Shown piece after piece: positions 1-64,000 of a DNA stretch of 64,000 nucleotides. Below the pieces are notes generated by a model. The model was not told where the DNA came from. It made no database searches and was given only the letters and a program-made list of their open reading frames with translations. The stretch is from Candidatus Cloacimonadota bacterium (GTDB taxonomy: Bacteria; Cloacimonadota; Cloacimonadia; Cloacimonadales; TCS61). Each line of letters starts with the position of its first letter. Positions within the stretch are counted from its first letter, which is position 1. The DNA lies in assembly GCA_021736135.1 (NCBI GenBank), contig JAIPGO010000004.1:1-64000 (forward strand), read 5' to 3'. Position numbers and translations under genes: made by a program.

Positions 1-220
1 GCCCTCCCCGCGACCGGCGGGGCCGGTCGCGGGGAGGGGGGGACAACATCCTTTTCTACAAATAAATAAGTCCTACGGACTAAAATTTTCCCTGATTAAA
101 CTCTTAGATAAAAAGTTTGGTCAAATTTGATAATCCTGCTTAAAGCACAGCAGATGTGCACTTTTTTATCTTCGTTTTAATAATTTTGGTTATCATATAA
201 AGAGTTACATTGAATAGTCT
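1..220 (+). repeat. Dispersed repeat family B, copy B0 (cut by window start)
   Basis: Positions 1-42 form a very GC-rich hairpin (arms built on GCGACCGGC/GCCGGTCGC flanked by C and G runs). It is followed by the conserved family B tail: TCTACAAATAAATAAGTCC near 53-71, a TTAAAGCACAGCAGATGTGC block near 138-157, and AGAGTTACATTGAATAGTCT ending at 220. The same order is found at 21897-22125 and, reversed, at 62265-62470 and in part at 36283-36385. There is no reading frame inside. The left half lies outside the window. A family A fragment follows directly. Confidence 0.75.
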
Positions 221-221
221 C

Positions 222-286
222 ATACGAATATATCCCTTTCAGGGAAATGAAACTTCACAAAAGACGAGATTTTTAAAAATTTCCAA
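222..286 (-). repeat. Fragment of dispersed repeat family A (A0)
   Basis: About 65 bp matches the right end of the family A copy at 34210-34524, including ATATCCCTTTCAGGGAAATG, the AAACTTCACAA block and the AT-rich run after it. The CGGGGGGATGC-like terminus is missing. It abuts family B copy B0, so the two families meet here in a composite. Confidence 0.65.
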
Positions 287-295
287 TAAAACTGC

Positions 296-324
296 TTGAC
301 ATTTAAAACAAAAATGAATTTAAT
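296..324 (+). promoter_or_regulatory. Candidate sigma70-type promoter
   Basis: TTGACA at 296-301 and TTTAAT at 319-324 are separated by 17 bases. It would drive the small membrane protein at 457 with a leader of roughly 125 nt. Prediction from sequence only. Confidence 0.4.
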
Positions 325-456
325 TCGGACATTCTCGATATTTTGTCGTGTTCAACCATGAATTGTGTAGTTCTGGCAGTAAATTTTAATGAGCACAGAC
401 ATAAACGAAATTGGTTTTGCTAACCTGAAGGAATATTAATTATTAAGAGGGATACG

Positions 457-936
457 ATGAAAAAGCTTGGAGATCCAAAGCCTGTATTAGTTAGAGTCCT
501 GGCATTCTTTCTATTACCTTTCCCGGGAATGGGGGGAATAATTCTTTGGGCAATATTCATTCACCCAATTGATGACCAGCCGGTATTATTTATAGATGTA
601 TCATTACCCATTCTCATTCTGTGTTTCCTGCTCGAAATTGTACTTGTAATGGTTACTTTGCTTTTGATAGTAATAATCGGTAGCGGATATGGAGACAAAG
701 TTAATACATCACGAATGTCAACCCGTAAAGTACTTACTTTTACGTTCATTAATGGTATCGGCAATTTACTTTGGGTTAGTGGAATTATTATATTACTTGC
801 AATAGGAGAAGGAGGAAGACGTGGAAACTCTGAAAGTTTTAGCGGTGGATATATCCTTTTTACAGTTATAGCTCTTTTGGCCGGCTACTTTATAAAGAGA
901 GCAATCGGCAATGCTCCTTTTAAAAATGATCAGTAG
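457..936 (+). CDS. Small four-helix membrane protein, unknown function
   Basis: I do not recognise this 159-residue protein. Four hydrophobic stretches, at about residues 10-34, 46-74, 91-117 and 130-150, suggest a polytopic inner-membrane protein with short basic loops. The start is supported by AGAGGG six bases upstream of the ATG. It stands alone between repeats: a family A fragment lies upstream and a decayed group II intron downstream on the other strand. No catalytic or binding motif is visible. Some small YIP1-like or DUF membrane proteins have a similar shape, but I cannot assign one. Confidence 0.6.
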   Translation: MKKLGDPKPVLVRVLAFFLLPFPGMGGIILWAIFIHPIDDQPVLFIDVSLPILILCFLLEIVLVMVTLLLIVIIGSGYGDKVNTSRMSTRKVLTFTFINGIGNLLWVSGIIILLAIGEGGRRGNSESFSGGYILFTVIALLAGYFIKRAIGNAPFKNDQ

Positions 937-1186
937 TATACTTGAGTATCTGAATGTCGAAATTGAGGTTTAAAGATTCATGATAAGATCAACAAAAATC
1001 ATGAAGCACATTTACATCACTAAAGGTTGGTTATGTGCACCTTTTAAGGGCGTGGCGTGCATATATTAACGGCAATTTATTTATTTATAAAATTCTTTCA
1101 AAATATAATATTGGAGAAAAAATGGAAAAGAAGGTATCATGTTAAATTTATTTTGTGCAGTAGGATTTGATGAAGATATTCAGCCA

Positions 1187-1981
1187 GTAGAGTAGAGACA
1201 GGTTTCAAGTATTCTATTCACCTGTCCCCCTCATCAAACCGTGCATGCGGTTTTCCCGCCCACACCTTACCGACAAAGTTCGTTCCAAGCAGTCACAGTA
1301 TCATCAGCCGACCCTGCTTGAGAGGATTTATAGTCAGTAATACTCAACCAATCTCTCATAAGCATCCGGGCGAGCAAGCTTACAGTTTCGCTGACTCTTT
1401 CTATTTCCCGTTTGGCTTTGGAATATAACTTACGGTGAAAAGAACAAACTCTTTCTTCAGCCTTCATAGCTGATTTTGGTTTGTTTGTTAGATTTACATC
1501 AATCACAATGTTCTCCTTGTCTTGTAAATTTCTTTGAAGTAATGCCCCTTTGCTCCTGCTGCGTTGTGTTGCACAGCTATCATCACTACTACGAGCATCT
1601 CCGACTGCCTTTATGCCTGAGTTCCATTTCGTTTACACTTATAGGAAGCCATTAAGGTTGCCAACCTTAACATATAGGCTCTCTCACGTTCAGCATACCT
1701 CCTTTTGTAAACACGCCATCAGTCATAACTCCGACAGTATCTGATAGTGCACTTTTCTGTTTCTTCCAATTAGATTACAGGTTTCATCTTCTCTGACAGA
1801 CTCACCGATTGCAAGGTTTAACGAAGCTAAACCCGTTCGCTTGCGCTACGGCTTACTTACCGATTCAAAGAGCTTTGACTAATCCATTACCGGAATTAGC
1901 CATCTTTTTCACTTCCGGCTGAACAGAAAATTGACCGGACTGGACTTTCACCAACTGGAGGAACACCACTTCGTGACGCAC
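1187..1981 (-). mobile_element. Decayed group II intron with deleted reverse-transcriptase gene
   Basis: Read on the minus strand, the element starts at 1981 with GTGCGTCACGA, which fits the GUGYG start of bacterial group II introns. A domain I-like stretch follows (GTTCCTCCAGTTGGTGAAAGT near 1965-1945). Near the 3' end, a domain V-like hairpin around the GGGCGGGAAAACCGCATGCA block (about 1256-1235) is followed by a domain VI-like stem GACAGGT/ACCTGTC (about 1226-1197) and a terminal CTCTAC. The 3' boundary is either 1187 or 1192. The whole element is only about 0.8 kb against the usual 2-3 kb, because nearly all of the intron protein gene is gone. The 5' strand of domain V pairs poorly, so self-splicing is doubtful. 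Confidence 0.7.
1267..1506 (-). pseudogene. Remnant of group II intron-encoded reverse transcriptase (N-terminal end)
   Basis: This 79-codon frame lies inside the intron, where the intron-encoded protein normally begins. Residues 16-36 (KAEERVCSFHRKLYSKAKRE) match the N-terminal pattern of group II intron proteins (an xxQRKLYxKAKxE-type start). The expected continuation (RFYSLYDKVYR..., then the RT fingers and palm with YADD) is missing. About 40 unrelated codons follow and then the intron 3' structures. The simplest reading is an internal deletion of about 1.2-1.5 kb that removed the RT, maturase and endonuclease domains. The product should have no RT activity. Confidence 0.6.
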
Positions 1982-2059
1982 CAGAGCGCACAGGGAAAAA
2001 GATAATAATATGAAGAATTCGACTTTAAACAATAAAAAATTACACAACAAGAATAATGT

Positions 2060-2341
2060 TAGCTATTCTCTTTCTTCAAAACTCTGTGCCCTCTGTGCCT
2101 CTGTGGTAAAGATTCTTCTCTTATGTATTCCGAGTCACCAATCACGAATCACCAATCACGCTGAACGAAGTGAAGACCATTTTCGCACTTTCGCAATTTC
2201 ACCCCGTTTCCCTTCTCCCGCTTCCCTTCTCCCCTTCGCCCCTTCGTTTCCCTTCTCCCGTATTTCGAGTATCAGATCTCGTATCTCGTATTTCGATTTC
2301 CCGTCCACTGTTTACTATTCACTGTTCACTATTCACTACCC
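2060..2341. repeat. Low-complexity spacer of imperfect short repeats
   Basis: This stretch holds strings of near-identical short words: TCTGTGCCCTCTGTGCCTCT (about 2082-2101), repeats of ATCACGAATCACCA near 2137-2160, CTTCTCCCG/CCTTCTCCC repeats near 2210-2260, TCTCGTATCTCGTATTTCG near 2276-2296, and TTCACTATTCACT words near 2318-2338. Similar TTCACTGTTCACTATTC text recurs at about 8384-8402 and 21708-21725. Reading frames across it are low-complexity and I do not call them genes. Confidence 0.55.
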
Positions 2342-2608
2342 ATGCTCATAATCCTCAGTGATCTTCACTTTTCTGACGGTTCCACTTCTTCGAATGTGGT
2401 GAAGGAAGTTTTCTCGCAGGTTCTGTTTCCTGAAATCCTGCTTAGAGCCAATTCTGATCAAAGAAAAATTGAAGAAGTGCACCTGGTATTATCAGGTGAT
2501 ATCTTTGATATCGTACGCACGGATAAATGGCTGAAAATTGAGGAAGCTAAAAGACCATGGAATGGAGCTTTGGATCCCCAATATGGGTTAATAATGAACC
2601 TGAGGTAG
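2342..2608 (+). CDS. Calcineurin-like metallophosphoesterase, N-terminal fragment (frameshifted)
   Basis: This 88-codon frame holds the first two metal-binding motifs of the calcineurin-like phosphoesterase fold: D7-x-H9 in LSDLHF and G52-D53 in LSGDIFD. It runs into a stop at 2606-2608. The rest of the same protein continues in the -1 frame at about 2599 (next entry). Adding one C to the CC at about 2597-2598 would give a smooth join reading ...GLIMNPEVEIA... and restore a protein of about 442 residues. The frame is therefore probably broken by a one-base loss, either a sequencing/assembly error or a real mutation. The start ATG follows directly on the low-complexity spacer and no strong ribosome site is visible. 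Confidence 0.75.
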   Translation: MLIILSDLHFSDGSTSSNVVKEVFSQVLFPEILLRANSDQRKIEEVHLVLSGDIFDIVRTDKWLKIEEAKRPWNGALDPQYGLIMNLR

Positions 2609-3669
2609 AGATTGCCTGTAACCGGATTCTGGCGAATATTTTAGCTTTGCCTGCCTGTCAGGCATTTTTTGAGGAATTATTCATTCTCGCTGCTGCCATC
2701 CCGCACATTCCGGTAAAAGTGACATACGTAACCGGTAATCACGATAGAGCCATCAATAATTACGCTTCTCTGCAGCAAAGGATCAGGAAACAGTTTAAAA
2801 GCATTGACCTGAAAATATGCAATTACCTGCATCTGAATAAATATTCGCTATTATGCCGACATGGTCACGAATGGGATGATACCTGCTTTGGTTACGAATT
2901 TGCCAGGAAAGTGCTTGATCTTTCCATGAAGGGCAGATTTGACCCGGCATGTTATAAGGTGCAGAATATCGGGGAAGTTATAACTGCTGAAATTATGGGT
3001 GGCATTATTTACCGCCTGAATAACACTTTTCAATGGCAGGGCAGATATGATGAGCTTATCAATCACATTAAAGATATCAATAACGTCCGCCCTGCCCTTT
3101 CTGCTATCAATTGCCTGTTTTGGTCAACCTCGGAGGAATTTAATAATGAACAGAAAAATGATATTACAGAAGCTCTGTGGAAATCTCTGGAAGTCTTTCT
3201 GAATACGAGCCTGGCGCAGATGTGGATTAAGCTATATATTGATCTGCCTTTACCGGGAAAAATCAGTAAAAGTTTTCTGCTTTTAAATAATCTGCTGAAG
3301 GATGATAATTTTGATTCGCTTCATAAAGTATTAGAGATAATCAAAGCTGCCGGTAAATATTTTAAAACACCGGCGGATATTTATCTCAAGGGTGCTATGG
3401 CAGATTTTGCCAGATATCCGAAAGTGAGATTCGTTATTTATGGTCACACGCACCAGGCTAAAGACGTGATCATCGAAAATAAAAAAGAAAAAGGTTCATA
3501 TAGATACATCAACACCGGTACGTATCTTCCTCAGATCGAGGAAGCAAAAGTCAATGGTTTCGGTATTTCTAAAAGAATGACTATTACCTTTATATATAGC
3601 AAAAAAGAGAATGGCAGCTCTAAGGGGGAAATCTATATCGCTGGAATTCTGGAATTGTTTGAAAGATAG
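2557..3669 (+). CDS. Calcineurin-like metallophosphoesterase, C-terminal fragment (frameshifted)
   Basis: This frame carries the remaining phosphoesterase motifs: GNHD (about 2734-2745), a conserved histidine in CRHGHEW (about 2858-2878) and GHTH near 3441-3452. With the preceding fragment, all metal ligands of a dinuclear metallophosphoesterase are present. The long insert between the GNHD/GHEW part and GHTH is helical and typical of larger UDP-2,3-diacylglucosamine-hydrolase-like or predicted cytosolic phosphoesterases. The in-frame ATG at 2557 lies upstream of the break and is probably not a true start; homology should start near 2599. The substrate is unknown. No signal peptide is seen, so a cytoplasmic enzyme is likely if the gene is intact. 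Confidence 0.8.
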   Translation: MEWSFGSPIWVNNEPEVEIACNRILANILALPACQAFFEELFILAAAIPHIPVKVTYVTGNHDRAINNYASLQQRIRKQFKSIDLKICNYLHLNKYSLLCRHGHEWDDTCFGYEFARKVLDLSMKGRFDPACYKVQNIGEVITAEIMGGIIYRLNNTFQWQGRYDELINHIKDINNVRPALSAINCLFWSTSEEFNNEQKNDITEALWKSLEVFLNTSLAQMWIKLYIDLPLPGKISKSFLLLNNLLKDDNFDSLHKVLEIIKAAGKYFKTPADIYLKGAMADFARYPKVRFVIYGHTHQAKDVIIENKKEKGSYRYINTGTYLPQIEEAKVNGFGISKRMTITFIYSKKENGSSKGEIYIAGILELFER

Positions 3670-3964
3670 TGAACGGTGACGATTGAGCTTCACTCAGTGA
3701 TGGAAGACCAGGATTAATGAAAGATGAATACAAGGCATCTCTGCCCTGATTTTATAATAGAAAAACATTTTTTAGTGAAAATTGACTCTACTGAAACCTT
3801 GCCTTGCGTGCTTGCTGTTGAACATTCTCATTGCAGGGGAAAATGAGTAAAATGATAAAAGTCTTTACAAGTAAAAGAGAAAAACATTTTTTTAGAATCA
3901 AAGTATATTGGCGAAAAAAGTAAAAGAAAAAAGTTGTTTTTAAATTATTAAAAAAGGAGAAGAC

Positions 3965-4783
3965 ATGGAAAAACATCCCTATCAAAGAGTAGGCGTTTAT
4001 GTGGATGTTTCCAATATTGCCCAGAATGGCGGATATGGCATGCTGTATGACGTGCTGCGTCGTTTTGCCTGCCGTAACAATGGTGTTGCCGTGCGGCTGA
4101 ATGCTTACGTGGCTTATGATGAGACCCAGGCAAAAACCAATATTGATTACCGTCAGAAATCATTAAGTTTTCATTCGGTTTTGCGTGATTTTGGCTTTAA
4201 GGTAATAGTCAAGACGGTGAAATGGTTTGTGGATGAAAGCGGTAACAGATATGGCAAGGCAAATGCCGACCTGGATATGGCAGTGGATGCGCTGCTGCAG
4301 TCGGAGCGGCTGGACAGCGTGTTTCTGGTTACCGGAGATGGAGATTTTGTGCAGGTGGTGCGGGCTTTGCAGAATAAAGGCTGCCGCGTGGAAGCGCTTG
4401 CCTTCAAGAATGTGGCGCATTCGCTGCGTAATGAAACGGATATGTTCACATCCGGCTATCTGGTACCGGGTTTACTGCCCGTGATGGATAAAGATAATGA
4501 AAACCGCATAGAACGCGGCATCTGTTATTCATATTATCCGGATAAGAAATTCGGTTTTTTACGTTTTATGAATAAGCTGGATGGTCATCTCTGGGTAACG
4601 GATTCACGCAAAGAGGAATCACCCTACGAGACGGCATTTGTGCATGCTTCGCAGTTCCCGGCGGAAATTGACTGGCATTCATTGCCCAGCCGCGACTATA
4701 TATTTGAATTTGAGTTACGCTGGATCATGGACAAAAAAGGCTGGCAGGCAGAAAATCTGAAACTTATCCATTCTTATAAATAA
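3965..4783 (+). CDS. NYN-domain (LabA/DUF88-like) ribonuclease with C-terminal cold-shock-like domain
   Basis: The 272-residue product has an N-terminal NYN/PIN-like nuclease domain (about residues 8-160). The acidic and polar positions expected of the active site are visible: D14 and N17 in VYVDVSNI, D102 and D104 in ANADLDMAVD, and D125 and D127 in VTGDGDF. Residues about 184-272 resemble a small beta-barrel nucleic-acid-binding domain (FGFLRFM and AFVHASQF, similar to the RNP motifs of cold-shock domains). Proteins of this family are thought to cleave RNA. The ATG follows AAGGAGAAGAC. It is the first gene of a tight five-gene run, and its stop overlaps the next start (TAATG). Confidence 0.85.
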   Translation: MEKHPYQRVGVYVDVSNIAQNGGYGMLYDVLRRFACRNNGVAVRLNAYVAYDETQAKTNIDYRQKSLSFHSVLRDFGFKVIVKTVKWFVDESGNRYGKANADLDMAVDALLQSERLDSVFLVTGDGDFVQVVRALQNKGCRVEALAFKNVAHSLRNETDMFTSGYLVPGLLPVMDKDNENRIERGICYSYYPDKKFGFLRFMNKLDGHLWVTDSRKEESPYETAFVHASQFPAEIDWHSLPSRDYIFEFELRWIMDKKGWQAENLKLIHSYK

Positions 4784-5682
4784 TGCGCAATATTCAGTCG
4801 ATCATTGATATTGGCACGAATAACGTCCAGCTCCTGATCGCAGATATAACATTAGATGGCCTTACTATCCTGAAAAGGGACAGCAGGATCTCTGCCTTAG
4901 CTGAAAACATGAAATATAATCTGCTTTCCGGTGAAGGTATTTTGAGAACTTTCGGCATCATTGAGGAATTCGTAACCATTTCCCGCCAGTATAACTGTGA
5001 AATACATCTGATTGCCACCAGTGCGGCACGGGAGGCAAAAAATATTGAAGTGCTCAGGAATCTACTCCGGGATAAGTTTGCACTAAAATTACAGATCATC
5101 AGTGGTGAAGAAGAAGCGCGGTTAAACGGACTGGCAAATATAAATGAATTTAAAGCAACATCATTACTTCTTTTTGATATCGGTGGCGGAAGCACCGAAT
5201 TTACTTTTATCAGGAGTAATGAGATCATTCGCACGGAAAGCATTAAACTGGGCATCAGGCGGCTGCATAATCAGTTTGGAGACAATACCTGGCAGGAAAC
5301 AGAGCATATTAAAAATAAATTGCAGGTTCTGAAAATTAAGATTGATAATGATACCGTGCTGGCGGGTATTGGGGGAACTGTTACTTCGCTGGGTGCAATG
5401 CTGCAGGATATGAAGGTATATGATGAAACCCTGGTTCAGGGATTTAAAATATGGAATGCCGATATTGATGGAATTTACAATAAAATCCTGACTATGTCAG
5501 ATGAACAGGTTCCGCTACTGATTCCTTTCAATCCTCTAACCCGGCCATTGCTGCTGACAGGTATCATTATTGTGCGTGAAATTATTGCCCATTTTAAGGG
5601 CTGCTGTTTTTTTGTCTCTGATCGGACATGGCAGTTGGGAGTACTGGAAGAAATCCGAAGCGGGAGATGGAATAATGTGTGA
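4783..5682 (+). CDS. Ppx/GppA-family phosphatase
   Basis: At 299 residues this is the size of the short Ppx/GppA proteins, which have two ASKHA-fold lobes and lack the C-terminal HD part. Visible motifs are the phosphate-1 loop DIGTNNVQLL (9-18), the catalytic-glutamate region ISGEEEARL (106-114), the phosphate-2 loop FDIGGGSTEF (131-140) and AGIGGTVTSLGA near 189. Family members hydrolyse inorganic polyphosphate or convert pppGpp to ppGpp; the sequence does not say which. The start overlaps the NYN gene by one base, and the end overlaps the DAHP synthase gene by eight bases, so translational coupling is likely. Confidence 0.9.
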   Translation: MRNIQSIIDIGTNNVQLLIADITLDGLTILKRDSRISALAENMKYNLLSGEGILRTFGIIEEFVTISRQYNCEIHLIATSAAREAKNIEVLRNLLRDKFALKLQIISGEEEARLNGLANINEFKATSLLLFDIGGGSTEFTFIRSNEIIRTESIKLGIRRLHNQFGDNTWQETEHIKNKLQVLKIKIDNDTVLAGIGGTVTSLGAMLQDMKVYDETLVQGFKIWNADIDGIYNKILTMSDEQVPLLIPFNPLTRPLLLTGIIIVREIIAHFKGCCFFVSDRTWQLGVLEEIRSGRWNNV

Positions 5683-6484
5683 ATTTAAAAAAAGTAGAGT
5701 CATTAGCATTGGTGAACACAAAATCGGCGGGGATAATTTTACCGTTATAGCCGGACCCTGCACCATTGAAAATTACCAGGACTTGAAGACTATCGCCCTG
5801 CAATTAAAGAAACTGGGTATCGCTTTCTTTCGAGGAGGTGCCTTTAAGATGCGCACTTCACCGCATTCCTTTCCCGGACTGGGTAAAGAAGGTCTGGAGA
5901 TTATAAAAAAAGTAGCTGATGAAACCGGAATGCTTTCCGTATCCGAGATTATTTCACCGGAAGACGTGGAACTGCTCACGGAGTATGTTGACATCATCCA
6001 GGTGGGTACCCGCAGTATGCATAATTACCCTTTACTGAGTAAACTGGGAAAAGTAAAGAATCCCATCATCCTGAAGCGCGGTATGAGCAGCACGTATGAA
6101 GAATGGCTGTTAGCTGCTGAGCACATCAGCAGCGGTGGAAATGAGAATATTATTCTCTGTGAACGAGGCATCAGGACTTTTGATTATACTTATACCCGTA
6201 ATTCTCTGGACATCTCGGCGGTGCCGGTTATGAAGCAGTTAACTGATTACCCGATCATTATTGACCCTTCTCACAGCGGTGGCAGGCGCGACCTTGTGCG
6301 ACCTCTTGCCTGGGCAGGTGCTGCTGCCGGAGCTGACGGACTCTTACTGGAAACTCATTTCTGCCCCGATGAAACCGTATGTGACAGTCAACAGACTGTT
6401 GATCTGCAGGAACTGGAGCTGATTCTGGCGCAACTTCCTCAACTTGCTGCCTTATGGAATAAAAAAATACCGGAGAATATATGA
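5675..6484 (+). CDS. aroF: 3-deoxy-7-phosphoheptulonate (DAHP) synthase, AroA-I-beta type
   Basis: This 269-residue enzyme condenses phosphoenolpyruvate and erythrose 4-phosphate in the first step of aromatic amino acid synthesis. Motifs typical of the short (beta) class are clear: AGPCTIEN near 20-27, FRGGAFKMRTSPHSFPGLG, VGTRSMHNYPLL, ILKRGMSSTYEEWLLAAE, LCERGIRTFDYTYTRNSLD and IDPSHSGGRRD, giving the Cys, His, Glu and Asp metal ligands. KMRTS replaces the commoner KPRTS. No ACT or chorismate mutase domain is fused, so feedback control is not obvious. I chose the ATG at 5675, which matches the usual family start and overlaps the upstream stop; an earlier in-frame ATG at 5570 would extend it into the ppx coding region. 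Confidence 0.92.
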   Translation: MCEFKKSRVISIGEHKIGGDNFTVIAGPCTIENYQDLKTIALQLKKLGIAFFRGGAFKMRTSPHSFPGLGKEGLEIIKKVADETGMLSVSEIISPEDVELLTEYVDIIQVGTRSMHNYPLLSKLGKVKNPIILKRGMSSTYEEWLLAAEHISSGGNENIILCERGIRTFDYTYTRNSLDISAVPVMKQLTDYPIIIDPSHSGGRRDLVRPLAWAGAAAGADGLLLETHFCPDETVCDSQQTVDLQELELILAQLPQLAALWNKKIPENI

Positions 6485-7086
6485 AAAAAATTATCTTGAT
6501 AATAATGGTCATAATGTTGACGGGGACAAACCTGCTGGCAGGTCCCTTGCGTCTGAAACTGGGAATCACTGATTATAATGCCAAATTGAAAAACCTGAAC
6601 TTCAAATCAGGCATTTACAGGCTGCATGGCAGATTCGATATGCTGAATCTTTCTTCCCGCTTAGGTTTAGGAACCAACCTGAACCTGACATATAAAAGCG
6701 ATAACAATCAAATGGACTACATTAATCAGTATGATTTTTATCTGCATAATTTTGACAGCAAATATGATAAAAAATCATATATGATGTATGGCCTTCTGGC
6801 GGGAATGCGCGTTACCAAGCTAAAAATTGTTAACGATGCTTACGTAGGCAAGGCAACCTTTACATTTTCCCGCTTCTTCTGCGGTATGCTGATCTCTCGA
6901 AATTACTGGGGTACTGAATTAACCGCCTCGCTAAACCAGGATAACGACTGGAAATTTGAAATTGCCACCAAATACCAGTATCGTGACACATATTACCTGG
7001 AATTGGCATACAGCTCGCAAGGAGTAGTCCGCGAACTGGATGATGAAATAAGCCTGACCTTCGGTATAGAAATATTTAAGCCGTGA
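6481..7086 (+). CDS. Exported beta-rich protein, unknown function
   Basis: The 201-residue product starts with a clear signal peptide (about 1-20, ending LTGTNLLAG). Alternating polar and hydrophobic stretches rich in Tyr, Asn and Lys follow, and the protein ends in a pattern like an outer-membrane beta-strand (ISLTFGIEIFKP). A small outer-membrane beta-barrel is plausible, but I do not recognise the family. GGAG sits five bases before the ATG. The start overlaps the DAHP synthase stop (ATGA) and its stop overlaps the next GTG start, so it belongs to the 3965-8120 operon. Confidence 0.7.
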   Translation: MKKIILIIMVIMLTGTNLLAGPLRLKLGITDYNAKLKNLNFKSGIYRLHGRFDMLNLSSRLGLGTNLNLTYKSDNNQMDYINQYDFYLHNFDSKYDKKSYMMYGLLAGMRVTKLKIVNDAYVGKATFTFSRFFCGMLISRNYWGTELTASLNQDNDWKFEIATKYQYRDTYYLELAYSSQGVVRELDDEISLTFGIEIFKP

Positions 7087-8120
7087 ACAGTTCTCCCCGG
7101 GAAATAGTTCAAAAAACACTGCAATTCCATTACCCGGAACGTATCGCAAGGGATCTCTGGTTGTTACCTGTGGCTGCTCAACAATATCCTGAAACTGTGA
7201 AATGGCTGCAGGAAAAATATCCTTCAGATTTCACAGGCAGCGGTTATTACTATCCACCTTCCAGCCAGGTTAAAGGTGACCCTCATAAAAAAGGCTTTTT
7301 CCGTGATGAATGGGGATGCGAATTCCTTAATCTGCAGGAAGGCATCATTGGCGAAGTAAAACACCCCCTGATTTCCGATATTGCTGACTGGGAAAAAGTA
7401 TCTCCACCCTATGAACAATTGCCTGAAGGAAATGAACTGCAAAGAGCTTATGACATTATTACCCGTAATTATGATAAGACTGATAATTTTATGATGGCAA
7501 ACATCTGTCCCCGACCCTGGGAACGCTACCAGTTTCTGCGCGGTTCGCAAAATTCCTATCTTGACCTGCTCTTTCCCCAGCAGGGCTTTGAAAAGTTATT
7601 AAAAAGGATCAACGATTTTTATCTGAGAGAACTGGAGATATGGGTTAAAGCGAAAGTTGATGGCATAAGTTTTATGGACGACTGGGGTGCGCAATCAACA
7701 CTACTGATCTCACCGGAAATGTGGAGACATTATTTTAAGCCCATTTACCGGCAATATTGCCAGATGGCAAAAGCGAAAGGTAAATTCGTCTTTATGCACT
7801 CCGACGGCTATATTCAGGATATTCTGCCGGATTTAGTGGAAATTGGTGTGGATGCGGTTAATTCGCAGTTATTCTGCATGGATATTGACGAAATTGCCCA
7901 AAGTGTGAAAGGAAAAGTTACTTTCTGGGGTGAAATTGACCGTCAGCACATTTTACCTGATCCCGATCCAGAAGCCGGATGCCAGGCAGTACGTCTGCTT
8001 GCAGAAAAACTCCTGCTTCCCGAAGGTGGCATCATAGCCCAACTGGAGTTCGGTGCGGGTGCTAACCCCGAAACCGTGAAAGCAGTATATAAGGAATGGG
8101 AAAAATATAATAATCATTAA
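7083..8120 (+). CDS. Uroporphyrinogen decarboxylase (UroD)-like protein
   Basis: The 345-residue product matches the UroD/methyltransferase TIM-barrel superfamily in length and in segments such as MDDWGAQSTLLISPEMWRHY, FMHSDGYIQDILPDLVEIGVD and VTFWGEIDRQHILP near the middle and C-terminus. Many such proteins in anaerobes are not haem enzymes but corrinoid-dependent methyltransferases or uncharacterised relatives. No other haem genes are nearby, so I leave it unnamed. Translation appears to start at GTG 7083 and overlaps the upstream stop without a strong ribosome site, suggesting coupling. It is the last gene of the operon. Confidence 0.8.
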   Translation: MNSSPREIVQKTLQFHYPERIARDLWLLPVAAQQYPETVKWLQEKYPSDFTGSGYYYPPSSQVKGDPHKKGFFRDEWGCEFLNLQEGIIGEVKHPLISDIADWEKVSPPYEQLPEGNELQRAYDIITRNYDKTDNFMMANICPRPWERYQFLRGSQNSYLDLLFPQQGFEKLLKRINDFYLRELEIWVKAKVDGISFMDDWGAQSTLLISPEMWRHYFKPIYRQYCQMAKAKGKFVFMHSDGYIQDILPDLVEIGVDAVNSQLFCMDIDEIAQSVKGKVTFWGEIDRQHILPDPDPEAGCQAVRLLAEKLLLPEGGIIAQLEFGAGANPETVKAVYKEWEKYNNH

Positions 8121-8180
8121 TCGGATTTAGCAGATAACAAACCTGCGTATATCCCTCAGACTAGTATATCCATACCAGCT

Positions 8181-8357
8181 TTGAAATGACTTCATGGCTG
8201 CGTACCCACCCCGATACATCGCGGGGCAGCTCTGATTTAAAATCCAGACCAGGGATGGTCTGGAAACGATGACTGGGAAATACTTCAAAATTTACATTGC
8301 ACTTATCAGCTTGAGATGATTCCACGGCTGGGTACCCACCCCGATACATCGGGGCAG
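8181..8357. repeat. Two copies of a 47-49 bp intergenic repeat
   Basis: Copies at 8181-8229 and 8311-8357 share the word GTACCCACCCCGATACATCG and its flanks. Between them, near 8242-8265, lies CCAGACCAGGGATGGTCTGG. A related ATCCAGACCTGGATGGTCTG string recurs at about 29397-29416, and CCCGATACATCGAGAT recurs near 53340. No gene is present between 8121 and 8403. Confidence 0.5.
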
Positions 8358-8403
8358 GTACCCAGGCTGAGAGATATTGTCACAGTTCACTGTTCACTAT
8401 TCC

Positions 8404-10950
8404 CTATTTCAAAAGCGTGATCTTTTTTATTTCTGTGCCGGATTCGGTCTCATAGCGTAATAGATATATTCCGCTTGCCACATTATTTGCCTGCCAATTT
8501 AAAGAGTGTTTTCCAGCTTCATAATATCCGTCAACCAGTGTTTTAACTTTCTGACCTTTCAGATTATAGATATTCACCAGAACATTACTATTTTTCTTTA
8601 TTTCAAAGTGGATATTTATCTCCGGATTGAATGGATTCGGATAAATACTCAGGTTATTAACAAATTCCGGCAGGTTATCATTATCTACCTGAAATTCAAT
8701 ATCACAAATATAAGGGTAACCGGAATTAATGTTATCATCGATACCCCAGATATCATCAATTCCATTAATGCTTTCATCCTCAAAATCCCAGCCAATATTG
8801 GTAAAGCTGCTCATTAATTGCATATCCAATGTCGTTAGTCCCAGCAGTTCAGTTACCGTCCCACCTTCATCATTGCCGATTCCCTCAGTCTGTCCGGTGG
8901 TTTCAATATTCCAGATACAGTTATTGATCGTAGAATTATTAGTGCCAGTCAGACCACCAACACTGTCTTCTCCGGATACCCAGCCTGTAGCATAATTATT
9001 ACTCAACGTACTTTCCCAGTTGAGTCCCACCAGTCCGCCAATATCAGCATTATCACCCGTTACACTGCATCTTGAATAACAATCGCTGATCTGCGAACCG
9101 GAATTATATCCTGCCAGACCGCCAACATGATTATTTCCGCTGACGTTTCCTCTCGTATTACATTCATTAATTGCGGTATCATCATTCCATCCCACCAGAC
9201 CACCAATATGATCATTTTCTCCGATTATACTTCCGCTCACATAACACTCACTGATCAAGCTCTCATGATCATATCCCACCAGACCGCCGAGATACTCATC
9301 TCCGATTACCTGAATATTGATGAGTCCCAGAGCTTCAATCGTTGCTCCGCTGGCATAACCGAAAAATCCCAGATAAGATGAGCCGGGCCTGTTCAGATAA
9401 AGTCCGTCTATGATGTGATTACCCCCATCATAATTACCTTCAAAAGGACAGTCTTCATTAAGACCGATCGGACTAAATCCGGCTCCATTATACCAGTTCT
9501 GCGTTTCGCTGGCATCAATATTATCTGTCTGAAAAAAATAACTGCTCCAGCAGTCCTCATTAGAGCTTATCCAGAGAAGATTATCTAAAGATCCCACTAA
9601 GTAAGGGTCCGTTTCTGTCCCGCTTCCCTGGGGTTGAAAGCTATTATATACAGTGATGTAATCCAATTTCACTTCTGTCGATGTTTCTCTATTGGCATCA
9701 TCAGTAACCGTCAAACTTACACTGTAAATCCCCTGTTCATTATATTCCCAAACCGGATTCTGCTCATTGGAATCTATTACTCCGTCATTTTCAAAATCCC
9801 ATTCCCAGGAAATAATATCGAACTGCGTTAAAGAAACATCAGTGAAATTCACTGTTAACGGTATTTGACCAAAAGTGGGCGATGCTGCAAATCGTGCTAA
9901 TAATCCATTCTCGATATATGACCATTCCAGTGCAGACAGGTAGGGATAACAGTTATTTAAGGCACTGTGAATATCCCAGATATCTTCTGTTCCATTTATT
10001 ATTTCTCCGCAAAAATCCCAGCCGATGTCTGTATATATGTTCATTAAATGCATCTCTGCAGTTGTTGCCTCCAGTAAATTTATTATTGTTCCTTCAATAT
10101 TCTCTCCGATCCCGTTGACCTGGCTTGTTATTTCCATATTCCAGACGCAGTTGCTGATTGTAGAATTATTATTATAACCTACAAAACCACCTTCTTCGAA
10201 ACCATTACCTTCCACGGTCACAATAGTGTAGCTTTCGCTGATAGTTGATTCATCATTTGCACCTGTCAAACCTCCAACAGCACTATTTCCCGAGACACTT
10301 CCTATCGCAAAGCACCTGTCCACCAGTGAATTATTATGATTCACTCCCACGATTCCGCCTAAATCTGATATTCCACTTATTTCGACTTCAGCATAACACT
10401 CGGTAAGAATAGATGCTTCAGACCATCCGGCAATTCCACCGGTATTATAACCTCCTGAAATACTGCCCGTAACAAAACATCTGCTGATCGTGGAATAATT
10501 AATATTTCCTGCTATACCTCCGGCATATCCATCGCCGGTGATATTTACGTTTATAACTCCCAAATTCACGATCATCGCCTCGTTGGTATATCCAAAAAAT
10601 GCCCCGGGAACTGGATTCCAGATATCCGTCCTGTTTATAAATAAGCCGTCAATAATGTGGTTGTCACCATTATAGGAACCATGAAAAGGTGACAATTGAT
10701 CTATACCGATCGGACTGAACCCTTCTCCATCATTCCAGTTCTGGGTGTCACCGGCATCAATATCCGCCGTCTGCAGAAAATAATAATTACCATCCCAGAC
10801 AGATCCAGTTGTGCTCAGCCAGAGCAGGTTGTCTAAAATAGCGATCTGATAGGGATCATTTACCGTACCTGTTCCTTCGGGTGGTGTGCCGTCTGCAAAT
10901 TGAAGAGTGGATAATGACATCACAAATAATAATAAAATCAGCTTTCTCAT
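8404..10950 (-). CDS. Large surface protein with duplicated GLUG-repeat halves, PKD domain and C-terminal sorting domain
   Basis: The 848-residue product has a signal peptide (about 1-22). Two similar halves follow, about 22-345 and 438-765. Each opens with G-[TS]-GTxxDPYxxxxLDNLLW and FSPIG text and continues with GLUG-type repeats (GGIAGWS..., GGLVGWND..., each with ...ECY... strings). Between them a PKD domain spans about 350-432 (FTDVSLTQFDIISWEWDFENDG). Residues 770-848 form the PNPFNPE FlgD-like domain used as a C-terminal secretion/anchoring signal in related phyla, ending KKITLLK. It is probably a cell-surface adhesin or binding protein. GGAGGAAT precedes the ATG. The internal duplication shows at both DNA and protein level. 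Confidence 0.85.
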   Translation of the reverse strand: MRKLILLLFVMSLSTLQFADGTPPEGTGTVNDPYQIAILDNLLWLSTTGSVWDGNYYFLQTADIDAGDTQNWNDGEGFSPIGIDQLSPFHGSYNGDNHIIDGLFINRTDIWNPVPGAFFGYTNEAMIVNLGVINVNITGDGYAGGIAGNINYSTISRCFVTGSISGGYNTGGIAGWSEASILTECYAEVEISGISDLGGIVGVNHNNSLVDRCFAIGSVSGNSAVGGLTGANDESTISESYTIVTVEGNGFEEGGFVGYNNNSTISNCVWNMEITSQVNGIGENIEGTIINLLEATTAEMHLMNIYTDIGWDFCGEIINGTEDIWDIHSALNNCYPYLSALEWSYIENGLLARFAASPTFGQIPLTVNFTDVSLTQFDIISWEWDFENDGVIDSNEQNPVWEYNEQGIYSVSLTVTDDANRETSTEVKLDYITVYNSFQPQGSGTETDPYLVGSLDNLLWISSNEDCWSSYFFQTDNIDASETQNWYNGAGFSPIGLNEDCPFEGNYDGGNHIIDGLYLNRPGSSYLGFFGYASGATIEALGLINIQVIGDEYLGGLVGYDHESLISECYVSGSIIGENDHIGGLVGWNDDTAINECNTRGNVSGNNHVGGLAGYNSGSQISDCYSRCSVTGDNADIGGLVGLNWESTLSNNYATGWVSGEDSVGGLTGTNNSTINNCIWNIETTGQTEGIGNDEGGTVTELLGLTTLDMQLMSSFTNIGWDFEDESINGIDDIWGIDDNINSGYPYICDIEFQVDNDNLPEFVNNLSIYPNPFNPEINIHFEIKKNSNVLVNIYNLKGQKVKTLVDGYYEAGKHSLNWQANNVASGIYLLRYETESGTEIKKITLLK

Positions 10951-11101
10951 CAGTTATTCCTCCAATCCTTCTTTTTTAGTTGGTAAAATTCTCTAAGTTG
11001 TATTAAATAAAATTCTTCTTCATTTCTTCCTGCTTTCATAATGCCCCTTAAAAGCCGACTCCTGAAAATGGAATCATATTTTCTTTTCTTTTGCCGGATA
11101 T

Positions 11102-11130
11102 ATATTCGTAATGTATAGTATTATTGTCAA
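11102..11130 (-). promoter_or_regulatory. Candidate promoter for the GLUG surface protein
   Basis: On the minus strand, TTGACA (11130-11125) is followed after 17 bases by GAATAT (11107-11102). The gene starts at 10950, which leaves a leader of about 150 nt. Confidence 0.35.
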
Positions 11131-12022
11131 GATGAATATTATATTATTTCTCTTGTGCTTCCAAGATTACAAAATGTGTGTCAATTACTAATATTTCCGA
11201 CTTGATCTAAGATATTACGAATCATAAAGATAGACGTATTCAGGAAAATCAATATTATGATGTAACTCTTTGATAATTAGATGAATAACATCCTTAAGCA
11301 ACTTTTATCTACTTCTACAATCTTATCCGGATAAAACTATTTCACAAATAGTCATATTATTTTTTCTCTGAGCTCTTAATTTTCAATAAGTAAATCGGAA
11401 ATATCAGAATAATAAAACAAAATAACTCCTGAAGCATTTACACCAACTCTAAGGAAGTATAGCCATATTGTTACCATGCCTTACCCTACACACGCATAAC
11501 ACTTTTCTGATATGGGTCTGTGGGTTAAGGGACTATATCATTGAGGTATTTGTACTTAAGAAGCTGATAAAGTAATATTACTATGTGGGTTATACTCATA
11601 GAATGGAGATCTCAGATTGTATTATCTGTTATTACTGATAGTATTAATCCTGTCAGCCGGATTAATGATATTCGCAGGAATCTGAGAGTCGTTAACTGGA
11701 GGATCTATGAATCAGTTCAACAAAGGGTGAACTGTTTATAACAGCAAAAACGAACTGCAATGAATCTTTTCTATTCCATAATAAATTGAGTTACCGGATT
11801 CCAGAATTAAAATCAACATAAAGAAAAGCAATTCATTGATTGAGTGTCTTCGGATTTTAACATGTTATCGCTTTAAGGGTGGTGTCCAATTTAACTTGCT
11901 GATATTCTCAATGCTTGCCTAATCCTGGTGTTTTGTTATTAGCGTGATATTGATCTAACTCACCAATCAATAATAAGTTGAAGTTTCTTTTTGGTATTAA
12001 TGCTGTTCACCATTATACATCG
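11131..12022. other. Gene-poor AT-rich spacer
   Basis: I see no credible gene in this stretch. It contains one imperfect inverted repeat (CCTTACCCTACACACGCATA near 11478 against TATGGGTCTGTGGGTTAAGG near 11512-11531) with a loop of about 14 bases. No ribosome site followed by an open frame of useful length was found on either strand. Confidence 0.5.
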
Positions 12023-12140
12023 GCTAAAACCTTACGAATGGTCGCAGACCTCTGTAATGGTTGACTGAATTGGGTTTGCTTGGGTAGTGATAACCGGTCG
12101 CTACCATTGCGGAGGTCTGAAGACCATTCGCAAGGTAGCT
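12023..12140. repeat. Dispersed palindromic repeat family C, copy 1
   Basis: GCTAAAACCTTACGAATGGT is followed by AGACCTCTGTAATGGTTGACT, and about 50 bases later by the inverse text ACCATTGCGGAGGTCTGAAG and ACCATTCGCAAGGT. The unit is thus an imperfect palindrome. The same opening and inverted arm occur at 52841-52940. Confidence 0.6.
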
Positions 12141-12199
12141 TAGTAGTGGGTTTGTAAAAGCGTTATCAGGTATCTGAACATCCTCGTCTAAGCCAGGTT

Positions 12200-12219
12200 G
12201 GGCGAATGATGATTCGCTC
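12200..12219. repeat. Short hairpin repeat family E, copy 1
   Basis: The hairpin is GGGCGAATGATGATTCGCTC. Close relatives lie at 32701-32720 (a perfect palindrome) and, more weakly, at 41919-41941. Confidence 0.45.
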
Positions 12220-12251
12220 CTACGTAAAAAAAGCCGACGCATAAATTGGTT

Positions 12252-12280
12252 AAAAAAAATGCACCGGAAATCCGGTGCAT
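12252..12280 (-). terminator. Rho-independent terminator after tRNA-Leu
   Basis: On the minus strand a ten-base stem ATGCACCGGA/TCCGGTGCAT is followed directly by a run of eight T. It lies just downstream of the tRNA-Leu 3' end and would end the secG-tRNA transcript. Confidence 0.85.
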
Positions 12281-12287
12281 CTATATC

Positions 12288-12376
12288 TGGTACAGAAGGC
12301 GGGACTTGAACCCGCACACCCGTTGTTGGGCACAAGATCCTTAGTCTTGCGTGTCTGCCAATTCCACCACTTCTGC
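12288..12376 (-). tRNA. tRNA-Leu (anticodon AAG)
   Basis: Read on the minus strand, the gene has a seven-base acceptor stem GCAGAAG/CTTCTGT, a D-arm with GGTGGAATTGGCAGA, an anticodon stem CAAGA/TCTTG, a long class II variable arm (TGCCCAACAACGGGTGT), a T-arm with GGTTCAAGTCC, and an encoded CCA end. The seven-base anticodon loop is CTAAGGA, which places AAG at positions 34-36. A34 would need to be edited to inosine to read several CUN codons. Class II length and identity bases support leucine. Confidence 0.9.
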
Positions 12377-12384
12377 TTAATTAA

Positions 12385-12750
12385 TTATAAACTATCTGAA
12401 GCTGCAGCAGGTAATTCAACAGGAATCGCTTCCAGAGGAGCTGGCTCTTCCATAGGCTGAACATCTGTTTTCTGCTGTGTTTCACGCAGTTTCTGAACTG
12501 CAGAACTTTTCATCTGACGCTGACCCTGTTTCTGGAACGCAAGCAGGATGCAGAGAATAAAGAAAGCTGCCACTAATATACGGGTTAACTTCTTTAACAT
12601 TAATGGCGCATTCTGCCCGCCAAGAACCTGACCGGCTGCACCACCAAATGTACTGTCAAGACCATTACCCTTGCTGGTCTGCATCAAAATCACCAGCACT
12701 GTTGCCAAAGCAACAATTACATGAATTATTAATAATACTGTATTTAACAT
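12385..12750 (-). CDS. secG: Preprotein translocase subunit SecG
   Basis: SecG is the small accessory subunit of the SecYEG channel. The 121-residue product has two membrane segments, about residues 4-24 and 52-73. The SecG loop sits between them (LMQTSKGNGLDSTFGG, followed by GGQNA). The C-terminal tail beyond residue 75 is polar, Gln/Pro/Glu-rich and longer than in many SecG proteins. The ATG at 12750 is chosen because GGAG lies five bases upstream; GTG at 12756 is also in frame but too close to that site. The tRNA-Leu gene follows on the same strand within 10 bases and shares its terminator, an arrangement also known from E. coli (secG-leuU). Confidence 0.92.
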   Translation of the reverse strand: MLNTVLLIIHVIVALATVLVILMQTSKGNGLDSTFGGAAGQVLGGQNAPLMLKKLTRILVAAFFILCILLAFQKQGQRQMKSSAVQKLRETQQKTDVQPMEEPAPLEAIPVELPAAASDSL

Positions 12751-12913
12751 CAACACTCCTATATCTAAAGCTGAATGTCTTTATCTTTTTCGGGCTGATT
12801 TATGTCAATTAAAAACTGACAGCTCTCAATAGAAAAACATCAGGAAAAATCTTAAGTTGCAACCTGGCATTCAGGACAGAAGTAGCAGGTTCCTCCCAGA
12901 TAACTTATCTTTT

Positions 12914-13687
12914 TTATTCAGTATTACATACAGGGCAGGGATTACCGGCAGCATTCTTATCCATTAACCTGTGGTAACCGCCCTGCTTTCCGTAAAGGTC
13001 ATATTCGTCATTTCTGCCCCCTTTCCGGATTATTTCGTTTACAACGAAAATGATGGCATCATATAATCTGTGCCTGTGGACTTCCGGCATATCTTTCAGT
13101 GAATAGCGGGGATGCAGTCCGGCTTTGAACATAATATCCTGGGCCACGGCATTACCGAGCCCGGGAATAAGCTGCTCCTGCGTCAGCAGGCTTTTAATGC
13201 TGCGTTTTCCCTCCAGATTCAAGAGGTCAATTAGATCATTAAAATAAGAGAAAGTGAATTCTGCGTCCATTGGTGTGGGTTTCATATCTTTGATATAATC
13301 CCTTTCCAGTTCTTCTCCCTTTCTGTAAAGTTCATAAGCACCCCACATCTGCGTGGTCGCCGTTAAAAAGCTCTCATTTGAAAACTTCAGGTAAAGATGA
13401 TATTTTGCCGGCAGCTTTTCATCTGGATTATGAAGAATGATTTTCCCTCCACATTCCCCAAAGACCAGAACGTAATCTTTTTCCAGGTCAAGCAGCAGCC
13501 AGCGTCCTTTCACCCGTAGCGACTCAATTTTCCTGTTTTTGATCAAGGAACTGAATTCTTCCGGTTCACGGTTATACCAGACGAATTTATGCTCGGAATT
13601 ACCAAGCGTGCCCTCGATGATTGTTTTCCCGAGCAATGACTTTTCCATCTGTTTCTTGAAATTGTACATTTCAGAGATCTCGAACAT
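12914..13687 (-). CDS. Fpg/Nei-family DNA glycosylase-like protein (C-terminal zinc finger frameshifted)
   Basis: The product resembles formamidopyrimidine-DNA glycosylase/endonuclease VIII proteins, which excise oxidised bases. The H2TH region is clear (KRSIKSLLTQEQLIPGLGN and FKAGLHPR, about residues 160-195). The frame stops at NPCPVCNTE, within the zinc finger. The missing half, YLGGTCYFCPECQ, is encoded in the -1 frame down to a TAA at 12852-12854, so one base is apparently lost near 12917. The start at 13687 is chosen because GGAG lies five bases upstream; it gives MFEISEMYNFKKQM, a variant of the family's MPELPE start without the catalytic proline at position 2. It may therefore be a divergent or inactive relative. 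Confidence 0.8.
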   Translation of the reverse strand: MFEISEMYNFKKQMEKSLLGKTIIEGTLGNSEHKFVWYNREPEEFSSLIKNRKIESLRVKGRWLLLDLEKDYVLVFGECGGKIILHNPDEKLPAKYHLYLKFSNESFLTATTQMWGAYELYRKGEELERDYIKDMKPTPMDAEFTFSYFNDLIDLLNLEGKRSIKSLLTQEQLIPGLGNAVAQDIMFKAGLHPRYSLKDMPEVHRHRLYDAIIFVVNEIIRKGGRNDEYDLYGKQGGYHRLMDKNAAGNPCPVCNTE

Positions 13688-13698
13688 ATAAACTCCAG

Positions 13699-13728
13699 AT
13701 CCCCTGGGCAGCTTACTGCCCAGGGGAT
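13699..13728. promoter_or_regulatory. Perfect 13-bp hairpin upstream of the Fpg-like gene
   Basis: The arms ATCCCCTGGGCAG and CTGCCCAGGGGAT enclose a four-base loop. It lies between the stop of the 2547-residue protein gene and the ribosome site of the Fpg-like gene, both read on the minus strand. There is no T run after it, so it may be an RNA-processing or stability stem rather than a classical terminator. Confidence 0.5.
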
Positions 13729-13742
13729 ACAACATCTTAAGC

Positions 13743-16700
13743 TTATTTCATTAAAACCATTTTCTTGCTGGTAGAATACCTTCCATGTTTCATCGTGTAG
13801 AAGTATATTCCGGAGGGTACATTGCGTCCTTTATCGTCTTTTCCCTGCCAGTAAACGGTGTAATAGCCTGGCTCTTGTATTTCATTAACCAGCGTATTAA
13901 TGATCTGACCTCTCAGATTGAATATGGTGATTGTTACTGTTCCCTGCTCTGCCAGGGCATAGTTTATTGCCGTTTCCGGATTGAAAGGATTGGGGTAATT
14001 AGCACTCAGTTCCGTGACCAGTGGTATCTCATTGACACTTATGCCTGTCCAGAGGCAGGTAAACTCTATTTCCATAATTTCCGATTCCATATTACAGGAA
14101 TAATGAGCCGAAACTCCAGCAGTGTATGTTTCTCCATAAGTGCATTCGGGGAGCGTAACCTGGTGTTCAAAGGTTGGTCCAATCAGTTCATCTTCAAAGT
14201 AAACATTGAAATAGTCGCAATGACGATCCCTCTGTTCCTGAATATCTTTCTTAGAAACAGCAGAGGAATTACTTCTAAATGATGGTGGCGGAATCGGGTC
14301 TTCCCAGCTAAAAACTCCTGTACTTTCGTCAACGATGACGTTTGCAGGAGGACAGATCAATTCGATAAGCTCAACATTCAAAGACGTGGAGTCAAGTATC
14401 CAGAGATTTTCCTGAGTGTAGGTTTCATACATACCCAGATAAATATATAGTGTATATTCTCCTTTCCAGATCTCATCCCAGTAAATTTGACCTCCGGATA
14501 TGTTTCCACTATAGGAATGAATACCATCAGTGCAGAACAATTCTACCAGGGCACCGTTGGAAGGATCTCCGCCATTAGTTGTTACCGTGATGGAAACGGG
14601 CACATACATCTCAAAAGGCACAACGTTGGAGAAATATGGCTCCGAAAGTACATTATTCGTGTACATTGCCTGCACATAATACATATAGTTGCCCGGTTCG
14701 GTGAGATTAGGCCAGGTCATATCTTCATAAGTGGTATCCATCACGCTTTCGGCGATCAGTTCCCAGTTCTCGTAATTTTCCTGATCTTCCTCGAAACCCC
14801 GGGCAATGCGATAACCTTCCATAGGCCGTTCATCACGGCTGCTTTGACTGGCAATATTAAAGGCATTAATTTCCTTGCTCGTTATCAATGGTAATGCCCG
14901 TCCCCGTTCATCAGGTTCTCCGATGCGCACGTCATCTATATCCCAGCCCAGATAATTGATCATATAATCAGAACCGGCATGAAAACGGAACATCACGTCT
15001 TCTCCTTCGTATTCTGCGAGATTAAATACTGCCTGAGACCATTGCAGCATTGATCCGCTGTAAGCCGGTTCACCTGGAATTGCCGCATTTTCAGGGGAAA
15101 CAGAAGGTTCAGGATAATCACCCTCCGGATGAATTATTGTCCAGGTTGCGCCTTCATCAGTGGAGATTTTAACGTTACCGCCATCCCACCAGCTTTCAAA
15201 ATCATACCAGTGATAAAAAGTCAATTGCGTCTCTTCTGAAGGAATATGCACTTCCGGAGAATACAGGGATGTATTCATATTGATCGGATATTCCGAGCCC
15301 GGATACATGCTCCAGCAGTTCTCTCCGCTCCAGGGATTTCCTGAATTTGAGTTATCTGCCCATTCCCAGCCGATTTCGCCTTCAAATTCACCATCATCAT
15401 CTTCAAAATCCCAGAAACTCTCCAGCGGTCCCGTAGGTGAATGCCAGATTATCCACATATTTCCGGAATGATTTTCTTCGATATAAACATCACGCGGCGG
15501 ATATGACAGTTCCGTGACCATCGCATTATATATAACCTCATCTTCCAGGATATCCAGATTACCCTCAAAGGTCATGAAATTGAAAAGCTCAATCTTAATA
15601 TCGTAATTACTTTTCCAGATGCCCGTTATCACGCAGACTCCTGCATCATCGGCAATGCCTTCATATTCAGGAAAAATCCCGTCAGGATCCGGCTCCGTGC
15701 ATTCCAGGGAAACAATTGCTCCAGCCGGGACCATTCCCACATTCGTGGTGATTGTCGTGGTTAACTGACCATACATATCTTTGCCCAGCCAGTTACTGAA
15801 ACTTGGTCCGGAGAGATTGTCATTAGTATAAACGCTGCGCACTGCATACCGATATAAGCCACTAAGTACACTTGCCCAGGTAAGATCATTATAAGTTGTA
15901 TCAGGATTTGTCACCGGGTTCAATTGTTCCCAGGTTTCATAATTAACTTCATCACCATAATCACCGCGATAGATGTTATAACCGAGCAATTCGCGGTCCA
16001 GCCTGCTGATCTCATCACTGGCATCAGCAAAAACATTCAGTTGAGAATTTTTATTATATTCAAATTCGATATGCGCCTGACCCACGCTTTCCTGGTCAAC
16101 ATAAACGGAAGCATGCAAACCCTTGCTGCTTTTCGTATGCCTTAAAGGCATATCAGGAATTTCCGTACCCAGTATGCTTCGACCACCTGGTCCTTCCACA
16201 ATAGCCCTGATCATATAATCCTGATAACCGGACATCATCCAGGGCATGCCCATCAGTACCCAGTGCTCGTAACTACGCATTGCAAGAGGTGGTGTTTCAT
16301 CTATGGCAATTGGAACACATTCCGGGTACCAGGAATTCTGAATATATCCCAGGAAAAATTCCGTTCCATCGATTTCTACCGGTTCTTCGAATTCAAATTC
16401 CACCCAGCCGAATTCATTCGGATTGACTTGAATGGAAGCCAGCATTTCTCCAGGTAATCCTGATGATTCGTCATAACTCCATACGGCTGCTGTAAATGAA
16501 GTTAATATCACACCCCAGGGGAAACTGCCGTCATAAGTATTGATGCTGCCGCCAATGATCGAGCAGGGTCCTCCCAGTGCGGTAAACCACACGGCCCGTT
16601 CACTTAAGTCCTCATCAAAAGAGGTTACATTTTCTGCTTCTCCGTCATCGTAACTCAGTTCATAAGTCACATCTTGACCGGGAGATTGCCAGATCAGATC

Positions 16701-19700
16701 TACTTCCGTATCTTCAGCATTGGCAGTTGCCGTCACGGCTCCCGGAGCGCTGATTATTTCTATAAGTGTGATCAGATCAAAATATATATCTTCATCAGTA
16801 ACGATCAGCTCTTCCGTCCACATCTGGTAACCTTCATAAGAAAGAGCCAGATGATAATTCTGATAACCATTTACACCGGCAAAAGAAAATTCTCCGCTGG
16901 CATCCGTTTCCATACTCCAGGAAAACTCGTCATTTTCAAGTGATACCTGCACTCCCGTGAATGGTTCGCTTTCCGGCGTATCGGATGCGGTTACGTAGCC
17001 TCCAACGCTGAGCGGATAAATTTCCACAATTTCTTCTCTGATCTCAGATTCACCTGTTGAATAAACGGCACTTACACCATAAGTATAAGTTCCATCAGAA
17101 AGATCGTAATCTGTGTAAGTTAGTTCGGTTAAGTCATTAGTCAGGATCTCACCATCTCGATAAACATTATAGTGCTCAAGAATACGGACGAAATTTTCCT
17201 CAGGGGCTCCTACTCTCACATCATCAATATACCAGCCCTGGTAAGTAACTGCATAATCACTGCCGAAATGGAATTTGAAGATCGCTGTTTCCCCGGCAAA
17301 TTCACCAATTTCAAATACTGCCTGCGTCCAGCCTGTATTGCCATTAAATGCCGGCTCATTAGGTATTCCCGCATTTTCAGGGGAACAGGCTTCTTCGGGA
17401 TAACCACCTTCCGGATAAATTATCGACCAGGTATCGCCGTCATCAAGCGAGATCTTCACGTTACCGCCATCCCACCAGGTTTCAATATCATACCAGTGCC
17501 AGAAAGTAAGCTGCGCGTCATCGGAAGGGATTGATATTTCCGGAGTTACCAGTTGATAATTGGCATTCAGGGCGTAAGGCGCATCCAATACTGTTCCCCA
17601 GACATTACTGCCGCTAAAGGCACCTGCCATGTTGTCGGTTCCCCAGTCCCAGCCCATATCGGCGGAAAATTCGCCATTATTTTCCTCAAAATCCCAAAAA
17701 CTCTCATCGCTGGGAGCGCTCCACCAAAGCGTCACGTCATCATCAATCACTTCATAATTTAATCCGGCAATAGGATTTAATACTTCGGTCATATTTACGA
17801 TGAGTTCATAAGGAGTGAAGATTTCAACCATATCTGCCGCATAAGTTTCCATATTATCCTTGGATATCCTGATGTTATAATTTCCCTTCCAGATCATGGG
17901 AAAATTACAGTATCCATTGCCATCCGTTAAAAGTTCATAAACGTAGTAAACTCCCTCAGGATCTGCATCCTGGCATAATAATCTCACCTGCGCCTCTGCC
18001 ACCGGATTATCAAAGAAATCTAATACTGTGAAGCTGGCGCTGGTGTAATAATCACTCGCCACCCAGTTACTGAATGCTGCTTCTGCCATAACTTCATTTG
18101 TATATTCTGCTTTCACGGCATACCGGTAAATTTCGCTGGTCACATTTTCCCAGCTCAGATCGGTATATACGGTATCGATCAATCCTTCCGCTATCGTTTC
18201 CCAGGTTTCCTCATTTTCTTCCTCTCCCCAAAGCAGGCGGTATAAATTGTAATTCTCCATTAGTCTATCATTTGCAGCAGGCAATAATGAAACAACAGGA
18301 TGAAAATGCGGATTCGCATTATCAATAACATCCGTTTCCGGGATGCCAATATAGACGTCGTCAATATACCAGCCCTGGTAGGTTACTGAAAAATCAGAGC
18401 CGAAATGGAATTTGATCATTACATCTTCACCCTGAAAAGCACCAAGCTCAAAGGTCGCCATTGTCCAGGTCTGAAAATTACCGTTAAAGCATTCTTCATC
18501 GTTAAGCCCGATTGCCGTGCCATTATATCCGCCAACAGGCTGAATAAGTTCCCAGGAACTGCCGCCATCGCTTGAAATTTTAACGTTTCCGCCATCCCAG
18601 TATGTTTCGATGTCATACCAGTGCCAGAAAGTCAGCACCGCATCTTCAGTGGGAACCGTAACTGCCGGAGTAACAAGCTCATAGTTAGCGCTATTATTAT
18701 AATAACCGTTTAATACCGTACCCCAGACATTTGCCCCGCTATACGCTCCGGCAATGTTATCAGTTCCCCAGGCCCAGCCGTTATTGGCAACAAATTCTCC
18801 GTCATCATCTTCAAAATCCCAGAAATTTCCCGCTCCCGGATTCGGACTATGCCAGATCAGGTCAATGACCGTGTCTTCCACGTTTTGTGTGGCGATCACG
18901 TCATAACAGGGATAGGCGATCTCATTAACGGTGATATCTCCCAGATCGGTATTGCCTTCTCCAATAACTGCTTCTCCCACCAGAATTTCATATCCTTCCG
19001 CATCAACTACCATCTGATAGGTGTTGGATGAATAAACCGTATCGATCAGGAAATAACCATCGTCATCCGTTAATCCCGAATGAATTCCCATGCCGGAAAA
19101 AGTCACTTCTGCACCTGCCAAACCCACTTCAGGATAATCTGAACCCACTACCCGTCCCGTAACTTCCACCTGCGGTGCGGGTACCAGATAAAAATCCTGC
19201 TCCGTTGTTTCATCGGCAACAATTTCTATTGTCTGGATATCTTCACTATAACCAAATAAAGTTGCATGTGCTTCGTAAGTTCCGTCAAACAATCCCGGAA
19301 AAATATAATGCCCGTTGGCATCAGTAAAAGTATCCAGTCTTTCTTCCCATAAAACAATATGAACATTATACAGGGGCTCATTAGTGTTGCCATTATAGGC
19401 ATAGCCTTCCAGGGCTCCCATTCCGTTTATTGAGACAAGGAATTCTGTGTTAGGTACCAGGCTCGTGAGATGCTGAACCGGGGAGGGATTATAGGGATCA
19501 AAATCTTCTATGTCAGAATACGCATAAATAGTGCGGTTAGCGTATCCCGGTGTATCACTTACTCTAAACACGTCTAACGAGGAGTAATATTGAGTATCCA
19601 TAACTCTTTCGGTCATAATGACCAGATTGCCTCCATTATAAATGTACGGCTGGTTAAATTCTACATAAATGTCCTGCGGCCCGGAGGGGAAATTCAGTGT

Positions 19701-21386
19701 CCCATCAAATACCTGAGTTAGTTCTCCTGCCGCTAACCAGCCGTCGCTGAAGTCTTCCAGATCCGTTTCACCGACCCAGATATTCACCGGCATATCAGAT
19801 AGATCACTCACAAAATTCGAAAAATAGACTAATCCTGTCAGGGCTCCACCATTCAAACCCTGAGCCTCAAACTCTTCTGCATAATATATCGTTTCACTCA
19901 GAGAATTCTTATAATAATAATTAAAAGGAAGCTGATAACTGGTTAAAGTAGTGTTAGGATTACCAATATATACTCCCAACCCTTGTCCGATCCAGGTTGA
20001 GGCTGTTGATGCCATACCTCCATCCCCTGCAGAATTATATGGCTGAATTGTATAACTGTAAAATCCCTCTTCAGGAAGGGGATAATCATCATATGCCGTT
20101 AAAATTCCCATCAGTTCAAATATTTCTCCATCTGAACGGAATAAATGGTAACCGGTTATCGGTTCATTATAAACGCCTCCATGCAATCCGGCAATAGGAT
20201 TTGCCCAGCTTAAAACGGCAGTGCCTTCATTATTTATAAGCATAAAACTGCTGACTGCCGCCGGCACGTCTTCACCCACATAAATTGTTACCTCCGCCGG
20301 AAGCCCTTCTCCGGCATCATTATATCCCACCACCATATATTCATAAAGACCGCTTTCCGGTAAAACATCCGTCCAGGTTTCCATTCCTCCGATAACCGGA
20401 CCCGTAATCGTATGCACGAGTTCATCATCCCGATAAATCCGCATTTCATCAAGATCAGTAAGTGTCTCTCCGGCAACCGTTTCTGATGGATTGAGCCAAC
20501 TCAATTCTGCTGAAAGATTTCCATTCTCATCTGGCGTAACAGTAAACATTTCGGGGGCTGAAGGTGCTTCTGCAGGGGCATTTTCACCTAATTCAATTAC
20601 GCAGATATAGACGGGATAACCACGTATCAACACGCCCAGAGTCCGGTAAACAGGATCCCAGTCGTTCATGCAGCATAACCCGCCAGACATAGCTTCATCT
20701 CCGCCATATTCAGTGATATCAACTGTTTCCAGCAATGTTCCTGTTGATATATTAATTTTAGCAATGAAACAGCCCGGCTCTCCATAACTGGCATAAAGCA
20801 TTGTTCCTTCCGGATCTTCGGCATCGATTGCCAATCCAAATATGCACATATTACCAGGATTAGGAAAAGTTGCCAGAATGTTGCCTTCTCTGTCAAAATT
20901 TGTGATCGAATCATACCAGCTTGAACCCCAAAAGCTATCAGTTAGAGGATCATAAGCCAAAGCGTAAGGATTAAATCCTGTAACGGTGATGTCATTTTCC
21001 GGAACCAGGTTACCGCTTTCCGCTTCCCAGCAGAATATCGTGTTGGAGTTATAACTGCCATACATATATTCACCATCAAAAGCCAGATCCATGGCTCCAA
21101 TAATGGGCATAAAGTAGGAATCAATATAATTTCCTTCAGCATCAAATCTTAAAATTGCCGGCATCATGCCCCACATCGCTGCATAGAAAAACTCACCATC
21201 CCATTCCATACCGCAAAGATCAAAAGCTCCCGGCTGCTCATCAATATTAAACTGCATCAAAAGATCCCAGGGATCTCTGCTTCCGGGATCGTTAGCAAGG
21301 CCAGATCCCGATATAGTAACAGGCTCTTTTGCTATAAGCATAAAGGTCAATAACATAACGATTAATAAAATCAACTCTCGCTTCAT
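13743..21386 (-). CDS. Giant multidomain surface protein (2547 residues) with MAM-like modules and C-terminal sorting domain
   Basis: After a signal peptide (about 1-19) comes a propeller-like N-terminal part (about 30-270, e.g. GMEWDGEFFYAAMWG). Fibronectin III-like segments and carboxypeptidase-regulatory-like domains (LEGYAYNGNTNEPLYNVHIV; VTGRVVGSDYPEVGLAGAEV) follow. Three MAM-like/cleaved-adhesin modules, each starting FWDFE and ending WxIDDVxIG, lie at about 850-1015, 1228-1395 and 1990-2155. A related but different module starts near 1570. Residues about 2470-2547 are the PNPFNPETAINY sorting domain, ending SKKMVLMK. It is probably an exported adhesin or a binding and degradation scaffold. 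No catalytic motif is evident. AGGAG precedes the ATG. Confidence 0.87.
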   Translation of the reverse strand: MKRELILLIVMLLTFMLIAKEPVTISGSGLANDPGSRDPWDLLMQFNIDEQPGAFDLCGMEWDGEFFYAAMWGMMPAILRFDAEGNYIDSYFMPIIGAMDLAFDGEYMYGSYNSNTIFCWEAESGNLVPENDITVTGFNPYALAYDPLTDSFWGSSWYDSITNFDREGNILATFPNPGNMCIFGLAIDAEDPEGTMLYASYGEPGCFIAKINISTGTLLETVDITEYGGDEAMSGGLCCMNDWDPVYRTLGVLIRGYPVYICVIELGENAPAEAPSAPEMFTVTPDENGNLSAELSWLNPSETVAGETLTDLDEMRIYRDDELVHTITGPVIGGMETWTDVLPESGLYEYMVVGYNDAGEGLPAEVTIYVGEDVPAAVSSFMLINNEGTAVLSWANPIAGLHGGVYNEPITGYHLFRSDGEIFELMGILTAYDDYPLPEEGFYSYTIQPYNSAGDGGMASTASTWIGQGLGVYIGNPNTTLTSYQLPFNYYYKNSLSETIYYAEEFEAQGLNGGALTGLVYFSNFVSDLSDMPVNIWVGETDLEDFSDGWLAAGELTQVFDGTLNFPSGPQDIYVEFNQPYIYNGGNLVIMTERVMDTQYYSSLDVFRVSDTPGYANRTIYAYSDIEDFDPYNPSPVQHLTSLVPNTEFLVSINGMGALEGYAYNGNTNEPLYNVHIVLWEERLDTFTDANGHYIFPGLFDGTYEAHATLFGYSEDIQTIEIVADETTEQDFYLVPAPQVEVTGRVVGSDYPEVGLAGAEVTFSGMGIHSGLTDDDGYFLIDTVYSSNTYQMVVDAEGYEILVGEAVIGEGNTDLGDITVNEIAYPCYDVIATQNVEDTVIDLIWHSPNPGAGNFWDFEDDDGEFVANNGWAWGTDNIAGAYSGANVWGTVLNGYYNNSANYELVTPAVTVPTEDAVLTFWHWYDIETYWDGGNVKISSDGGSSWELIQPVGGYNGTAIGLNDEECFNGNFQTWTMATFELGAFQGEDVMIKFHFGSDFSVTYQGWYIDDVYIGIPETDVIDNANPHFHPVVSLLPAANDRLMENYNLYRLLWGEEENEETWETIAEGLIDTVYTDLSWENVTSEIYRYAVKAEYTNEVMAEAAFSNWVASDYYTSASFTVLDFFDNPVAEAQVRLLCQDADPEGVYYVYELLTDGNGYCNFPMIWKGNYNIRISKDNMETYAADMVEIFTPYELIVNMTEVLNPIAGLNYEVIDDDVTLWWSAPSDESFWDFEENNGEFSADMGWDWGTDNMAGAFSGSNVWGTVLDAPYALNANYQLVTPEISIPSDDAQLTFWHWYDIETWWDGGNVKISLDDGDTWSIIYPEGGYPEEACSPENAGIPNEPAFNGNTGWTQAVFEIGEFAGETAIFKFHFGSDYAVTYQGWYIDDVRVGAPEENFVRILEHYNVYRDGEILTNDLTELTYTDYDLSDGTYTYGVSAVYSTGESEIREEIVEIYPLSVGGYVTASDTPESEPFTGVQVSLENDEFSWSMETDASGEFSFAGVNGYQNYHLALSYEGYQMWTEELIVTDEDIYFDLITLIEIISAPGAVTATANAEDTEVDLIWQSPGQDVTYELSYDDGEAENVTSFDEDLSERAVWFTALGGPCSIIGGSINTYDGSFPWGVILTSFTAAVWSYDESSGLPGEMLASIQVNPNEFGWVEFEFEEPVEIDGTEFFLGYIQNSWYPECVPIAIDETPPLAMRSYEHWVLMGMPWMMSGYQDYMIRAIVEGPGGRSILGTEIPDMPLRHTKSSKGLHASVYVDQESVGQAHIEFEYNKNSQLNVFADASDEISRLDRELLGYNIYRGDYGDEVNYETWEQLNPVTNPDTTYNDLTWASVLSGLYRYAVRSVYTNDNLSGPSFSNWLGKDMYGQLTTTITTNVGMVPAGAIVSLECTEPDPDGIFPEYEGIADDAGVCVITGIWKSNYDIKIELFNFMTFEGNLDILEDEVIYNAMVTELSYPPRDVYIEENHSGNMWIIWHSPTGPLESFWDFEDDDGEFEGEIGWEWADNSNSGNPWSGENCWSMYPGSEYPINMNTSLYSPEVHIPSEETQLTFYHWYDFESWWDGGNVKISTDEGATWTIIHPEGDYPEPSVSPENAAIPGEPAYSGSMLQWSQAVFNLAEYEGEDVMFRFHAGSDYMINYLGWDIDDVRIGEPDERGRALPLITSKEINAFNIASQSSRDERPMEGYRIARGFEEDQENYENWELIAESVMDTTYEDMTWPNLTEPGNYMYYVQAMYTNNVLSEPYFSNVVPFEMYVPVSITVTTNGGDPSNGALVELFCTDGIHSYSGNISGGQIYWDEIWKGEYTLYIYLGMYETYTQENLWILDSTSLNVELIELICPPANVIVDESTGVFSWEDPIPPPSFRSNSSAVSKKDIQEQRDRHCDYFNVYFEDELIGPTFEHQVTLPECTYGETYTAGVSAHYSCNMESEIMEIEFTCLWTGISVNEIPLVTELSANYPNPFNPETAINYALAEQGTVTITIFNLRGQIINTLVNEIQEPGYYTVYWQGKDDKGRNVPSGIYFYTMKHGRYSTSKKMVLMK

Positions 21387-21896
21387 AATATACTCCTGGT
21401 ATTGTTTTTCCCCAAAATTATAATTTTACCTCATACGTGCCGGATTGATCCCTTAAACCCATATTGTGCTGTAGAAATTTGCGGATAGCAGCAATCTTTT
21501 AGTACAGAGAGAATTAGATAATTTTCATAAATATAAAAATAATATTCATAAAAATTCTCTAACTCTTCTGCACATAAAATTTAACTACTCTTCATCAAAT
21601 CATAATGCACAAAATGGGTTAAAAACCATCTATATTAAAAATCTCTTTTTCCCTTTTTTTATGTCAAGAAAATTCGTTGCAGTAATAAACTCTAAGACTT
21701 GAGACTGTTCACTATTATACTATTCATTTTAAAAACTTATACTGAATTAGATCAATAATATTGCACATATTAACTTTTCCCAGATTAATTTGACGCAAGT
21801 CAATGGCATTAATCAGCATTCTAAGCAGATATTGCTTTTGATTGTTTCATTCCCCGTAGGGGATATCTAATTGTAGACATGTTAACATCACCCAAT
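21387..21896. other. Spacer between the giant surface protein and repeat B1
   Basis: The sequence is AT-rich and I found no gene. A short hairpin word (TCCCCGTAGGGGATA) lies at about 21852-21866, and a TTCACTATTATACTATTC string near 21710 resembles the simple-repeat text at 2318-2338. Confidence 0.4.
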
Positions 21897-22125
21897 CTCC
21901 CCCCTCCCGCGACCGGCAGAGCCGGTCGCCGGGGTGGGGAACTTGGGCAGGCAACGATATATTCTACAAATAGATAAGTCCTACGGACTAACATAATATC
22001 CTGTGCTTGATATAATAAAAGACAGTTTTGTCAATTTCGATAATTTGAATTCAGAATGATAAATGTGCACTTTTCAACTTCATTTCAATAATTCCGGTTA
22101 TTACATAATGAGTTACGTTGAACAG
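21897..22125 (+). repeat. Dispersed repeat family B, copy B1
   Basis: A GC-rich hairpin with GCGACCGGC/GCCGGTCGC arms lies at about 21899-21939. The family B tail follows: TCTACAAATAGATAAGTCC, a GTCAATTTCGATAAT block, ATGTGCACTTTTCAACTTC and GAGTTACGTTGAACAGTCT. It aligns along its length with positions 1-220 and has no reading frame. Confidence 0.75.
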
Positions 22126-22229
22126 TCTCTAAGACTTATATTCATAAGTCAAACAAGTCCAGGGAGTTTATACCTGGTACAGTAACATCAATCTATTCTT
22201 AAGCAAACCAGGATATCTGAGAACTTTCA

Positions 22230-24095
22230 TTATTTAACTTTAATTTCTCTGATAGTGTCCGTATCTTCGTAAGGACCATCAAAATAAATAGTGGACTTAT
22301 CTGCATCCCATTTCATTGCTTCTTCAGTATAGGGATTGCATAATGAATCACAATGTGCTTCCAGAAAATCCGGAATTTGAGCTGGTTCTATATTTTGCTC
22401 CTTGATCAAGACTTTCAGTTTCAGTATATTGATGTATCCATCAAAGTCGTGAAACTTCGCTATATAACGATGGAAGTATAAATTTGGAAAAGACACGAAA
22501 GCTAAACCATACCGATTGCTTATATAGTCAAAGTGTGAAGAGACTGACACATAGGGCTCTTTTTCAAGTTCAGAAAACTCTTTCCCATTTACTTTTGAGA
22601 GATCTGCAAAATGTTTTTGTGTTATATACTCCTGATTTATGGTTTTATGGGGTTTGAAGAACAGAAATTTGCTATTCTTCACAAAGGATTCTGGTATATA
22701 GTAGTTTCTGCGAATATATAAATTCTGATGAAAGTTATAGATGTCTAAAATAAAACCAGTTTTTTCAACAAATAATCGCTTCGCAACTTTTGTCAAATCT
22801 CTTTCAAAGACCTGGATCGGTTGAATTTTAAGGACTCCTTCTTTTAGCAGCTGATTGCTTTCATTTTCATAATTTAATATTTGATCATACGTATGCAGAT
22901 TTCTCTTAAGTAAATTCAATGCAAGGATCTTAAGAGTGAGATAGTCGGCTGATTCAATTAACATCCTGGAATATTTTATACTCTGATTAAGAATGTACAG
23001 TGCCTCTTGCTTATCTCCACTGGAGTATAAGGTTGCTATGTAATAAGTTTCCAACAATTTATATTTAAAAAATTCTAAGAAAAAGAAGGGTATCCCGTCG
23101 GTGTAATGTGGTATAACCGATGTTATGAAGTATTTATGATCTAAAGCACTAATGAATCTTTCATTTATATATGATAATTCGCTATATTGATTAATTATTT
23201 TTTCTCTATTTTCCAAACAATAGGCGAATAAAGAGTCTTTCTCAAAAGAATCGATCATATTCTTATGATCTTTTTCACTTAGAATTTCGTTATAAGTTAT
23301 CTTGACCCGTTCCGTTGAGGGATATTTTGCATGTTTGAGAATGTAATCATTTTGGGCATTCACACGTTCATACCCGATTTCAAAATTATCCTTTTCCTCC
23401 GGAACATCTATACCCACAAGGTAATAATAACCATTGTCTTCAGGATTATCTTCTATCAAAGCAGGTTCATAAAGCCAACTCCCCGCGTCTTCAATCAATT
23501 TATCATCATGATTCAGAATATGACTTGTGAACAAAAAAACAATGACAGATATGACAAAAAGTGCTTTCCCAAGATTCCACCTCTTTGTATCTCTCTTTGT
23601 TGGATTTGTAGGAAAAATCGATTTCTCATCTTTGCTTAAAGGATCATCTTCACCAGGTTCTGAGACTTTTCTGATCTCAGGTTTGACTACAACTGTTCCG
23701 GCGATCTTATCATGCCACGCTTGTTTACGGGAGTCTAATCCAATCCAGAAAAAGCCCAAAAGCAATAATGTAAATGAAACAGGATAACAGAAAAAGCGAA
23801 CGATCAGTTTCCATATTGAAGGAATTTCTCCGGTTTTTGCATCTGCGATTTTTACTCGTCTAAATAACTTACCCGGAGTACCTCCTTTAATTCTCCAGAA
23901 TATTAATGTATAAAGAATTGGAATGAATGGTATAATTCTAGCTACAACACGAAGAAAGTGCCTTATATATTCCGTTGATGGTAAATTGATATGAAATAAC
24001 AGAGAAACTAAAAATATCGTTCCTGATAATATCATCATATCAAAAATACTCATCACTAGTCGCTGCCAAAAACCAACATATTTAACTTCTTTCAA
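22230..24095 (-). CDS. RDD-domain membrane protein with large C-terminal extracytoplasmic region
   Basis: The N-terminal about 150 residues form an RDD domain: KYVGFWQRLVMSIFD, two hydrophobic spans at about 15-35 and 48-66, GGTPGKLFRRVKIAD, and a third span near 100-118 followed by RKQAWHDKIAGT. A further transmembrane segment lies at about 175-195. The remaining about 425 residues are soluble, helix-rich and unlike anything I recognise. RDD proteins are membrane proteins of mostly unknown role, sometimes linked to ion transport. The start is TTG at 24095, with AAGGAG seven bases upstream. It is the last of six same-strand genes (29245 to 22230), so it may serve as the membrane part of the lipoprotein cluster. 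Confidence 0.75.
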   Translation of the reverse strand: MKEVKYVGFWQRLVMSIFDMMILSGTIFLVSLLFHINLPSTEYIRHFLRVVARIIPFIPILYTLIFWRIKGGTPGKLFRRVKIADAKTGEIPSIWKLIVRFFCYPVSFTLLLLGFFWIGLDSRKQAWHDKIAGTVVVKPEIRKVSEPGEDDPLSKDEKSIFPTNPTKRDTKRWNLGKALFVISVIVFLFTSHILNHDDKLIEDAGSWLYEPALIEDNPEDNGYYYLVGIDVPEEKDNFEIGYERVNAQNDYILKHAKYPSTERVKITYNEILSEKDHKNMIDSFEKDSLFAYCLENREKIINQYSELSYINERFISALDHKYFITSVIPHYTDGIPFFFLEFFKYKLLETYYIATLYSSGDKQEALYILNQSIKYSRMLIESADYLTLKILALNLLKRNLHTYDQILNYENESNQLLKEGVLKIQPIQVFERDLTKVAKRLFVEKTGFILDIYNFHQNLYIRRNYYIPESFVKNSKFLFFKPHKTINQEYITQKHFADLSKVNGKEFSELEKEPYVSVSSHFDYISNRYGLAFVSFPNLYFHRYIAKFHDFDGYINILKLKVLIKEQNIEPAQIPDFLEAHCDSLCNPYTEEAMKWDADKSTIYFDGPYEDTDTIREIKVK

Positions 24096-24172
24096 TTACA
24101 ATCTCCTTATTTGATCTTTATCAGATCACAAATTTCCGATCTTCCCTATTCCACCAGTAAAAATCTGACTTT

Positions 24173-25000
24173 TCATAGATCTTTCACCTCATACGAATTG
24201 AAATTTATCTTCTCAAAATCTGTCTGCTGCAATACTTCTTCCGTTACGTCATTCTGATCGGAATCCGTTATGGAAATTAATCTCTTTCGTTTAAATACAT
24301 ATAATTTCTTCCCATCTTCCACATATATTTCATTTTTCTTAAGCAGGCGCAGCTTACCATAACATTTTTCGTTATTTGTTAAATTAAAGGTAAGATTTTC
24401 AGGATTCGTAGTCCGGTCACTGAAAACCTTATGAGCCTGGAAATCATCCGGATCGGGAAAATTTAACTGATAGTATTCTATTTTCCTGCTGGTATTATAA
24501 TGCTCCGCGAGGTAAGCACTAAATTCCTCAAGATTATTTCTGGCATAAATTTCAATATTTCCGTCATTGACCATTTCATCTGCAATTGCTCCCACCAATC
24601 CGAACATTCCGCTCATTTTATATTTTGGACCTACCCAGTTTATCGTTAGATCTCCCAGATATGTTATTTTTTGATTGTCATTCAGGTCAAAATCCAGATG
24701 ATCTACCTGAAAATTATAAAAAAAATTCTCATACGAAATCCTGCTCAGGTAACATTCACCCCTCGGAAGTCTGGTTATCAGATAGCCGGTTGAATCAGGC
24801 CGGTAATTGTATTTTCCTGTCATTATTTCATTAAAATAGATCATCGATCGCTCTGTCACGTCTTCCCCATTATACAAAACCTTCAATCTGCCGCCAACCA
24901 GAGCTTCCTCTTCACCGGTTGTAAGATCAGTAAGCTGCCTGTTTACGGTACAGCCTGCCATCATTATTATAACGGCAATTAAGATCATCAATATCTTCAT
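24173..25000 (-). CDS. Lipoprotein with shared C-terminal module (cluster member 5)
   Basis: The 275-residue product has a lipoprotein signal (MMAGC, Cys17). Its first part is unrecognised. Residues about 205-275 carry the module also found in the lipoproteins at 25058 and 28190: a NLTFNLTNNEKCYGKLRL start, an IYVEDGKKLYVFKRKRLI core, ISITDSDQNDVTEE, and a terminal DFEKINFNSYE. The pattern suggests a small five-strand barrel followed by a helix, though this is inference. AAGGAG precedes the ATG. The gene is 57 bases downstream of the 459-residue lipoprotein gene and 77 bases upstream of the RDD gene. Confidence 0.72.
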   Translation of the reverse strand: MKILMILIAVIIMMAGCTVNRQLTDLTTGEEEALVGGRLKVLYNGEDVTERSMIYFNEIMTGKYNYRPDSTGYLITRLPRGECYLSRISYENFFYNFQVDHLDFDLNDNQKITYLGDLTINWVGPKYKMSGMFGLVGAIADEMVNDGNIEIYARNNLEEFSAYLAEHYNTSRKIEYYQLNFPDPDDFQAHKVFSDRTTNPENLTFNLTNNEKCYGKLRLLKKNEIYVEDGKKLYVFKRKRLISITDSDQNDVTEEVLQQTDFEKINFNSYEVKDL

Positions 25001-25057
25001 ATTATACTCCTTCTCAATATCCGGCCTGGACAGATTTAAGCTGTTGAAAATTTCAGA

Positions 25058-26437
25058 TCACTTAATCTCAATACAATCCTTATAAGAATTGTAGTTAATT
25101 CTCTTAAAATCTTTCCGCGATAACTCTTGTTCAGTCACATCAACCAGATTAATGTCTTCTATCTTAACTACTTTATTTCTCTTAATGGTTATCAATACCT
25201 CACCTTTTTCAACAGATATCTCCTTTTTCGTTACTTTGCGGAGTTTACCGTCAATAATTCTACCGTCATCAAGATGAAAACTCAAATATCCAGGTAATAA
25301 TCCCTGTACGGGTTCTTCCTTTTCAGCAGGAATTTCTGCTTCCTTCGTTTCATAAATAAACTGATTATAAGCATTATAATCAATCTTGTAGAAATCTGAA
25401 CGCGCTAATTCTCTTTCAGTAACATCCTGCTCATTACTATCTTCTATCAAGACCAGCATTTCTTTATTTATAACTATTAAAGTCCTGCCCTTTTCAACAT
25501 AAACCTCTTTTCTATTGATATCGACGAGTTTACCGTCAATAATCCTTCCATCGTCCAGATGAAAATAAAGGTAACCTGCCAGCAATTTCTCTTTGGGTAT
25601 TTTTATTACACCGGCAGGAATTTCTGCTTCCTGTTTTGCATATAATTCATTTGCAGTAATTTCTTTTACTGTTGTCAAATCAGTCTCATTAAGCATTATA
25701 TGTTCATTCACAGTAGTTATTATCTCCGAAACTGATCTGTTGATTGCTTTAGCCAGTGCTTCTGCCATGGCTAAAGCATATTTCTCCTGCATTTGAACTG
25801 AAGTTGCTGTCCTGGTATTTTTTAAGAATTCTGTTTTCTGTTTAGAACTGATCTCCTTTGTTAAGACGATTTCATCACCCTTTTTCAGAGAAAGGTGCAG
25901 TTTGCATCTGGCTACGGCAGGTCCTGCCCTTTCCAACATTGAATAAGAATAGGCATAAGGACTTATAAATGCATAACCTTTGTATTTGTAAGGTCCTTCA
26001 ATACTCAGGCTTTCGACGGTTACTTCCAGATCATAACGCCTGTTTATGAAGGACTCATCAGGATTCAGAAAAAATACTCCCGAACGTAATGATTCCTGAC
26101 TTAGAGAATAATAAAAAAAATGTGACAGATCTTCAGCGATCACATTTTCTCCCAACTTACAGGAATATTCATAGTTCCAGAAATTTATCAATAAAAGTGG
26201 AATTACATAACCGCTCTGTTGGGTTACTTCAGTTACATTTTTCATCGAAGAATCACTGATTAAAACCGGATCAATTATGACGGCAACGTCCTTTTTCTCG
26301 GTAACAATCTCGCTATCGAATACATATTTCACAGACTGCCTGTTCTTACTCAGGTTAGCAGCTAACTGCTCATTAATGGAACAGCCAAAAGCACTGACAA
26401 TTAACAATAATATCACTAATGATCTGATCTTAAACAT
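25058..26437 (-). CDS. Lipoprotein with two copies of the shared C-terminal module (cluster member 4)
   Basis: The 459-residue product has a lipobox VSAFGC (Cys19). Residues about 20-265 are clearly paralogous to the protein at 28190: both open with a C-x-x-NE-x-L-x-AN-L start, carry FDSEIV/HDSEIV, and contain SGVFFLN or SGIFLLN followed by YDLEVTVE or YDLEITVD. Two copies of the about 70-residue module follow, at about 285-345 and 385-455 (LSFHLDDGRIIDGKL, VEKG, IEDxNxxDVTExEL, DFxxIxYNxY). The start at 26437 is chosen because GGAG lies nine bases upstream, overlapping the previous stop; earlier ATGs at 26461 and 26452 are in frame. Function unknown; probably in the outer-membrane periplasmic leaflet. 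Confidence 0.72.
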   Translation of the reverse strand: MFKIRSLVILLLIVSAFGCSINEQLAANLSKNRQSVKYVFDSEIVTEKKDVAVIIDPVLISDSSMKNVTEVTQQSGYVIPLLLINFWNYEYSCKLGENVIAEDLSHFFYYSLSQESLRSGVFFLNPDESFINRRYDLEVTVESLSIEGPYKYKGYAFISPYAYSYSMLERAGPAVARCKLHLSLKKGDEIVLTKEISSKQKTEFLKNTRTATSVQMQEKYALAMAEALAKAINRSVSEIITTVNEHIMLNETDLTTVKEITANELYAKQEAEIPAGVIKIPKEKLLAGYLYFHLDDGRIIDGKLVDINRKEVYVEKGRTLIVINKEMLVLIEDSNEQDVTERELARSDFYKIDYNAYNQFIYETKEAEIPAEKEEPVQGLLPGYLSFHLDDGRIIDGKLRKVTKKEISVEKGEVLITIKRNKVVKIEDINLVDVTEQELSRKDFKRINYNSYKDCIEIK

Positions 26438-26441
26438 CTTG

Positions 26442-27014
26442 TTATTCTCCATACTGCACATATTTTATATGAATTCTGATTACTTCTTTGATCTTTTCGT
26501 TATGGCAGGTATCCATTGATTTCTGGAACTGCAGCAGTATCTCGCTTTTTCTAAAATGTTTATCAACAGGTTTGTTATTCATTTCCATCATACAGTCCCC
26601 GATCAGCAGATATCTCAGATAATTATATTCTTCAATTTCAATCTTGTCCAACTCAAAATAAGCTACAGCGTATTTTTTCTGATAAAAATGAAGCAATCCC
26701 TTACAAAACTGCATTATGTTTTGATCTGAACCTGAGAGCGTTTGTATATAGTTTTCGGCTTCCTGTAATTTTTCCTGACTGATAAACTGCAATACCGTTA
26801 AAACCTCATCACTGTCGGAAGGATCCGGATTTTCAAGAGATTTATTGATGATAATGTACTGCTTTTGTGGTAAATATCCATCCACTTTCAGATCTTTTAC
26901 CTGGTTCACTGAAATAAGCGGATACTTTGCCGCACAACCTGCTATCAGCATAAAAAGCAGGATAACCGGAATAATTCTGAAAAAGCTTCTCTGATTGATT
27001 TTATTTAATTTCAT
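26442..27014 (-). CDS. Small helical lipoprotein (cluster member 3)
   Basis: The 190-residue product has a lipoprotein signal ending LIAGC (Cys27). The mature part is mostly helical with paired-helix stretches (VLTVLQFISQEKLQEAENYIQ, LLHFYQKKYAVAYFELDKIE) that recall TPR-like repeats; the family is not certain. It may be a protein-binding adaptor. I chose the ATG at 27014; in-frame ATGs at 27026 and 27041 lie deeper in the upstream gene. The start overlaps the previous gene's end, consistent with operon coupling. Confidence 0.65.
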   Translation of the reverse strand: MKLNKINQRSFFRIIPVILLFMLIAGCAAKYPLISVNQVKDLKVDGYLPQKQYIIINKSLENPDPSDSDEVLTVLQFISQEKLQEAENYIQTLSGSDQNIMQFCKGLLHFYQKKYAVAYFELDKIEIEEYNYLRYLLIGDCMMEMNNKPVDKHFRKSEILLQFQKSMDTCHNEKIKEVIRIHIKYVQYGE

Positions 27015-27555
27015 TTTTTTTCTCATATAGCTCAAGATCAATTTTACCTACCCCCAGCTCTTTATCAAATTTTAAATAACCAAAATATTCTGCCGTCTCA
27101 ACTATATTAAAAACATACCTGTATCTTAATATCTTACATTTATTTAAATCATAAATTTCACTGAAATAATGATCATGTATATATCCGGTAAGATCCTGCT
27201 GCACGGTATATAGAAGATAGTTATCTACTAAATTCAGCTTATCATGAAAAAGAAATGAGCGCGGATATAATCCAACATATTTTTTTACATGATTATAAGA
27301 TTCATATTGATAGATCAATTCTGTATTCTGCATACGGTCATAAAGAAATAATCGTCCCTTATCTTTATCAAACACGGCATTGAATGATATTTCGCTGCTA
27401 TCCGGCAGAACGATCTCATTCATTGAGCTCTGCTGCGTAAGATCATAAATTATGAGCTTTTCTTTTCCCGGCTGTGTTCTGTCATTGAATATCATCACAT
27501 CATCATACACGTGCATATACTTTATGGGTACCTGTTCCATAAAGCCGCTTTCCAA
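27001..27555 (-). CDS. Propeller-like lipoprotein, C-terminal part (frameshifted; cluster member 2b)
   Basis: This frame continues the lipoprotein that starts at 28187. Its repeats follow the same pattern of LIIYDL...NEIV and IYDLNKCKILRYR strings, like blades of a beta-propeller. The join needs one extra T in the T5 run at about 27558-27562: with six T the reading becomes ...AQRSFLESGFMEQVP..., linking the two parts without a gap. No ribosome site precedes the apparent ATG. I therefore read 27001-28187 as one gene of about 394 codons broken by a one-base loss. Confidence 0.65.
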   Translation of the reverse strand: MESGFMEQVPIKYMHVYDDVMIFNDRTQPGKEKLIIYDLTQQSSMNEIVLPDSSEISFNAVFDKDKGRLFLYDRMQNTELIYQYESYNHVKKYVGLYPRSFLFHDKLNLVDNYLLYTVQQDLTGYIHDHYFSEIYDLNKCKILRYRYVFNIVETAEYFGYLKFDKELGVGKIDLELYEKKNEIK

Positions 27556-28187
27556 AAAGATCTCTGAGCAACTATTGAAATTTCTCCGGTATTGATGTCA
27601 TATTGATTGATCTCAGTTTTTCTTCCCTCAAGATCGGGATGCAGCCAGAATACTGAATTACCGTTTATGGAAACATTCAAAACCTGGGAATAATCCTCTG
27701 CAATGCCTGTGTTTATATCCGAGCTTATGATCCTGTAACTTCCCGCTTTAATATCATAAAGATAAATATCTTTTAGATCTTGCTCCTCCATTTCTTTGGC
27801 AACCACGAATGCAATGTAAGAATCATTATTGCAGGACTCACTTATGCGCTGAGTTCTGCCGTCAAAGGCAACTATCTCATTAACAACCGAAGAATTGGTG
27901 ATATCATATTCGATCAATTTGGAATATTCTTCCAGCCAGTTCTGAGTTATTAAAAATATTCTGCCTGCATCTGCCAGATATTGATCAATAATGATCAGTT
28001 CATAAGGTAACTGATACCGGTCCGTGAATGAATGAATATATTTTGCCTCTAAAGCAGCATCTGCATAATAGCCTGTCTGGTAATTTATGGTTGAGCAGCC
28101 CCAGAAAATAAATATCAGTATTATAAATACAGGATATTTCACACTTTTACTCATCTTATAAATTGCCCTGAACTTCTGTGCTCTCAT
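27522..28187 (-). CDS. Propeller-like lipoprotein, N-terminal part (frameshifted; cluster member 2a)
   Basis: The product starts with a lipoprotein signal (FIFWGC, Cys31). Blade-like repeats follow: LIEYDITNSSVVNEIV, IYLYDIKAGSYRIIS, INQYDINTGEISIV. This resembles TolB-like or other YD-repeat beta-propellers. The frame then goes off into AALWNRYP and a stop, while the -1 frame continues the repeat pattern (see 27001-27555). The start at 28187 lies two bases after the stop of the 351-residue lipoprotein; an internal ATG at 28154 is an alternative. A propeller lipoprotein here suggests protein-protein contacts at the envelope. Confidence 0.65.
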   Translation of the reverse strand: MRAQKFRAIYKMSKSVKYPVFIILIFIFWGCSTINYQTGYYADAALEAKYIHSFTDRYQLPYELIIIDQYLADAGRIFLITQNWLEEYSKLIEYDITNSSVVNEIVAFDGRTQRISESCNNDSYIAFVVAKEMEEQDLKDIYLYDIKAGSYRIISSDINTGIAEDYSQVLNVSINGNSVFWLHPDLEGRKTEINQYDINTGEISIVAQRSFWKAALWNRYP

Positions 28188-28189
28188 TA

Positions 28190-29245
28190 TTATTCAATAT
28201 CCTCTAATTTTGAGTATTTGTTATAGTTTATACGCTGAAATTTTATCGAGGCTAAATCCTCTTCTTTTAACTCTTGTAAATCATTATCCGTTATCGAAGT
28301 GACACTTTTTTTCTTAATTGTGTAAAGGACTCGTTCATCTTCAACGTAATAGAATCTCTTATCGGCACTTAAAAGCATTCCGCTTACTGTTTTACCACCC
28401 GCAATATTGAAATTCAAATAGCTGGAAGGTAATTTTTTTATTTTAGTAGCAAGTTGTATATGCTCAATTTCTTCCACGGAAATTTCCTGTATTGTGATCA
28501 GTTCCTGCTCATTTTGCTCAAGATAAGCATTAACTTCGTGAACAACTCCCCTGATAGTTTTATTGATGACATTGGAAAGAGCTTCTGCCATATCGGAAGC
28601 ATACTGACCCCGGATATCAGGTAATAGAAAAACTGATCCAAAAATTACCTCCTGATTTGTTATATATTTTGTGCGTTCCCACTCAGTAATTTTTTTTGTA
28701 TATACTATTTCATTATCCTTTTTTAAAACTAGAGTCATCTGGCAGGTTGCCAAAGCAGGATGAGCTTCCTGGTTTTTTTCTGAACCTGAAAATACAAACT
28801 CTCCATCGACTTTTAACTTATCAACTGTAATCTCCAGATCGTAAGTCTGGGCAAAGTCTTCAGTTCCGGATAAAGGCGCGTTTAATAAAAATATCCCGGA
28901 ACGATGAGTCTCTTCAACAAATGACTGGTAAATGAAATCCGGTATATTATCCTGAATATCATTCCTGCCGATTCCGCATTTATATTCCTTAATTAATAAA
29001 AATGTACTTAATGGGTCTGATTTTTCTTCTTCAACGTAAGCTCTTTCTCTCATTGCTGTTGAAGAAAAATAAATTGTATCTATGTTCACCGTGACATTCT
29101 TTTTGCCCACTACTATCTCACTATCGTGAACAAACTCCAGAGAATTCTTATTTCTGGTAAGATTTGCATATAAAGCTTCATTATAGGAACAGCCGGATAT
29201 AGCAATTGCGATTATAATTAAACCCGGTAAAACATAACTCTTCAT
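28190..29245 (-). CDS. Lipoprotein with shared C-terminal module (cluster member 1)
   Basis: The 351-residue lipoprotein (lipobox AIAISGC, Cys19) is a paralogue of the N-terminal region of the protein at 25058. It ends with one copy of the shared module: YLNFNIAGGKTVSGML, FYYVEDERVLYTIKKKSV, TSITDNDLQELKEEDL and IKFQRINYNKY, about residues 275-345. AGGGGG precedes the ATG. It is the promoter-proximal gene of the six-gene minus-strand run. A TTGACA lies upstream at 29296-29291 on the minus strand, but I see no convincing -10 partner. Function unknown. Confidence 0.72.
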   Translation of the reverse strand: MKSYVLPGLIIIAIAISGCSYNEALYANLTRNKNSLEFVHDSEIVVGKKNVTVNIDTIYFSSTAMRERAYVEEEKSDPLSTFLLIKEYKCGIGRNDIQDNIPDFIYQSFVEETHRSGIFLLNAPLSGTEDFAQTYDLEITVDKLKVDGEFVFSGSEKNQEAHPALATCQMTLVLKKDNEIVYTKKITEWERTKYITNQEVIFGSVFLLPDIRGQYASDMAEALSNVINKTIRGVVHEVNAYLEQNEQELITIQEISVEEIEHIQLATKIKKLPSSYLNFNIAGGKTVSGMLLSADKRFYYVEDERVLYTIKKKSVTSITDNDLQELKEEDLASIKFQRINYNKYSKLEDIE

Positions 29246-29296
29246 CTATTTTAATCCCCCTTTTTATAATCCACAAAAATCATTATCATGTGTCAA

Positions 29297-29550
29297 GCAA
29301 TTTCGAGTTTTCTACTGAGAATAGGCCTTATAAGCCCAATAGGCCTAATACGCCCGATACAAGTGAGTATCCGCATCGGAGCAGCGCTGAATTCGAATCC
29401 AGACCTGGATGGTCTGGGTACGCAGGCTGGGAAAAGAATAGTGTATTTCCGGGCAAGACTCATGTGTTCATGGTGAAAATATAATATCAGGTAATTATTA
29501 TTCTATTTAACCTGATAATTCCTGAAGCGGTTGAAGCCACTATAAGTTTT
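29297..29550. other. Spacer with short intergenic repeat text
   Basis: It holds ATCCAGACCTGGATGGTCTG (about 29397-29416), matching repeat text near 8242, and an imperfect run of AATAGGCCTTATAAGCCCAA and TAGGCCTAATACGCCC near 29320-29356. No gene is supported. Confidence 0.4.
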
Positions 29551-31242
29551 TTAATCACTTTTCAGTAATTTAATTACTCCATATTTTATGGAACTAAAAC
29601 TCCATTCGGGAAAATAGTATGCTGATGTTTCATCATATTGCCGGTATTGACGATAATTAAAGTTTAATTCTGACTGATTTTTTTCCATATCCAGTTCGGA
29701 TAAGGGAATTTTAATTTCAGCAGTCCAGTATTGAGCGGATATTTCAGTTTTAACTTCAAAATGCCCATTCCACTGGAGATCATGCGCCCCCTGGTTAAAG
29801 TCTGATCTTTGATCCCAGATCACACCACTGGAATTCACATAAAACTGGCAGATGATATTTTCTTTCCCTGATATCAGAAATCCTATCGCATCATCTGAAT
29901 ATACTTTGCTGTCTCTATCCAGGCATAATGTTTTTAGACTATCAGCAGGACAACTGGTTTTGGATGCAATATACAAATACTCATTATCCGTTAAAAAGAA
30001 AAGCTCAGGATCGCTCATTTCAGAGGGCTGGGATTCGATGTCTGCAAATTCATTGATAACATCAGCACCTGATCTGTCATCAAGAGATATCTTACCGTCA
30101 ATTACAGGTATATTCCGGATGTAATTGCAATTCACAACGCGGGGAATTTTTAATGGGGCTTCATATTTGTATTCCTTTTCCCGCCCAAAAGGATAGGTAA
30201 ATTTAACACTCGGTAAAGGAAACATTTTACCCCTGCTTTCTATCGTAAATTCTGTTTTAAGAGTATCTGACGGATTGATCGTCAGCAATATTTCCTTATC
30301 TTCAAAGATCCAGTTATCTTCACTCTCAATGAACAATTTTTCATTGATGATTTTGTCGTTTCTGTTGCTGATACTCAGTTCCACCGCATATTTATTATCA
30401 TCTTTCGCCTGACACAGCAGGTTGATCAATTTATTGGGAATCTGCCAGGCAAGCTGTTCTTCCTGGATCGTCATCAGATCTTTTGGGAAAATGTTACCTG
30501 ATTTTATCAGCGAAGTATAGAGCTTGTCATCTTCGACTTTGCACATCATATATTGATAAAAAATGCCTAAGTCAACATTTTCTTCCGGCATACTGCCCCC
30601 GGAACTGCCTACCAGGAAATACTCTATCCCGTCAAATACATTGTGTGCATATTGATGCCAGTGCCCCGTAAAAACCGCATCTACGTTATTTTCCAGAAAT
30701 ATCCGGTGGAAACGGTCTTCTTTTCCTAAAGCAATATTATCTGCCCAGAATGGTTTATGCATAAATACGAAGATATTCTCTTTTTCATTAATGTCGCTGA
30801 GATCCTGGATCAGCCACTCTACCTGAGCTTCTTCAAATGCATCGTAACTTTCAATGGTCGCATTATTCAAAACCACAAAATGGGTCTCTTCATAATCGAA
30901 TGAATAATATGGATCCAGGCCTGTCTTTTCTTTAAAGGTTTGTGCTGAAATCTCGTCTCTGATATCATGATTTCCAGGAGTGAAATATATCTTGCAGTCA
31001 AAGATTTCTATTGTTTCCAGGGGCACATCCCAGTCACTCTCGCTTGTCCCGTCCTCCACGAAATCACCCACGTTGATCACAAAATCAGGTCTTAAACTAT
31101 TGATCTCCTTTATTACAACTTCAAAAGCTGCCTGATCAGCTCCTCCTGTTCGATCTCCCAGAATGGCAAAATGAAAATCATTTTTTGCATTACTGCTGAA
31201 TGCGATCATCACAATAATAAAAGCAAAAACTACTTTCTTCAT
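29551..31242 (-). CDS. Secreted metallophosphoesterase with C-terminal CBM9-like domain
   Basis: The 563-residue product has a signal peptide (about 1-19, ending SSNA). A calcineurin-like phosphoesterase domain follows at about 22-250, with LGDRTGG (variant first motif, R in place of the usual L), NVGDFVEDG, TPGNHDIRDE, FMHKPFW and FTGHWHQYAH. A linker domain spans about 270-370. Residues about 380-560 look like a CBM9/DOMON-type beta-sandwich (IPVIDGKISLDDRSGADV, DDAIGFLI, YWTAEIKIPLSEL). It may act on nucleotides or phosphoesters while bound to the surface or to glycans. AGGGGGAAAAG precedes the ATG. Confidence 0.82.
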   Translation of the reverse strand: MKKVVFAFIIVMIAFSSNAKNDFHFAILGDRTGGADQAAFEVVIKEINSLRPDFVINVGDFVEDGTSESDWDVPLETIEIFDCKIYFTPGNHDIRDEISAQTFKEKTGLDPYYSFDYEETHFVVLNNATIESYDAFEEAQVEWLIQDLSDINEKENIFVFMHKPFWADNIALGKEDRFHRIFLENNVDAVFTGHWHQYAHNVFDGIEYFLVGSSGGSMPEENVDLGIFYQYMMCKVEDDKLYTSLIKSGNIFPKDLMTIQEEQLAWQIPNKLINLLCQAKDDNKYAVELSISNRNDKIINEKLFIESEDNWIFEDKEILLTINPSDTLKTEFTIESRGKMFPLPSVKFTYPFGREKEYKYEAPLKIPRVVNCNYIRNIPVIDGKISLDDRSGADVINEFADIESQPSEMSDPELFFLTDNEYLYIASKTSCPADSLKTLCLDRDSKVYSDDAIGFLISGKENIICQFYVNSSGVIWDQRSDFNQGAHDLQWNGHFEVKTEISAQYWTAEIKIPLSELDMEKNQSELNFNYRQYRQYDETSAYYFPEWSFSSIKYGVIKLLKSD

Positions 31243-31393
31243 CTTTTCCCCCTTTTATTAATAAATGAAATTTCAATCTTAAAGCAGTTCTATTTAATTC
31301 ATCTTTCAACCAACATTACTATTCTTGATTAAACGACTATGTCAGAAAAAGAAAAAAAACAATTCACTGTCAAAGTTTTTTTCAGATAATAGG

Positions 31394-31688
31394 GCATTCC
31401 CCAAAAATATTAACTTTCTCGACGGTTGTGATGTTTCTTTTCCCTGAAAGGGATAAATTTGTATAGCGTATGGTTGGATCGGTACTCCGAGACTACCATA
31501 TGAATGATGCATCCCCCCCATCGGCGCGCAGCGCTGATGGGAAGGGGCATTTTTTACATAAGGTTTCACCTGCGGTGCAACCTTATGCTATACAAATATA
31601 TCCCGTACCGGGAATTATAAGAGATAAATCCTAAATTACATTATTAAATAAGAAGTTAATCTATATCATGAATAAAATGGGAGGATGT
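31394..31688 (+). mobile_element. Dispersed repeat family A, copy A1 (MITE-like)
   Basis: The element starts GCATTCCCC and ends GGGAGGATGT, a worn version of the family termini. Inside, in order, are TTTCCCTGAAAGGGATAAA; GTATAGCGTATGGTTG, the inverse of CAACCTTATGCTATAC; the palindrome TCGGTACTCCGA; a C-rich hairpin around CCCATCGGCGCGCAGCGC; and CCCGTACCGGGAATTATAAG. There is no reading frame of its own. The order is the same as in copies at 51525 and 55078 and reversed in 34210. Confidence 0.75.
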
Positions 31689-31730
31689 CGGATTTCAAAT
31701 ATTCTCAGGCTTATCTCTGGTTCCTGCAAT

Positions 31731-31765
31731 AAAAAAAGCGAAGCTTGTCATCAGACAAGCTTCGC
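31731..31765 (-). terminator. Rho-independent terminator of the RRM gene
   Basis: On the minus strand, a perfect 12-bp stem GCGAAGCTTGTC/GACAAGCTTCGC with a four-base loop is followed by seven T. It lies 26 bases past the RRM gene stop. Confidence 0.9.
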
Positions 31766-31790
31766 AGTAGTTCGTAGCAACTAGGAACTA

Positions 31791-32072
31791 TTAATAGCGA
31801 TCACGACTTCTGGGACGGCTATCACGATCTTCGCGTGGTTTAGCCTGATTAACTTTGAGGTCTCTTTCGCCAAAAGCAGTTCCATTAAGACTATTGATAG
31901 CATTTTCAGCTTCAGAATCAACTGTCATTTCAACAAATCCAAAACCTTTTGAACGTCCGGTTTCCCGATCATTAATAACGTTAACGGATACAACTTCTCC
32001 ATACTGTGAGAATAGTTCTTGTAAATCTTCCTGGGTTACCTTGTAATTCAAATTTCCTACATAAATATTCAT
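31791..32072 (-). CDS. RRM-domain RNA-binding protein
   Basis: The 93-residue product is a single RNA-recognition motif of the kind found in cyanobacterial Rbp and many other bacterial proteins. RNP2 is IYVGNL (2-7) and RNP1 is KGFGFVEM (about 46-53). A short Arg/Asp/Ser-rich tail ends RPRSRDRY. Such proteins bind RNA and are often cold-induced. The ATG at 32072 is preferred, with GGAG seven bases upstream; another in-frame ATG lies four codons before. It is a single-gene unit with its own terminator. The 5' leader is long and AT-rich, which would fit post-transcriptional control, but I see no specific element. Confidence 0.92.
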   Translation of the reverse strand: MNIYVGNLNYKVTQEDLQELFSQYGEVVSVNVINDRETGRSKGFGFVEMTVDSEAENAINSLNGTAFGERDLKVNQAKPREDRDSRPRSRDRY

Positions 32073-32215
32073 TTTCTTCTCCATGTGAGTCTCTAGTTAT
32101 TTTTCGGGCGCATACAACTCACCAATATGCATTTCTTTTATACTAATTTAATATCCACTTCACTCTTAGACAGTATTACGACGGTAAACCGTTAAGCGAC
32201 ACTGTTCGGGAATTC

Positions 32216-33060
32216 CAGGATGTTTTACTTTTACAAGTATACTCAAATGCGTCAAGTAAATTAATATAAATAGCTGATTTAACTTTATTGATACTGATAA
32301 ATATTAAAACAAATAGCACATAGTTGAGAACCAATAAATATTTAATTATAACTTTAGATTAAACAATAACAATAGCTATTATGACGATAATTAAAATTAC
32401 TTGATAATTTCCCTCTATCCAGCGTCCATTGTCAATCGATTACGATGCCCGTCAGACTCGATGTAGATTAATCTTTCCAGATTAATCTTTTTTAAGAATC
32501 AAACAGAAAGTTTGATTACGTCCCTTCGTAATTATGTTTGTCCCCATCCGTTTAATCCTCATAATCCGCAGTTGCAAGTCTTCTGAGAAAACTGCATTTT
32601 CTTGCCTTTACAGGCATAATGCACTCCATATAAATTGTGAAAATGAGAAACCGGGAAATTGTGGAACTGAGTTAAATTAAAGAGTAAAGGAGTTGTTATT
32701 GGGCGAATCATCATTCGCCCATTAATATGAATAACCAATTAACACATAAAATACTTCTTTAAATGTTTACCGTCAATTGCCAAATTCCAGTTCCTTTTGC
32801 TTCGCATACCTATTCTGGAAGTCGGCAGATTTTCATATTCCGGTTCCGGCATCTCAAGAATTTCATCATAATGCCTTTCAACAGATTATTCGCAGTAACC
32901 TGTGATTATCCAGGTTGTGGCTGTCTCATACATGTGCCTGGGCTGTAATTAGTCACGATCATGGTTTACTAAGGAAAGCAGAGCAGGTGAATTGAATATT
33001 CAGGATGAATTGATCTTTAAAGATATTCTCTTTATTATGGTGTGAAGGTTACCTGGCTAT
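32216..33060. other. Gene-poor spacer with hairpins
   Basis: No credible gene. It holds GATTAATCTTTCCAGATTAATC (an inverted pair near 32465-32486), a perfect 20-bp palindrome at 32701-32720 (separate entry), and AT-rich filler. Confidence 0.45.
32701..32720. repeat. Short hairpin repeat family E, copy 2 (perfect palindrome)
   Basis: GGGCGAATCATCATTCGCCC reads almost identically on both strands (arms GGGCGAAT/ATTCGCCC). It is related to 12200-12219 and 41919-41941. Confidence 0.5.
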
Positions 33061-33112
33061 GTAATCCTGATTGATGGAATTAGTATCATTATCTAATATA
33101 GTTTTTTTCCTC

Positions 33113-33931
33113 TTATATTTTCACCAATATAATGCTAAATATATAGCTGACAAATATTGCCAGACAACCTGAAATAATGATAAATATATAAGACATCAGA
33201 TAATATGACCAGTCATAAGCACTTGCTGGTATAATGCTCTCATCTCCAAACTCACCATTATGACGGAATACTGATATTTTCAGTAATTTTTTCGCGCAGA
33301 AAACCGCCAGCGCAAACAGCACTACTCCATAAACAGAAAATAATGCATCGAAAGCTGCCAGAAAATTCCATATTCCATGCAGTAAAGATGCCACCAGGAA
33401 TGCCGGTATCAGATATAAAGCCGACTGAGGCTTACCCAGTCTAACTCCAAAAATAGTGATTGCTATCATATCAAAGAATAGATGTCCCGGCAATAACCTC
33501 GCCAGAAAAATCTGGTAAAGACTGCGGTTATAAATAGTGAAATCTAAAGTTTTATAAGCAATAACTGCGCCTTGAATGGTGGCATTCAAATAATAAGCTA
33601 TATTTTCGTAAAAAGCAAAACCCAGTGCAATCATACCCATAAACATAATGGCATCGAAAGATTCGTTAAGCTCCCGCTTCCAGATCTTCCAGACGATGAT
33701 GAACAAACCAAATTTTAAAAATTCTTCCCGTAAAGGCGCTAACAATACGATCTCATTGAAATCTATTTTCACAGACATGATACTCATCAGTATTGAATAG
33801 AATCCTGTTACCAGTATGGATAAAACAAAAACCTTTGCCATCGTAACGATGTTTTCCTTCTCATAACGGTCAAGGTACATCAGCAGCACTATCAAGGCAG
33901 AACTTATCAACGAGTTTATTATAACAGGCAT
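33113..33931 (-). CDS. PrsW-family intramembrane metalloprotease
   Basis: The 272-residue protein has about seven or eight hydrophobic segments and the PrsW signature motifs: REEFLKF (E-E-x-x-K, near residue 68), FAFYENIAY (near 104), GHLFFD (near 150) and HGIWNF (near 190). Members cleave membrane-anchored anti-sigma factors in Bacillus, while others have unknown targets. No anti-sigma or sigma gene is nearby, so the target here is unknown. GAGGATAAT precedes the ATG. It is a single-gene unit flanked by repeats. Confidence 0.88.
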   Translation of the reverse strand: MPVIINSLISSALIVLLMYLDRYEKENIVTMAKVFVLSILVTGFYSILMSIMSVKIDFNEIVLLAPLREEFLKFGLFIIVWKIWKRELNESFDAIMFMGMIALGFAFYENIAYYLNATIQGAVIAYKTLDFTIYNRSLYQIFLARLLPGHLFFDMIAITIFGVRLGKPQSALYLIPAFLVASLLHGIWNFLAAFDALFSVYGVVLFALAVFCAKKLLKISVFRHNGEFGDESIIPASAYDWSYYLMSYIFIIISGCLAIFVSYIFSIILVKI

Positions 33932-34209
33932 ATTATCCTCTTCATTTTTTTCAAATAAAACTCCTTTTCTCTTTGGGAAGATATGTCAAGGTATGTTTCA
34001 ATTTTGGAGATTCTGTAACATTCTGTTTTCTTTCCAATATTTGTCATACAATTTTTATAATGAAAATGTATAACCTCTTGTGAAACAAAGTGCCAGCAGA
34101 GGAATAAACGTCGATTATAAAATATCCCTTTTTAGAAAATGAACTCCTCCACAAGTTGAAATATAAAAATTCCAGGGATATATCTACTTTTCATGATACG
34201 AGATAACTG

Positions 34210-34524
34210 GCATCCCCCCGTAAAATTATTCCTGTTATGAGGTAACTTCTTATTTTATAGAGTAATATTTAAGATTTATCTCTTATAATTCCCGGTACGG
34301 GATAAATTTGTATAGCGTAAGGTTGCACAGAAGGTGCTACCTTATGTAAAAAATGAGCCACTCCCCCACCCCATCGGCGCTGCGCGCCGATGAGGTGGGG
34401 GTATATGCCTCATTCATAAGGAAGTCTCGGAGTACCGAGCCAACCTTACGCTATACGAATATATCCCTTTCAGGGAAATGAAACTTCACAATAGGCGAGA
34501 TATTTAAAAATTACGGGGGGATGT
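34210..34524 (-). mobile_element. Dispersed repeat family A, copy A2 (MITE-like, reverse orientation)
   Basis: This is the best-preserved copy: 315 bp with near-perfect terminal inverted repeats GCATCCCCCCGTAA and TTACGGGGGGATGT. Inside are TCCCGGTACGGGATAAAT, GTATAGCGTAAGGTTG and its inverse CAACCTTACGCTATAC, the TCGGAGTACCGA palindrome, and a long GC-rich hairpin (CCCCACCCCATCGGCGC/GCGCCGATGAGGTGGGG, about 34363-34400). No frame encodes a protein. No clear target-site duplication is visible. Confidence 0.8.
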
Positions 34525-34697
34525 TAATTTTTATGATATGAAGTAATACTTGACAAGATATTATTCAAAATGTAAGTAAACAAAATAATAGGGAAAGATG
34601 AAACGTAAATAATTTCCCTAAAACTATAAGAATGTGATCAAAAAGACTGATTCGGCATCTTTTTTAGAATCTTGCCGTAAAATTAAAGGAACCAGGT

Positions 34698-35996
34698 ATG
34701 AGAAAAATAATGATCTTTTTAATTATATTAGTGCTTTTAAGCTGCGCTAATGATAACGACAAGTCATCAGGAGATTTATTCAGTATTGAGGTGGTTGATG
34801 CAAGCGGTGATCCCGTTTCCGGATTGATTGTAAGAGTCAATAATGGTTATTATCAGGGGACTTACAGATGGCTGACCCCAAAAACAGGTATCATATTCTC
34901 GCTTTCTGAAGCATCTGATGTCAAAATTGACATTTACGATCTTGAAAATCAGCATGTGAGATGTTTAGTGAATAAATACTGGGAGGCAGGCTGGTATAAT
35001 TATCTCTGGACTGGGAAAAATGATGCGGATGAACCAGCTAATATTGGCGGAACTAATATTTTCAGATACGAAATGATTGTCAGGGATCATGAGACGAATG
35101 AGATAACTTTTCAAGATACAAAATATATGTGCCTGGAATTACAAACTCTTTCAAGCCGAAGTGATATCGGAACTACCGATGAGAATGGTAGGCTCAGCTT
35201 CAATAACAATCTGGCATTTCCTCATATCTTTAACTTAGGACCTCAACCGGGTTATGATGAGAACGCCGTTTATGTTGGAGATTTTAGTTTATCTGACTTA
35301 ATCAATATCAAACTCATTGATCCTTTAACGGAAGAATACGTTTTATATCTCGAGCAAATGTCAAATTACGAAAGCAATCATTATCATCTTGTCTGGGAAT
35401 ATCCTCAGAGCGCTAAATCTGATGGATACAACATTAACCCGATCACCTATGCTGAATTTGATCAGGATCTGGCAGTGAATTTAAAGACATCAGAACCTGC
35501 TGCCGACGAAATCACAGCAGCTGAGTTTAAATCAAGAAGTATAATGAGAGATGCTGATGGCTCCGGTGCCGGAACAGCAAATGATGGGGAAGCAATTTTT
35601 GAATCTGGTTTTCAATTAATACCATCTTCTACAGTTCTGAGCAGTTTTACGGCTGAATATTTCAATGGTGAGATAATTCTGCAATGGATTACTCAAAATG
35701 AAATAAATAATGCTGGCTGGAACGTGTATCGCAGTGAGTCAGGATCTTTGGATGACAGTTATCGGATAAATCCTGAACTAATACCCGGAGCAGGGACTAG
35801 TGCTTATCCATCAGAATATGTATTTTGTGATGAATATGATATCGAGGAAGGCTTAACCTACCATTACTGGTTAGAATCAGTAGCATTTGACGGTAATGGT
35901 GAAATTTATGAACCAATATCAATAATGATACCCGATGGCTCTAACCCTCCTGTCGAGACAAAACTTTATCAGAATTACCCTAATCCCTTTAATTAG
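34698..35996 (+). CDS. Lipoprotein-like surface protein, C-terminal sorting domain truncated
   Basis: The 432-residue product has a lipobox LLSC near residue 16. A FlgD-like Ig segment follows (FSLSEASDVKIDIYDL to YEMIVRD, about 70-140), then a central unknown part and a fibronectin-like domain (about 310-415, ITQNEINNAGWNVYRSE). It ends exactly at YQNYPNPFN and a stop, where related proteins continue for another 70-80 residues of sorting domain. Thirty bases after the stop, 22 copies of an 8-bp repeat begin (36026-36201). No rest of the domain is found downstream, so the gene has probably lost its 3' end. The N-terminus and its ribosome site (AAAGGAACC) look intact. Confidence 0.75.
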   Translation: MRKIMIFLIILVLLSCANDNDKSSGDLFSIEVVDASGDPVSGLIVRVNNGYYQGTYRWLTPKTGIIFSLSEASDVKIDIYDLENQHVRCLVNKYWEAGWYNYLWTGKNDADEPANIGGTNIFRYEMIVRDHETNEITFQDTKYMCLELQTLSSRSDIGTTDENGRLSFNNNLAFPHIFNLGPQPGYDENAVYVGDFSLSDLINIKLIDPLTEEYVLYLEQMSNYESNHYHLVWEYPQSAKSDGYNINPITYAEFDQDLAVNLKTSEPAADEITAAEFKSRSIMRDADGSGAGTANDGEAIFESGFQLIPSSTVLSSFTAEYFNGEIILQWITQNEINNAGWNVYRSESGSLDDSYRINPELIPGAGTSAYPSEYVFCDEYDIEEGLTYHYWLESVAFDGNGEIYEPISIMIPDGSNPPVETKLYQNYPNPFN

Positions 35997-36025
35997 GAAA
36001 ATGGTTTGTTTCTCTGGGACTAATG

Positions 36026-36201
36026 GAGGGTTAGAGGGTTAGAGGGTTAGAGGGTTTGAGGGTTTGAGGGTTTGAGGGTTTGAGGGTTTGAGGGTTAGAG
36101 GGTTAGAGGGTTTGAGGGTTAGAGGGTTTGAGGGTTAGAGGGTTAGAGGGTTTGAGGGTTTGAGGGTTTGAGGGTTAGAGGGTTAGAGGGTTTGAGGGTT
36201 T
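36026..36201 (+). repeat. Tandem array, 22 copies of an 8-bp G-rich unit
   Basis: The units are GAGGGTTA and GAGGGTTT without interruption for 176 bp. The order of the variable last base is A A A T T T T T A A T A T A A T T T A A T T, then GAGGGATGA. Every unit has a GGG run, so the plus strand could form G-quadruplexes. The array is not a multiple of three per unit and is stop-rich (TAG), so it is not coding. Confidence 0.95.
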
Positions 36202-36282
36202 GAGGGATGAGATTGTCTCTGCACCAAACTCACTGCGTTCGCTCTGGGGTAAGTTACTTGGATCTATAATGTTTATTGAATA

Positions 36283-36385
36283 TTTATTAGTCTGTAGGAC
36301 TTATATATTTGTAGAATAAATGATAGCGACACTTATCACCCCCCACCCCGGCGACCGACTTAGCCGGTCGCCGAGATGAGGGGAT
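36283..36385 (-). repeat. Dispersed repeat family B, partial copy B2 (reverse)
   Basis: TAGTCTGTAGGACTTATATA and TTGTAGAA (reverse of the family B TCTACAAAT...AAGTCC block) are followed by the family's GC-rich hairpin, CCCCGGCGACCGAC/GCCGGTCGCCGAG (36338-36383). The conserved tail expected on the left is missing and may have been lost together with the 3' end of the upstream gene. Confidence 0.65.
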
Positions 36386-36609
36386 ATTGCCAATGTTTTT
36401 TCTAAAATTATACCCAAAAGGGAAAAGAATATATTAGCAATGAAGAAAAACCATGATAAATGATTTATAATTAAACTGATTTGGTCTTTTTCTTAAAAGA
36501 AAACCTGAACGGCAGTACTTTTCTAATTATGATGTATAAATCACTGAAAAGGAATGCTTCCTGTAGAACTGTCTCCTAAATTACCTGGAATATGCGTGTA
36601 TTTTATTAC

Positions 36610-36637
36610 TTGACAGTCTGGGATATAGTTATATCTA
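36610..36637 (+). promoter_or_regulatory. Candidate promoter for the secreted protein at 36687
   Basis: TTGACA (36610-36615) and TATCTA (36632-36637) with 16 bases between. The start codon is about 50 bases downstream. Confidence 0.4.
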
Positions 36638-36686
36638 ATAATAATATGGATTATTAAGATATTAAAGACATAAAACCGGAGATGAT

Positions 36687-37739
36687 ATGAAGAAGATTTT
36701 GTTTCTGATAGTTATACTGCTCCCCTTATCGGGAATTCTTTACAGTGAAGAAAATGATATGGACAGGATCATGCCGAAGAAGCTTGTTTATGCGGAATTA
36801 CCAGATAATTACCCGAAAGAGCTGGATGAACTTTTCCTTTTTTACGGGGATACTATCCAGGCATTGTCTAGCGGGAACACTAACTATATTGAAGCAAATA
36901 CAAGATTAATATCCCTTGTTGCCAATCTAGATAAAGCAAAAATCCGCAGGCTGAAATATCTGCTCTGGCTGGCAGGGAATGCAATACCGGAATATTTCGC
37001 GGAATATCAAGCCATCAATGGAAATCTATCAAAAATAAATTATCTCGAATCTTTTACCTGGGATGATATCGAAAGATTATCTGTTTACCCCCCGAAACAA
37101 CTGCAGGATGAGATCAATGGTAACAGAGAAAACGAGCAAATGCGGTCAATAAGTCTTATTAATTTTATGATTGATGCCGCTGAAAAAGATCCCGGGGCTG
37201 AAACTCCTCCCTCTTATTATATGTTGTGGCCAGTTTGGGCAAGAGTTCTCATAACAGAAGCAAGTAAATTAAGTAATGAGAATAATAATAGGGGTACGCA
37301 ATATTTTATCTTGAGTTGTGAGATAATAGAAACTTATGGTGACAAATTTCCTAGGAAAGATCTCAATATAGTGGTGCTTGATTATGGCAATTATTTCAAA
37401 TATATCCCCGGTAAAGAATGCCTGATCAATTTTACTTATGCGATCCAGCCGGATTACGAGAAATGTTTCGATATGGTAAAATCTTCCCAGAAAGACGGCT
37501 TATATCCAGAAAGGCATTATATTGCCCAATCCCAGATGATCAGGGAAATTATTGATGATGAGATCATAATTCGTTCACCATATAAAATCGGAGAGTTTCC
37601 TGATATCAATATTCCCATAAAACCATCAAAGGATTTCTACGACGATCATTTTGGTGATAAAGATAAAGTTGGATTTTCAGATTTCATTCGTCATCTGGAT
37701 GATATAGTGAGTTCATTGAAGGAAGGAACCGGCAAGTAG
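36687..37739 (+). CDS. Secreted protein, unknown function
   Basis: The 350-residue product begins with a signal peptide (about 1-20, ending GILYS). The mature protein is acidic and mainly helical, with a repeated Tyr/Pro-rich flavour (SYYMLWPVWARVLI, QPDYEKCFDMVKSS). I do not recognise the family. GGAGATGAT precedes the ATG. It has its own candidate promoter and sits between a repeat array and the TetR gene. Confidence 0.65.
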   Translation: MKKILFLIVILLPLSGILYSEENDMDRIMPKKLVYAELPDNYPKELDELFLFYGDTIQALSSGNTNYIEANTRLISLVANLDKAKIRRLKYLLWLAGNAIPEYFAEYQAINGNLSKINYLESFTWDDIERLSVYPPKQLQDEINGNRENEQMRSISLINFMIDAAEKDPGAETPPSYYMLWPVWARVLITEASKLSNENNNRGTQYFILSCEIIETYGDKFPRKDLNIVVLDYGNYFKYIPGKECLINFTYAIQPDYEKCFDMVKSSQKDGLYPERHYIAQSQMIREIIDDEIIIRSPYKIGEFPDINIPIKPSKDFYDDHFGDKDKVGFSDFIRHLDDIVSSLKEGTGK

Positions 37740-37791
37740 ACTGTGGTTAGAATCTCTAAACAGTAATAATCCCCATAGGCAATTTTTTTAT

Positions 37792-37820
37792 TTGACAGAA
37801 AAGTGCTGTGTTTTTATTAG
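37792..37820 (+). promoter_or_regulatory. Candidate promoter of the tetR-TonB receptor run
   Basis: TTGACA (37792-37797) and TATTAG (37815-37820) with 17 bases between, 28 bases upstream of the TetR start. Confidence 0.5.
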
Positions 37821-37847
37821 TGAACAGTGTTTATTAATGAGGTGATA

Positions 37848-38483
37848 ATGCAGGTTCTAAAAGACGAAGTGCAGTTGGAAATATTACGTCAGGCGCGGCA
37901 GGAATTTCTGGCAAAGGGATATAGGGAGGCATCCTTGCGTGCCATAACGCAGGGAGCAGGGATGACTGTGGGTAACATATACCGTTACTTTGCCAGTAAA
38001 GATGCGCTTTTCCGGGAACTGCTGGCACCTGTGATCGGTCAGATCGAGATGATGAAGATGGCATTAAGGCAGCATGCGGCACAAGAACATGAACCTTCTG
38101 ACGAGGCAGCAGAGCATGAACAGATGGTGCTCCTGGTCTATAATTTTATCAGGAAACACAGGGATGATCTAAAGCTGCTGCTTTCCGGCGCAGGCGGTTC
38201 CAGCCTGGAAAATTTCAGGGAAGAACTGATCAACTGGTATGGAGCCATATATCGTAAATATATGGAAGAAGCCTGGAAATTTTTGGGACAGGGAGAACTG
38301 CAGATCCATGAAAGAACTATTTATCTCATCTCTCAAAGTGTTGAAGCTGCTCTGATTGAATGCATAATTCATGATTACAGCCTGGAAGAAGTGAAACAGG
38401 TGGCAGAAGAAATGTTCTCTTTCTTCAGTGGCGGTTCCAGGCAGATTATTGAAGATAAATTAAAAATGAAAAATGAAAGATGA
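37848..38483 (+). CDS. TetR/AcrR-family transcriptional regulator
   Basis: The 211-residue product has an N-terminal TetR DNA-binding domain: ILRQARQEFLAKGYREASLRAI, then AGMTVGNIYRYFASKDALFREL (about 10-55), the classical helix-turn-helix. The C-terminal ligand domain is divergent. The ATG at 37848 is chosen because GAGGTGAT lies just upstream and the TetR domain begins right after it. It is followed at about 50 bases by a TonB-dependent receptor gene and a DUF4249-like lipoprotein gene on the same strand, which it probably controls. The ligand is unknown. Confidence 0.88.
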   Translation: MQVLKDEVQLEILRQARQEFLAKGYREASLRAITQGAGMTVGNIYRYFASKDALFRELLAPVIGQIEMMKMALRQHAAQEHEPSDEAAEHEQMVLLVYNFIRKHRDDLKLLLSGAGGSSLENFREELINWYGAIYRKYMEEAWKFLGQGELQIHERTIYLISQSVEAALIECIIHDYSLEEVKQVAEEMFSFFSGGSRQIIEDKLKMKNER

Positions 38484-38537
38484 AGAGATATTTTTTTTGA
38501 TTGAATAATGAACGATGTATATTATAGTGAGGTAGTT

Positions 38538-40853
38538 ATGAAGTGTTTTTTTGTTTTACTGGTTTTTGTTTTATCAGGCAGCCTGAATGCTGCCACGGTC
38601 AGTGGGTATCTGATATCCGCAGCAGATGGAGAAAAGATCACTTATGCCAGCGTGTTCTTGCCTGAAACCGGGCAGGGCGCTCAAAGTAATGCGGATGGCA
38701 TATTTTCAGTGACAGGGATATTGCCTGGAACTTATAAGCTTCAGGTGAAATGTCTGGGTTATGCTCTTCTGGAACAGGAACTTGTGATTAAGGATGAGCT
38801 TGATGACCATCACTTCAACTTTGAGCTGAAGCGGGAAGCGATAGCCGTAGCAGGAACGGGTATCAGCGGGAACGTGGAATATCAGCGCATTGATTTTGAT
38901 CAGGAAAGCCAGGAAATCCGTTCCGGCAGACTGGAGATGAAAGGGGACCTGATAGCGGAATTACCCCAGGCCGCCGATGCGGACGTGATCAAGGCAATTC
39001 AGATTCTGCCTGGTGTGAGCAGCCTTAATGAGCAATCTAATGGGTTATATGTCCGCGGTGGAACACCGGATCAGAATCAGATACTTCTGGATGACACGGA
39101 TGTGTATAATCCCTCGCATCTGGGAGGAATTTACAGCACATTTAACACGGATGCCATTGCGAGTGTAAATCTTTACAAAGGTGGATTTCCAAGTAAATAT
39201 GGCGACCGGCTGTCATCCGTGCTTGATATTCGTAATAAAGACGGAAACCGGAAGCAGTCGGAGGGAATATTCAGATTAAGCATGATGAGCGGTGCCGCCA
39301 CGCTGCAGGGTCCCTGGAAGATTTTGGGAGAAAGGGGCTCCTATATGGCTTCATTCAGGCGTACTTTATATGACGTATTTCCGCTGGACGTGCCGGACAT
39401 GGGCTTTTATGACGGACATGCGAAATTGAACTGGGATGCGGGAATATATGATAAAATCTTATTCAGTACTTATTTCGGAGAAGATAATTACCATACCGAT
39501 GAAGGTGAGGCAATTGACATGGTCTGGGGAAATAATACTTATACGGGGCAGTGGCGTCATATCTTCAATTCTGCGTTATATAGTAATTTCAATTTATCCA
39601 ACAGCCGGTTCCATTTTAATATGGTGATGAATTTCGGCAGCGATACATCCGTGACTCAGGAAAACAGGATCAATGATATAACCTTGAAGAGCAATTTTCA
39701 TTATCAGCCCAATGAAGCGCATCAGATAGAATTTGGCTTTGAGGGTAAATATCTGAATATAACTTTTGGAGCAGAGACTGATCTGGACATTAACACCAGT
39801 CATTATCCCTGGCTGGAAGTGCCGTCATATCAGGGCAGTGTATATTTGCAGGATAGTTGGGCCTTGAATGATAAATGGACTATTCAGCCGGGGCTGCGCC
39901 TGACCTGGTGCCAGGCGGTAAGCGAATATCGCCCGGAAAAGGATAAAGCGGAATATTTTAGAACGTCACCCCGTTTATCACTACGAAGAAGAATGTCGGA
40001 AAACAGCAGTATGTTCGTCAGTTACGGCAGATATTATCAGTATCTGGCAACGACCAACAGAACAGACTGGCCTATGACCTTATGGATGCCGATTGATAAG
40101 AGCGCAGAACCAGGAGAGTCAGATCACTACGTTTGGGGGTGGCAGATGCGCCTGACCGATAATCTTTCCATCCAGGCAGAGGGATATTATAAAGCGCTGC
40201 GCAATCAGATAGCATTCGATGAAGAAGCGTTTATGGAATATGAAGAAGGCGATTTTCTGGGGGACGTCTATAATATCGGAGATGGCTACAGTTGGGGTGG
40301 CGAGCTTTTAGTGGCTTCCAACTGGTCTGGTGTGGAAGGCTTTATCAGTTATTCATACAGCCGAAGCAGGATCAGGAATGACGGCGTAAATATTAATCCG
40401 GAAACTGAAGAAGCCGAATATTATTATCCCAAACACGACAGAACCCATAGCCTGAAACTGATGGAAAATTACTATTTAACCCGCGAAACAGGGCATTATA
40501 TTGCAGGAAGTGAAATGACTCTGGGGCTGGTATATACTTATGGCACGGGACAACCGGTGCAAATGCCGGAAGGCGTTTATGAAGACGGATATGGTATTCA
40601 ATTCATCGAAGGTTATCTGGATAATGGACGTCTGCCGGATTACTCCCGACTGGATGCAAGTTTAAGATTCCTCTGGCAGATGGATAAGTGGAGCATCGAA
40701 CCTTATGTGCAGGTGGTGAATGTGCTGAACCGTGAAAACGTCTGGACCCGTGACTGGTATGCTGTAGCTGAAGAAAACGATATTGCTCTGAAATATAATG
40801 ATACCGTAATGTTCGGTCTGATGCCGTTTTTGGGCGTCAATATTAAGTGGTAA
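38538..40853 (+). CDS. TonB-dependent outer-membrane receptor with carboxypeptidase-like N-terminal domain
   Basis: The 771-residue product has a signal peptide (about 1-19), a CarboxypepD_reg-like domain (about 20-105; VSGYLISAADGEKITYASVF...), a plug domain (IQILPGVSSLNEQSNGLYVRGG, LLDDTDVYNPSHLGG) and a 22-strand-type barrel ending in GVNIKW. This is the build of Bacteroidota-type receptors that import large or scarce substrates with the TonB system. No SusD homologue is nearby; the next gene is a DUF4249-like lipoprotein, a known partner. The ATG at 38538 is chosen for GTGAGG upstream and a proper signal peptide. Substrate unknown. Confidence 0.9.
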   Translation: MKCFFVLLVFVLSGSLNAATVSGYLISAADGEKITYASVFLPETGQGAQSNADGIFSVTGILPGTYKLQVKCLGYALLEQELVIKDELDDHHFNFELKREAIAVAGTGISGNVEYQRIDFDQESQEIRSGRLEMKGDLIAELPQAADADVIKAIQILPGVSSLNEQSNGLYVRGGTPDQNQILLDDTDVYNPSHLGGIYSTFNTDAIASVNLYKGGFPSKYGDRLSSVLDIRNKDGNRKQSEGIFRLSMMSGAATLQGPWKILGERGSYMASFRRTLYDVFPLDVPDMGFYDGHAKLNWDAGIYDKILFSTYFGEDNYHTDEGEAIDMVWGNNTYTGQWRHIFNSALYSNFNLSNSRFHFNMVMNFGSDTSVTQENRINDITLKSNFHYQPNEAHQIEFGFEGKYLNITFGAETDLDINTSHYPWLEVPSYQGSVYLQDSWALNDKWTIQPGLRLTWCQAVSEYRPEKDKAEYFRTSPRLSLRRRMSENSSMFVSYGRYYQYLATTNRTDWPMTLWMPIDKSAEPGESDHYVWGWQMRLTDNLSIQAEGYYKALRNQIAFDEEAFMEYEEGDFLGDVYNIGDGYSWGGELLVASNWSGVEGFISYSYSRSRIRNDGVNINPETEEAEYYYPKHDRTHSLKLMENYYLTRETGHYIAGSEMTLGLVYTYGTGQPVQMPEGVYEDGYGIQFIEGYLDNGRLPDYSRLDASLRFLWQMDKWSIEPYVQVVNVLNRENVWTRDWYAVAEENDIALKYNDTVMFGLMPFLGVNIKW

Positions 40854-40862
40854 GGAGTTAAG

Positions 40863-41768
40863 ATGAAAAATATGTTTTTATTACTGGCAGGAGTGTTGAT
40901 TTTAGGTTCCTGCTCTGAAAATACTTCCGGGATGCGTTATGAAACTGGCAACTACTACGTGAGCTGCCTTTTGAAAGCCGGTGCTTTCATTGACGGTGAA
41001 AATTCAGTAAAGGTGGGAAAAACTCAGGACATTGAAAATGCTCAGTGGGATATGCTGGCAGACAGCACGGCACAGGTTAAGATCAAAGAAATCTCTCCCA
41101 ACAGCACTGTAACCGGTGAAGTGCTATTGACCTGGAAGGAAGAACTGCGCGCCTATATCGATGCAGATGGCGTAATGCCCATAAACGAAAAAAACACTTA
41201 TGAACTGGAAGTGGTTACGAAAAACGGTCAAATAATAACTGCATCGACAACCGTTCCGCAGGCAATTGAAGTTTTAGGAGACAGCCAGTACAGTGAAGAA
41301 CCGGTCTGGGCTTTTGAGGTGATTGATGATGAATGGCTCGAACTGGAACTGGAGACTGCAGATGCCGAACATCCCGTACAGATTCGCACCCTGGATGATG
41401 AAGAATTTAATCTTTATACGGAATTCTGGTGCCTGGAAGACGTGGAAAACGCCGAATACACATTTCCGGAAGGTGATAATGATTACCCGGCAGATAATGA
41501 AGAATATATGGGTGACACGCATCAATATCCCCGCCGCTTAAGGAACTTTTTTATGTTCCAGCCTGAGAATGGCATCGTAAATTATAACAGCTACCAGGCA
41601 GATCTGAAATTTTACGGCAGATTCAGGATGAAAGTGTATTCAATTGATGAAAACTATTTGAGTTATCTTTATAAAGCAGACGGCTATGAGCATGGCGGAA
41701 TTGAGGGTGGAATTGGCGTGTTTGGTTCCTGTTGCGGCAGAGAATTATACACCAGAGTAGTTAAATAA
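40863..41768 (+). CDS. DUF4249-like lipoprotein, partner of TonB-dependent receptor
   Basis: The 301-residue lipoprotein (lipobox ILGSC, Cys17) has the beta-rich layout of DUF4249 proteins: an early LLKAGAFIDGENSVKVGKTQ stretch, INEKNTYELEVVTKNGQIITASTTVP, and a conserved C-terminal part with YLSYLYKADGYEHGG and FGSCCGRELY. DUF4249 genes sit directly after TonB-dependent receptor genes in Bacteroidota and probably bind the substrate at the cell surface. GGAGTTAAG precedes the ATG, and the gap to the receptor stop is nine bases, so they are almost certainly co-transcribed. Confidence 0.78.
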   Translation: MKNMFLLLAGVLILGSCSENTSGMRYETGNYYVSCLLKAGAFIDGENSVKVGKTQDIENAQWDMLADSTAQVKIKEISPNSTVTGEVLLTWKEELRAYIDADGVMPINEKNTYELEVVTKNGQIITASTTVPQAIEVLGDSQYSEEPVWAFEVIDDEWLELELETADAEHPVQIRTLDDEEFNLYTEFWCLEDVENAEYTFPEGDNDYPADNEEYMGDTHQYPRRLRNFFMFQPENGIVNYNSYQADLKFYGRFRMKVYSIDENYLSYLYKADGYEHGGIEGGIGVFGSCCGRELYTRVVK

Positions 41769-42126
41769 GTGAACACTGATGTAAACTAAATTGTCATCCG
41801 GAAGCAAGGCTGCTTCGTTTTATAATTGTGCCCTAACAAGACTGACTTGATGGTTGCTATTAAACCGGGCAGATACTCAGGTCTGCTCTCTACCCCTTAG
41901 AATTGGATAAATACAGTAGGGGCGGATCTGTGTATTCGCCCATTATTAACCTGTCAATCGAACATTGACAGAACACTGGATAAACAAACAGAAGGCAACT
42001 TTAAAACGCGTATCTTCCTTTATCAGCAGATAATTTTGGAGCCTTACCGATTTTTATTAATAATTGGCATACTTTATGCGTAAAAAGTATTAAGAAAAAA
42101 CTTTGTGAGAAAATACAGGAGAAAAG
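41769..42126. other. Spacer with weak family E hairpin
   Basis: No gene seen. GGGGCGGATCTGTGTATTCGCCC (about 41919-41941) is a weak copy of the GGGCGAAT/ATTCGCCC hairpin. The rest is unstructured at this level. Confidence 0.4.
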
Positions 42127-43380
42127 ATGAAAAGATTTTTTTTGTTTATGTTGATTGTTTTGATGATAATGATTACAGGTTGCGATAATAACTCAACCGG
42201 CAACAATAAAGCCCCGGAACCGCCATATGCCCCATCACCGAACCATGGAGCAACGAATGTGGCTAATGCGACAACATTGCAATGGACATGTTATGACGCT
42301 GATGGAGATGATTTAACTTACAGTATTTATTTAGGAAAAGGCTCTATGACACTGGTGGCAACAGGATTAAAAACAAATTCCTACTCTCCTGATATTCTGG
42401 ATTATTCCACAGATTATTCCTGGAAAGTGGAAGCAAGCGATGGACATTCAACAACTAAAAGTCCTCAGTGGAATTTCAGAACTGTTGCAATGGATATTGC
42501 ACCCACTTCACCAACAAATCCCCAGCCAGCAAATAATATAACAGATATTGAAGTTGATCAGATATTGAGATGGTATTGCTATGATCTCAATGGGGATCCG
42601 CTGACATTTGACGTGAGACTGGGTCTCACGGAGACACCACCCCTCATTGCGACAAATCTGGTTAATTTTCAGTTTTCAGTTTCGAACCTGGATTATCACA
42701 CAATGTATTACTGGCAGGTGATAGTCAAGAGTACCGATAAAGAGACCGTAGGTCCGCTCTGGTGTTTTGAGACGCGTTATTACAATTACCCCCCTGATAT
42801 ACCAAATAATCCGTTACCCTTGAATAATTCAGTCAATGTTTCCACGCATGCAAATCTCTCCTGGCGCTGTGAAGACCCGGAATTAGATCCTCTAAGCTAT
42901 GATATATATCTGGGCACAGATAATAATCCACCCCTGGTTGAACAGGGACACATCTATTCCTCTTTCAGTCCTGAAAATCAGGAACCAATGACCGATTATT
43001 ACTGGCGGATAGTTGCCTGGGATGGCACGAATTATACGCATGGACCGATATGGCATTTTGTTACCGGAAATCCTAACTCCGCACCAAATGCGCCTTCCCT
43101 GCCCTGGCCTGCTGATGGTGCACAGGGAGAAAGCATTTATGCGATGTTACGCTGGAGTTGCTCCGACCCTGATGGTGATAATCTGGTATATAAAGTTTAC
43201 TTCGGCACTACTCCGCAATTAGATGAAGGTAATGTTATTGCTCTTGGTATTTCAGATGCCTCCTGGGAACTGGGTACTTTGAATTACAACAGAACATATT
43301 ACTGGAAAATAACTGCGCATGACGGGGAACTGGGAGTAACAGGACCTACCTGGAGCTTCACTACTGAAAATTACAGGTAA
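42127..43380 (+). CDS. Lipoprotein of four fibronectin-like repeats (tandem paralogue 1)
   Basis: The 417-residue lipoprotein (lipobox MITGC, Cys19) consists of four Ig/Fn3-like repeats of about 95 residues. Each carries PxNxAxxVxxxxxLxWxCxDxxGDxLxYxxxLG near its start and YYWxVxAxDG, then a W-x-F strand near its end. It ends at the last repeat without a sorting domain, so it is probably anchored only by the lipid. GGAG precedes the ATG. The next gene is a close paralogue. Probably a surface ligand-binding or structural protein; the partner is unknown. Confidence 0.8.
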   Translation: MKRFFLFMLIVLMIMITGCDNNSTGNNKAPEPPYAPSPNHGATNVANATTLQWTCYDADGDDLTYSIYLGKGSMTLVATGLKTNSYSPDILDYSTDYSWKVEASDGHSTTKSPQWNFRTVAMDIAPTSPTNPQPANNITDIEVDQILRWYCYDLNGDPLTFDVRLGLTETPPLIATNLVNFQFSVSNLDYHTMYYWQVIVKSTDKETVGPLWCFETRYYNYPPDIPNNPLPLNNSVNVSTHANLSWRCEDPELDPLSYDIYLGTDNNPPLVEQGHIYSSFSPENQEPMTDYYWRIVAWDGTNYTHGPIWHFVTGNPNSAPNAPSLPWPADGAQGESIYAMLRWSCSDPDGDNLVYKVYFGTTPQLDEGNVIALGISDASWELGTLNYNRTYYWKITAHDGELGVTGPTWSFTTENYR

Positions 43381-43403
43381 TATGACCTGAAATATTTTTT
43401 TGA

Positions 43404-43439
43404 GGGGGGAAGTTCTGCAAAGAACAACCCCCTTTTTTT
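43404..43439 (+). terminator. Rho-independent terminator between paralogous lipoprotein genes
   Basis: A stem of GGGGG and AGTTCT against AGAAC and CCCCC, with a GCAA loop, is followed by seven T. Confidence 0.8.
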
Positions 43440-43562
43440 GCTGACAAACGAATTTTCTTGACACGAGATTCATAATTTGTTTGTCTATTACAAGTGAGAT
43501 AAGCTGATATCAGCAGTCATAGATACAGGAATGACGTGCGATATCAGAAAATTGGAGGGATA

Positions 43563-44837
43563 ATGAGATTTTGTTTACTTATGTTTAAGGTCGTTTTACT
43601 TTTATTAATACTAACTGCTTGTGACAGCAACACGTCGTCAAATAATAATGATCCGGTTAATACTGCTCCGCAGGCACCACAGGTTATATATCCTGCATCA
43701 GGTTCGACCAGTATTATTCTTTCCCCCCTATTAAGCTGGTCGTGCACTGATTCCGATGGCGATGCCCTGTCCTATAACCTTTATTTCGGAACAACTGAAA
43801 CTCCAGAGCTGATCGCTGAAAATATTACTGAACCAGAGTACCAGTCATCGCAACTTTCTTATAATACCAGGTATTACTGGAAAGTTATCGCCTCAGATGG
43901 TATTGCTACAAAGACTGGAGTATTATGGAATTTCCGGACCCGTCAGGAAGATCTGGCTCCCATAGAACCCTTTAATCCCATACCTGCAGTGAATGCCACT
44001 GACATTGAGGTTGATTATACGTTGCGCTGGTCTTGCAGCGATCCAAATGGAGATGCACTTACATTTGATCTTTATCTGGGCACTACAGATGAACCGGAAC
44101 TTACAGCCAGTAACCTGGTAAATTTCCAGTACATCACTCACAATTTGGCATACCACACAATCTACTACTGGCGGATTGTAGCAAAAAGCACTAATATGCA
44201 GACCAGTAGCCCTTTGTGGTGTTTTGAGACTCGCTATTTAAATTATCCTCCAACTCCACCGGTCAATCCGATCCCTGCCAATTATGCGATAGATGTTTCA
44301 GCTAATTCCCTGTTACGCTGGGAATGCAGTGATCCTGAATATGACAGCATGACTTTTGATATCTATCTGGGCACGGACGAAGACCCTCCACTTTATAATG
44401 CAGGTCACCCTTATACTCAGTTTAATCCGGGAGGATTAACATCTAATACCACGTATTACTGGTTAATTCGCGCCTGGGATGCAGATAATTTTACTGATGG
44501 ACCTTTATGGCAGTTTACAACCGGCATACAAAACACACCACCTGATGCACCTTCCCTGCCCTGGCCTGTTGATGGTGCTGAAAACGAGAGCATTTATGCT
44601 TTGCTGAGGTGGACATGCAGTGATCCTGATGGCGATGATCTCTTTTATAAAGTATATTTCGGTATTGATCCAAGCCTGGATGAGACTAACGTGGTTGCTC
44701 TGGGAATTGATGATGCATCCTGGGATGTAGGTATCCTTAATTATGATACAACTTATTACTGGAAAATCACTGCTAACGACGGGGAAACTTCCACAACAGG
44801 TGCCACCTGGAGCTTTACTACAGAATCCGAAAGATAG
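43563..44837 (+). CDS. Lipoprotein of four fibronectin-like repeats (tandem paralogue 2)
   Basis: The 424-residue lipoprotein (lipobox ILTAC) repeats the design of the protein at 42127 almost strand for strand: W-S-C-T-D-S-D-G-D motifs, YWKVIASDG, LWNFRTR, and a last repeat ending GATWSFTTESER against GPTWSFTTENYR in the first copy. The two genes clearly come from a tandem duplication, followed by divergence mainly in loop residues. The ATG at 43563 is chosen because TTGGAGGG lies just upstream; an in-frame ATG at 43536 is less likely. Each gene has its own terminator. Confidence 0.82.
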   Translation: MRFCLLMFKVVLLLLILTACDSNTSSNNNDPVNTAPQAPQVIYPASGSTSIILSPLLSWSCTDSDGDALSYNLYFGTTETPELIAENITEPEYQSSQLSYNTRYYWKVIASDGIATKTGVLWNFRTRQEDLAPIEPFNPIPAVNATDIEVDYTLRWSCSDPNGDALTFDLYLGTTDEPELTASNLVNFQYITHNLAYHTIYYWRIVAKSTNMQTSSPLWCFETRYLNYPPTPPVNPIPANYAIDVSANSLLRWECSDPEYDSMTFDIYLGTDEDPPLYNAGHPYTQFNPGGLTSNTTYYWLIRAWDADNFTDGPLWQFTTGIQNTPPDAPSLPWPVDGAENESIYALLRWTCSDPDGDDLFYKVYFGIDPSLDETNVVALGIDDASWDVGILNYDTTYYWKITANDGETSTTGATWSFTTESER

Positions 44838-44842
44838 CAAAA

Positions 44843-44887
44843 ATATAACAATAAGGGCAATTCATTGAATTGCCCTTATTGTTATAT
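44843..44887. terminator. Long perfect hairpin after the second lipoprotein gene
   Basis: A 21-bp perfect stem (arms end GGGCAATTC and GAATTGCCC) with a three-base loop lies just past the stop. The T tract after it is weak, so it may end transcription or protect the RNA end. Confidence 0.6.
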
Positions 44888-44951
44888 ATATAGTAAAAGG
44901 TACTTGACTGCAAACCGGCTATGGAATGGCTTGTATTTTCTGGAGGTTATG

Positions 44952-45413
44952 ATGAAGAATGTAATGTTGATTTCCGATATGCTCTTACCCGAATATATTA
45001 CGGATCTGATATCCACTACTAAGGAAGCTGCTCTGGATGAGCTGTTAAATCTGATAACAGGCAGCCCGTTGATCACAGATGAGAAAAAGTTTCGTAAAGC
45101 GATTATGGATAGAGAAAAAATGATGAGTACCGGAATCGGTTTGGGTGTCGCCGTGCCTCACGCCAGAGATAAATCAGTTAAGGATTTTGTCATCGCAGTT
45201 GGTAGAAGCCTTAACGGGATTGATTTTGACTCAATTGACGATAAACCGGTTCAATTGATATTTATGATCGGAGCTTCCGACAGTCAAGATAAAGATTATA
45301 TTCGCTTACTTGCCAGGCTTGTCTTGCGCCTGAAAAATGAGGACTTAAAGAAAAATATTCTGGAAGCCGCCAATGCCAATGAGATTTATAATGTGATCTG
45401 CAGCAGCAGGTAA
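44952..45413 (+). CDS. PTS EIIA-type (fructose/nitrogen class) domain protein
   Basis: The 153-residue product is a stand-alone PTS EIIA type 2 domain. The phosphorylated histidine sits in GLGVAVPHARDKSV (near residue 64). EIIA proteins of this class can act as regulators rather than sugar carriers (like PtsN). No EIIB/EIIC gene is nearby. The ATG at 44952 is chosen because GGAGG lies five bases upstream; an ATG three bases earlier is too close. The next two genes encode a PII-like protein and an antiporter with almost no spacing, so this EIIA may regulate cation/proton exchange. Confidence 0.85.
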   Translation: MKNVMLISDMLLPEYITDLISTTKEAALDELLNLITGSPLITDEKKFRKAIMDREKMMSTGIGLGVAVPHARDKSVKDFVIAVGRSLNGIDFDSIDDKPVQLIFMIGASDSQDKDYIRLLARLVLRLKNEDLKKNILEAANANEIYNVICSSR

Positions 45414-45422
45414 GGAGAGAAT

Positions 45423-45746
45423 ATGTTCATGATTATGCATCTTATGGCAGAAAAATATATGGACGACGTTATGATGGCATTGCTGGAATCCGGTATAGAA
45501 AATACCCTGGTTTTATCCGGTGAAAATTTAAGTCATAAACTTACTTACGATATGCCGATATTTGCCGGCTTCAGGAATCTTAATCATGGTCACGGATACG
45601 GAAAATTGATTGCCGGAATTGCCAGTAAAGACCAGGTTGACTTTGCTTTAGAAGAACTGAAAAGCTCCGGTATTGACCTGATTGGAAAGCAATTTGCCGA
45701 AATAGTCCTTTTACCCGTTGAGCATATTTACCGGGGAGAGACATAG
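45423..45746 (+). CDS. Small PII-like regulatory protein (inferred)
   Basis: The 107-residue protein has the alternating strand-helix-strand outline of PII-like signal proteins: MFMIMHLMAEKYMDDVMMALLESGIENTLVL, a GFRNLNHGHGYGKLIAGIAS middle loop and FAEIVLLPVEHIYRG at the end. I infer the fold from pattern and position, not from a firm match. AAGGAGA precedes the ATG. Its stop overlaps the antiporter's GTG start (TAGTG). PII-like proteins next to membrane transporters often bind a nucleotide and gate the transporter. Confidence 0.55.
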   Translation: MFMIMHLMAEKYMDDVMMALLESGIENTLVLSGENLSHKLTYDMPIFAGFRNLNHGHGYGKLIAGIASKDQVDFALEELKSSGIDLIGKQFAEIVLLPVEHIYRGET

Positions 45747-46948
45747 TGGATTTGACATTTCTTCTTCTTTTCAGCGGATTAGCCATTTTATCAGCTTTTT
45801 TCTCCTCTAAGCTGGTCAGTCTGATCAAATCTCCCCTGATTGTTGGCTATATCATTGCCGGTGCTATTCTCGGTCCTGCCGTTCTTAATGTCATCAATAC
45901 CAGTGAAATTAACCATCTGGAAATTGTTAACGTTGTAACACTCTCTTTTATCGGATTCGGGGTGGGTGGCGAACTGCGTTTTACTGAACTGAAAAAATTA
46001 GGGAAAAGCATCATAGTTATAGTACTTATGGAAGCAACAGCAGCATTTCTGTGCGTAGGTATTTTTTGCGCCCTGGTCTTGAACAGCATCCCGCTGGGTC
46101 TGATCTATGGAGCCCTGGCAGCCGCTACGGCACCAGCAGGAACTACTGATGTTATTAACCAGTATAAGGCAAAGGGCAATCTCACTACTACTCTATATGC
46201 CGTAATGGGTCTGGATGATATATATGCCCTTATCATTTACTCTCTGGCTATCCCAATGTCCATCATTATGCTGGGAGGTTCAGGTGCTGATGTATCGGTG
46301 GGTGCAGCTCTTGGAAAAGCAGGGCTGGAAGTGCTGGAAGCTCTGGGAGTTGGAGTTTTGATGGGATTCATCTTCTCTCTGGGAGCACGTCGTATTCATG
46401 ATCACGTATCCATACTCCTATTCTCATTGGGACTTATCCTGCTTAATTGCGGTATTGCGGAAAAATTTGACCTTTCTCCGATTCTGCTCAATATGGCAAC
46501 CGGTATTGTGTTAGTAAATAGAAGCGCCATTAATGCCCGAAAAGTTTTCAACTCTTTGGGTCAATGGACTCCACCCATTTATCTCTTTTTCTTTCTACTC
46601 ATTGGCACACGTCTTGATTTTAACCTGATCTATCAATATCATCTACTGATCTTTGTTTATATCATAACCAGATCTCTGGGCAAATGGAGCGGGGCTTTCA
46701 CTGGATCTGCACTCACAAAAGCTCCGGCAAATACAAGGAAATATCTGGGATTTACACTTCTTTCGCAAGCAGGAGTTGCTATCGGACTTGCTCTGTCTGC
46801 AGCACAATCATTACGGGTACTGAGTTACAGCCATGAAGCTGATCAGATCATGGGGGTTATGGCTGCTACTACTTTTCTGATTATGCTCTTTGGTCCTATA
46901 ATCACAAAAATTGCCTTAGTGAAAGCCGGAGAAATCAGAGAACCATAA
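45746..46948 (+). CDS. Cation:proton antiporter (CPA2/Kef-type membrane domain)
   Basis: The 400-residue protein has about twelve hydrophobic segments and CPA2-like text: LIKSPLIVGYIIAGAILGPAVLN near the N-terminus, GFGVGGELRFTELKKLGKS, and a central AAATAPAGTTDVINQYKAKGN and AVMGLDDIYALIIYSLAIP region holding the paired acidic residues expected for ion and proton binding (D near 149 and D158, D159). There is no C-terminal TrkA-N domain, so regulation may come from the upstream EIIA and PII-like proteins. The start codon is GTG, overlapping the previous stop. Confidence 0.85.
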   Translation: MDLTFLLLFSGLAILSAFFSSKLVSLIKSPLIVGYIIAGAILGPAVLNVINTSEINHLEIVNVVTLSFIGFGVGGELRFTELKKLGKSIIVIVLMEATAAFLCVGIFCALVLNSIPLGLIYGALAAATAPAGTTDVINQYKAKGNLTTTLYAVMGLDDIYALIIYSLAIPMSIIMLGGSGADVSVGAALGKAGLEVLEALGVGVLMGFIFSLGARRIHDHVSILLFSLGLILLNCGIAEKFDLSPILLNMATGIVLVNRSAINARKVFNSLGQWTPPIYLFFFLLIGTRLDFNLIYQYHLLIFVYIITRSLGKWSGAFTGSALTKAPANTRKYLGFTLLSQAGVAIGLALSAAQSLRVLSYSHEADQIMGVMAATTFLIMLFGPIITKIALVKAGEIREP

Positions 46949-46966
46949 TATATATTACAGAGGAAT

Positions 46967-46998
46967 AAAAAAACCTTCCCGAGGGAAGGTTTTTTTTT
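46967..46998. terminator. Bidirectional terminator between antiporter operon and tRNA cluster
   Basis: The stem AACCTTCCC/GGGAAGGTT is flanked by runs of A on the left and T on the right, so it can terminate the plus-strand antiporter operon and the minus-strand tRNA operon. Confidence 0.9.
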
Positions 46999-47001
46999 AT
47001 T

Positions 47002-47075
47002 TGGCTGGGCTGGGAGGAGTCGAACCCCCACATACGGAACCAGAATCCGCTGTACTACCATTATACTACAGCCCA
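47002..47075 (-). tRNA. tRNA-Gln (anticodon CTG)
   Basis: On the minus strand: acceptor TGGGCTG/CAGCCCA, anticodon stem GCGGA/TCCGT with loop TTCTGGT, T-arm GGGGGTTCGACTCC, discriminator G and encoded CCA. U1 and the CTG anticodon fit tRNA-Gln. It is the last of four tRNA genes in a row. Confidence 0.9.
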
Positions 47076-47084
47076 ATATGATTT

Positions 47085-47159
47085 TGGCTGGGGCGAGAGG
47101 ATTCGAACCCCTGAATGCATGGACCAAAACCATGTGGCTTACCACTTGCCGACGCCCCA
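47085..47159 (-). tRNA. tRNA-Gln (anticodon TTG)
   Basis: On the minus strand: acceptor TGGGGCG/CGCCCCA, anticodon stem CATGG/CCATG with loop TTTTGGT, T-arm AGGGGTTCGAATCCT, encoded CCA. Confidence 0.92.
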
Positions 47160-47175
47160 TAACACTTATAAATGC

Positions 47176-47267
<92 letters not shown>

Positions 47268-47286
47268 GTATGCAATAACATTACTC

Positions 47287-47372
47287 TGGCGGAGGATGAG
47301 GGACTCGAACCCCCAAGGGCAAAGCCCGGCGGTTTTCAAGACCGCTGTCTTACCAATTAGAACTAATCCTCC
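47287..47372 (-). tRNA. tRNA-Ser (anticodon TGA)
   Basis: On the minus strand: acceptor GGAGGAT/ATCCTCC, anticodon stem GCGGT/ACCGC with loop CTTGAAA giving TGA, class II variable arm CGGGCTTTGCCC, T-arm GGGGGTTCGAGTCCC, CCA. It is the first tRNA of the array. A TTGACA lies upstream at 47411-47406 on the minus strand. Confidence 0.9.
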
Positions 47373-47493
47373 AAAGTCTGGTCATTTGTTTATATGCTAA
47401 ATTTGTGTCAAGCTTTTTGTGATGCGCATGGCATATGTCCAAAATTGCTCAGAGATCGCGATAGCCGGAAAGATGAAAATACAAATCGAACCC

Positions 47494-48387
47494 TTAATTA
47501 TAACCAAATTCCTTGAGAGCATTTTTCTTTTTACGCCAGTCACTCTTAATCTTGATCCAGAGTTCCAGTTTCACACGTTTACCGAGTATATGATGAATCT
47601 CTCTTTCTGCTGCCAGTCTGATAGCCTTGATTTGATCGCCGTTTTTACCGATCAGAATGATCTTTTGGGATTTACGTTCCAGCCAGATATTAGCGGAAAT
47701 TTCGACTTTATTAGGAAAGTCGTTATACTGTTCCACAACGACGGTAGAGCAATAAGGTATCTCATCGCGAAAGGAGTTAAATATTTTCTCGCGGATTATC
47801 TCCTGGACAAAGAACCGCATCGGCAGGTCAGATAGTTCTTCTGAATCATAATAAGGCGGATTGAAGGGAATGTATTTCAGGATGCTGTTCCTCAGATCTG
47901 TGATATCAGGATCGTTCAGCAGGGATATTGGGAAAACTTCCAAAAAATTCTCTTTTTTTAGCAGTTCGAGTCTTGTATCTGAAACCTCTTTATCAACCAA
48001 ATCAGTTTTATTAAGGATAGCAAGAGCCGGGACGGGAGAGTTCTTTATCATCTGCAGCATCTGAACATCATAATCGGTGGGAAAATGGTGTGCATCTGTG
48101 ATAAAGAGAAGCAGATCAGCATCCTTTAATGACATCCTGATATAATCCATCATCTTCTGTTGCAGCTCATAACGTGGTTCCAGAAAACCGGGAGTATCAA
48201 GAAAGACAATCTGGTGATTCTCACCGGAAAGTATGCCTTTGATCTGATGCCTGGTTGTTTGGGGCTTTGGGCTTACAATAGACAGCTTCTCACCCATTAA
48301 ACGGTTCATAAAAGTGGATTTACCAACATTGGGCTTTCCGATAATAGCGACAAATCCGCTTCTGAAATCTGGTGGTATTTTAAGCAT
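47494..48387 (-). CDS. era: GTPase Era
   Basis: The 297-residue protein has the Era layout: a GTPase domain with G1 GKPNVGKST (17-25), G3 DTPG followed by FLEPR, G4 NKTD (near 123) and G5-like ISLL, then a C-terminal KH domain with the ERKSQKIILIGKNGDQIKAI signature (about 230-250). Era helps 16S rRNA maturation and 30S assembly and links translation to the cell cycle. The ATG overlaps the holA stop by eight bases, so it is part of the uppP-holA-era operon. Confidence 0.95.
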   Translation of the reverse strand: MLKIPPDFRSGFVAIIGKPNVGKSTFMNRLMGEKLSIVSPKPQTTRHQIKGILSGENHQIVFLDTPGFLEPRYELQQKMMDYIRMSLKDADLLLFITDAHHFPTDYDVQMLQMIKNSPVPALAILNKTDLVDKEVSDTRLELLKKENFLEVFPISLLNDPDITDLRNSILKYIPFNPPYYDSEELSDLPMRFFVQEIIREKIFNSFRDEIPYCSTVVVEQYNDFPNKVEISANIWLERKSQKIILIGKNGDQIKAIRLAAEREIHHILGKRVKLELWIKIKSDWRKKKNALKEFGYN

Positions 48388-49408
48388 TACATATCCTGTT
48401 TATTAGAAGGAAAAGCGTAGTCTCTTCCATACTGAGAGATTTTAGTTCCGTATCAGCCTGCAGCAGGAAGGAAAATATATTTCTGATCTGCTGTCTGTTG
48501 AATCTGGAAGCACTGGCCAAATACTCTTCACGAAAAGCATAGAATACTTCGTGAAGATGATTCTGAGATATCTCATGGTCCTTGTAATTCATCTGCCGAA
48601 AAGCTATAATCTTCCAGATAATCAGAAAAAATCTGGTTAAAACAGCCACCAGCATTACGCCAATACTGACGGCATCTTCAGAGCTGATCATATTCTGGAG
48701 CACGGTCTGGCTTTCCTTCAGATTACATTTTCCCAAAGCACGCTGCAGATCATAAATCGTACTTTCACGACTTTGTCCCAGTGTCTTTTCAACATCTTCC
48801 AGACATATCACATTACTGTCATGAGTAAACAACCTCAGCTTTACCAATTCATTATCGGCAGACTTATAGTCCAGTTCTATGTTATTTACCAGAAAGTTCC
48901 TGGCATTTTGTGCCATCGTGATTTTGTCTTTCTTTAGTTCTGCATCCAGCCAGGTAAGAAGAGCTGAGTTATTGTAAGGTTTTTTACATTCCACCACGAC
49001 CGCCTGGGAATTGATCGCCTGGGCAAGAGATAGTCGGTTATCAATTTTTTCAGCAACAATGATAAGTACAGTAGTCTTGACTGGATTTTTCAGATATTTT
49101 TCCAGATAAGTTCGCTGGTTTTTCTTCAACTGATCAAATTCCTTAAGGAGCACTACTCTCCTTTTTGCCATAAAGGGAAGGCTTTCCAGTTGCTCTATAA
49201 GCTCATAATCAGAACTGGAATCTGCATATAACGTAATGGTATCAAAATCCTCAGAACCGGGAGTAATAAATTCCTTCCTTAAAAGGTCGAGACAGCTGTC
49301 TTTCTGATAATTATCATTTCCAATTATAAGAAAGATATTCTCCTTATGATACTTCTCAAACTCGTTGATAAACTGAAAATATTTGAGTTTGATCTGTTTA
49401 TTTTTCAT
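48380..49408 (-). CDS. holA: DNA polymerase III delta subunit
   Basis: The 342-residue protein fits HolA in length and in its AAA+-like fold: an N-terminal IFLIIGNDNYQKDSCLDLLRKEF region, LESLPFMAKRRVVLLKEFDQL near 75-95, and a C-terminal helical collar region with YDLQRALGKCN. Delta opens the beta clamp in the clamp loader. The ATG at 49408 overlaps the uppP stop (TGATG); an upstream in-frame ATG at 49456 would lie within uppP and is less likely. Sequence similarity is diffuse, as usual for this family. Confidence 0.85.
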   Translation of the reverse strand: MKNKQIKLKYFQFINEFEKYHKENIFLIIGNDNYQKDSCLDLLRKEFITPGSEDFDTITLYADSSSDYELIEQLESLPFMAKRRVVLLKEFDQLKKNQRTYLEKYLKNPVKTTVLIIVAEKIDNRLSLAQAINSQAVVVECKKPYNNSALLTWLDAELKKDKITMAQNARNFLVNNIELDYKSADNELVKLRLFTHDSNVICLEDVEKTLGQSRESTIYDLQRALGKCNLKESQTVLQNMISSEDAVSIGVMLVAVLTRFFLIIWKIIAFRQMNYKDHEISQNHLHEVFYAFREEYLASASRFNRQQIRNIFSFLLQADTELKSLSMEETTLFLLINRICNA

Positions 49409-50226
49409 CAATTCACAGTTATAAGCACAGCGCTGACAATAGCAACCAGCCAGCACCAGTAAGCAAATATTTTCATTTTACGCTGCTGCAGAATCTTTAT
49501 TAGCACTGATATCACCAGATAGCCTGTGAGAAAAGCAGTAAAAGCTCCTACCAGATAAAGCTGCAGTTCAGATTTGGATGTATTTACCAGTTTTGGTATT
49601 TCATTAACTGTTGCTCCCAGAATCGCCGGAATGGCTAAAAGAAAGGAAAAGGTTGCCACATCTTTCCGGTTTAAACCCACCAGCAATCCAAATGTGATGG
49701 TTGAACCGCTGCGCGAAATTCCAGGATTCAACGCAAAAGCCTGCCCAAGTCCGATTATTGCTGCTTTGCCGAAATTCATTTTATGCACTTCGATACGGTT
49801 TTTAGTGATCTTATCCGAAATGATGTTCATAAAACCGGAAATCCCCAGAAAGATGCAGATTATATACAGATTCAGCTTATTACCGGATTTAAAAAGGTTC
49901 TCCAGATAATCCTTGAACATGAAATACATAATACCTGTCACAATCGTTGCTACCAGAAGCAGCCAGCCCACTTTGCGACGCTGAGCAAAAACCGGGTCAT
50001 TGCTGATTGTGAAAAAAGCACCAATTATATTGATTATATCTTTATGAAAATAAATCAGCACGGCAAAGAGCGTTCCCAGATGCAACATGACTTCAAAACT
50101 TACCCCGGGCATCTTAAAATTTAGAAAATGCTCGCTTAGAATCAGATGCCCGGAACTGCTGATGGGAAGAAATTCCGTTAATCCCTGGATGATCCCCAGG
50201 ATAGCAGCTTTAATAATATCAATCAT
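49408..50226 (-). CDS. uppP: Undecaprenyl-diphosphatase (BacA/UppP)
   Basis: This 272-residue membrane enzyme recycles undecaprenyl pyrophosphate for cell-wall synthesis. Both family signatures are present: GIIQGLTEFLPISSSGHL (11-28) and NPGISRSGSTITFGLLVGL (about 172-190). About eight transmembrane segments can be seen. The ATG at 50226 gives the standard N-terminus. It is three bases downstream of the polysaccharide deacetylase gene and overlaps holA. Confidence 0.95.
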   Translation of the reverse strand: MIDIIKAAILGIIQGLTEFLPISSSGHLILSEHFLNFKMPGVSFEVMLHLGTLFAVLIYFHKDIINIIGAFFTISNDPVFAQRRKVGWLLLVATIVTGIMYFMFKDYLENLFKSGNKLNLYIICIFLGISGFMNIISDKITKNRIEVHKMNFGKAAIIGLGQAFALNPGISRSGSTITFGLLVGLNRKDVATFSFLLAIPAILGATVNEIPKLVNTSKSELQLYLVGAFTAFLTGYLVISVLIKILQQRKMKIFAYWCWLVAIVSAVLITVN

Positions 50227-50229
50227 ACT

Positions 50230-51444
50230 TTATACCTCTGAACCGGAAGAAAACAGTTTAGATATACGGTTAAAACGGTAACCCGCCTTCTTGGCTCTTC
50301 TAATGAATTCATTCACAAAATCATACTTTTCTTTGCTGTGGCAATGCCCGATAACGATGATCTGGTCTTTCCTGGCTGCAATTTCATCCAGATTTACCAG
50401 TTTTTTCTCTAATGTTGACGGTTTAAGGTCATAATCATCCAGAAATAAATCCCGACGCGAACTCATCACCATTTCCCGGGCAGCTACTTTGGCGACAATA
50501 GAATTAGCAGTAGTAAAACTATCAATAAAGAATAAACCGTTTTCCTTGAGAACCTGTAAAACCGGAGTCATAACTTTTTCCATCGATGTTGCCAGAGAAC
50601 CCATGTGGTTATTTGCACCTACTGCCAGGGGTATTTTTTCGATGTATTCACGGGTGTATTCCTTGATACGGGCAGGAGAATACTCCACCAGAATGGCTTT
50701 CTCACCGGGATCATTATTCTTGATATCTATTGGTTCCATAGGGATATGGATCAGTATATCATGATGTGTGGAATCTGCTTTAAGCATTACTTCCTGATAA
50801 TAGTGCTCATTGGGAATAATAGCAAAACTCACTTCTGCATCAAGATTGCAGAAATCATCCAGAAGCGGCGTTTTATAACTCCCGAAATCATCTATGATCA
50901 AATATATTTCCTTGCCCTGTCTCTCATAATTGCCATAATAAAGACGCACCAGATATGGTTTGGGATTTTTGGGCGACTTAAATTCCAGAAGCTGGTAACT
51001 GCCATTGGCAGATTCGCTGGCATTTGCTAGCTGCCCACCCCCTGCCATTACTTTACCGGTAATGATACTGTTTGCCAGCAGAAGATCCATCTCATTGTGA
51101 TTAATTCCGACCTTGATAAGAATATGGTCACTTTTATTTTGCACCGAGTAATTACTTTCCGTGACTCCTATCGAGCTGCAGGTGGCTGCAATTATATCGT
51201 TGAGGTCTGTTTCATCACTGTCCGGGGGTTTCACAATCACTTTCCGGATTCCTGCAAGATCAGGATAACGCATAATAACAACCAAAACAAGCGACAATAA
51301 AACAATAAACAATAATACTCGCAGAGTTTTCACAAATGAATTCCTCCGCCGCGGTTGCCCACCAGTATTATATTTTGGTGACGAAGTTTTCTTCTTCCGA
51401 TGCTGTAATATCCTTTTTTTGGGCGTATTCCTTTTTTCAGCCAA
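50230..51444 (-). CDS. Divergent polysaccharide deacetylase-family protein (YibQ-like)
   Basis: The 404-residue protein has a basic N-terminus and one membrane anchor (about 35-58). A linker follows, and the divergent polysaccharide deacetylase domain lies at about 175-400: EIYLIIDDFGSYKTPL, AEVSFAIIPNEHYYQE, ILIHIPMEP, GANNHMGSLATS, FFIDSFTTANS and IVIGHCHSKEKY. The Asp-Asp, His and His motifs resemble the metal site of NodB-type enzymes, but the activity of this branch is not settled. The start is TTG at 51444, with GAGG eight bases upstream. A candidate promoter lies just before it. Confidence 0.85.
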   Translation of the reverse strand: MAEKRNTPKKRILQHRKKKTSSPKYNTGGQPRRRNSFVKTLRVLLFIVLLSLVLVVIMRYPDLAGIRKVIVKPPDSDETDLNDIIAATCSSIGVTESNYSVQNKSDHILIKVGINHNEMDLLLANSIITGKVMAGGGQLANASESANGSYQLLEFKSPKNPKPYLVRLYYGNYERQGKEIYLIIDDFGSYKTPLLDDFCNLDAEVSFAIIPNEHYYQEVMLKADSTHHDILIHIPMEPIDIKNNDPGEKAILVEYSPARIKEYTREYIEKIPLAVGANNHMGSLATSMEKVMTPVLQVLKENGLFFIDSFTTANSIVAKVAAREMVMSSRRDLFLDDYDLKPSTLEKKLVNLDEIAARKDQIIVIGHCHSKEKYDFVNEFIRRAKKAGYRFNRISKLFSSGSEV

Positions 51445-51477
51445 TCCCTTAGCCTCACTTCTTTAAATTTTGAAAAT

Positions 51478-51505
51478 ATTATCTGAAATAACCTCTAAAT
51501 GTCAA
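51478..51505 (-). promoter_or_regulatory. Candidate promoter of the deacetylase-uppP-holA-era operon
   Basis: On the minus strand, TTGACA (51505-51500) and GATAAT (51483-51478) with 16 bases between, 34 bases upstream of the TTG start. It lies 20 bases from a family A element. Confidence 0.55.
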
Positions 51506-51524
51506 TGTTTTTAAAAAAGCCCTC

Positions 51525-52188
51525 GCATCCCCCAGAAATTTACAAAAAATCTCACCTGTTGTGAAGTTTCATTTCCCTGAAAAGGATGTATTTTTATAGC
51601 GTAAGGTTGGCTCGGTACTCCGAGACTACCTTATGAATGATGCGTATCCCCCATCCCATCGGCGCGCAGCGCCGATGGGATGGGGGGTTGGAGTTTGGAC
51701 ATATTAGATGTTTTAATGGGCATAAGATGGAAAATTACGACACTAATTTATTGCAATATATAGTGATAGCTCTCTCATTAGCCACCATCTTCAGATGGTG
51801 GCTTATATGATTTTCATCGACAGAAAGTGACTTCAGTCAGTTCTCAGAATCCACAATTATATACAGTTTAAATAACTAGTAATATATTGAATCTATTATA
51901 GAAGTCACTGAAGTGACTAAATAACGTATGTAATATTAATCCCCCGACTAAAGTCGTGGGCTAATGAGAGAATACTTAAAATGTCCAAACTCCAGACCCC
52001 CACCCCATCGGCGCGCAGCACCGATGGGGTGGAGGGGTGTCTTATTTTTTACATAAGGTAGCGCCTGCAGTGCAACCTTACGCTATACAAATTTATCCCG
52101 TACCGGGAATGATAAGAGATAAATCTTAAATATTACTTTATAAAATAAGAAGTTACCTCATATCAGGAATAATATTACGGGGGGATGC
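51525..52188 (+). mobile_element. Dispersed repeat family A, copy A3, with nested insert
   Basis: The copy starts GCATCCCCCAG and ends TTACGGGGGGATGC. Its left and right halves match the other copies, but its central GC-rich hairpin is present twice (about 51646-51687 and 52000-52037) with about 310 bp of other DNA between the two hairpins. Total length 664 bp against about 300 for a simple copy. No frame codes for a protein. Confidence 0.75.
51690..51993. repeat. Nested palindromic element inside family A copy A3
   Basis: The 304-bp insert has inverted ends GGAGTTTGGACAT and ATGTCCAAACTCC. Inside is a second pair TCTCTCATTAGCC (51771-51783) and GGCTAATGAGAGA (51959-51971), and short hairpins GCCACCATCTTCAGATGGTG, AGTGACTTCAGTCA, AAGTCACTGAAGTGACT and CCCCGACTAAAGTCGTGGG. 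The short stems look like REP/IS200-associated hairpins. No gene. Confidence 0.6.
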
Positions 52189-52435
52189 CAGTTTTAAAAA
52201 AGCCTGGATCAGAGGTTAATTTGATAATACCATTTTTTAAATGACCACCCGTACAACTCCGCATAATTAATTCTACAATCATTTGTGAAAGAATGATACT
52301 ACTTTTTCATAAGGTGGAAATAAGATGTATTAATTCCGAAGGGATATTCTCAAAGTAGGATAGACTAATATATTTGATTCTCCAGTCCTCAAACAAAAAT
52401 GCACAAAACACTAATATTCAATGGATTACACAATT

Positions 52436-52521
52436 TCATGGCATTTTCATGGCTAAAACAAGGCACAATCTAACAGAATATCGTTAGATTGATCTTTGTT
52501 GTCCCATGGAAAAAGCCATGA
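52436..52521. repeat. Long imperfect hairpin
   Basis: TCATGGCATTTTCATGG pairs with CCATGGAAAAAGCCATGA, and AACAAGGCACAATCTAAC pairs with GTTAGATTGATCTTTGTT, leaving a small central loop. About 35 of the bases on each side can pair. No gene is near. Confidence 0.55.
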
Positions 52522-52840
52522 GATAGCTATTAAAATAATTTTACGGCAATTAACAGCAGCCTGTTTCACCATATAACCGCACACCGTTGCCGACCCGTAA
52601 TGAATAGATCAGGAAACTTAACTATGGCTCGCCGAATATTTTGCCAGAGCAGAATGCAGGTCAAACTTTCCTGGCGTCTTAAGTTGAATATTGCTCTTTA
52701 AAATCGATGAAAAATAATCGTTTTAAAATGTTTCACTTATAATCCAGCCCTGTAATGAATATTTTTAAGCAAATTTTCTCAATGTACTCTTAATGTAATC
52801 ACTTAACAATAATATTCTTACATTTTTTGGCAGAATATTC

Positions 52841-52940
52841 AGCTAAAACCTTACGAATGGTCATTAGACCTCCGTAATGGTTGACTAAAAATATCCCGCT
52901 CTATAATGAGACGACCATTGTGGAGGTCTCACTCGCAAAA
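52841..52940. repeat. Dispersed palindromic repeat family C, copy 2
   Basis: AGCTAAAACCTTACGAATGG, AGACCTCCGTAATGGTTGACT and the inverse arm GACCATTGTGGAGGTCTC match family C copy 1 at 12023-12140. Confidence 0.6.
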
Positions 52941-53661
52941 CAGAGGCTTTCTTAATACTTTTCTTTTTCCGTGCAGTTCGTGACGTCCGTGGTTGATAAT
53001 CTTCTTTTCTTTGGTTTCGGTTTAACCGAGTTAGACTTTACGGAGATATTCGGATAGTCACTTTTTTTTTAAGAAGCACCTCCACTCATCAAGGTCATAT
53101 GTAGTTCGCCAATGCAGTAGGTAAAGAATTGCTGGTATCGGTCAGGCAGCAGCTTGCACATCAGCGCTTCACTCCAGAACACAGACACAGTACGTCCTTT
53201 CGTGATTTATTTAATTAAATCCTGTTTGTATAGTAGGAGTTTACAAATAGGGGCAAGTTTCGACCACAGAGAAAGTTAGAAAATGAGAATAATATCAAAA
53301 ATATTCACTGATCATTTTCTAACTTCTCTGTAATCATCCCGATACATCGAGATTACCACTCTTTCACAATCCTATTGAACAAAAATGGGTTAAAAAAGGC
53401 GTGCTGCTGCACGCCACTTAAAGTTGAAGATAATCAATATTACATTTTACGATATTAACTAACAATTCGTTCACACATCGGGGTTTTCCCCGTCGTTATA
53501 TTTAAACCCGCAGGGGCTTATCTTTTCTGTTTCGATAACCAATATAGAAGTTAACCGGTAATTTTAATCTGACAAGTAATTTTTTCTTTGCTGTTAATTT
53601 GTCGAATTTCTTGTTTTTTGTGTTTAACATATTATAATATCTAAAAAAGCCTGGAGCATAG
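52941..53661. other. Gene-poor spacer with possible coding remnant and hairpin
   Basis: Around 53210-53077 on the minus strand, a short frame reads VFWSEALMCKLLPDRYQQFF and YCIGELHMTLMSGG, which looks protein-like but has no start or family I can name. At 53274-53331, CAGAGAAAGTTAGAAAATGA pairs with TCATTTTCTAACTTCTCTG. CATCGGGGTTTTCCCCG near 53479 is another small stem. No complete gene. Confidence 0.4.
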
Positions 53662-54150
53662 ATGTCACATGAGATCAATAAAAAATGTCTGATCCGCCTG
53701 AAATTAAACGGTGAATCACATATATCAATTTATCCAAAGCAAAAAATAGTATTCATTGATAACCTGCCAACAAGGTCTGAACGCAGATCCTTCTTCTGTG
53801 ATTTCAAGGGCAATATCATCTGTCCCTTCCAAATGAATAATGTCTTAAAAAATAGTGATTCCCTGCCCTCTTATTCCACCTTTTTTGGCACTACTATTGC
53901 CCTGCTCTTCTTTACCTGTGATATAATGAATCTGGATACTATTGAACCAGGTACTTATTTCAACCTGAAAGAATCAGGGAAACCCTGTTATCTGAAAGTA
54001 ATCTTTTCCCAAGGCTCCTTCTGCCTGGGAGCAATCGGGAAAAAACCGGATCGGGAACTTTCCGAATGCCTTAAATTATTACCCGCTGATTTAAGCAACT
54101 GGAACAGAATGATTCTAAAAGATGATTCTTTCAGGGTTGTGTCTGAGTAA
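53662..54150 (+). CDS. Small soluble protein, unknown function
   Basis: I do not recognise this 162-residue protein. It has no signal peptide or strong membrane span. It is Cys- and Phe-rich (CLIRLKLNGE, RRSFFCDFKGNIICPF, LLFFTCDIMN) with no clear zinc-binding spacing. The ATG at 53662 has GGAG five to eight bases upstream. It is a single plus-strand gene convergent to the TfoX-like gene, with a small G/C stem between them. It lies in repeat-rich, gene-poor DNA and could be recently acquired. Confidence 0.6.
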   Translation: MSHEINKKCLIRLKLNGESHISIYPKQKIVFIDNLPTRSERRSFFCDFKGNIICPFQMNNVLKNSDSLPSYSTFFGTTIALLFFTCDIMNLDTIEPGTYFNLKESGKPCYLKVIFSQGSFCLGAIGKKPDRELSECLKLLPADLSNWNRMILKDDSFRVVSE

Positions 54151-54206
54151 AATAAAGAAAATAATCCTAATTCAGTAGAAAACCGGTAACCTGATAATTA
54201 AAACAT

Positions 54207-54237
54207 AAAAAAGGGGAGAAATTAATACCCCCCTTTC
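54207..54237. terminator. Weak bidirectional terminator-like stem
   Basis: AAAAAAGGGG and CCCCTTT arms with an 11-base loop, between the convergent genes at 53662 and 54271. Confidence 0.45.
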
Positions 54238-54270
54238 ATTTTGAATTCAATAGCCAAAAAGAATTCTTGT

Positions 54271-54531
54271 TTACTTGGGGTCACGCCAGTTGAAATAATA
54301 TTTCTTTAACTCTTCTCTGCGCTTAGGATCAAGATCATGCCAGCGTACACCCTGAATTGCACCTTCCAGCGAATATAATAGACTGATGCATACTTCATCG
54401 TCTGCTGCTACCATCTTCATAAAAGCATCCTTACTGCCTAGTTTAAATAATTCCTCAGCAGTAAAAACACCCGCTTCTCCCAGGCGCTCTGCCATTATCT
54501 TTCCAATATTAGGCAAATGAGTAAGTTTCAT
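54271..54531 (-). CDS. Stand-alone TfoX C-terminal domain protein
   Basis: The 86-residue protein matches the helix-hairpin-helix C-terminal domain of TfoX/Sxy: LPNIGKIMAERLGEAGVFTAEELFKLGSKDAF, then CISLLYSLEGAIQGVRW and LDPKRREELKKYY. The N-terminal TfoX domain is absent, which is common for such proteins outside Proteobacteria, where no competence role has been shown. AGGAGGCTAAA precedes the ATG. The DtxR-like regulator gene lies 66 bases upstream on the same strand, so they may be co-transcribed. Confidence 0.88.
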   Translation of the reverse strand: MKLTHLPNIGKIMAERLGEAGVFTAEELFKLGSKDAFMKMVAADDEVCISLLYSLEGAIQGVRWHDLDPKRREELKKYYFNWRDPK

Positions 54532-54597
54532 TTTAGCCTCCTTATTAACTTCTCCATAAATAATAACTTTTTTTCCCTGAAAAGGAAACTATTTTTT

Positions 54598-55002
54598 TTA
54601 GAAATCAATTTTTTTTTCTTCTTCGCTCAGTTTTGCGGATAACTCCTTAATCGCTATAACGGTCTGCTCGCTAATATAATGCTCGATATTGCAGGCATCA
54701 TTTTCAGCAATATTTTCTGGTAATCCCAGGATGTTCAAAAAAAAATCTTTCAGCAGCCGGTGTTTATTATAAACTTCCTGGGCTCGGATTCTGCCACTTT
54801 CTGTGATCGTGATGGCTCCATATCTCTCATGCTCCACGAATCCGCCTTCGGCCAGTTTTTTTACTGCAGATACAATCGATGACTTACGAACATTCATACG
54901 AGTTGCAAGATCTGTAATTCTGACACTTCTTATCTCTTCTGAAAACAGGTAGATCATTTCCAGATAATCTTCTATGCTGTGAGTCATTTTATTCTTTTTC
55001 AT
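54598..55002 (-). CDS. DtxR/MntR-family metal-dependent transcriptional regulator
   Basis: The 134-residue protein has the DtxR winged-helix: MTHSIEDYLEMIYLFSEE, ITDLATRMNVRKSSIVSAVKKLAEGGFVEHERYGAITIT, then the dimerisation helices with HRLLKDFFLNILG and ACNIEHYIS, which carry the likely metal ligands (Glu, Cys and His). It lacks an SH3-like third domain, as in MntR. Such proteins sense Mn or Fe. The ATG at 55002 is chosen for GAGGA five bases upstream. No metal transporter is close by, so its targets are elsewhere. Confidence 0.87.
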   Translation of the reverse strand: MKKNKMTHSIEDYLEMIYLFSEEIRSVRITDLATRMNVRKSSIVSAVKKLAEGGFVEHERYGAITITESGRIRAQEVYNKHRLLKDFFLNILGLPENIAENDACNIEHYISEQTVIAIKELSAKLSEEEKKIDF

Positions 55003-55077
55003 ATTCATCCTCATCAAATATTAGAGATAAGATATTTTGTTTGTTACCTTTGTCAATGTTTTATCATTTTTGTTCTC

Positions 55078-55286
55078 GCATCCCCCCGAAATTTAATAAA
55101 AATATCAATTCCGGTTGAGTTTCTTTTCCCTGAAAGGGATAAATTTTTACATAAGGTATCACCTGCGGTGCAACCTTACGCTATACAAATATATCACGTA
55201 CCGGGAATTATAAGAGATAAATCCTAAATATTATTTTATTAAATAAGAAGTTACACCATATCCTGAATAATAAAACGGGGGGATGC
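55078..55286 (+). mobile_element. Dispersed repeat family A, copy A4 (short form without central hairpin)
   Basis: The 209-bp copy starts GCATCCCCCCGAAATTTAAT and ends AAAACGGGGGGATGC. It keeps CCCTGAAAGGGATAAAT, the ACATAAGGTATCACCTGC block and CAACCTTACGCTATAC, but lacks the left TATAGCGTAAGGTTG arm and the GC-rich hairpin, so it is an internal deletion form. Its flanks (CTC before, CAGTTT after) are the same as those of copy A3. Confidence 0.75.
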
Positions 55287-55390
55287 CAGTTTATCTTTTT
55301 GTTCGATACTTGCCCAAATTTACATCCGAATTCTGGGTATGCATGCTTGACAAGGATTCAGTCTGCTCAAAATTTGCCCGCGAGGTAAAT

Positions 55391-56368
55391 ATGATAAAAA
55401 AGAAATTACTGGTCATTACTACTGGCGGCACGATCGCTATGAAGTATGATGATGAATTCGGAGTCATTCAAAATGACGAATTGACTGCGTATCTGGGAAA
55501 TTTCCCCCAGATACGAGATATTGCCCAGATCGAAGTATATGAATTTACAAATATCCCCTCTCCCTATATTACTCCGGAAACAATGTTTAAACTGGCAAGA
55601 CTGGTGGAAGATAAAATACTTGAGTATGATGGAATAATCATTACCCATGGTACAGATACTCTGGAAGAAACTGCTTATTTCCTGGAACTGGTTGTAACCA
55701 CCCATAAACCGGTTGTTTTTACTGCCGCCATGAGGTCAGAAAGTGAACTTGGTCTGGATGGTCCCCGCAATATCGTCGGCGCAGTGCGGGTTGCCTGTTC
55801 CAATGATCCGCGAAACGGAGGCGTGATGGTGGTGATGAATGACGAAATAAACAGCGCCCGGGAAGTTGTTAAAACTGATACGGGAAAAACAAATTCCTTC
55901 GTCAGTCTCGCCTATGGTCCCTTAGGAATAATTGAACCGGATAAAGTGATCTTCTACCGCGATTCTATTATTCAGGAGAAAATCCCTACTGATAAAATAG
56001 AAACAAATATTGATCTGATCAAATGCGTCAGCGGAATGGATGACCGCTATCTGCAATGTTCCCTGTATCATGGAGCTAAGGCTATCGTACTGGAAGCATT
56101 TGGCAGAGGAAATGTTCCCCCTAATCTGCTGCCCGCTATCACAACCGCTATTGAAAGGGATGTCATTGTAGTGATTGTTTCACGCACCTATACCGGACGA
56201 GTGTTACCCGAATATGGATATGAAGGTGGGGGAAAAAGCCTGAAAAAAATGGGCGCTATCCTGGGCGGAGACCTGCGTGGACAGAAAATGCGCATCAAAC
56301 TGATGGTGCTCTTTGGCAGATACAAAGATAGCTCATTAGTTCGCAAATACCTCCTGAACGGTAATTAA
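55391..56368 (+). CDS. ansA: L-asparaginase (type I-like)
   Basis: The 325-residue enzyme hydrolyses asparagine to aspartate and ammonia. The two catalytic-threonine motifs are clear: VITTGGTIAM (near residues 8-17) and THGTDTLEETAYFLE (near 84-98), with a later AMRSESELGLDGPRN stretch. No signal peptide is seen, which fits the cytoplasmic type I form. The ATG at 55391 is chosen because it begins the standard N-terminus MIKKKLLVITTGG, with GAGG six bases upstream. An earlier in-frame ATG at 55283 would start inside the family A element. The 3' end overlaps the convergent secreted protein gene by four bases. Confidence 0.9.
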   Translation: MIKKKLLVITTGGTIAMKYDDEFGVIQNDELTAYLGNFPQIRDIAQIEVYEFTNIPSPYITPETMFKLARLVEDKILEYDGIIITHGTDTLEETAYFLELVVTTHKPVVFTAAMRSESELGLDGPRNIVGAVRVACSNDPRNGGVMVVMNDEINSAREVVKTDTGKTNSFVSLAYGPLGIIEPDKVIFYRDSIIQEKIPTDKIETNIDLIKCVSGMDDRYLQCSLYHGAKAIVLEAFGRGNVPPNLLPAITTAIERDVIVVIVSRTYTGRVLPEYGYEGGGKSLKKMGAILGGDLRGQKMRIKLMVLFGRYKDSSLVRKYLLNGN

Positions 56369-57069
56369 AATCCCTCTGGCTTGTAGCGCCAGTATTTCTT
56401 GAAATCCATTTTATTCTTCATCTGCATTGACTGCCCCATCGCTTCCACGGATGTTATGCTCTCAATGCTTTTCACTGTCCAGTCTCCTTTTTTGTAATTA
56501 TAAGTAATTTTATTCGTTATCCCCTTCACCATATCAACCGGAGGCTGCATGGATTGTTCATCATAGACTGGTGCTCCTGTTTCACTGTCCAGCCAGATGT
56601 TTCCCTGCACAGGAATAATCATACCGTCCTCATCCGGTTGCTGGCAGGTATATGAAAACTCCACACAGTTCATTTTTCTGATCTTTTTTTCAATTCCGGT
56701 TCTTGTCACCTGCAGATTCCAGTTTCCGTCATTTAGAAAAATGGAAGCACTGTCCGGAGTCATATCCTGCTTCAGCATCTCCTGAACCATCTGGTCACTT
56801 TCCGGAACCAGACTATCCATTCTTTTCCCCCCATCGTAATAACCTGTAATCTCTCCATCTTCGAGTTCGTAACTGAACATCAGATCAGTAGGCATCATTT
56901 CTTCACCGTCCTCATCCAATGCCGCTACTCTTATTTCAATAACTCCGGCCACCCAGTTCCAGTTAGCACGCGCTATTTCCTGGGCTTTTTGCCAAAGCTG
57001 GTCATCCTGATTATCTGCTGCGAGGATGGACACCGTGAGTAGAATAATCAACATTAATATTCTTTTCAT
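56365..57069 (-). CDS. Secreted protein encoded with the ABC-M1 genes
   Basis: The 234-residue product has a signal peptide (about 1-17, ending SILAA). A beta-rich mature part recalls periplasmic lipid- or lipoprotein-carrier folds (VQGNIWLDSETGAPVYDEQ; ITNKITYNYKKGDWTVKSIESITSVEAMGQ), but the match is weak. GGAGAG precedes the ATG, which lies nine bases after the stop of the ABC-M1 fusion gene, so it is the third gene of that operon. Function unknown. Confidence 0.7.
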   Translation of the reverse strand: MKRILMLIILLTVSILAADNQDDQLWQKAQEIARANWNWVAGVIEIRVAALDEDGEEMMPTDLMFSYELEDGEITGYYDGGKRMDSLVPESDQMVQEMLKQDMTPDSASIFLNDGNWNLQVTRTGIEKKIRKMNCVEFSYTCQQPDEDGMIIPVQGNIWLDSETGAPVYDEQSMQPPVDMVKGITNKITYNYKKGDWTVKSIESITSVEAMGQSMQMKNKMDFKKYWRYKPEGF

Positions 57070-57078
57070 TTTCTCTCC

Positions 57079-60000
57079 TTAATTACTTATTTCAGCGCCA
57101 ATGGTTATACCACCGCCTTCTGTCTCTGATCCAATCGCTTCACTCTTGTCATTCACTTTTATTACATTATCCCAGAGATTTTTGTCAATCAACTTATATA
57201 AGCCGTCAATTCCGGCTCTGGTGGGACGCGTTCTTGTAAATATGGTAATTTCATGCTTCCCGCCGGTTAAGCGATGTTTATGCCTGTAGATTGGTTTCTC
57301 TTTCTGTTCCCCGTTCACATAGGCATTACCAAAAATTACTATTTCCACATAATCATTCATCTCTGCTTCTGTTTCTTCTCCCAGTCCATCAGCGTAAAAT
57401 TTGGCAGTTTCCACTTCCAGTTTTACTTCGTATTTCCTGGTATCAAGCTGATTGCTTTCCGCTTTGATAATTTTATTGTTATAAAGAGTTATCCTGCGGA
57501 ACCAGTCATCAAGAATATAGTTCAGAGAATCCGGCACAATGGGTGTCATATATTCCATAAACTCCATAGAATTTGTGTAGGGTGGCTGCTGCCAGGCTGT
57601 TGCTTTAATATAATCAGCCAGCGCTTTATTGACCGCCTTTTCCCCACAGTAATCCTGCAAAGCATACATCACGATTGCACCTTTGTTATAATGAATATAC
57701 TGCTGGTTTTCCACCAGGTACAAAGGCTGTTCCTTTATTGATTCTCCCCCACGCCCCATCAGATATGAGCTTAACTCGTGCTTGAGAAAATTACCGATCA
57801 TCATTTTACCATATTTCTTTTCCATAACCATCAGACTGCTGTATTGAGCCAGTGCTTCGCTCATCAGCACGCAGCCCTGCACATTTGCTCCAATCACCTG
57901 ATGTGCCCACCACTGATGCGCCAGTTCATGAGCTGTAACCCAGAATGGATAATCAATATTTTCCGCACCATCCTTCACATCTGCCACAAATCCCACGCTT
58001 TCTGAATATGGTATTGTATTGGCAAAACTCTGGGCATAGGCAGAATAACGCGGAAATTCAAGTATTCTCACCTGTCTGTCCGGATATTCTCCCAAGTTGG
58101 CAGTATAATAATCCAGCCCCTTCTGCAGAGCTACCAGCATTCGCTCTATATTATAGGGATGAAGGCTGTCATAATATACTGTGAGTTCCACCTCTTCCCC
58201 ATGCTTTCCTGTCCATATCTCGTGTTTCTCTTCATACTTTGCTGAAACATAGCAAAAGAAATTCAGCACGGGATGGTCCATAATATAATGAAAATATCTC
58301 CTGCCATCCACTACCCATTCACTTTCCAGGTAACCGGGTGTGATTGCCGTCTGCTCTGCCGCAGTAGATACAACAGCCTCATAATTCACCCAGTCAGCAT
58401 CATCACTGATATAGTTATTCATTCTCGCGTTTTCATCATCCACTAACGCCATGCGGGGCTTTTCCGGGAGGTTATATTTTTTCCGCTTTTCTTCACTCAG
58501 CAGTTCATACCCGTCACTATAACCCAGATGCGGGAAAAACTCCATACTATTGAAGAATGTCCCGTTATGCACTACGGAAGTTATAGAATTATAGCCTTTC
58601 CTGGCAATCGTGCAGTTATATTCAATCTCGATCTTCTCACCCGGCTGCAGCGGTTCTAAAAATTTATAGGTGTAAAATCCGAAATCCGCATCTTTCACAT
58701 TTGCCCGGTAAGCACGGTTAAAATCGAAATACTCATAGTCAATATCAGTATTTAATACTACTATAAGGGAATCAATGGCTGAGTCAGTTTTATTTTCTGC
58801 CTGCATTATTCCATGTATCTCCGCTATACTGGCTTCCGGGAAAATATCCGCCTGCACATAAACATCAGTATAACGCGGTTGAGCTATACCGTCATAATGC
58901 TTATATTTCTTCTCCAGATATGCTCTTTCCTTTTCACTGGTCTTGTTGCGCTTGAAATCATTCAATACGTTTTCATTATAATATATATAGGAACCCATCC
59001 CGATGAATCCCACTGCCAGCAATATTATTAAGAACAGCATCGGCTGGTTAAGCCTCTGCCGGGCTATCAGCCAGCGCTTTTTAAATACTCTATCGTTGCC
59101 CCGCGGATAAAACAGCAATCCTGCCGTCAGCAGCAGCACAGCCAGAAATCCCCAGTAAATCCGGAAAACACCCCATTTCTCCAGCATCGTGCCAAAACCG
59201 TTCATATCCGAATATACCCAGCCTCCGCCTTTGCCGTAATGAAATAGCGGATGCTCAAGCCCCAGCAGTCCGATGTACTGGAATAATATATAAAGTCCAA
59301 TGGCAAGCCCATGACCGGTAAACTTGTTATTTGCCATAATATGTGCCACGAAAACCAGAGTAGCCAGTAATGCCGCATCTGCCAGGCTCAAGCCTATATT
59401 GGCCGCATATAAACTAAAATTCAATGCCGTAAAACCCTTGCCAGCCTGATAGAGCAACCCCATACTGCTTGCCAGGATCAAAAGAATTAATTGCACCAGC
59501 AGCAGAGCACTGAACTTGGAAAACATCGTTACCCATTCCGGTACCGGCAGGCTTTCCAGGATTCCATCCAGTTTATGCTCCCGTGCTTTCCATAAAGTCT
59601 CACCGGCAAATACCAGTAATATGATCAGTGACATCAATCTGAAATTACCATTGACTACAGCTAATACATTATAGGTCAATGGCAGCACTTCCGTCTCATA
59701 CATTTTCCCACTCTGGAATACGGATACTACCAGCAGAATTATACCTGCAAAGACTATTGTAATAAATCCGGCGCTCCCGATTATTTCCCGGAATTCCAGT
59801 TTTACAAGACTGATAAACTGCTTCCATTCCTGCGCCCAGCCAAAACGCTGTGTCACCTGAGGCAGCTTCCGGCTCTCAAATACTGGTTCGCTGCTTTTTT
59901 TCACTTTCCCGCTCTTTACCAGTGTTTGGCTGAATTGAAAACGCAGGTAAGTGATTAGCATTAAAATCGCACCCACACTTAACCAGAGCACCCGGTTCCA

Positions 60001-60735
60001 GAGTAAATAACCGCTGAAAGGTACCAGCCTCGTATTTCGCTCCACCACTGAAAAATGCTCTGTTGCCTCTCCTATGGCGTTCATTCCCATGGGGTCTAAT
60101 AACGCTGCCAATCCCTTGGTATCTAAACTTTCAAACAAAGCAAGTCCTATAAAATAACCCACGAAAAGCACGATAGCACCAATATATACCGGCAGCATCC
60201 TGCGCGTGGCAAATGCCAGGGAAAAGAATATCGCTCCCGTAAATAATACATTCGGTAATATATTCACCACGTAGGGCCAGAGGTAATAGCTGAGATGAAT
60301 AGCTCCAAATAGCTCCTTATTCAGCCAGGGACAGAATTGTCCCAGCAGCATACCTGCTCCTATCCCCACCAGAATGAACGTGACGATGAGAGCATTGGCT
60401 AAATACCTGCCCAATAAATAGGCAAATTTGCTGACCGGCTTCGTGAAAAACAGCGGATATATGTTATACTCAAAATCACGGTAAATACTGAAACCCATCA
60501 TTGATGCCGTGATAAAAAGTCCTAACAGCCCAAACATGGTCACCAGCAGCATTATTAAAAATGGCGAGTTTAAAAGTACTTTTTCGGAACTCATCATTAC
60601 CCTGGTTCCGCTGATAGCACCACCCATTATATTAGTCAATAATACGCCTAATAGAAAGAATATGACGATGTATATATAAGTGGAAATATTCTGAAATCGG
60701 AACTTGAACTCAAACCGGAATACATCCCACCACAT
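57079..60735 (-). CDS. ABC-2 type permease fused to M1-family aminopeptidase
   Basis: The 1218-residue protein has two blocks of about six transmembrane segments each (about 15-265 and 315-590), both like ABC-2 permeases. A soluble C-terminal M1-type peptidase domain follows (about 600-1218). The zinc site is HELAHQWWAHQ (near 933), with a Glu in MSEALAQY twenty residues past the second His. Such fusions are known in Bacteroidota and relatives, where their substrates are not defined. The start overlaps the ATP-binding protein's stop (TAATG). It probably exports or processes peptides at the inner membrane. Confidence 0.9.
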   Translation of the reverse strand: MWWDVFRFEFKFRFQNISTYIYIVIFFLLGVLLTNIMGGAISGTRVMMSSEKVLLNSPFLIMLLVTMFGLLGLFITASMMGFSIYRDFEYNIYPLFFTKPVSKFAYLLGRYLANALIVTFILVGIGAGMLLGQFCPWLNKELFGAIHLSYYLWPYVVNILPNVLFTGAIFFSLAFATRRMLPVYIGAIVLFVGYFIGLALFESLDTKGLAALLDPMGMNAIGEATEHFSVVERNTRLVPFSGYLLWNRVLWLSVGAILMLITYLRFQFSQTLVKSGKVKKSSEPVFESRKLPQVTQRFGWAQEWKQFISLVKLEFREIIGSAGFITIVFAGIILLVVSVFQSGKMYETEVLPLTYNVLAVVNGNFRLMSLIILLVFAGETLWKAREHKLDGILESLPVPEWVTMFSKFSALLLVQLILLILASSMGLLYQAGKGFTALNFSLYAANIGLSLADAALLATLVFVAHIMANNKFTGHGLAIGLYILFQYIGLLGLEHPLFHYGKGGGWVYSDMNGFGTMLEKWGVFRIYWGFLAVLLLTAGLLFYPRGNDRVFKKRWLIARQRLNQPMLFLIILLAVGFIGMGSYIYYNENVLNDFKRNKTSEKERAYLEKKYKHYDGIAQPRYTDVYVQADIFPEASIAEIHGIMQAENKTDSAIDSLIVVLNTDIDYEYFDFNRAYRANVKDADFGFYTYKFLEPLQPGEKIEIEYNCTIARKGYNSITSVVHNGTFFNSMEFFPHLGYSDGYELLSEEKRKKYNLPEKPRMALVDDENARMNNYISDDADWVNYEAVVSTAAEQTAITPGYLESEWVVDGRRYFHYIMDHPVLNFFCYVSAKYEEKHEIWTGKHGEEVELTVYYDSLHPYNIERMLVALQKGLDYYTANLGEYPDRQVRILEFPRYSAYAQSFANTIPYSESVGFVADVKDGAENIDYPFWVTAHELAHQWWAHQVIGANVQGCVLMSEALAQYSSLMVMEKKYGKMMIGNFLKHELSSYLMGRGGESIKEQPLYLVENQQYIHYNKGAIVMYALQDYCGEKAVNKALADYIKATAWQQPPYTNSMEFMEYMTPIVPDSLNYILDDWFRRITLYNNKIIKAESNQLDTRKYEVKLEVETAKFYADGLGEETEAEMNDYVEIVIFGNAYVNGEQKEKPIYRHKHRLTGGKHEITIFTRTRPTRAGIDGLYKLIDKNLWDNVIKVNDKSEAIGSETEGGGITIGAEISN

Positions 60736-61622
60736 TATGCCTCCATCTCTTCAAGGGGTATGGTCGTGAAATATACGTCTTCCAGGTTGGCTGACTTACG
60801 CTCAAAACCACCTCCCGGCTGTTCTTCAGAAAACACGTTGATCTGCTGACGGCCTGCCTGCAGACGTGTAGAACTTATCCGGTATTGACGGCTGTATTCC
60901 ACCAGTTCACTCTTTTCGATCAGCTTCTTCCACATCTTATCCTGAATAACAGCAATCGCTTCCAGCGGATTACCTTCCATCATCACTCTGCCCTTATGAA
61001 TTATAGCCATCCGGCTGCATAACTCACTCACATCTTCCACTATATGCGTGGAAAGGATCACTATCTTATTTTCCCCAATCTCTGAAAGAAGATTATGAAA
61101 ATGATTACGCTCCTTCGGATCTAGACCTGCCGTTGGTTCATCAACTATGATCAGTTCAGGATTTCCCAGAAGCGCCTGCGCTATGCCAAATCTCTGCCGC
61201 ATACCACCGGAGAATCCTCCCAGTTTCTTACGCCTGTGCTCAAATAAATGAACTCTCTGTAATAATGCCGCCACTTCTTCCTTGCGCTCCTTATGACTGG
61301 AAATACCCTTTAAGGAGGCAAAATGTTCCAGCATATCCCAGGCCGTCACTTTCGGATAAAATCCAAATTCCTGCGGCAGATAACCCAGACGCTTCCGTAT
61401 CTCCTGCTTCTGATTAACCACGTCCAGTTCGCCAAATCTGATGCTGCCGCTATCCGGCTCCTGCAAAGTCGCAATCGTTCGCATTAAGGTTGATTTACCC
61501 GCACCGTTAGGCCCCAATAAACCAAACATCCCCGGCTCTATCTCCAGATCAATATCAATCAAAGCCTTTACGTCACTACCATAAGTCTTGTTCAAATTCT
61601 CGATCTTTAAAATCCCTGCCAT
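60735..61622 (-). CDS. ABC transporter ATP-binding protein
   Basis: The 295-residue ATPase has Walker A GPNGAGKST (37-45), a Q-loop in GYLPQEFGF, signature FSGGMRQR (near 138) and Walker B LIIVDEPTAGLD (near 160), with an H-loop at STHIVED. It pairs with the downstream ABC-M1 fusion permease by gene overlap. The C-terminal part after residue 225 is a helical extension found in this subfamily. GGAGGAATC precedes the ATG. Confidence 0.93.
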   Translation of the reverse strand: MAGILKIENLNKTYGSDVKALIDIDLEIEPGMFGLLGPNGAGKSTLMRTIATLQEPDSGSIRFGELDVVNQKQEIRKRLGYLPQEFGFYPKVTAWDMLEHFASLKGISSHKERKEEVAALLQRVHLFEHRRKKLGGFSGGMRQRFGIAQALLGNPELIIVDEPTAGLDPKERNHFHNLLSEIGENKIVILSTHIVEDVSELCSRMAIIHKGRVMMEGNPLEAIAVIQDKMWKKLIEKSELVEYSRQYRISSTRLQAGRQQINVFSEEQPGGGFERKSANLEDVYFTTIPLEEMEA

Positions 61623-61820
61623 GATTCCTCCGGCATTTATATTTTTAAATTTTCAATATTTTATCCAAAATAATAAATGTGACCACTGCCGGGCAGCGTA
61701 CAGGCAAACCTGTGTGTTTACCCTCTTTAACCCGCCTTGCACAAGTGGATTCAATCCCCAAAAAATAGCTCTTTTCAACTTAACGAATTCCCCATGTTAA
61801 GTTACATATCACACGGTGTC

Positions 61821-61849
61821 CTATTGTCCCAACACACCATATCTGTCAA
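61821..61849 (-). promoter_or_regulatory. Candidate promoter of the ABC-M1 operon
   Basis: On the minus strand, TTGACA (61849-61844) and CAATAG (61826-61821) with 17 bases between, about 200 bases upstream of the ATPase start. Confidence 0.4.
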
Positions 61850-62264
61850 GTCTTTTTCCCCGCTTTTAACTGTAAAATATCGTAAGTAATTGAAAAATAA
61901 GACAGAAATATTTCAATGAAACGCATTTTTTTCTACATTAAGTGGGTATTCACCAATACACAGTATGGGGAATGAACTCGACACAAGTAATACAAGCCAA
62001 AAATGTCGAGTCCCTGAATATCTTTTGCCTGAAAGATATTTGGATAGAGAAAATAAGGTTAATTATTACCTGAATTTACTTTTAGACCACTTTCCCTAAT
62101 AGATTAAGATTAATGAATTTAACTATAAAATTCATCTGGAGTTATTTGCTTTATATCAAGTAATTTATGTCAATTCAGCAATTCTACTTGATATTTGCCT
62201 GGTGGTTCACAATTTTGTCGAAATAAAATCCAACTTACAGTATTTCAATAGTTTATAATTAACA
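61850..62264. other. AT-rich spacer
   Basis: No gene or clear repeat seen. It is AT-rich with scattered short stems. Confidence 0.4.
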
Positions 62265-62470
62265 GTTCCACTGTTTATTGTAACTCCTTATATAATAGCC
62301 TAAATTATTAAAACGAAGATAAAAAATGCACATCTGCTGTGCTTTATACAGAATTATCATAATTGACAATACTTTTTATATAAAAGGTGAATCAGGTACA
62401 ATTTTAGTCCGAATGACTTATTTATCTGTAGAAAAAGATGTTACGCTCCCCTTCGGCGCTGCCCACCGTC
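62265..62470 (-). repeat. Dispersed repeat family B, copy B3 (reverse)
   Basis: Read on the minus strand, this gives TTTCTACAGATAAATAAGTC, a GGACTAAAATT block, AAAGCACAGCAGATGTGCAT, TTTATCTTCGTTTTAATAAT and GGAGTTACAATAAACAGT. It matches positions 45-220 closely. In place of the GC-rich hairpin there is GGGCAGCGCCGAAGGGGAGC. Confidence 0.72.
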
Positions 62471-62755
62471 CACAATCCATGATGAATTATATATACGGTC
62501 CAACTTTTTCTACTCAATCCAGATTCCGTAACTGTTTCTTACTCTCAAAATGCTCATTTTACTGAAAATCTCTGTAACATTATTTGATACAGCAATCTAC
62601 CTCATCTTGTACATCCCGGGCAGCGCCGATTGGCTTCCTGAAATCATTTCTATTTGTTTATAAACTTAGCCAGATGAATTAGAACATCAGTTCTATGATA
62701 TATTTCCTGATATTTTTAATCTTTGCATCATTAATTATTGATAATAATTAATTAC
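62471..62755. other. Spacer after repeat B3
   Basis: No gene or strong signal. The M48 peptidase gene ends at 62756 on the other strand, without a clear terminator. Confidence 0.35.
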
Positions 62756-63991
62756 TCACACGCGTGGTATAAACTGTGTATAGAGCCCTGCGGCGAGAAT
62801 CTGGGCGGCTTCCTTTTCGCTATAACCGAGTATATTTATCCCGATATTGACCAGCAGATCGAATTCCTTGTCATTTATGTCATTATCCGAGATGGCAATT
62901 TCGAGCAGGTATTTCAGCATAGATTCCCGTTCCAGGGGGCTGTCTGCCAGAATCTTTTTGATGGAATCAACAAATTTCTTCTGAATATTTTTCTGGTCTT
63001 TGAGGATTTCTTCCAGGAATTTCTTGGGGAAAAGCGTGTATTGTGAAATATAGCTGATGATCCGGTCAACCTCATCGGCATCCACTTTTTCATCACAACT
63101 ACTGACGATGAGTCCGCCGGTTGCCATGAACATCATACGCTGCAGATTAATGCCATCTGCCAGAGCAGTATGTTCTTCCACGATCATTCTGATCTTATCT
63201 TCGAGTTTTTCATCAGCGATCAGTTCATCTTTTTTCATAGCACTTTGAAATAACTGCGATTTTGAAAATAGCTGCAAAGCTTTCACCCGGACGGGATTTA
63301 TGGGGTGGGTGCTTTCATCAAAACCCTGTTCTCCCTTTAAATGTTCCAGAAGTTCATTATTATTATCGATATAGGTGCGTATGTTAATGCCCAGCTCCCG
63401 CCAGTCCAGTCCGGAAGTAAGTTTAAAAAAGCTGCTGACTGCCGGTTCCAGTTCTCCACAGGCAAGAAGCCCAAACCGGTCAGCGCTTAATTCCGAGAGT
63501 CGCTGCCAATACATGATGCGGTTATGGTAATAAATGGGAATTTCTTTATTTTCATTGAAAATGAACTGAATAACATCGGAAAGTTTCCTGCTGCCCGTCC
63601 ACAAATGCCCGATCTCATGCCCGATGATGAAGAGCAGTTCTTCATGGGTAAAATCCTTTACCAGAGCGGAATTCAGGCAGATTATATGCGGATCTTCAAC
63701 TCTATCGGTTTCGATGCAGAATGCGTTATATTCGGGGGAATTAACCACAAAATAGTCAATAGTGCCTTCATAGCCGGTGCGCTTCTGAGCTTCCTGACAG
63801 GCTTCCCAGATGTTTTTGCAGAAATTTTCCGTTACCTTGAAATATATGCCTTTAAATATCTTGTTCAGGGAATCTTCCCGGTCTATTTTGGCTTTTTCCA
63901 AAAGTTTCTCGATCAGTTCCACCCGCAGACTTTCCTTGATCTCCTGCGTGAACTGTTTTTCCAGCTCTATACGTAATAATGAATAATCCAT
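62756..63991 (-). CDS. M48-family metallopeptidase with C-terminal TerB-like helical region
   Basis: The 411-residue protein has the zincin motif LFIIGHEIGHLWTG (near residue 125, HEIGH) and a downstream Glu in ELSADRFGLLACGE (near 169), as in M48 peptidases. No signal peptide or membrane span is seen, so it is predicted cytoplasmic, unlike HtpX. Residues about 270-411 are helical; text such as LLEIAISDNDINDKEFDLLVNIGINILGYSEKEAAQ recalls TerB-like/EF-hand-like tellurite-resistance domains. GGAGGTAAA precedes the ATG near the window end. Neighbours further right are not visible. Confidence 0.85.
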   Translation of the reverse strand: MDYSLLRIELEKQFTQEIKESLRVELIEKLLEKAKIDREDSLNKIFKGIYFKVTENFCKNIWEACQEAQKRTGYEGTIDYFVVNSPEYNAFCIETDRVEDPHIICLNSALVKDFTHEELLFIIGHEIGHLWTGSRKLSDVIQFIFNENKEIPIYYHNRIMYWQRLSELSADRFGLLACGELEPAVSSFFKLTSGLDWRELGINIRTYIDNNNELLEHLKGEQGFDESTHPINPVRVKALQLFSKSQLFQSAMKKDELIADEKLEDKIRMIVEEHTALADGINLQRMMFMATGGLIVSSCDEKVDADEVDRIISYISQYTLFPKKFLEEILKDQKNIQKKFVDSIKKILADSPLERESMLKYLLEIAISDNDINDKEFDLLVNIGINILGYSEKEAAQILAAGLYTQFIPRV

Positions 63992-64000
63992 TTTACCTCC

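Follow-up and report, generated by a model that had tools for sequence, protein, structure and literature searches.

Relic of an ORF-less group II intron, its domain V decayed, in a dispersed intergenic repeat of a Candidatus Cloacimonadota genome

The window analysed here, the first 64,000 nt of contig JAIPGO010000004.1 of a Candidatus Cloacimonadota bacterium (assembly of 148 contigs, 4.14 Mb), carries near its left end a 795-nt element over which no open reading frame exceeds 79 aa, the nearest long ORFs lying at 457-936 and 2557-3669 (Table 1). Its termini, GTGCG at 1981 and CTCTAC at 1187, fit the GUGYG / AY pattern and are the same in its kin. An initial annotation, made from the letters alone, had placed a shortened group II intron at exactly these coordinates, which proved correct; it gave no orientation, and the element reads on the minus strand. 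Domain I-like text, also proposed there, is borne out by the Rfam model RF02003, which scores 61.2 bits (E 5.5e-11) over 1957-1841 against a gathering score of 49. The proposed domain V/VI-like stems at the 3' end are likewise recovered by a covariance model, RF00029, whose alignment covers the letters of domain VI, although the match is weak (32.7 bits, E 2.1e-4) and under the gathering score of 40; one published survey accepted matches to this model above 24 bits (PMC8919778). The folding signal is unremarkable (z -0.57 for domain IV, -1.95 for the whole intron), and the six plasmid records with short matches to the intron match it only in domain V. The 79-aa frame at 1267-1506 was considered as a gene and set aside, its best match (FAM167, E 0.093) falling short of the cut-off and the frame being an out-of-frame fusion across the deletion junction described below.

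Table 1. Features of the intron locus and of its target repeat within the window
Feature	Positions	Strand	Basis or remark
Relic of a group II intron without its ORF, 795 nt, from GTGCG to CTCTAC	1187..1981	minus	Rfam matches and comparison with kin
Part of domain I, RF02003 (group-II-D1D4-4)	1841..1957	minus	61.2 bits
RT N-terminus remnant	1404..1583	minus	query RT residues 1-27 and 10-63, split by a 1-nt deletion
Deletion junction, ~1120 nt of RT ORF absent	1403..1404	minus	alignment with relatives
RT C-terminus remnant, residues 433-466 with stops	1307..1408	minus	match overruns the junction by ~5 nt
Domains V and VI, RF00029	1187..1270	minus	32.7 bits, gathering score 40
Domain V, three changes (1265, 1264, 1260) that the genome's nine further family A 3' ends lack	1236..1268	minus	alignment
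5' exon side of target repeat (CCCTGTGCGCTCTG)	1982..1995	minus	flank comparison
3' exon side of target repeat (TGGCTGAATATCTTC)	1172..1186	minus	flank comparison
Empty copy of target repeat	52979..53004	plus	pattern search
More divergent empty copy of target repeat, ~100 bp from the intron, outside the 47 sites	2082..2118	plus	

What the element has lost becomes apparent from a relative, L034 of genome G029 (1914 nt), which aligns to intron positions 1-578 (91% identity) and 579-795 (84%) around a 1120-nt gap. L034 holds an open 496-aa ORF with RVT_1 and GIIM domains and a TIGR04416 match at 397.7 bits, for which the domain search listed no endonuclease domain; this RT is a 100% match to that of L103 of Candidatus Tenebribacter davisii, at the same coordinates, and G029 is accordingly regarded as that genome. 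Measured against L034, the window intron is ORF-less: the RT ORF is deleted and the flanking RNA domains are kept. The exact place of the junction is ambiguous by a few nucleotides because both edges carry GAA/GAAA. Both ends of the RT survive as stubs, of which the initial annotation had recognised one, an RT cut to its first ~35 codons, and some 34 codons indeed run from a GTG at 1506 to the junction. If the count begins at 1583, the first position that matches the intact RT, the N-terminal stub comes to ~60 codons with a frameshift inside, and the mechanical ORFs of L034, L037 and L071 begin ~24 to 57 codons upstream of the point at which the window's GTG stands. The C-terminal stub of ~34 codons had gone unmentioned. 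The comparison supports the earlier interpretation: an internal deletion has reduced a group II intron that once carried an RT to the present remnant, whose domain V is decayed.

Matches to the intron were found in at least 15 of 59 genomes (its own and relatives, with up to 8 candidates scored per genome), and one of them, L035 in another genus of the family (G019), has a junction identical to that of the window copy. Searched with up to 3 mismatches, the junction pattern occurs in 2 of the 106 genomes of the order, these two. The 3' flanks of the two copies differ, placing the same deletion at more than one site; L035 is without its first 215 nt, and its 5' insertion site is thus not visible. 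By eye, the text at this 5' loss resembles an IS21-type remnant. Left of the junction, both copies have a 1-nt deletion that is missing from the six other sequences readable there (F34, F71, F37, L036, L105 and L107; L106 is unreadable at this place), among which F37 and L105, separated by a zero branch in the tree, are probably one intron. To the right of the junction, the window copy and L035 have 8 private shared states within the first 100 columns, compared with 3 for the next best pair among six sequences. Beyond these columns the excess disappears, with 1 such state for this pair and up to 3 for others. A tree of the right side joins the two copies with a support of only 70/88, and a tree of the left side places the window copy with copies of its own genome (88/88), not with L035. 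Since the two trees disagree, a single origin requires later recombination, and we read the pattern as one ORF-less ancestor followed by such an exchange, with parallel deletion as the rival: the two copies probably descend from an ancestor that moved in trans. The earlier suggestion that such introns can be mobilised by a full-length relative thus finds support for the lineage, with the same junction at another site in another genus and the window copy in a target repeat, and stops short of the window copy itself.

Other ORF-less forms occur within the order. L068 (G031) has lost its RT within a few nucleotides of the window junction, on a divergent background, and the 3' ends of L141 (G006) and L150 (G103), both at contig ends, are 98% like its own. 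Three ORF-less copies in G040 (L064, L065 and L066), each cut at the 5' side by a contig end, have one common deletion with a left edge near that of the window and a different right edge; their 3' flanks differ from one another, and an RT search of that genome gave, besides the stubs, a single match of 36% identity. L067 (G022) represents another RT deletion, and the family RT as query found no related RT in G022. L147 (G004), considered as a further ORF-less copy, is a 5'-truncated copy instead. Within this one order the RT has been deleted in at least three different ways, of which one is seen in three copies of a single genome and one in two genera; introns with and without an RT can therefore be compared as natural pairs in this clade. 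Going by the T. elongatus case discussed below, we would guess that the part of domain IV needed for RT binding may end at this repeatedly found left edge. The nearness of the L068 deletion site and of the G040 left edge to that of the window also makes parallel deletion possible, so that a full-length intron might have inserted at 1187/1981 and lost its RT later, in place, the G019 junction being a separate event promoted by the short similarity between the edges. Such a course agrees with the grouping of the window copy with its own-genome copies left of the junction, with GAA/GAAA on both edges and with the nearly coincident loss in the divergent L068, but it is at odds with the identical junction, the common 1-nt deletion and the 8 private states to the right, and we consider it unlikely.

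A DNA search of the window's own genome with the intron as query returned at least 35 matches (best 40 of 68 candidates scored). They include at least 8 other 5' ends and at least 9 other 3' ends of what we call family A, all 17 of them within 3 bases of a contig end, as expected for a multi-copy element collapsed in assembly; the window copy, which is 86-92% identical to the other 5' ends and 82-87% identical to the other 3' ends, is the only copy of this family to be assembled over its whole length. Three 5' ends and two 3' ends represent a second family, B; what remains of the matches consists of degenerate fragments (L021, L024/L030) and of copies of a 27-bp flank repeat. As to a full-length copy in the same genome, for which the initial annotation had advised a search, the assembly has 17 related ends and no RT of the family. 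With the family RT as query, the assembly yielded six matches and no helper RT of the intron family among them, namely the three window stubs, one C-terminal fragment that lies at an end of family B (contig C108) and two RTs of other kinds.

Two genes of this genome match RVT_1, one of them DGR-like and the other retron-like by eye. The first lies in L031 (G000:C130:7939-10700), of which positions 1-2574 resemble a diversity-generating retroelement, with a formylglycine-enzyme-like variable protein, a 112-aa Avd-like ORF and a 429-aa RT ORF whose 3' end bears template-repeat-like text, all judged by eye. The second, in L032 (G000:C100:1-2526), is a retron-like RT of 345 aa at 262-1299 on the minus strand, again judged by eye, with adjoining ORFs of 110 aa and more than 200 aa.

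The window copy differs from its kin in domain V, whose 5' strand had been described as seemingly degraded. This is confirmed: the window copy has AAGGTGTGGGCGG in this strand, and the remaining nine 3' ends of family A in the genome have AAGCCGTGTGCGG. The change at 1265, C to G, falls on what we take to be the C of the catalytic AGC triad, which reads AGG in the window; the other two affect the neighbour of this C and one unpaired base. With 32.7 bits against the Rfam cut-off of 40 and AGG in place of AGC, the element is filed as a relic descended from group II introns and not as a working intron. RF00029 scores 52.5 bits in each of the nine other ends, and of at least 12 domain V matches in the genome, 11 lie at 51-52.5 bits. 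A survey that scored 88 of 228 candidates gave at least 50 domain V matches (E up to 0.001) in 16 of 40 genomes of the family; among the 50 listed, 46 are above the cut-off and the window copy has the second lowest score. The predicted fold of domain V has -13.3 kcal/mol in the window versus a comparison value of -18.6 kcal/mol. Four of the six other ORF-less copies have domain V scores of 45.2 (L035), 51.3 (L066), 44.5 (L067) and 46.1 bits (L068). L034 has the same ends as the window copy and flanks of the same repeat kind, and differs in its open RT and its domain V of 56.2 bits.

Because of the three domain V changes, one of them in the catalytic triad, the window copy is probably splicing-dead, and it is probably immobile in its present state. 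It might instead have stayed active without its ORF, with a full-length relative in the same genome splicing it in trans, as recognisable domains I, V and VI and the other family ends of that genome would allow; the lost C of the triad and the lost pairing in the lower stem of domain V, beside 11 domain V matches in the same genome that keep their high scores, make this very unlikely.

Joined across the intron, the window flanks read CCCTGTGCGCTCTG^TGGCTGAATATCTTC, an unbroken copy of a repeat that we refer to as the target repeat. That the window copy is an assembly chimera, joining two ends of a collapsed multi-copy intron, is scarcely credible: the contig-end position of the 17 other family A ends is typical of a collapsed repeat, but the window copy is too far from those ends in identity, its junction recurs in a separate assembly (G019) and its flanks restore this repeat.

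The joined site matches without mismatch the pattern TYYGTGGYTNAWNATYTTC, which occurs, with at most 1 mismatch, at 47 sites of the genome, the reversed pattern giving 0; it was adopted after a stricter one, two units at fixed spacing, had given 0 sites. A further repeat unit lies within 30 nt upstream in 22 of 29 sites aligned (30 of the 47 retrieved). At least one of the 47 (on contig C84) is the flank of an intron copy, L015, and a few resemble coding text by eye. Among family A flanks of this genome, the window included, TYYG stands on the 5' side in 9 of 9 and TGGY on the 3' side in 8 of 10; one exception, L015, is inserted into the repeat 9 nt further upstream. Outside this genome the rule is weaker: when the ends collected from every genome are pooled, whether of family A, B or another, TYYG is present in 18 of 25 5' flanks and TGGY in 12 of 26 3' flanks. 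Of the 25 5' ends, 16 that are family A-like were used to look for EBS1, and 15 of these finish in TYYG; the tentative candidate, TGGATT, pairs in 77% of cells, a value that CGGAAG equals. The pattern is found in 80 of the 106 genomes of the order, many of which hold few sites, at a level where the reversed control also reaches up to 4. The highest counts are 47 (the window's genome), 35 (G035), 24 (G019), 12 (G009) and 11 (G004). Neither G035 nor G009 had an intron among the matches listed in the 59-genome survey (up to 8 candidates each), indicating that the repeat exists without the intron.

ORF-less group II introns are already known, and the window copy is a further, decayed example. They have been called rare in bacteria (PMC4424553). 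The closest parallel is the TeI3 introns of Thermosynechococcus elongatus, of which one genome has 17 ORF-less copies with a domain IV ORF deletion, stubs of both RT ends and a change of one nucleotide that puts the remnant out of frame, and which RT-bearing relatives mobilise in trans, as shown by assay (PMC2882425). The present case differs in that the TeI4h RT has an endonuclease domain and the relative's RT has none detected, in that one junction spans two genera and in that the window domain V is damaged. Group IIC introns, which insert at terminators and attC sites (PMC4424553), are similar in having no endonuclease domain and in using a recurrent non-coding motif as target; the target here is a dispersed repeat of 9-nt units (about TCYGTGNNR). 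Literature searches combining group II introns with Cloacimonadota, Cloacimonetes or Tenebribacter returned nothing on the subject, and a search for introns in intergenic repeats gave none on such a target, judged by title among the best matches; intergenic heptamer repeats of other sequence have been described (PMC4679880, PMC4692102). What is new here is that, in its own genome, the family is inserted at the same point, TYYG / TGGY, within dispersed copies of an intergenic repeat, and we see this target as the part worth following.

On the whole we favour, as the probable account, an RT-deleted derivative that reached a dispersed repeat on a borrowed RT and then decayed to a dead relic. The starting point would have been a multi-copy group II intron with an RT/maturase without a detected endonuclease domain, from which an internal deletion of ~1120 nt removed the RT, while domains I, V and VI and the two borders of the RT region remained. 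Without its ORF, the intron may then have been spliced and reverse-spliced with the RT of a full-length relative and inserted into the repeat between TYYG and TGGY, a position that is observed directly and that would have been recognised through EBS/IBS pairing. Decay followed insertion, with domain V losing the triad's C, and very probably left a dead relic. Points against this account are that the assembly holds no RT of the family, that the two trees disagree, that L068 and the G040 copies have deletions close to the same place, and that the target rule is weaker in other genomes.

A bolder version, offered tentatively and as possible rather than probable, is that Cloacimonadota harbour a non-autonomous group II intron which arose through one RT deletion, spreads between sites and genera on a borrowed RT and lands, throughout the genome, on the dispersed intergenic repeat with its 9-nt units. 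If true, bacteria would have in it an equivalent of those parasitic retroelements that insert into safe havens, and such a target would explain how the intron multiplies without breaking genes.

Several further repeats and sites were seen around these introns. The 27-bp repeat at 1150-1176 (TCTTCATCAAATCCTACTGCACAAAAT) recurs at at least 9 other places of the genome (4 perfect, 5 at 96%), with a degenerate copy at window position 21589; it was considered as part of the target and rejected, the four perfect copies examined adjoining no target repeat. Between 2060 and 2340 the window holds quasi-tandem 7- and 9-nt units (CTCTGTGCC, CCAATCACGAATCACC, TATCTCG, TTCACTATTCACTG), which form an intergenic array. 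Several flanks of family B (L019, L020, L022, L023 and L025) are other short-unit arrays (GTTAATC, GACGGGA), which hints at a different array target. The more distant introns L038, L040 and L050 have 5' exons such as AACAARCGTGTCAG, which in our view resemble integron attC sites. At 2342-3669, an 88-aa ORF (MLIILSDLHFSDG...) overlaps a 370-aa ORF in another frame, and by eye the two together resemble one frameshifted gene of phosphoesterase type.
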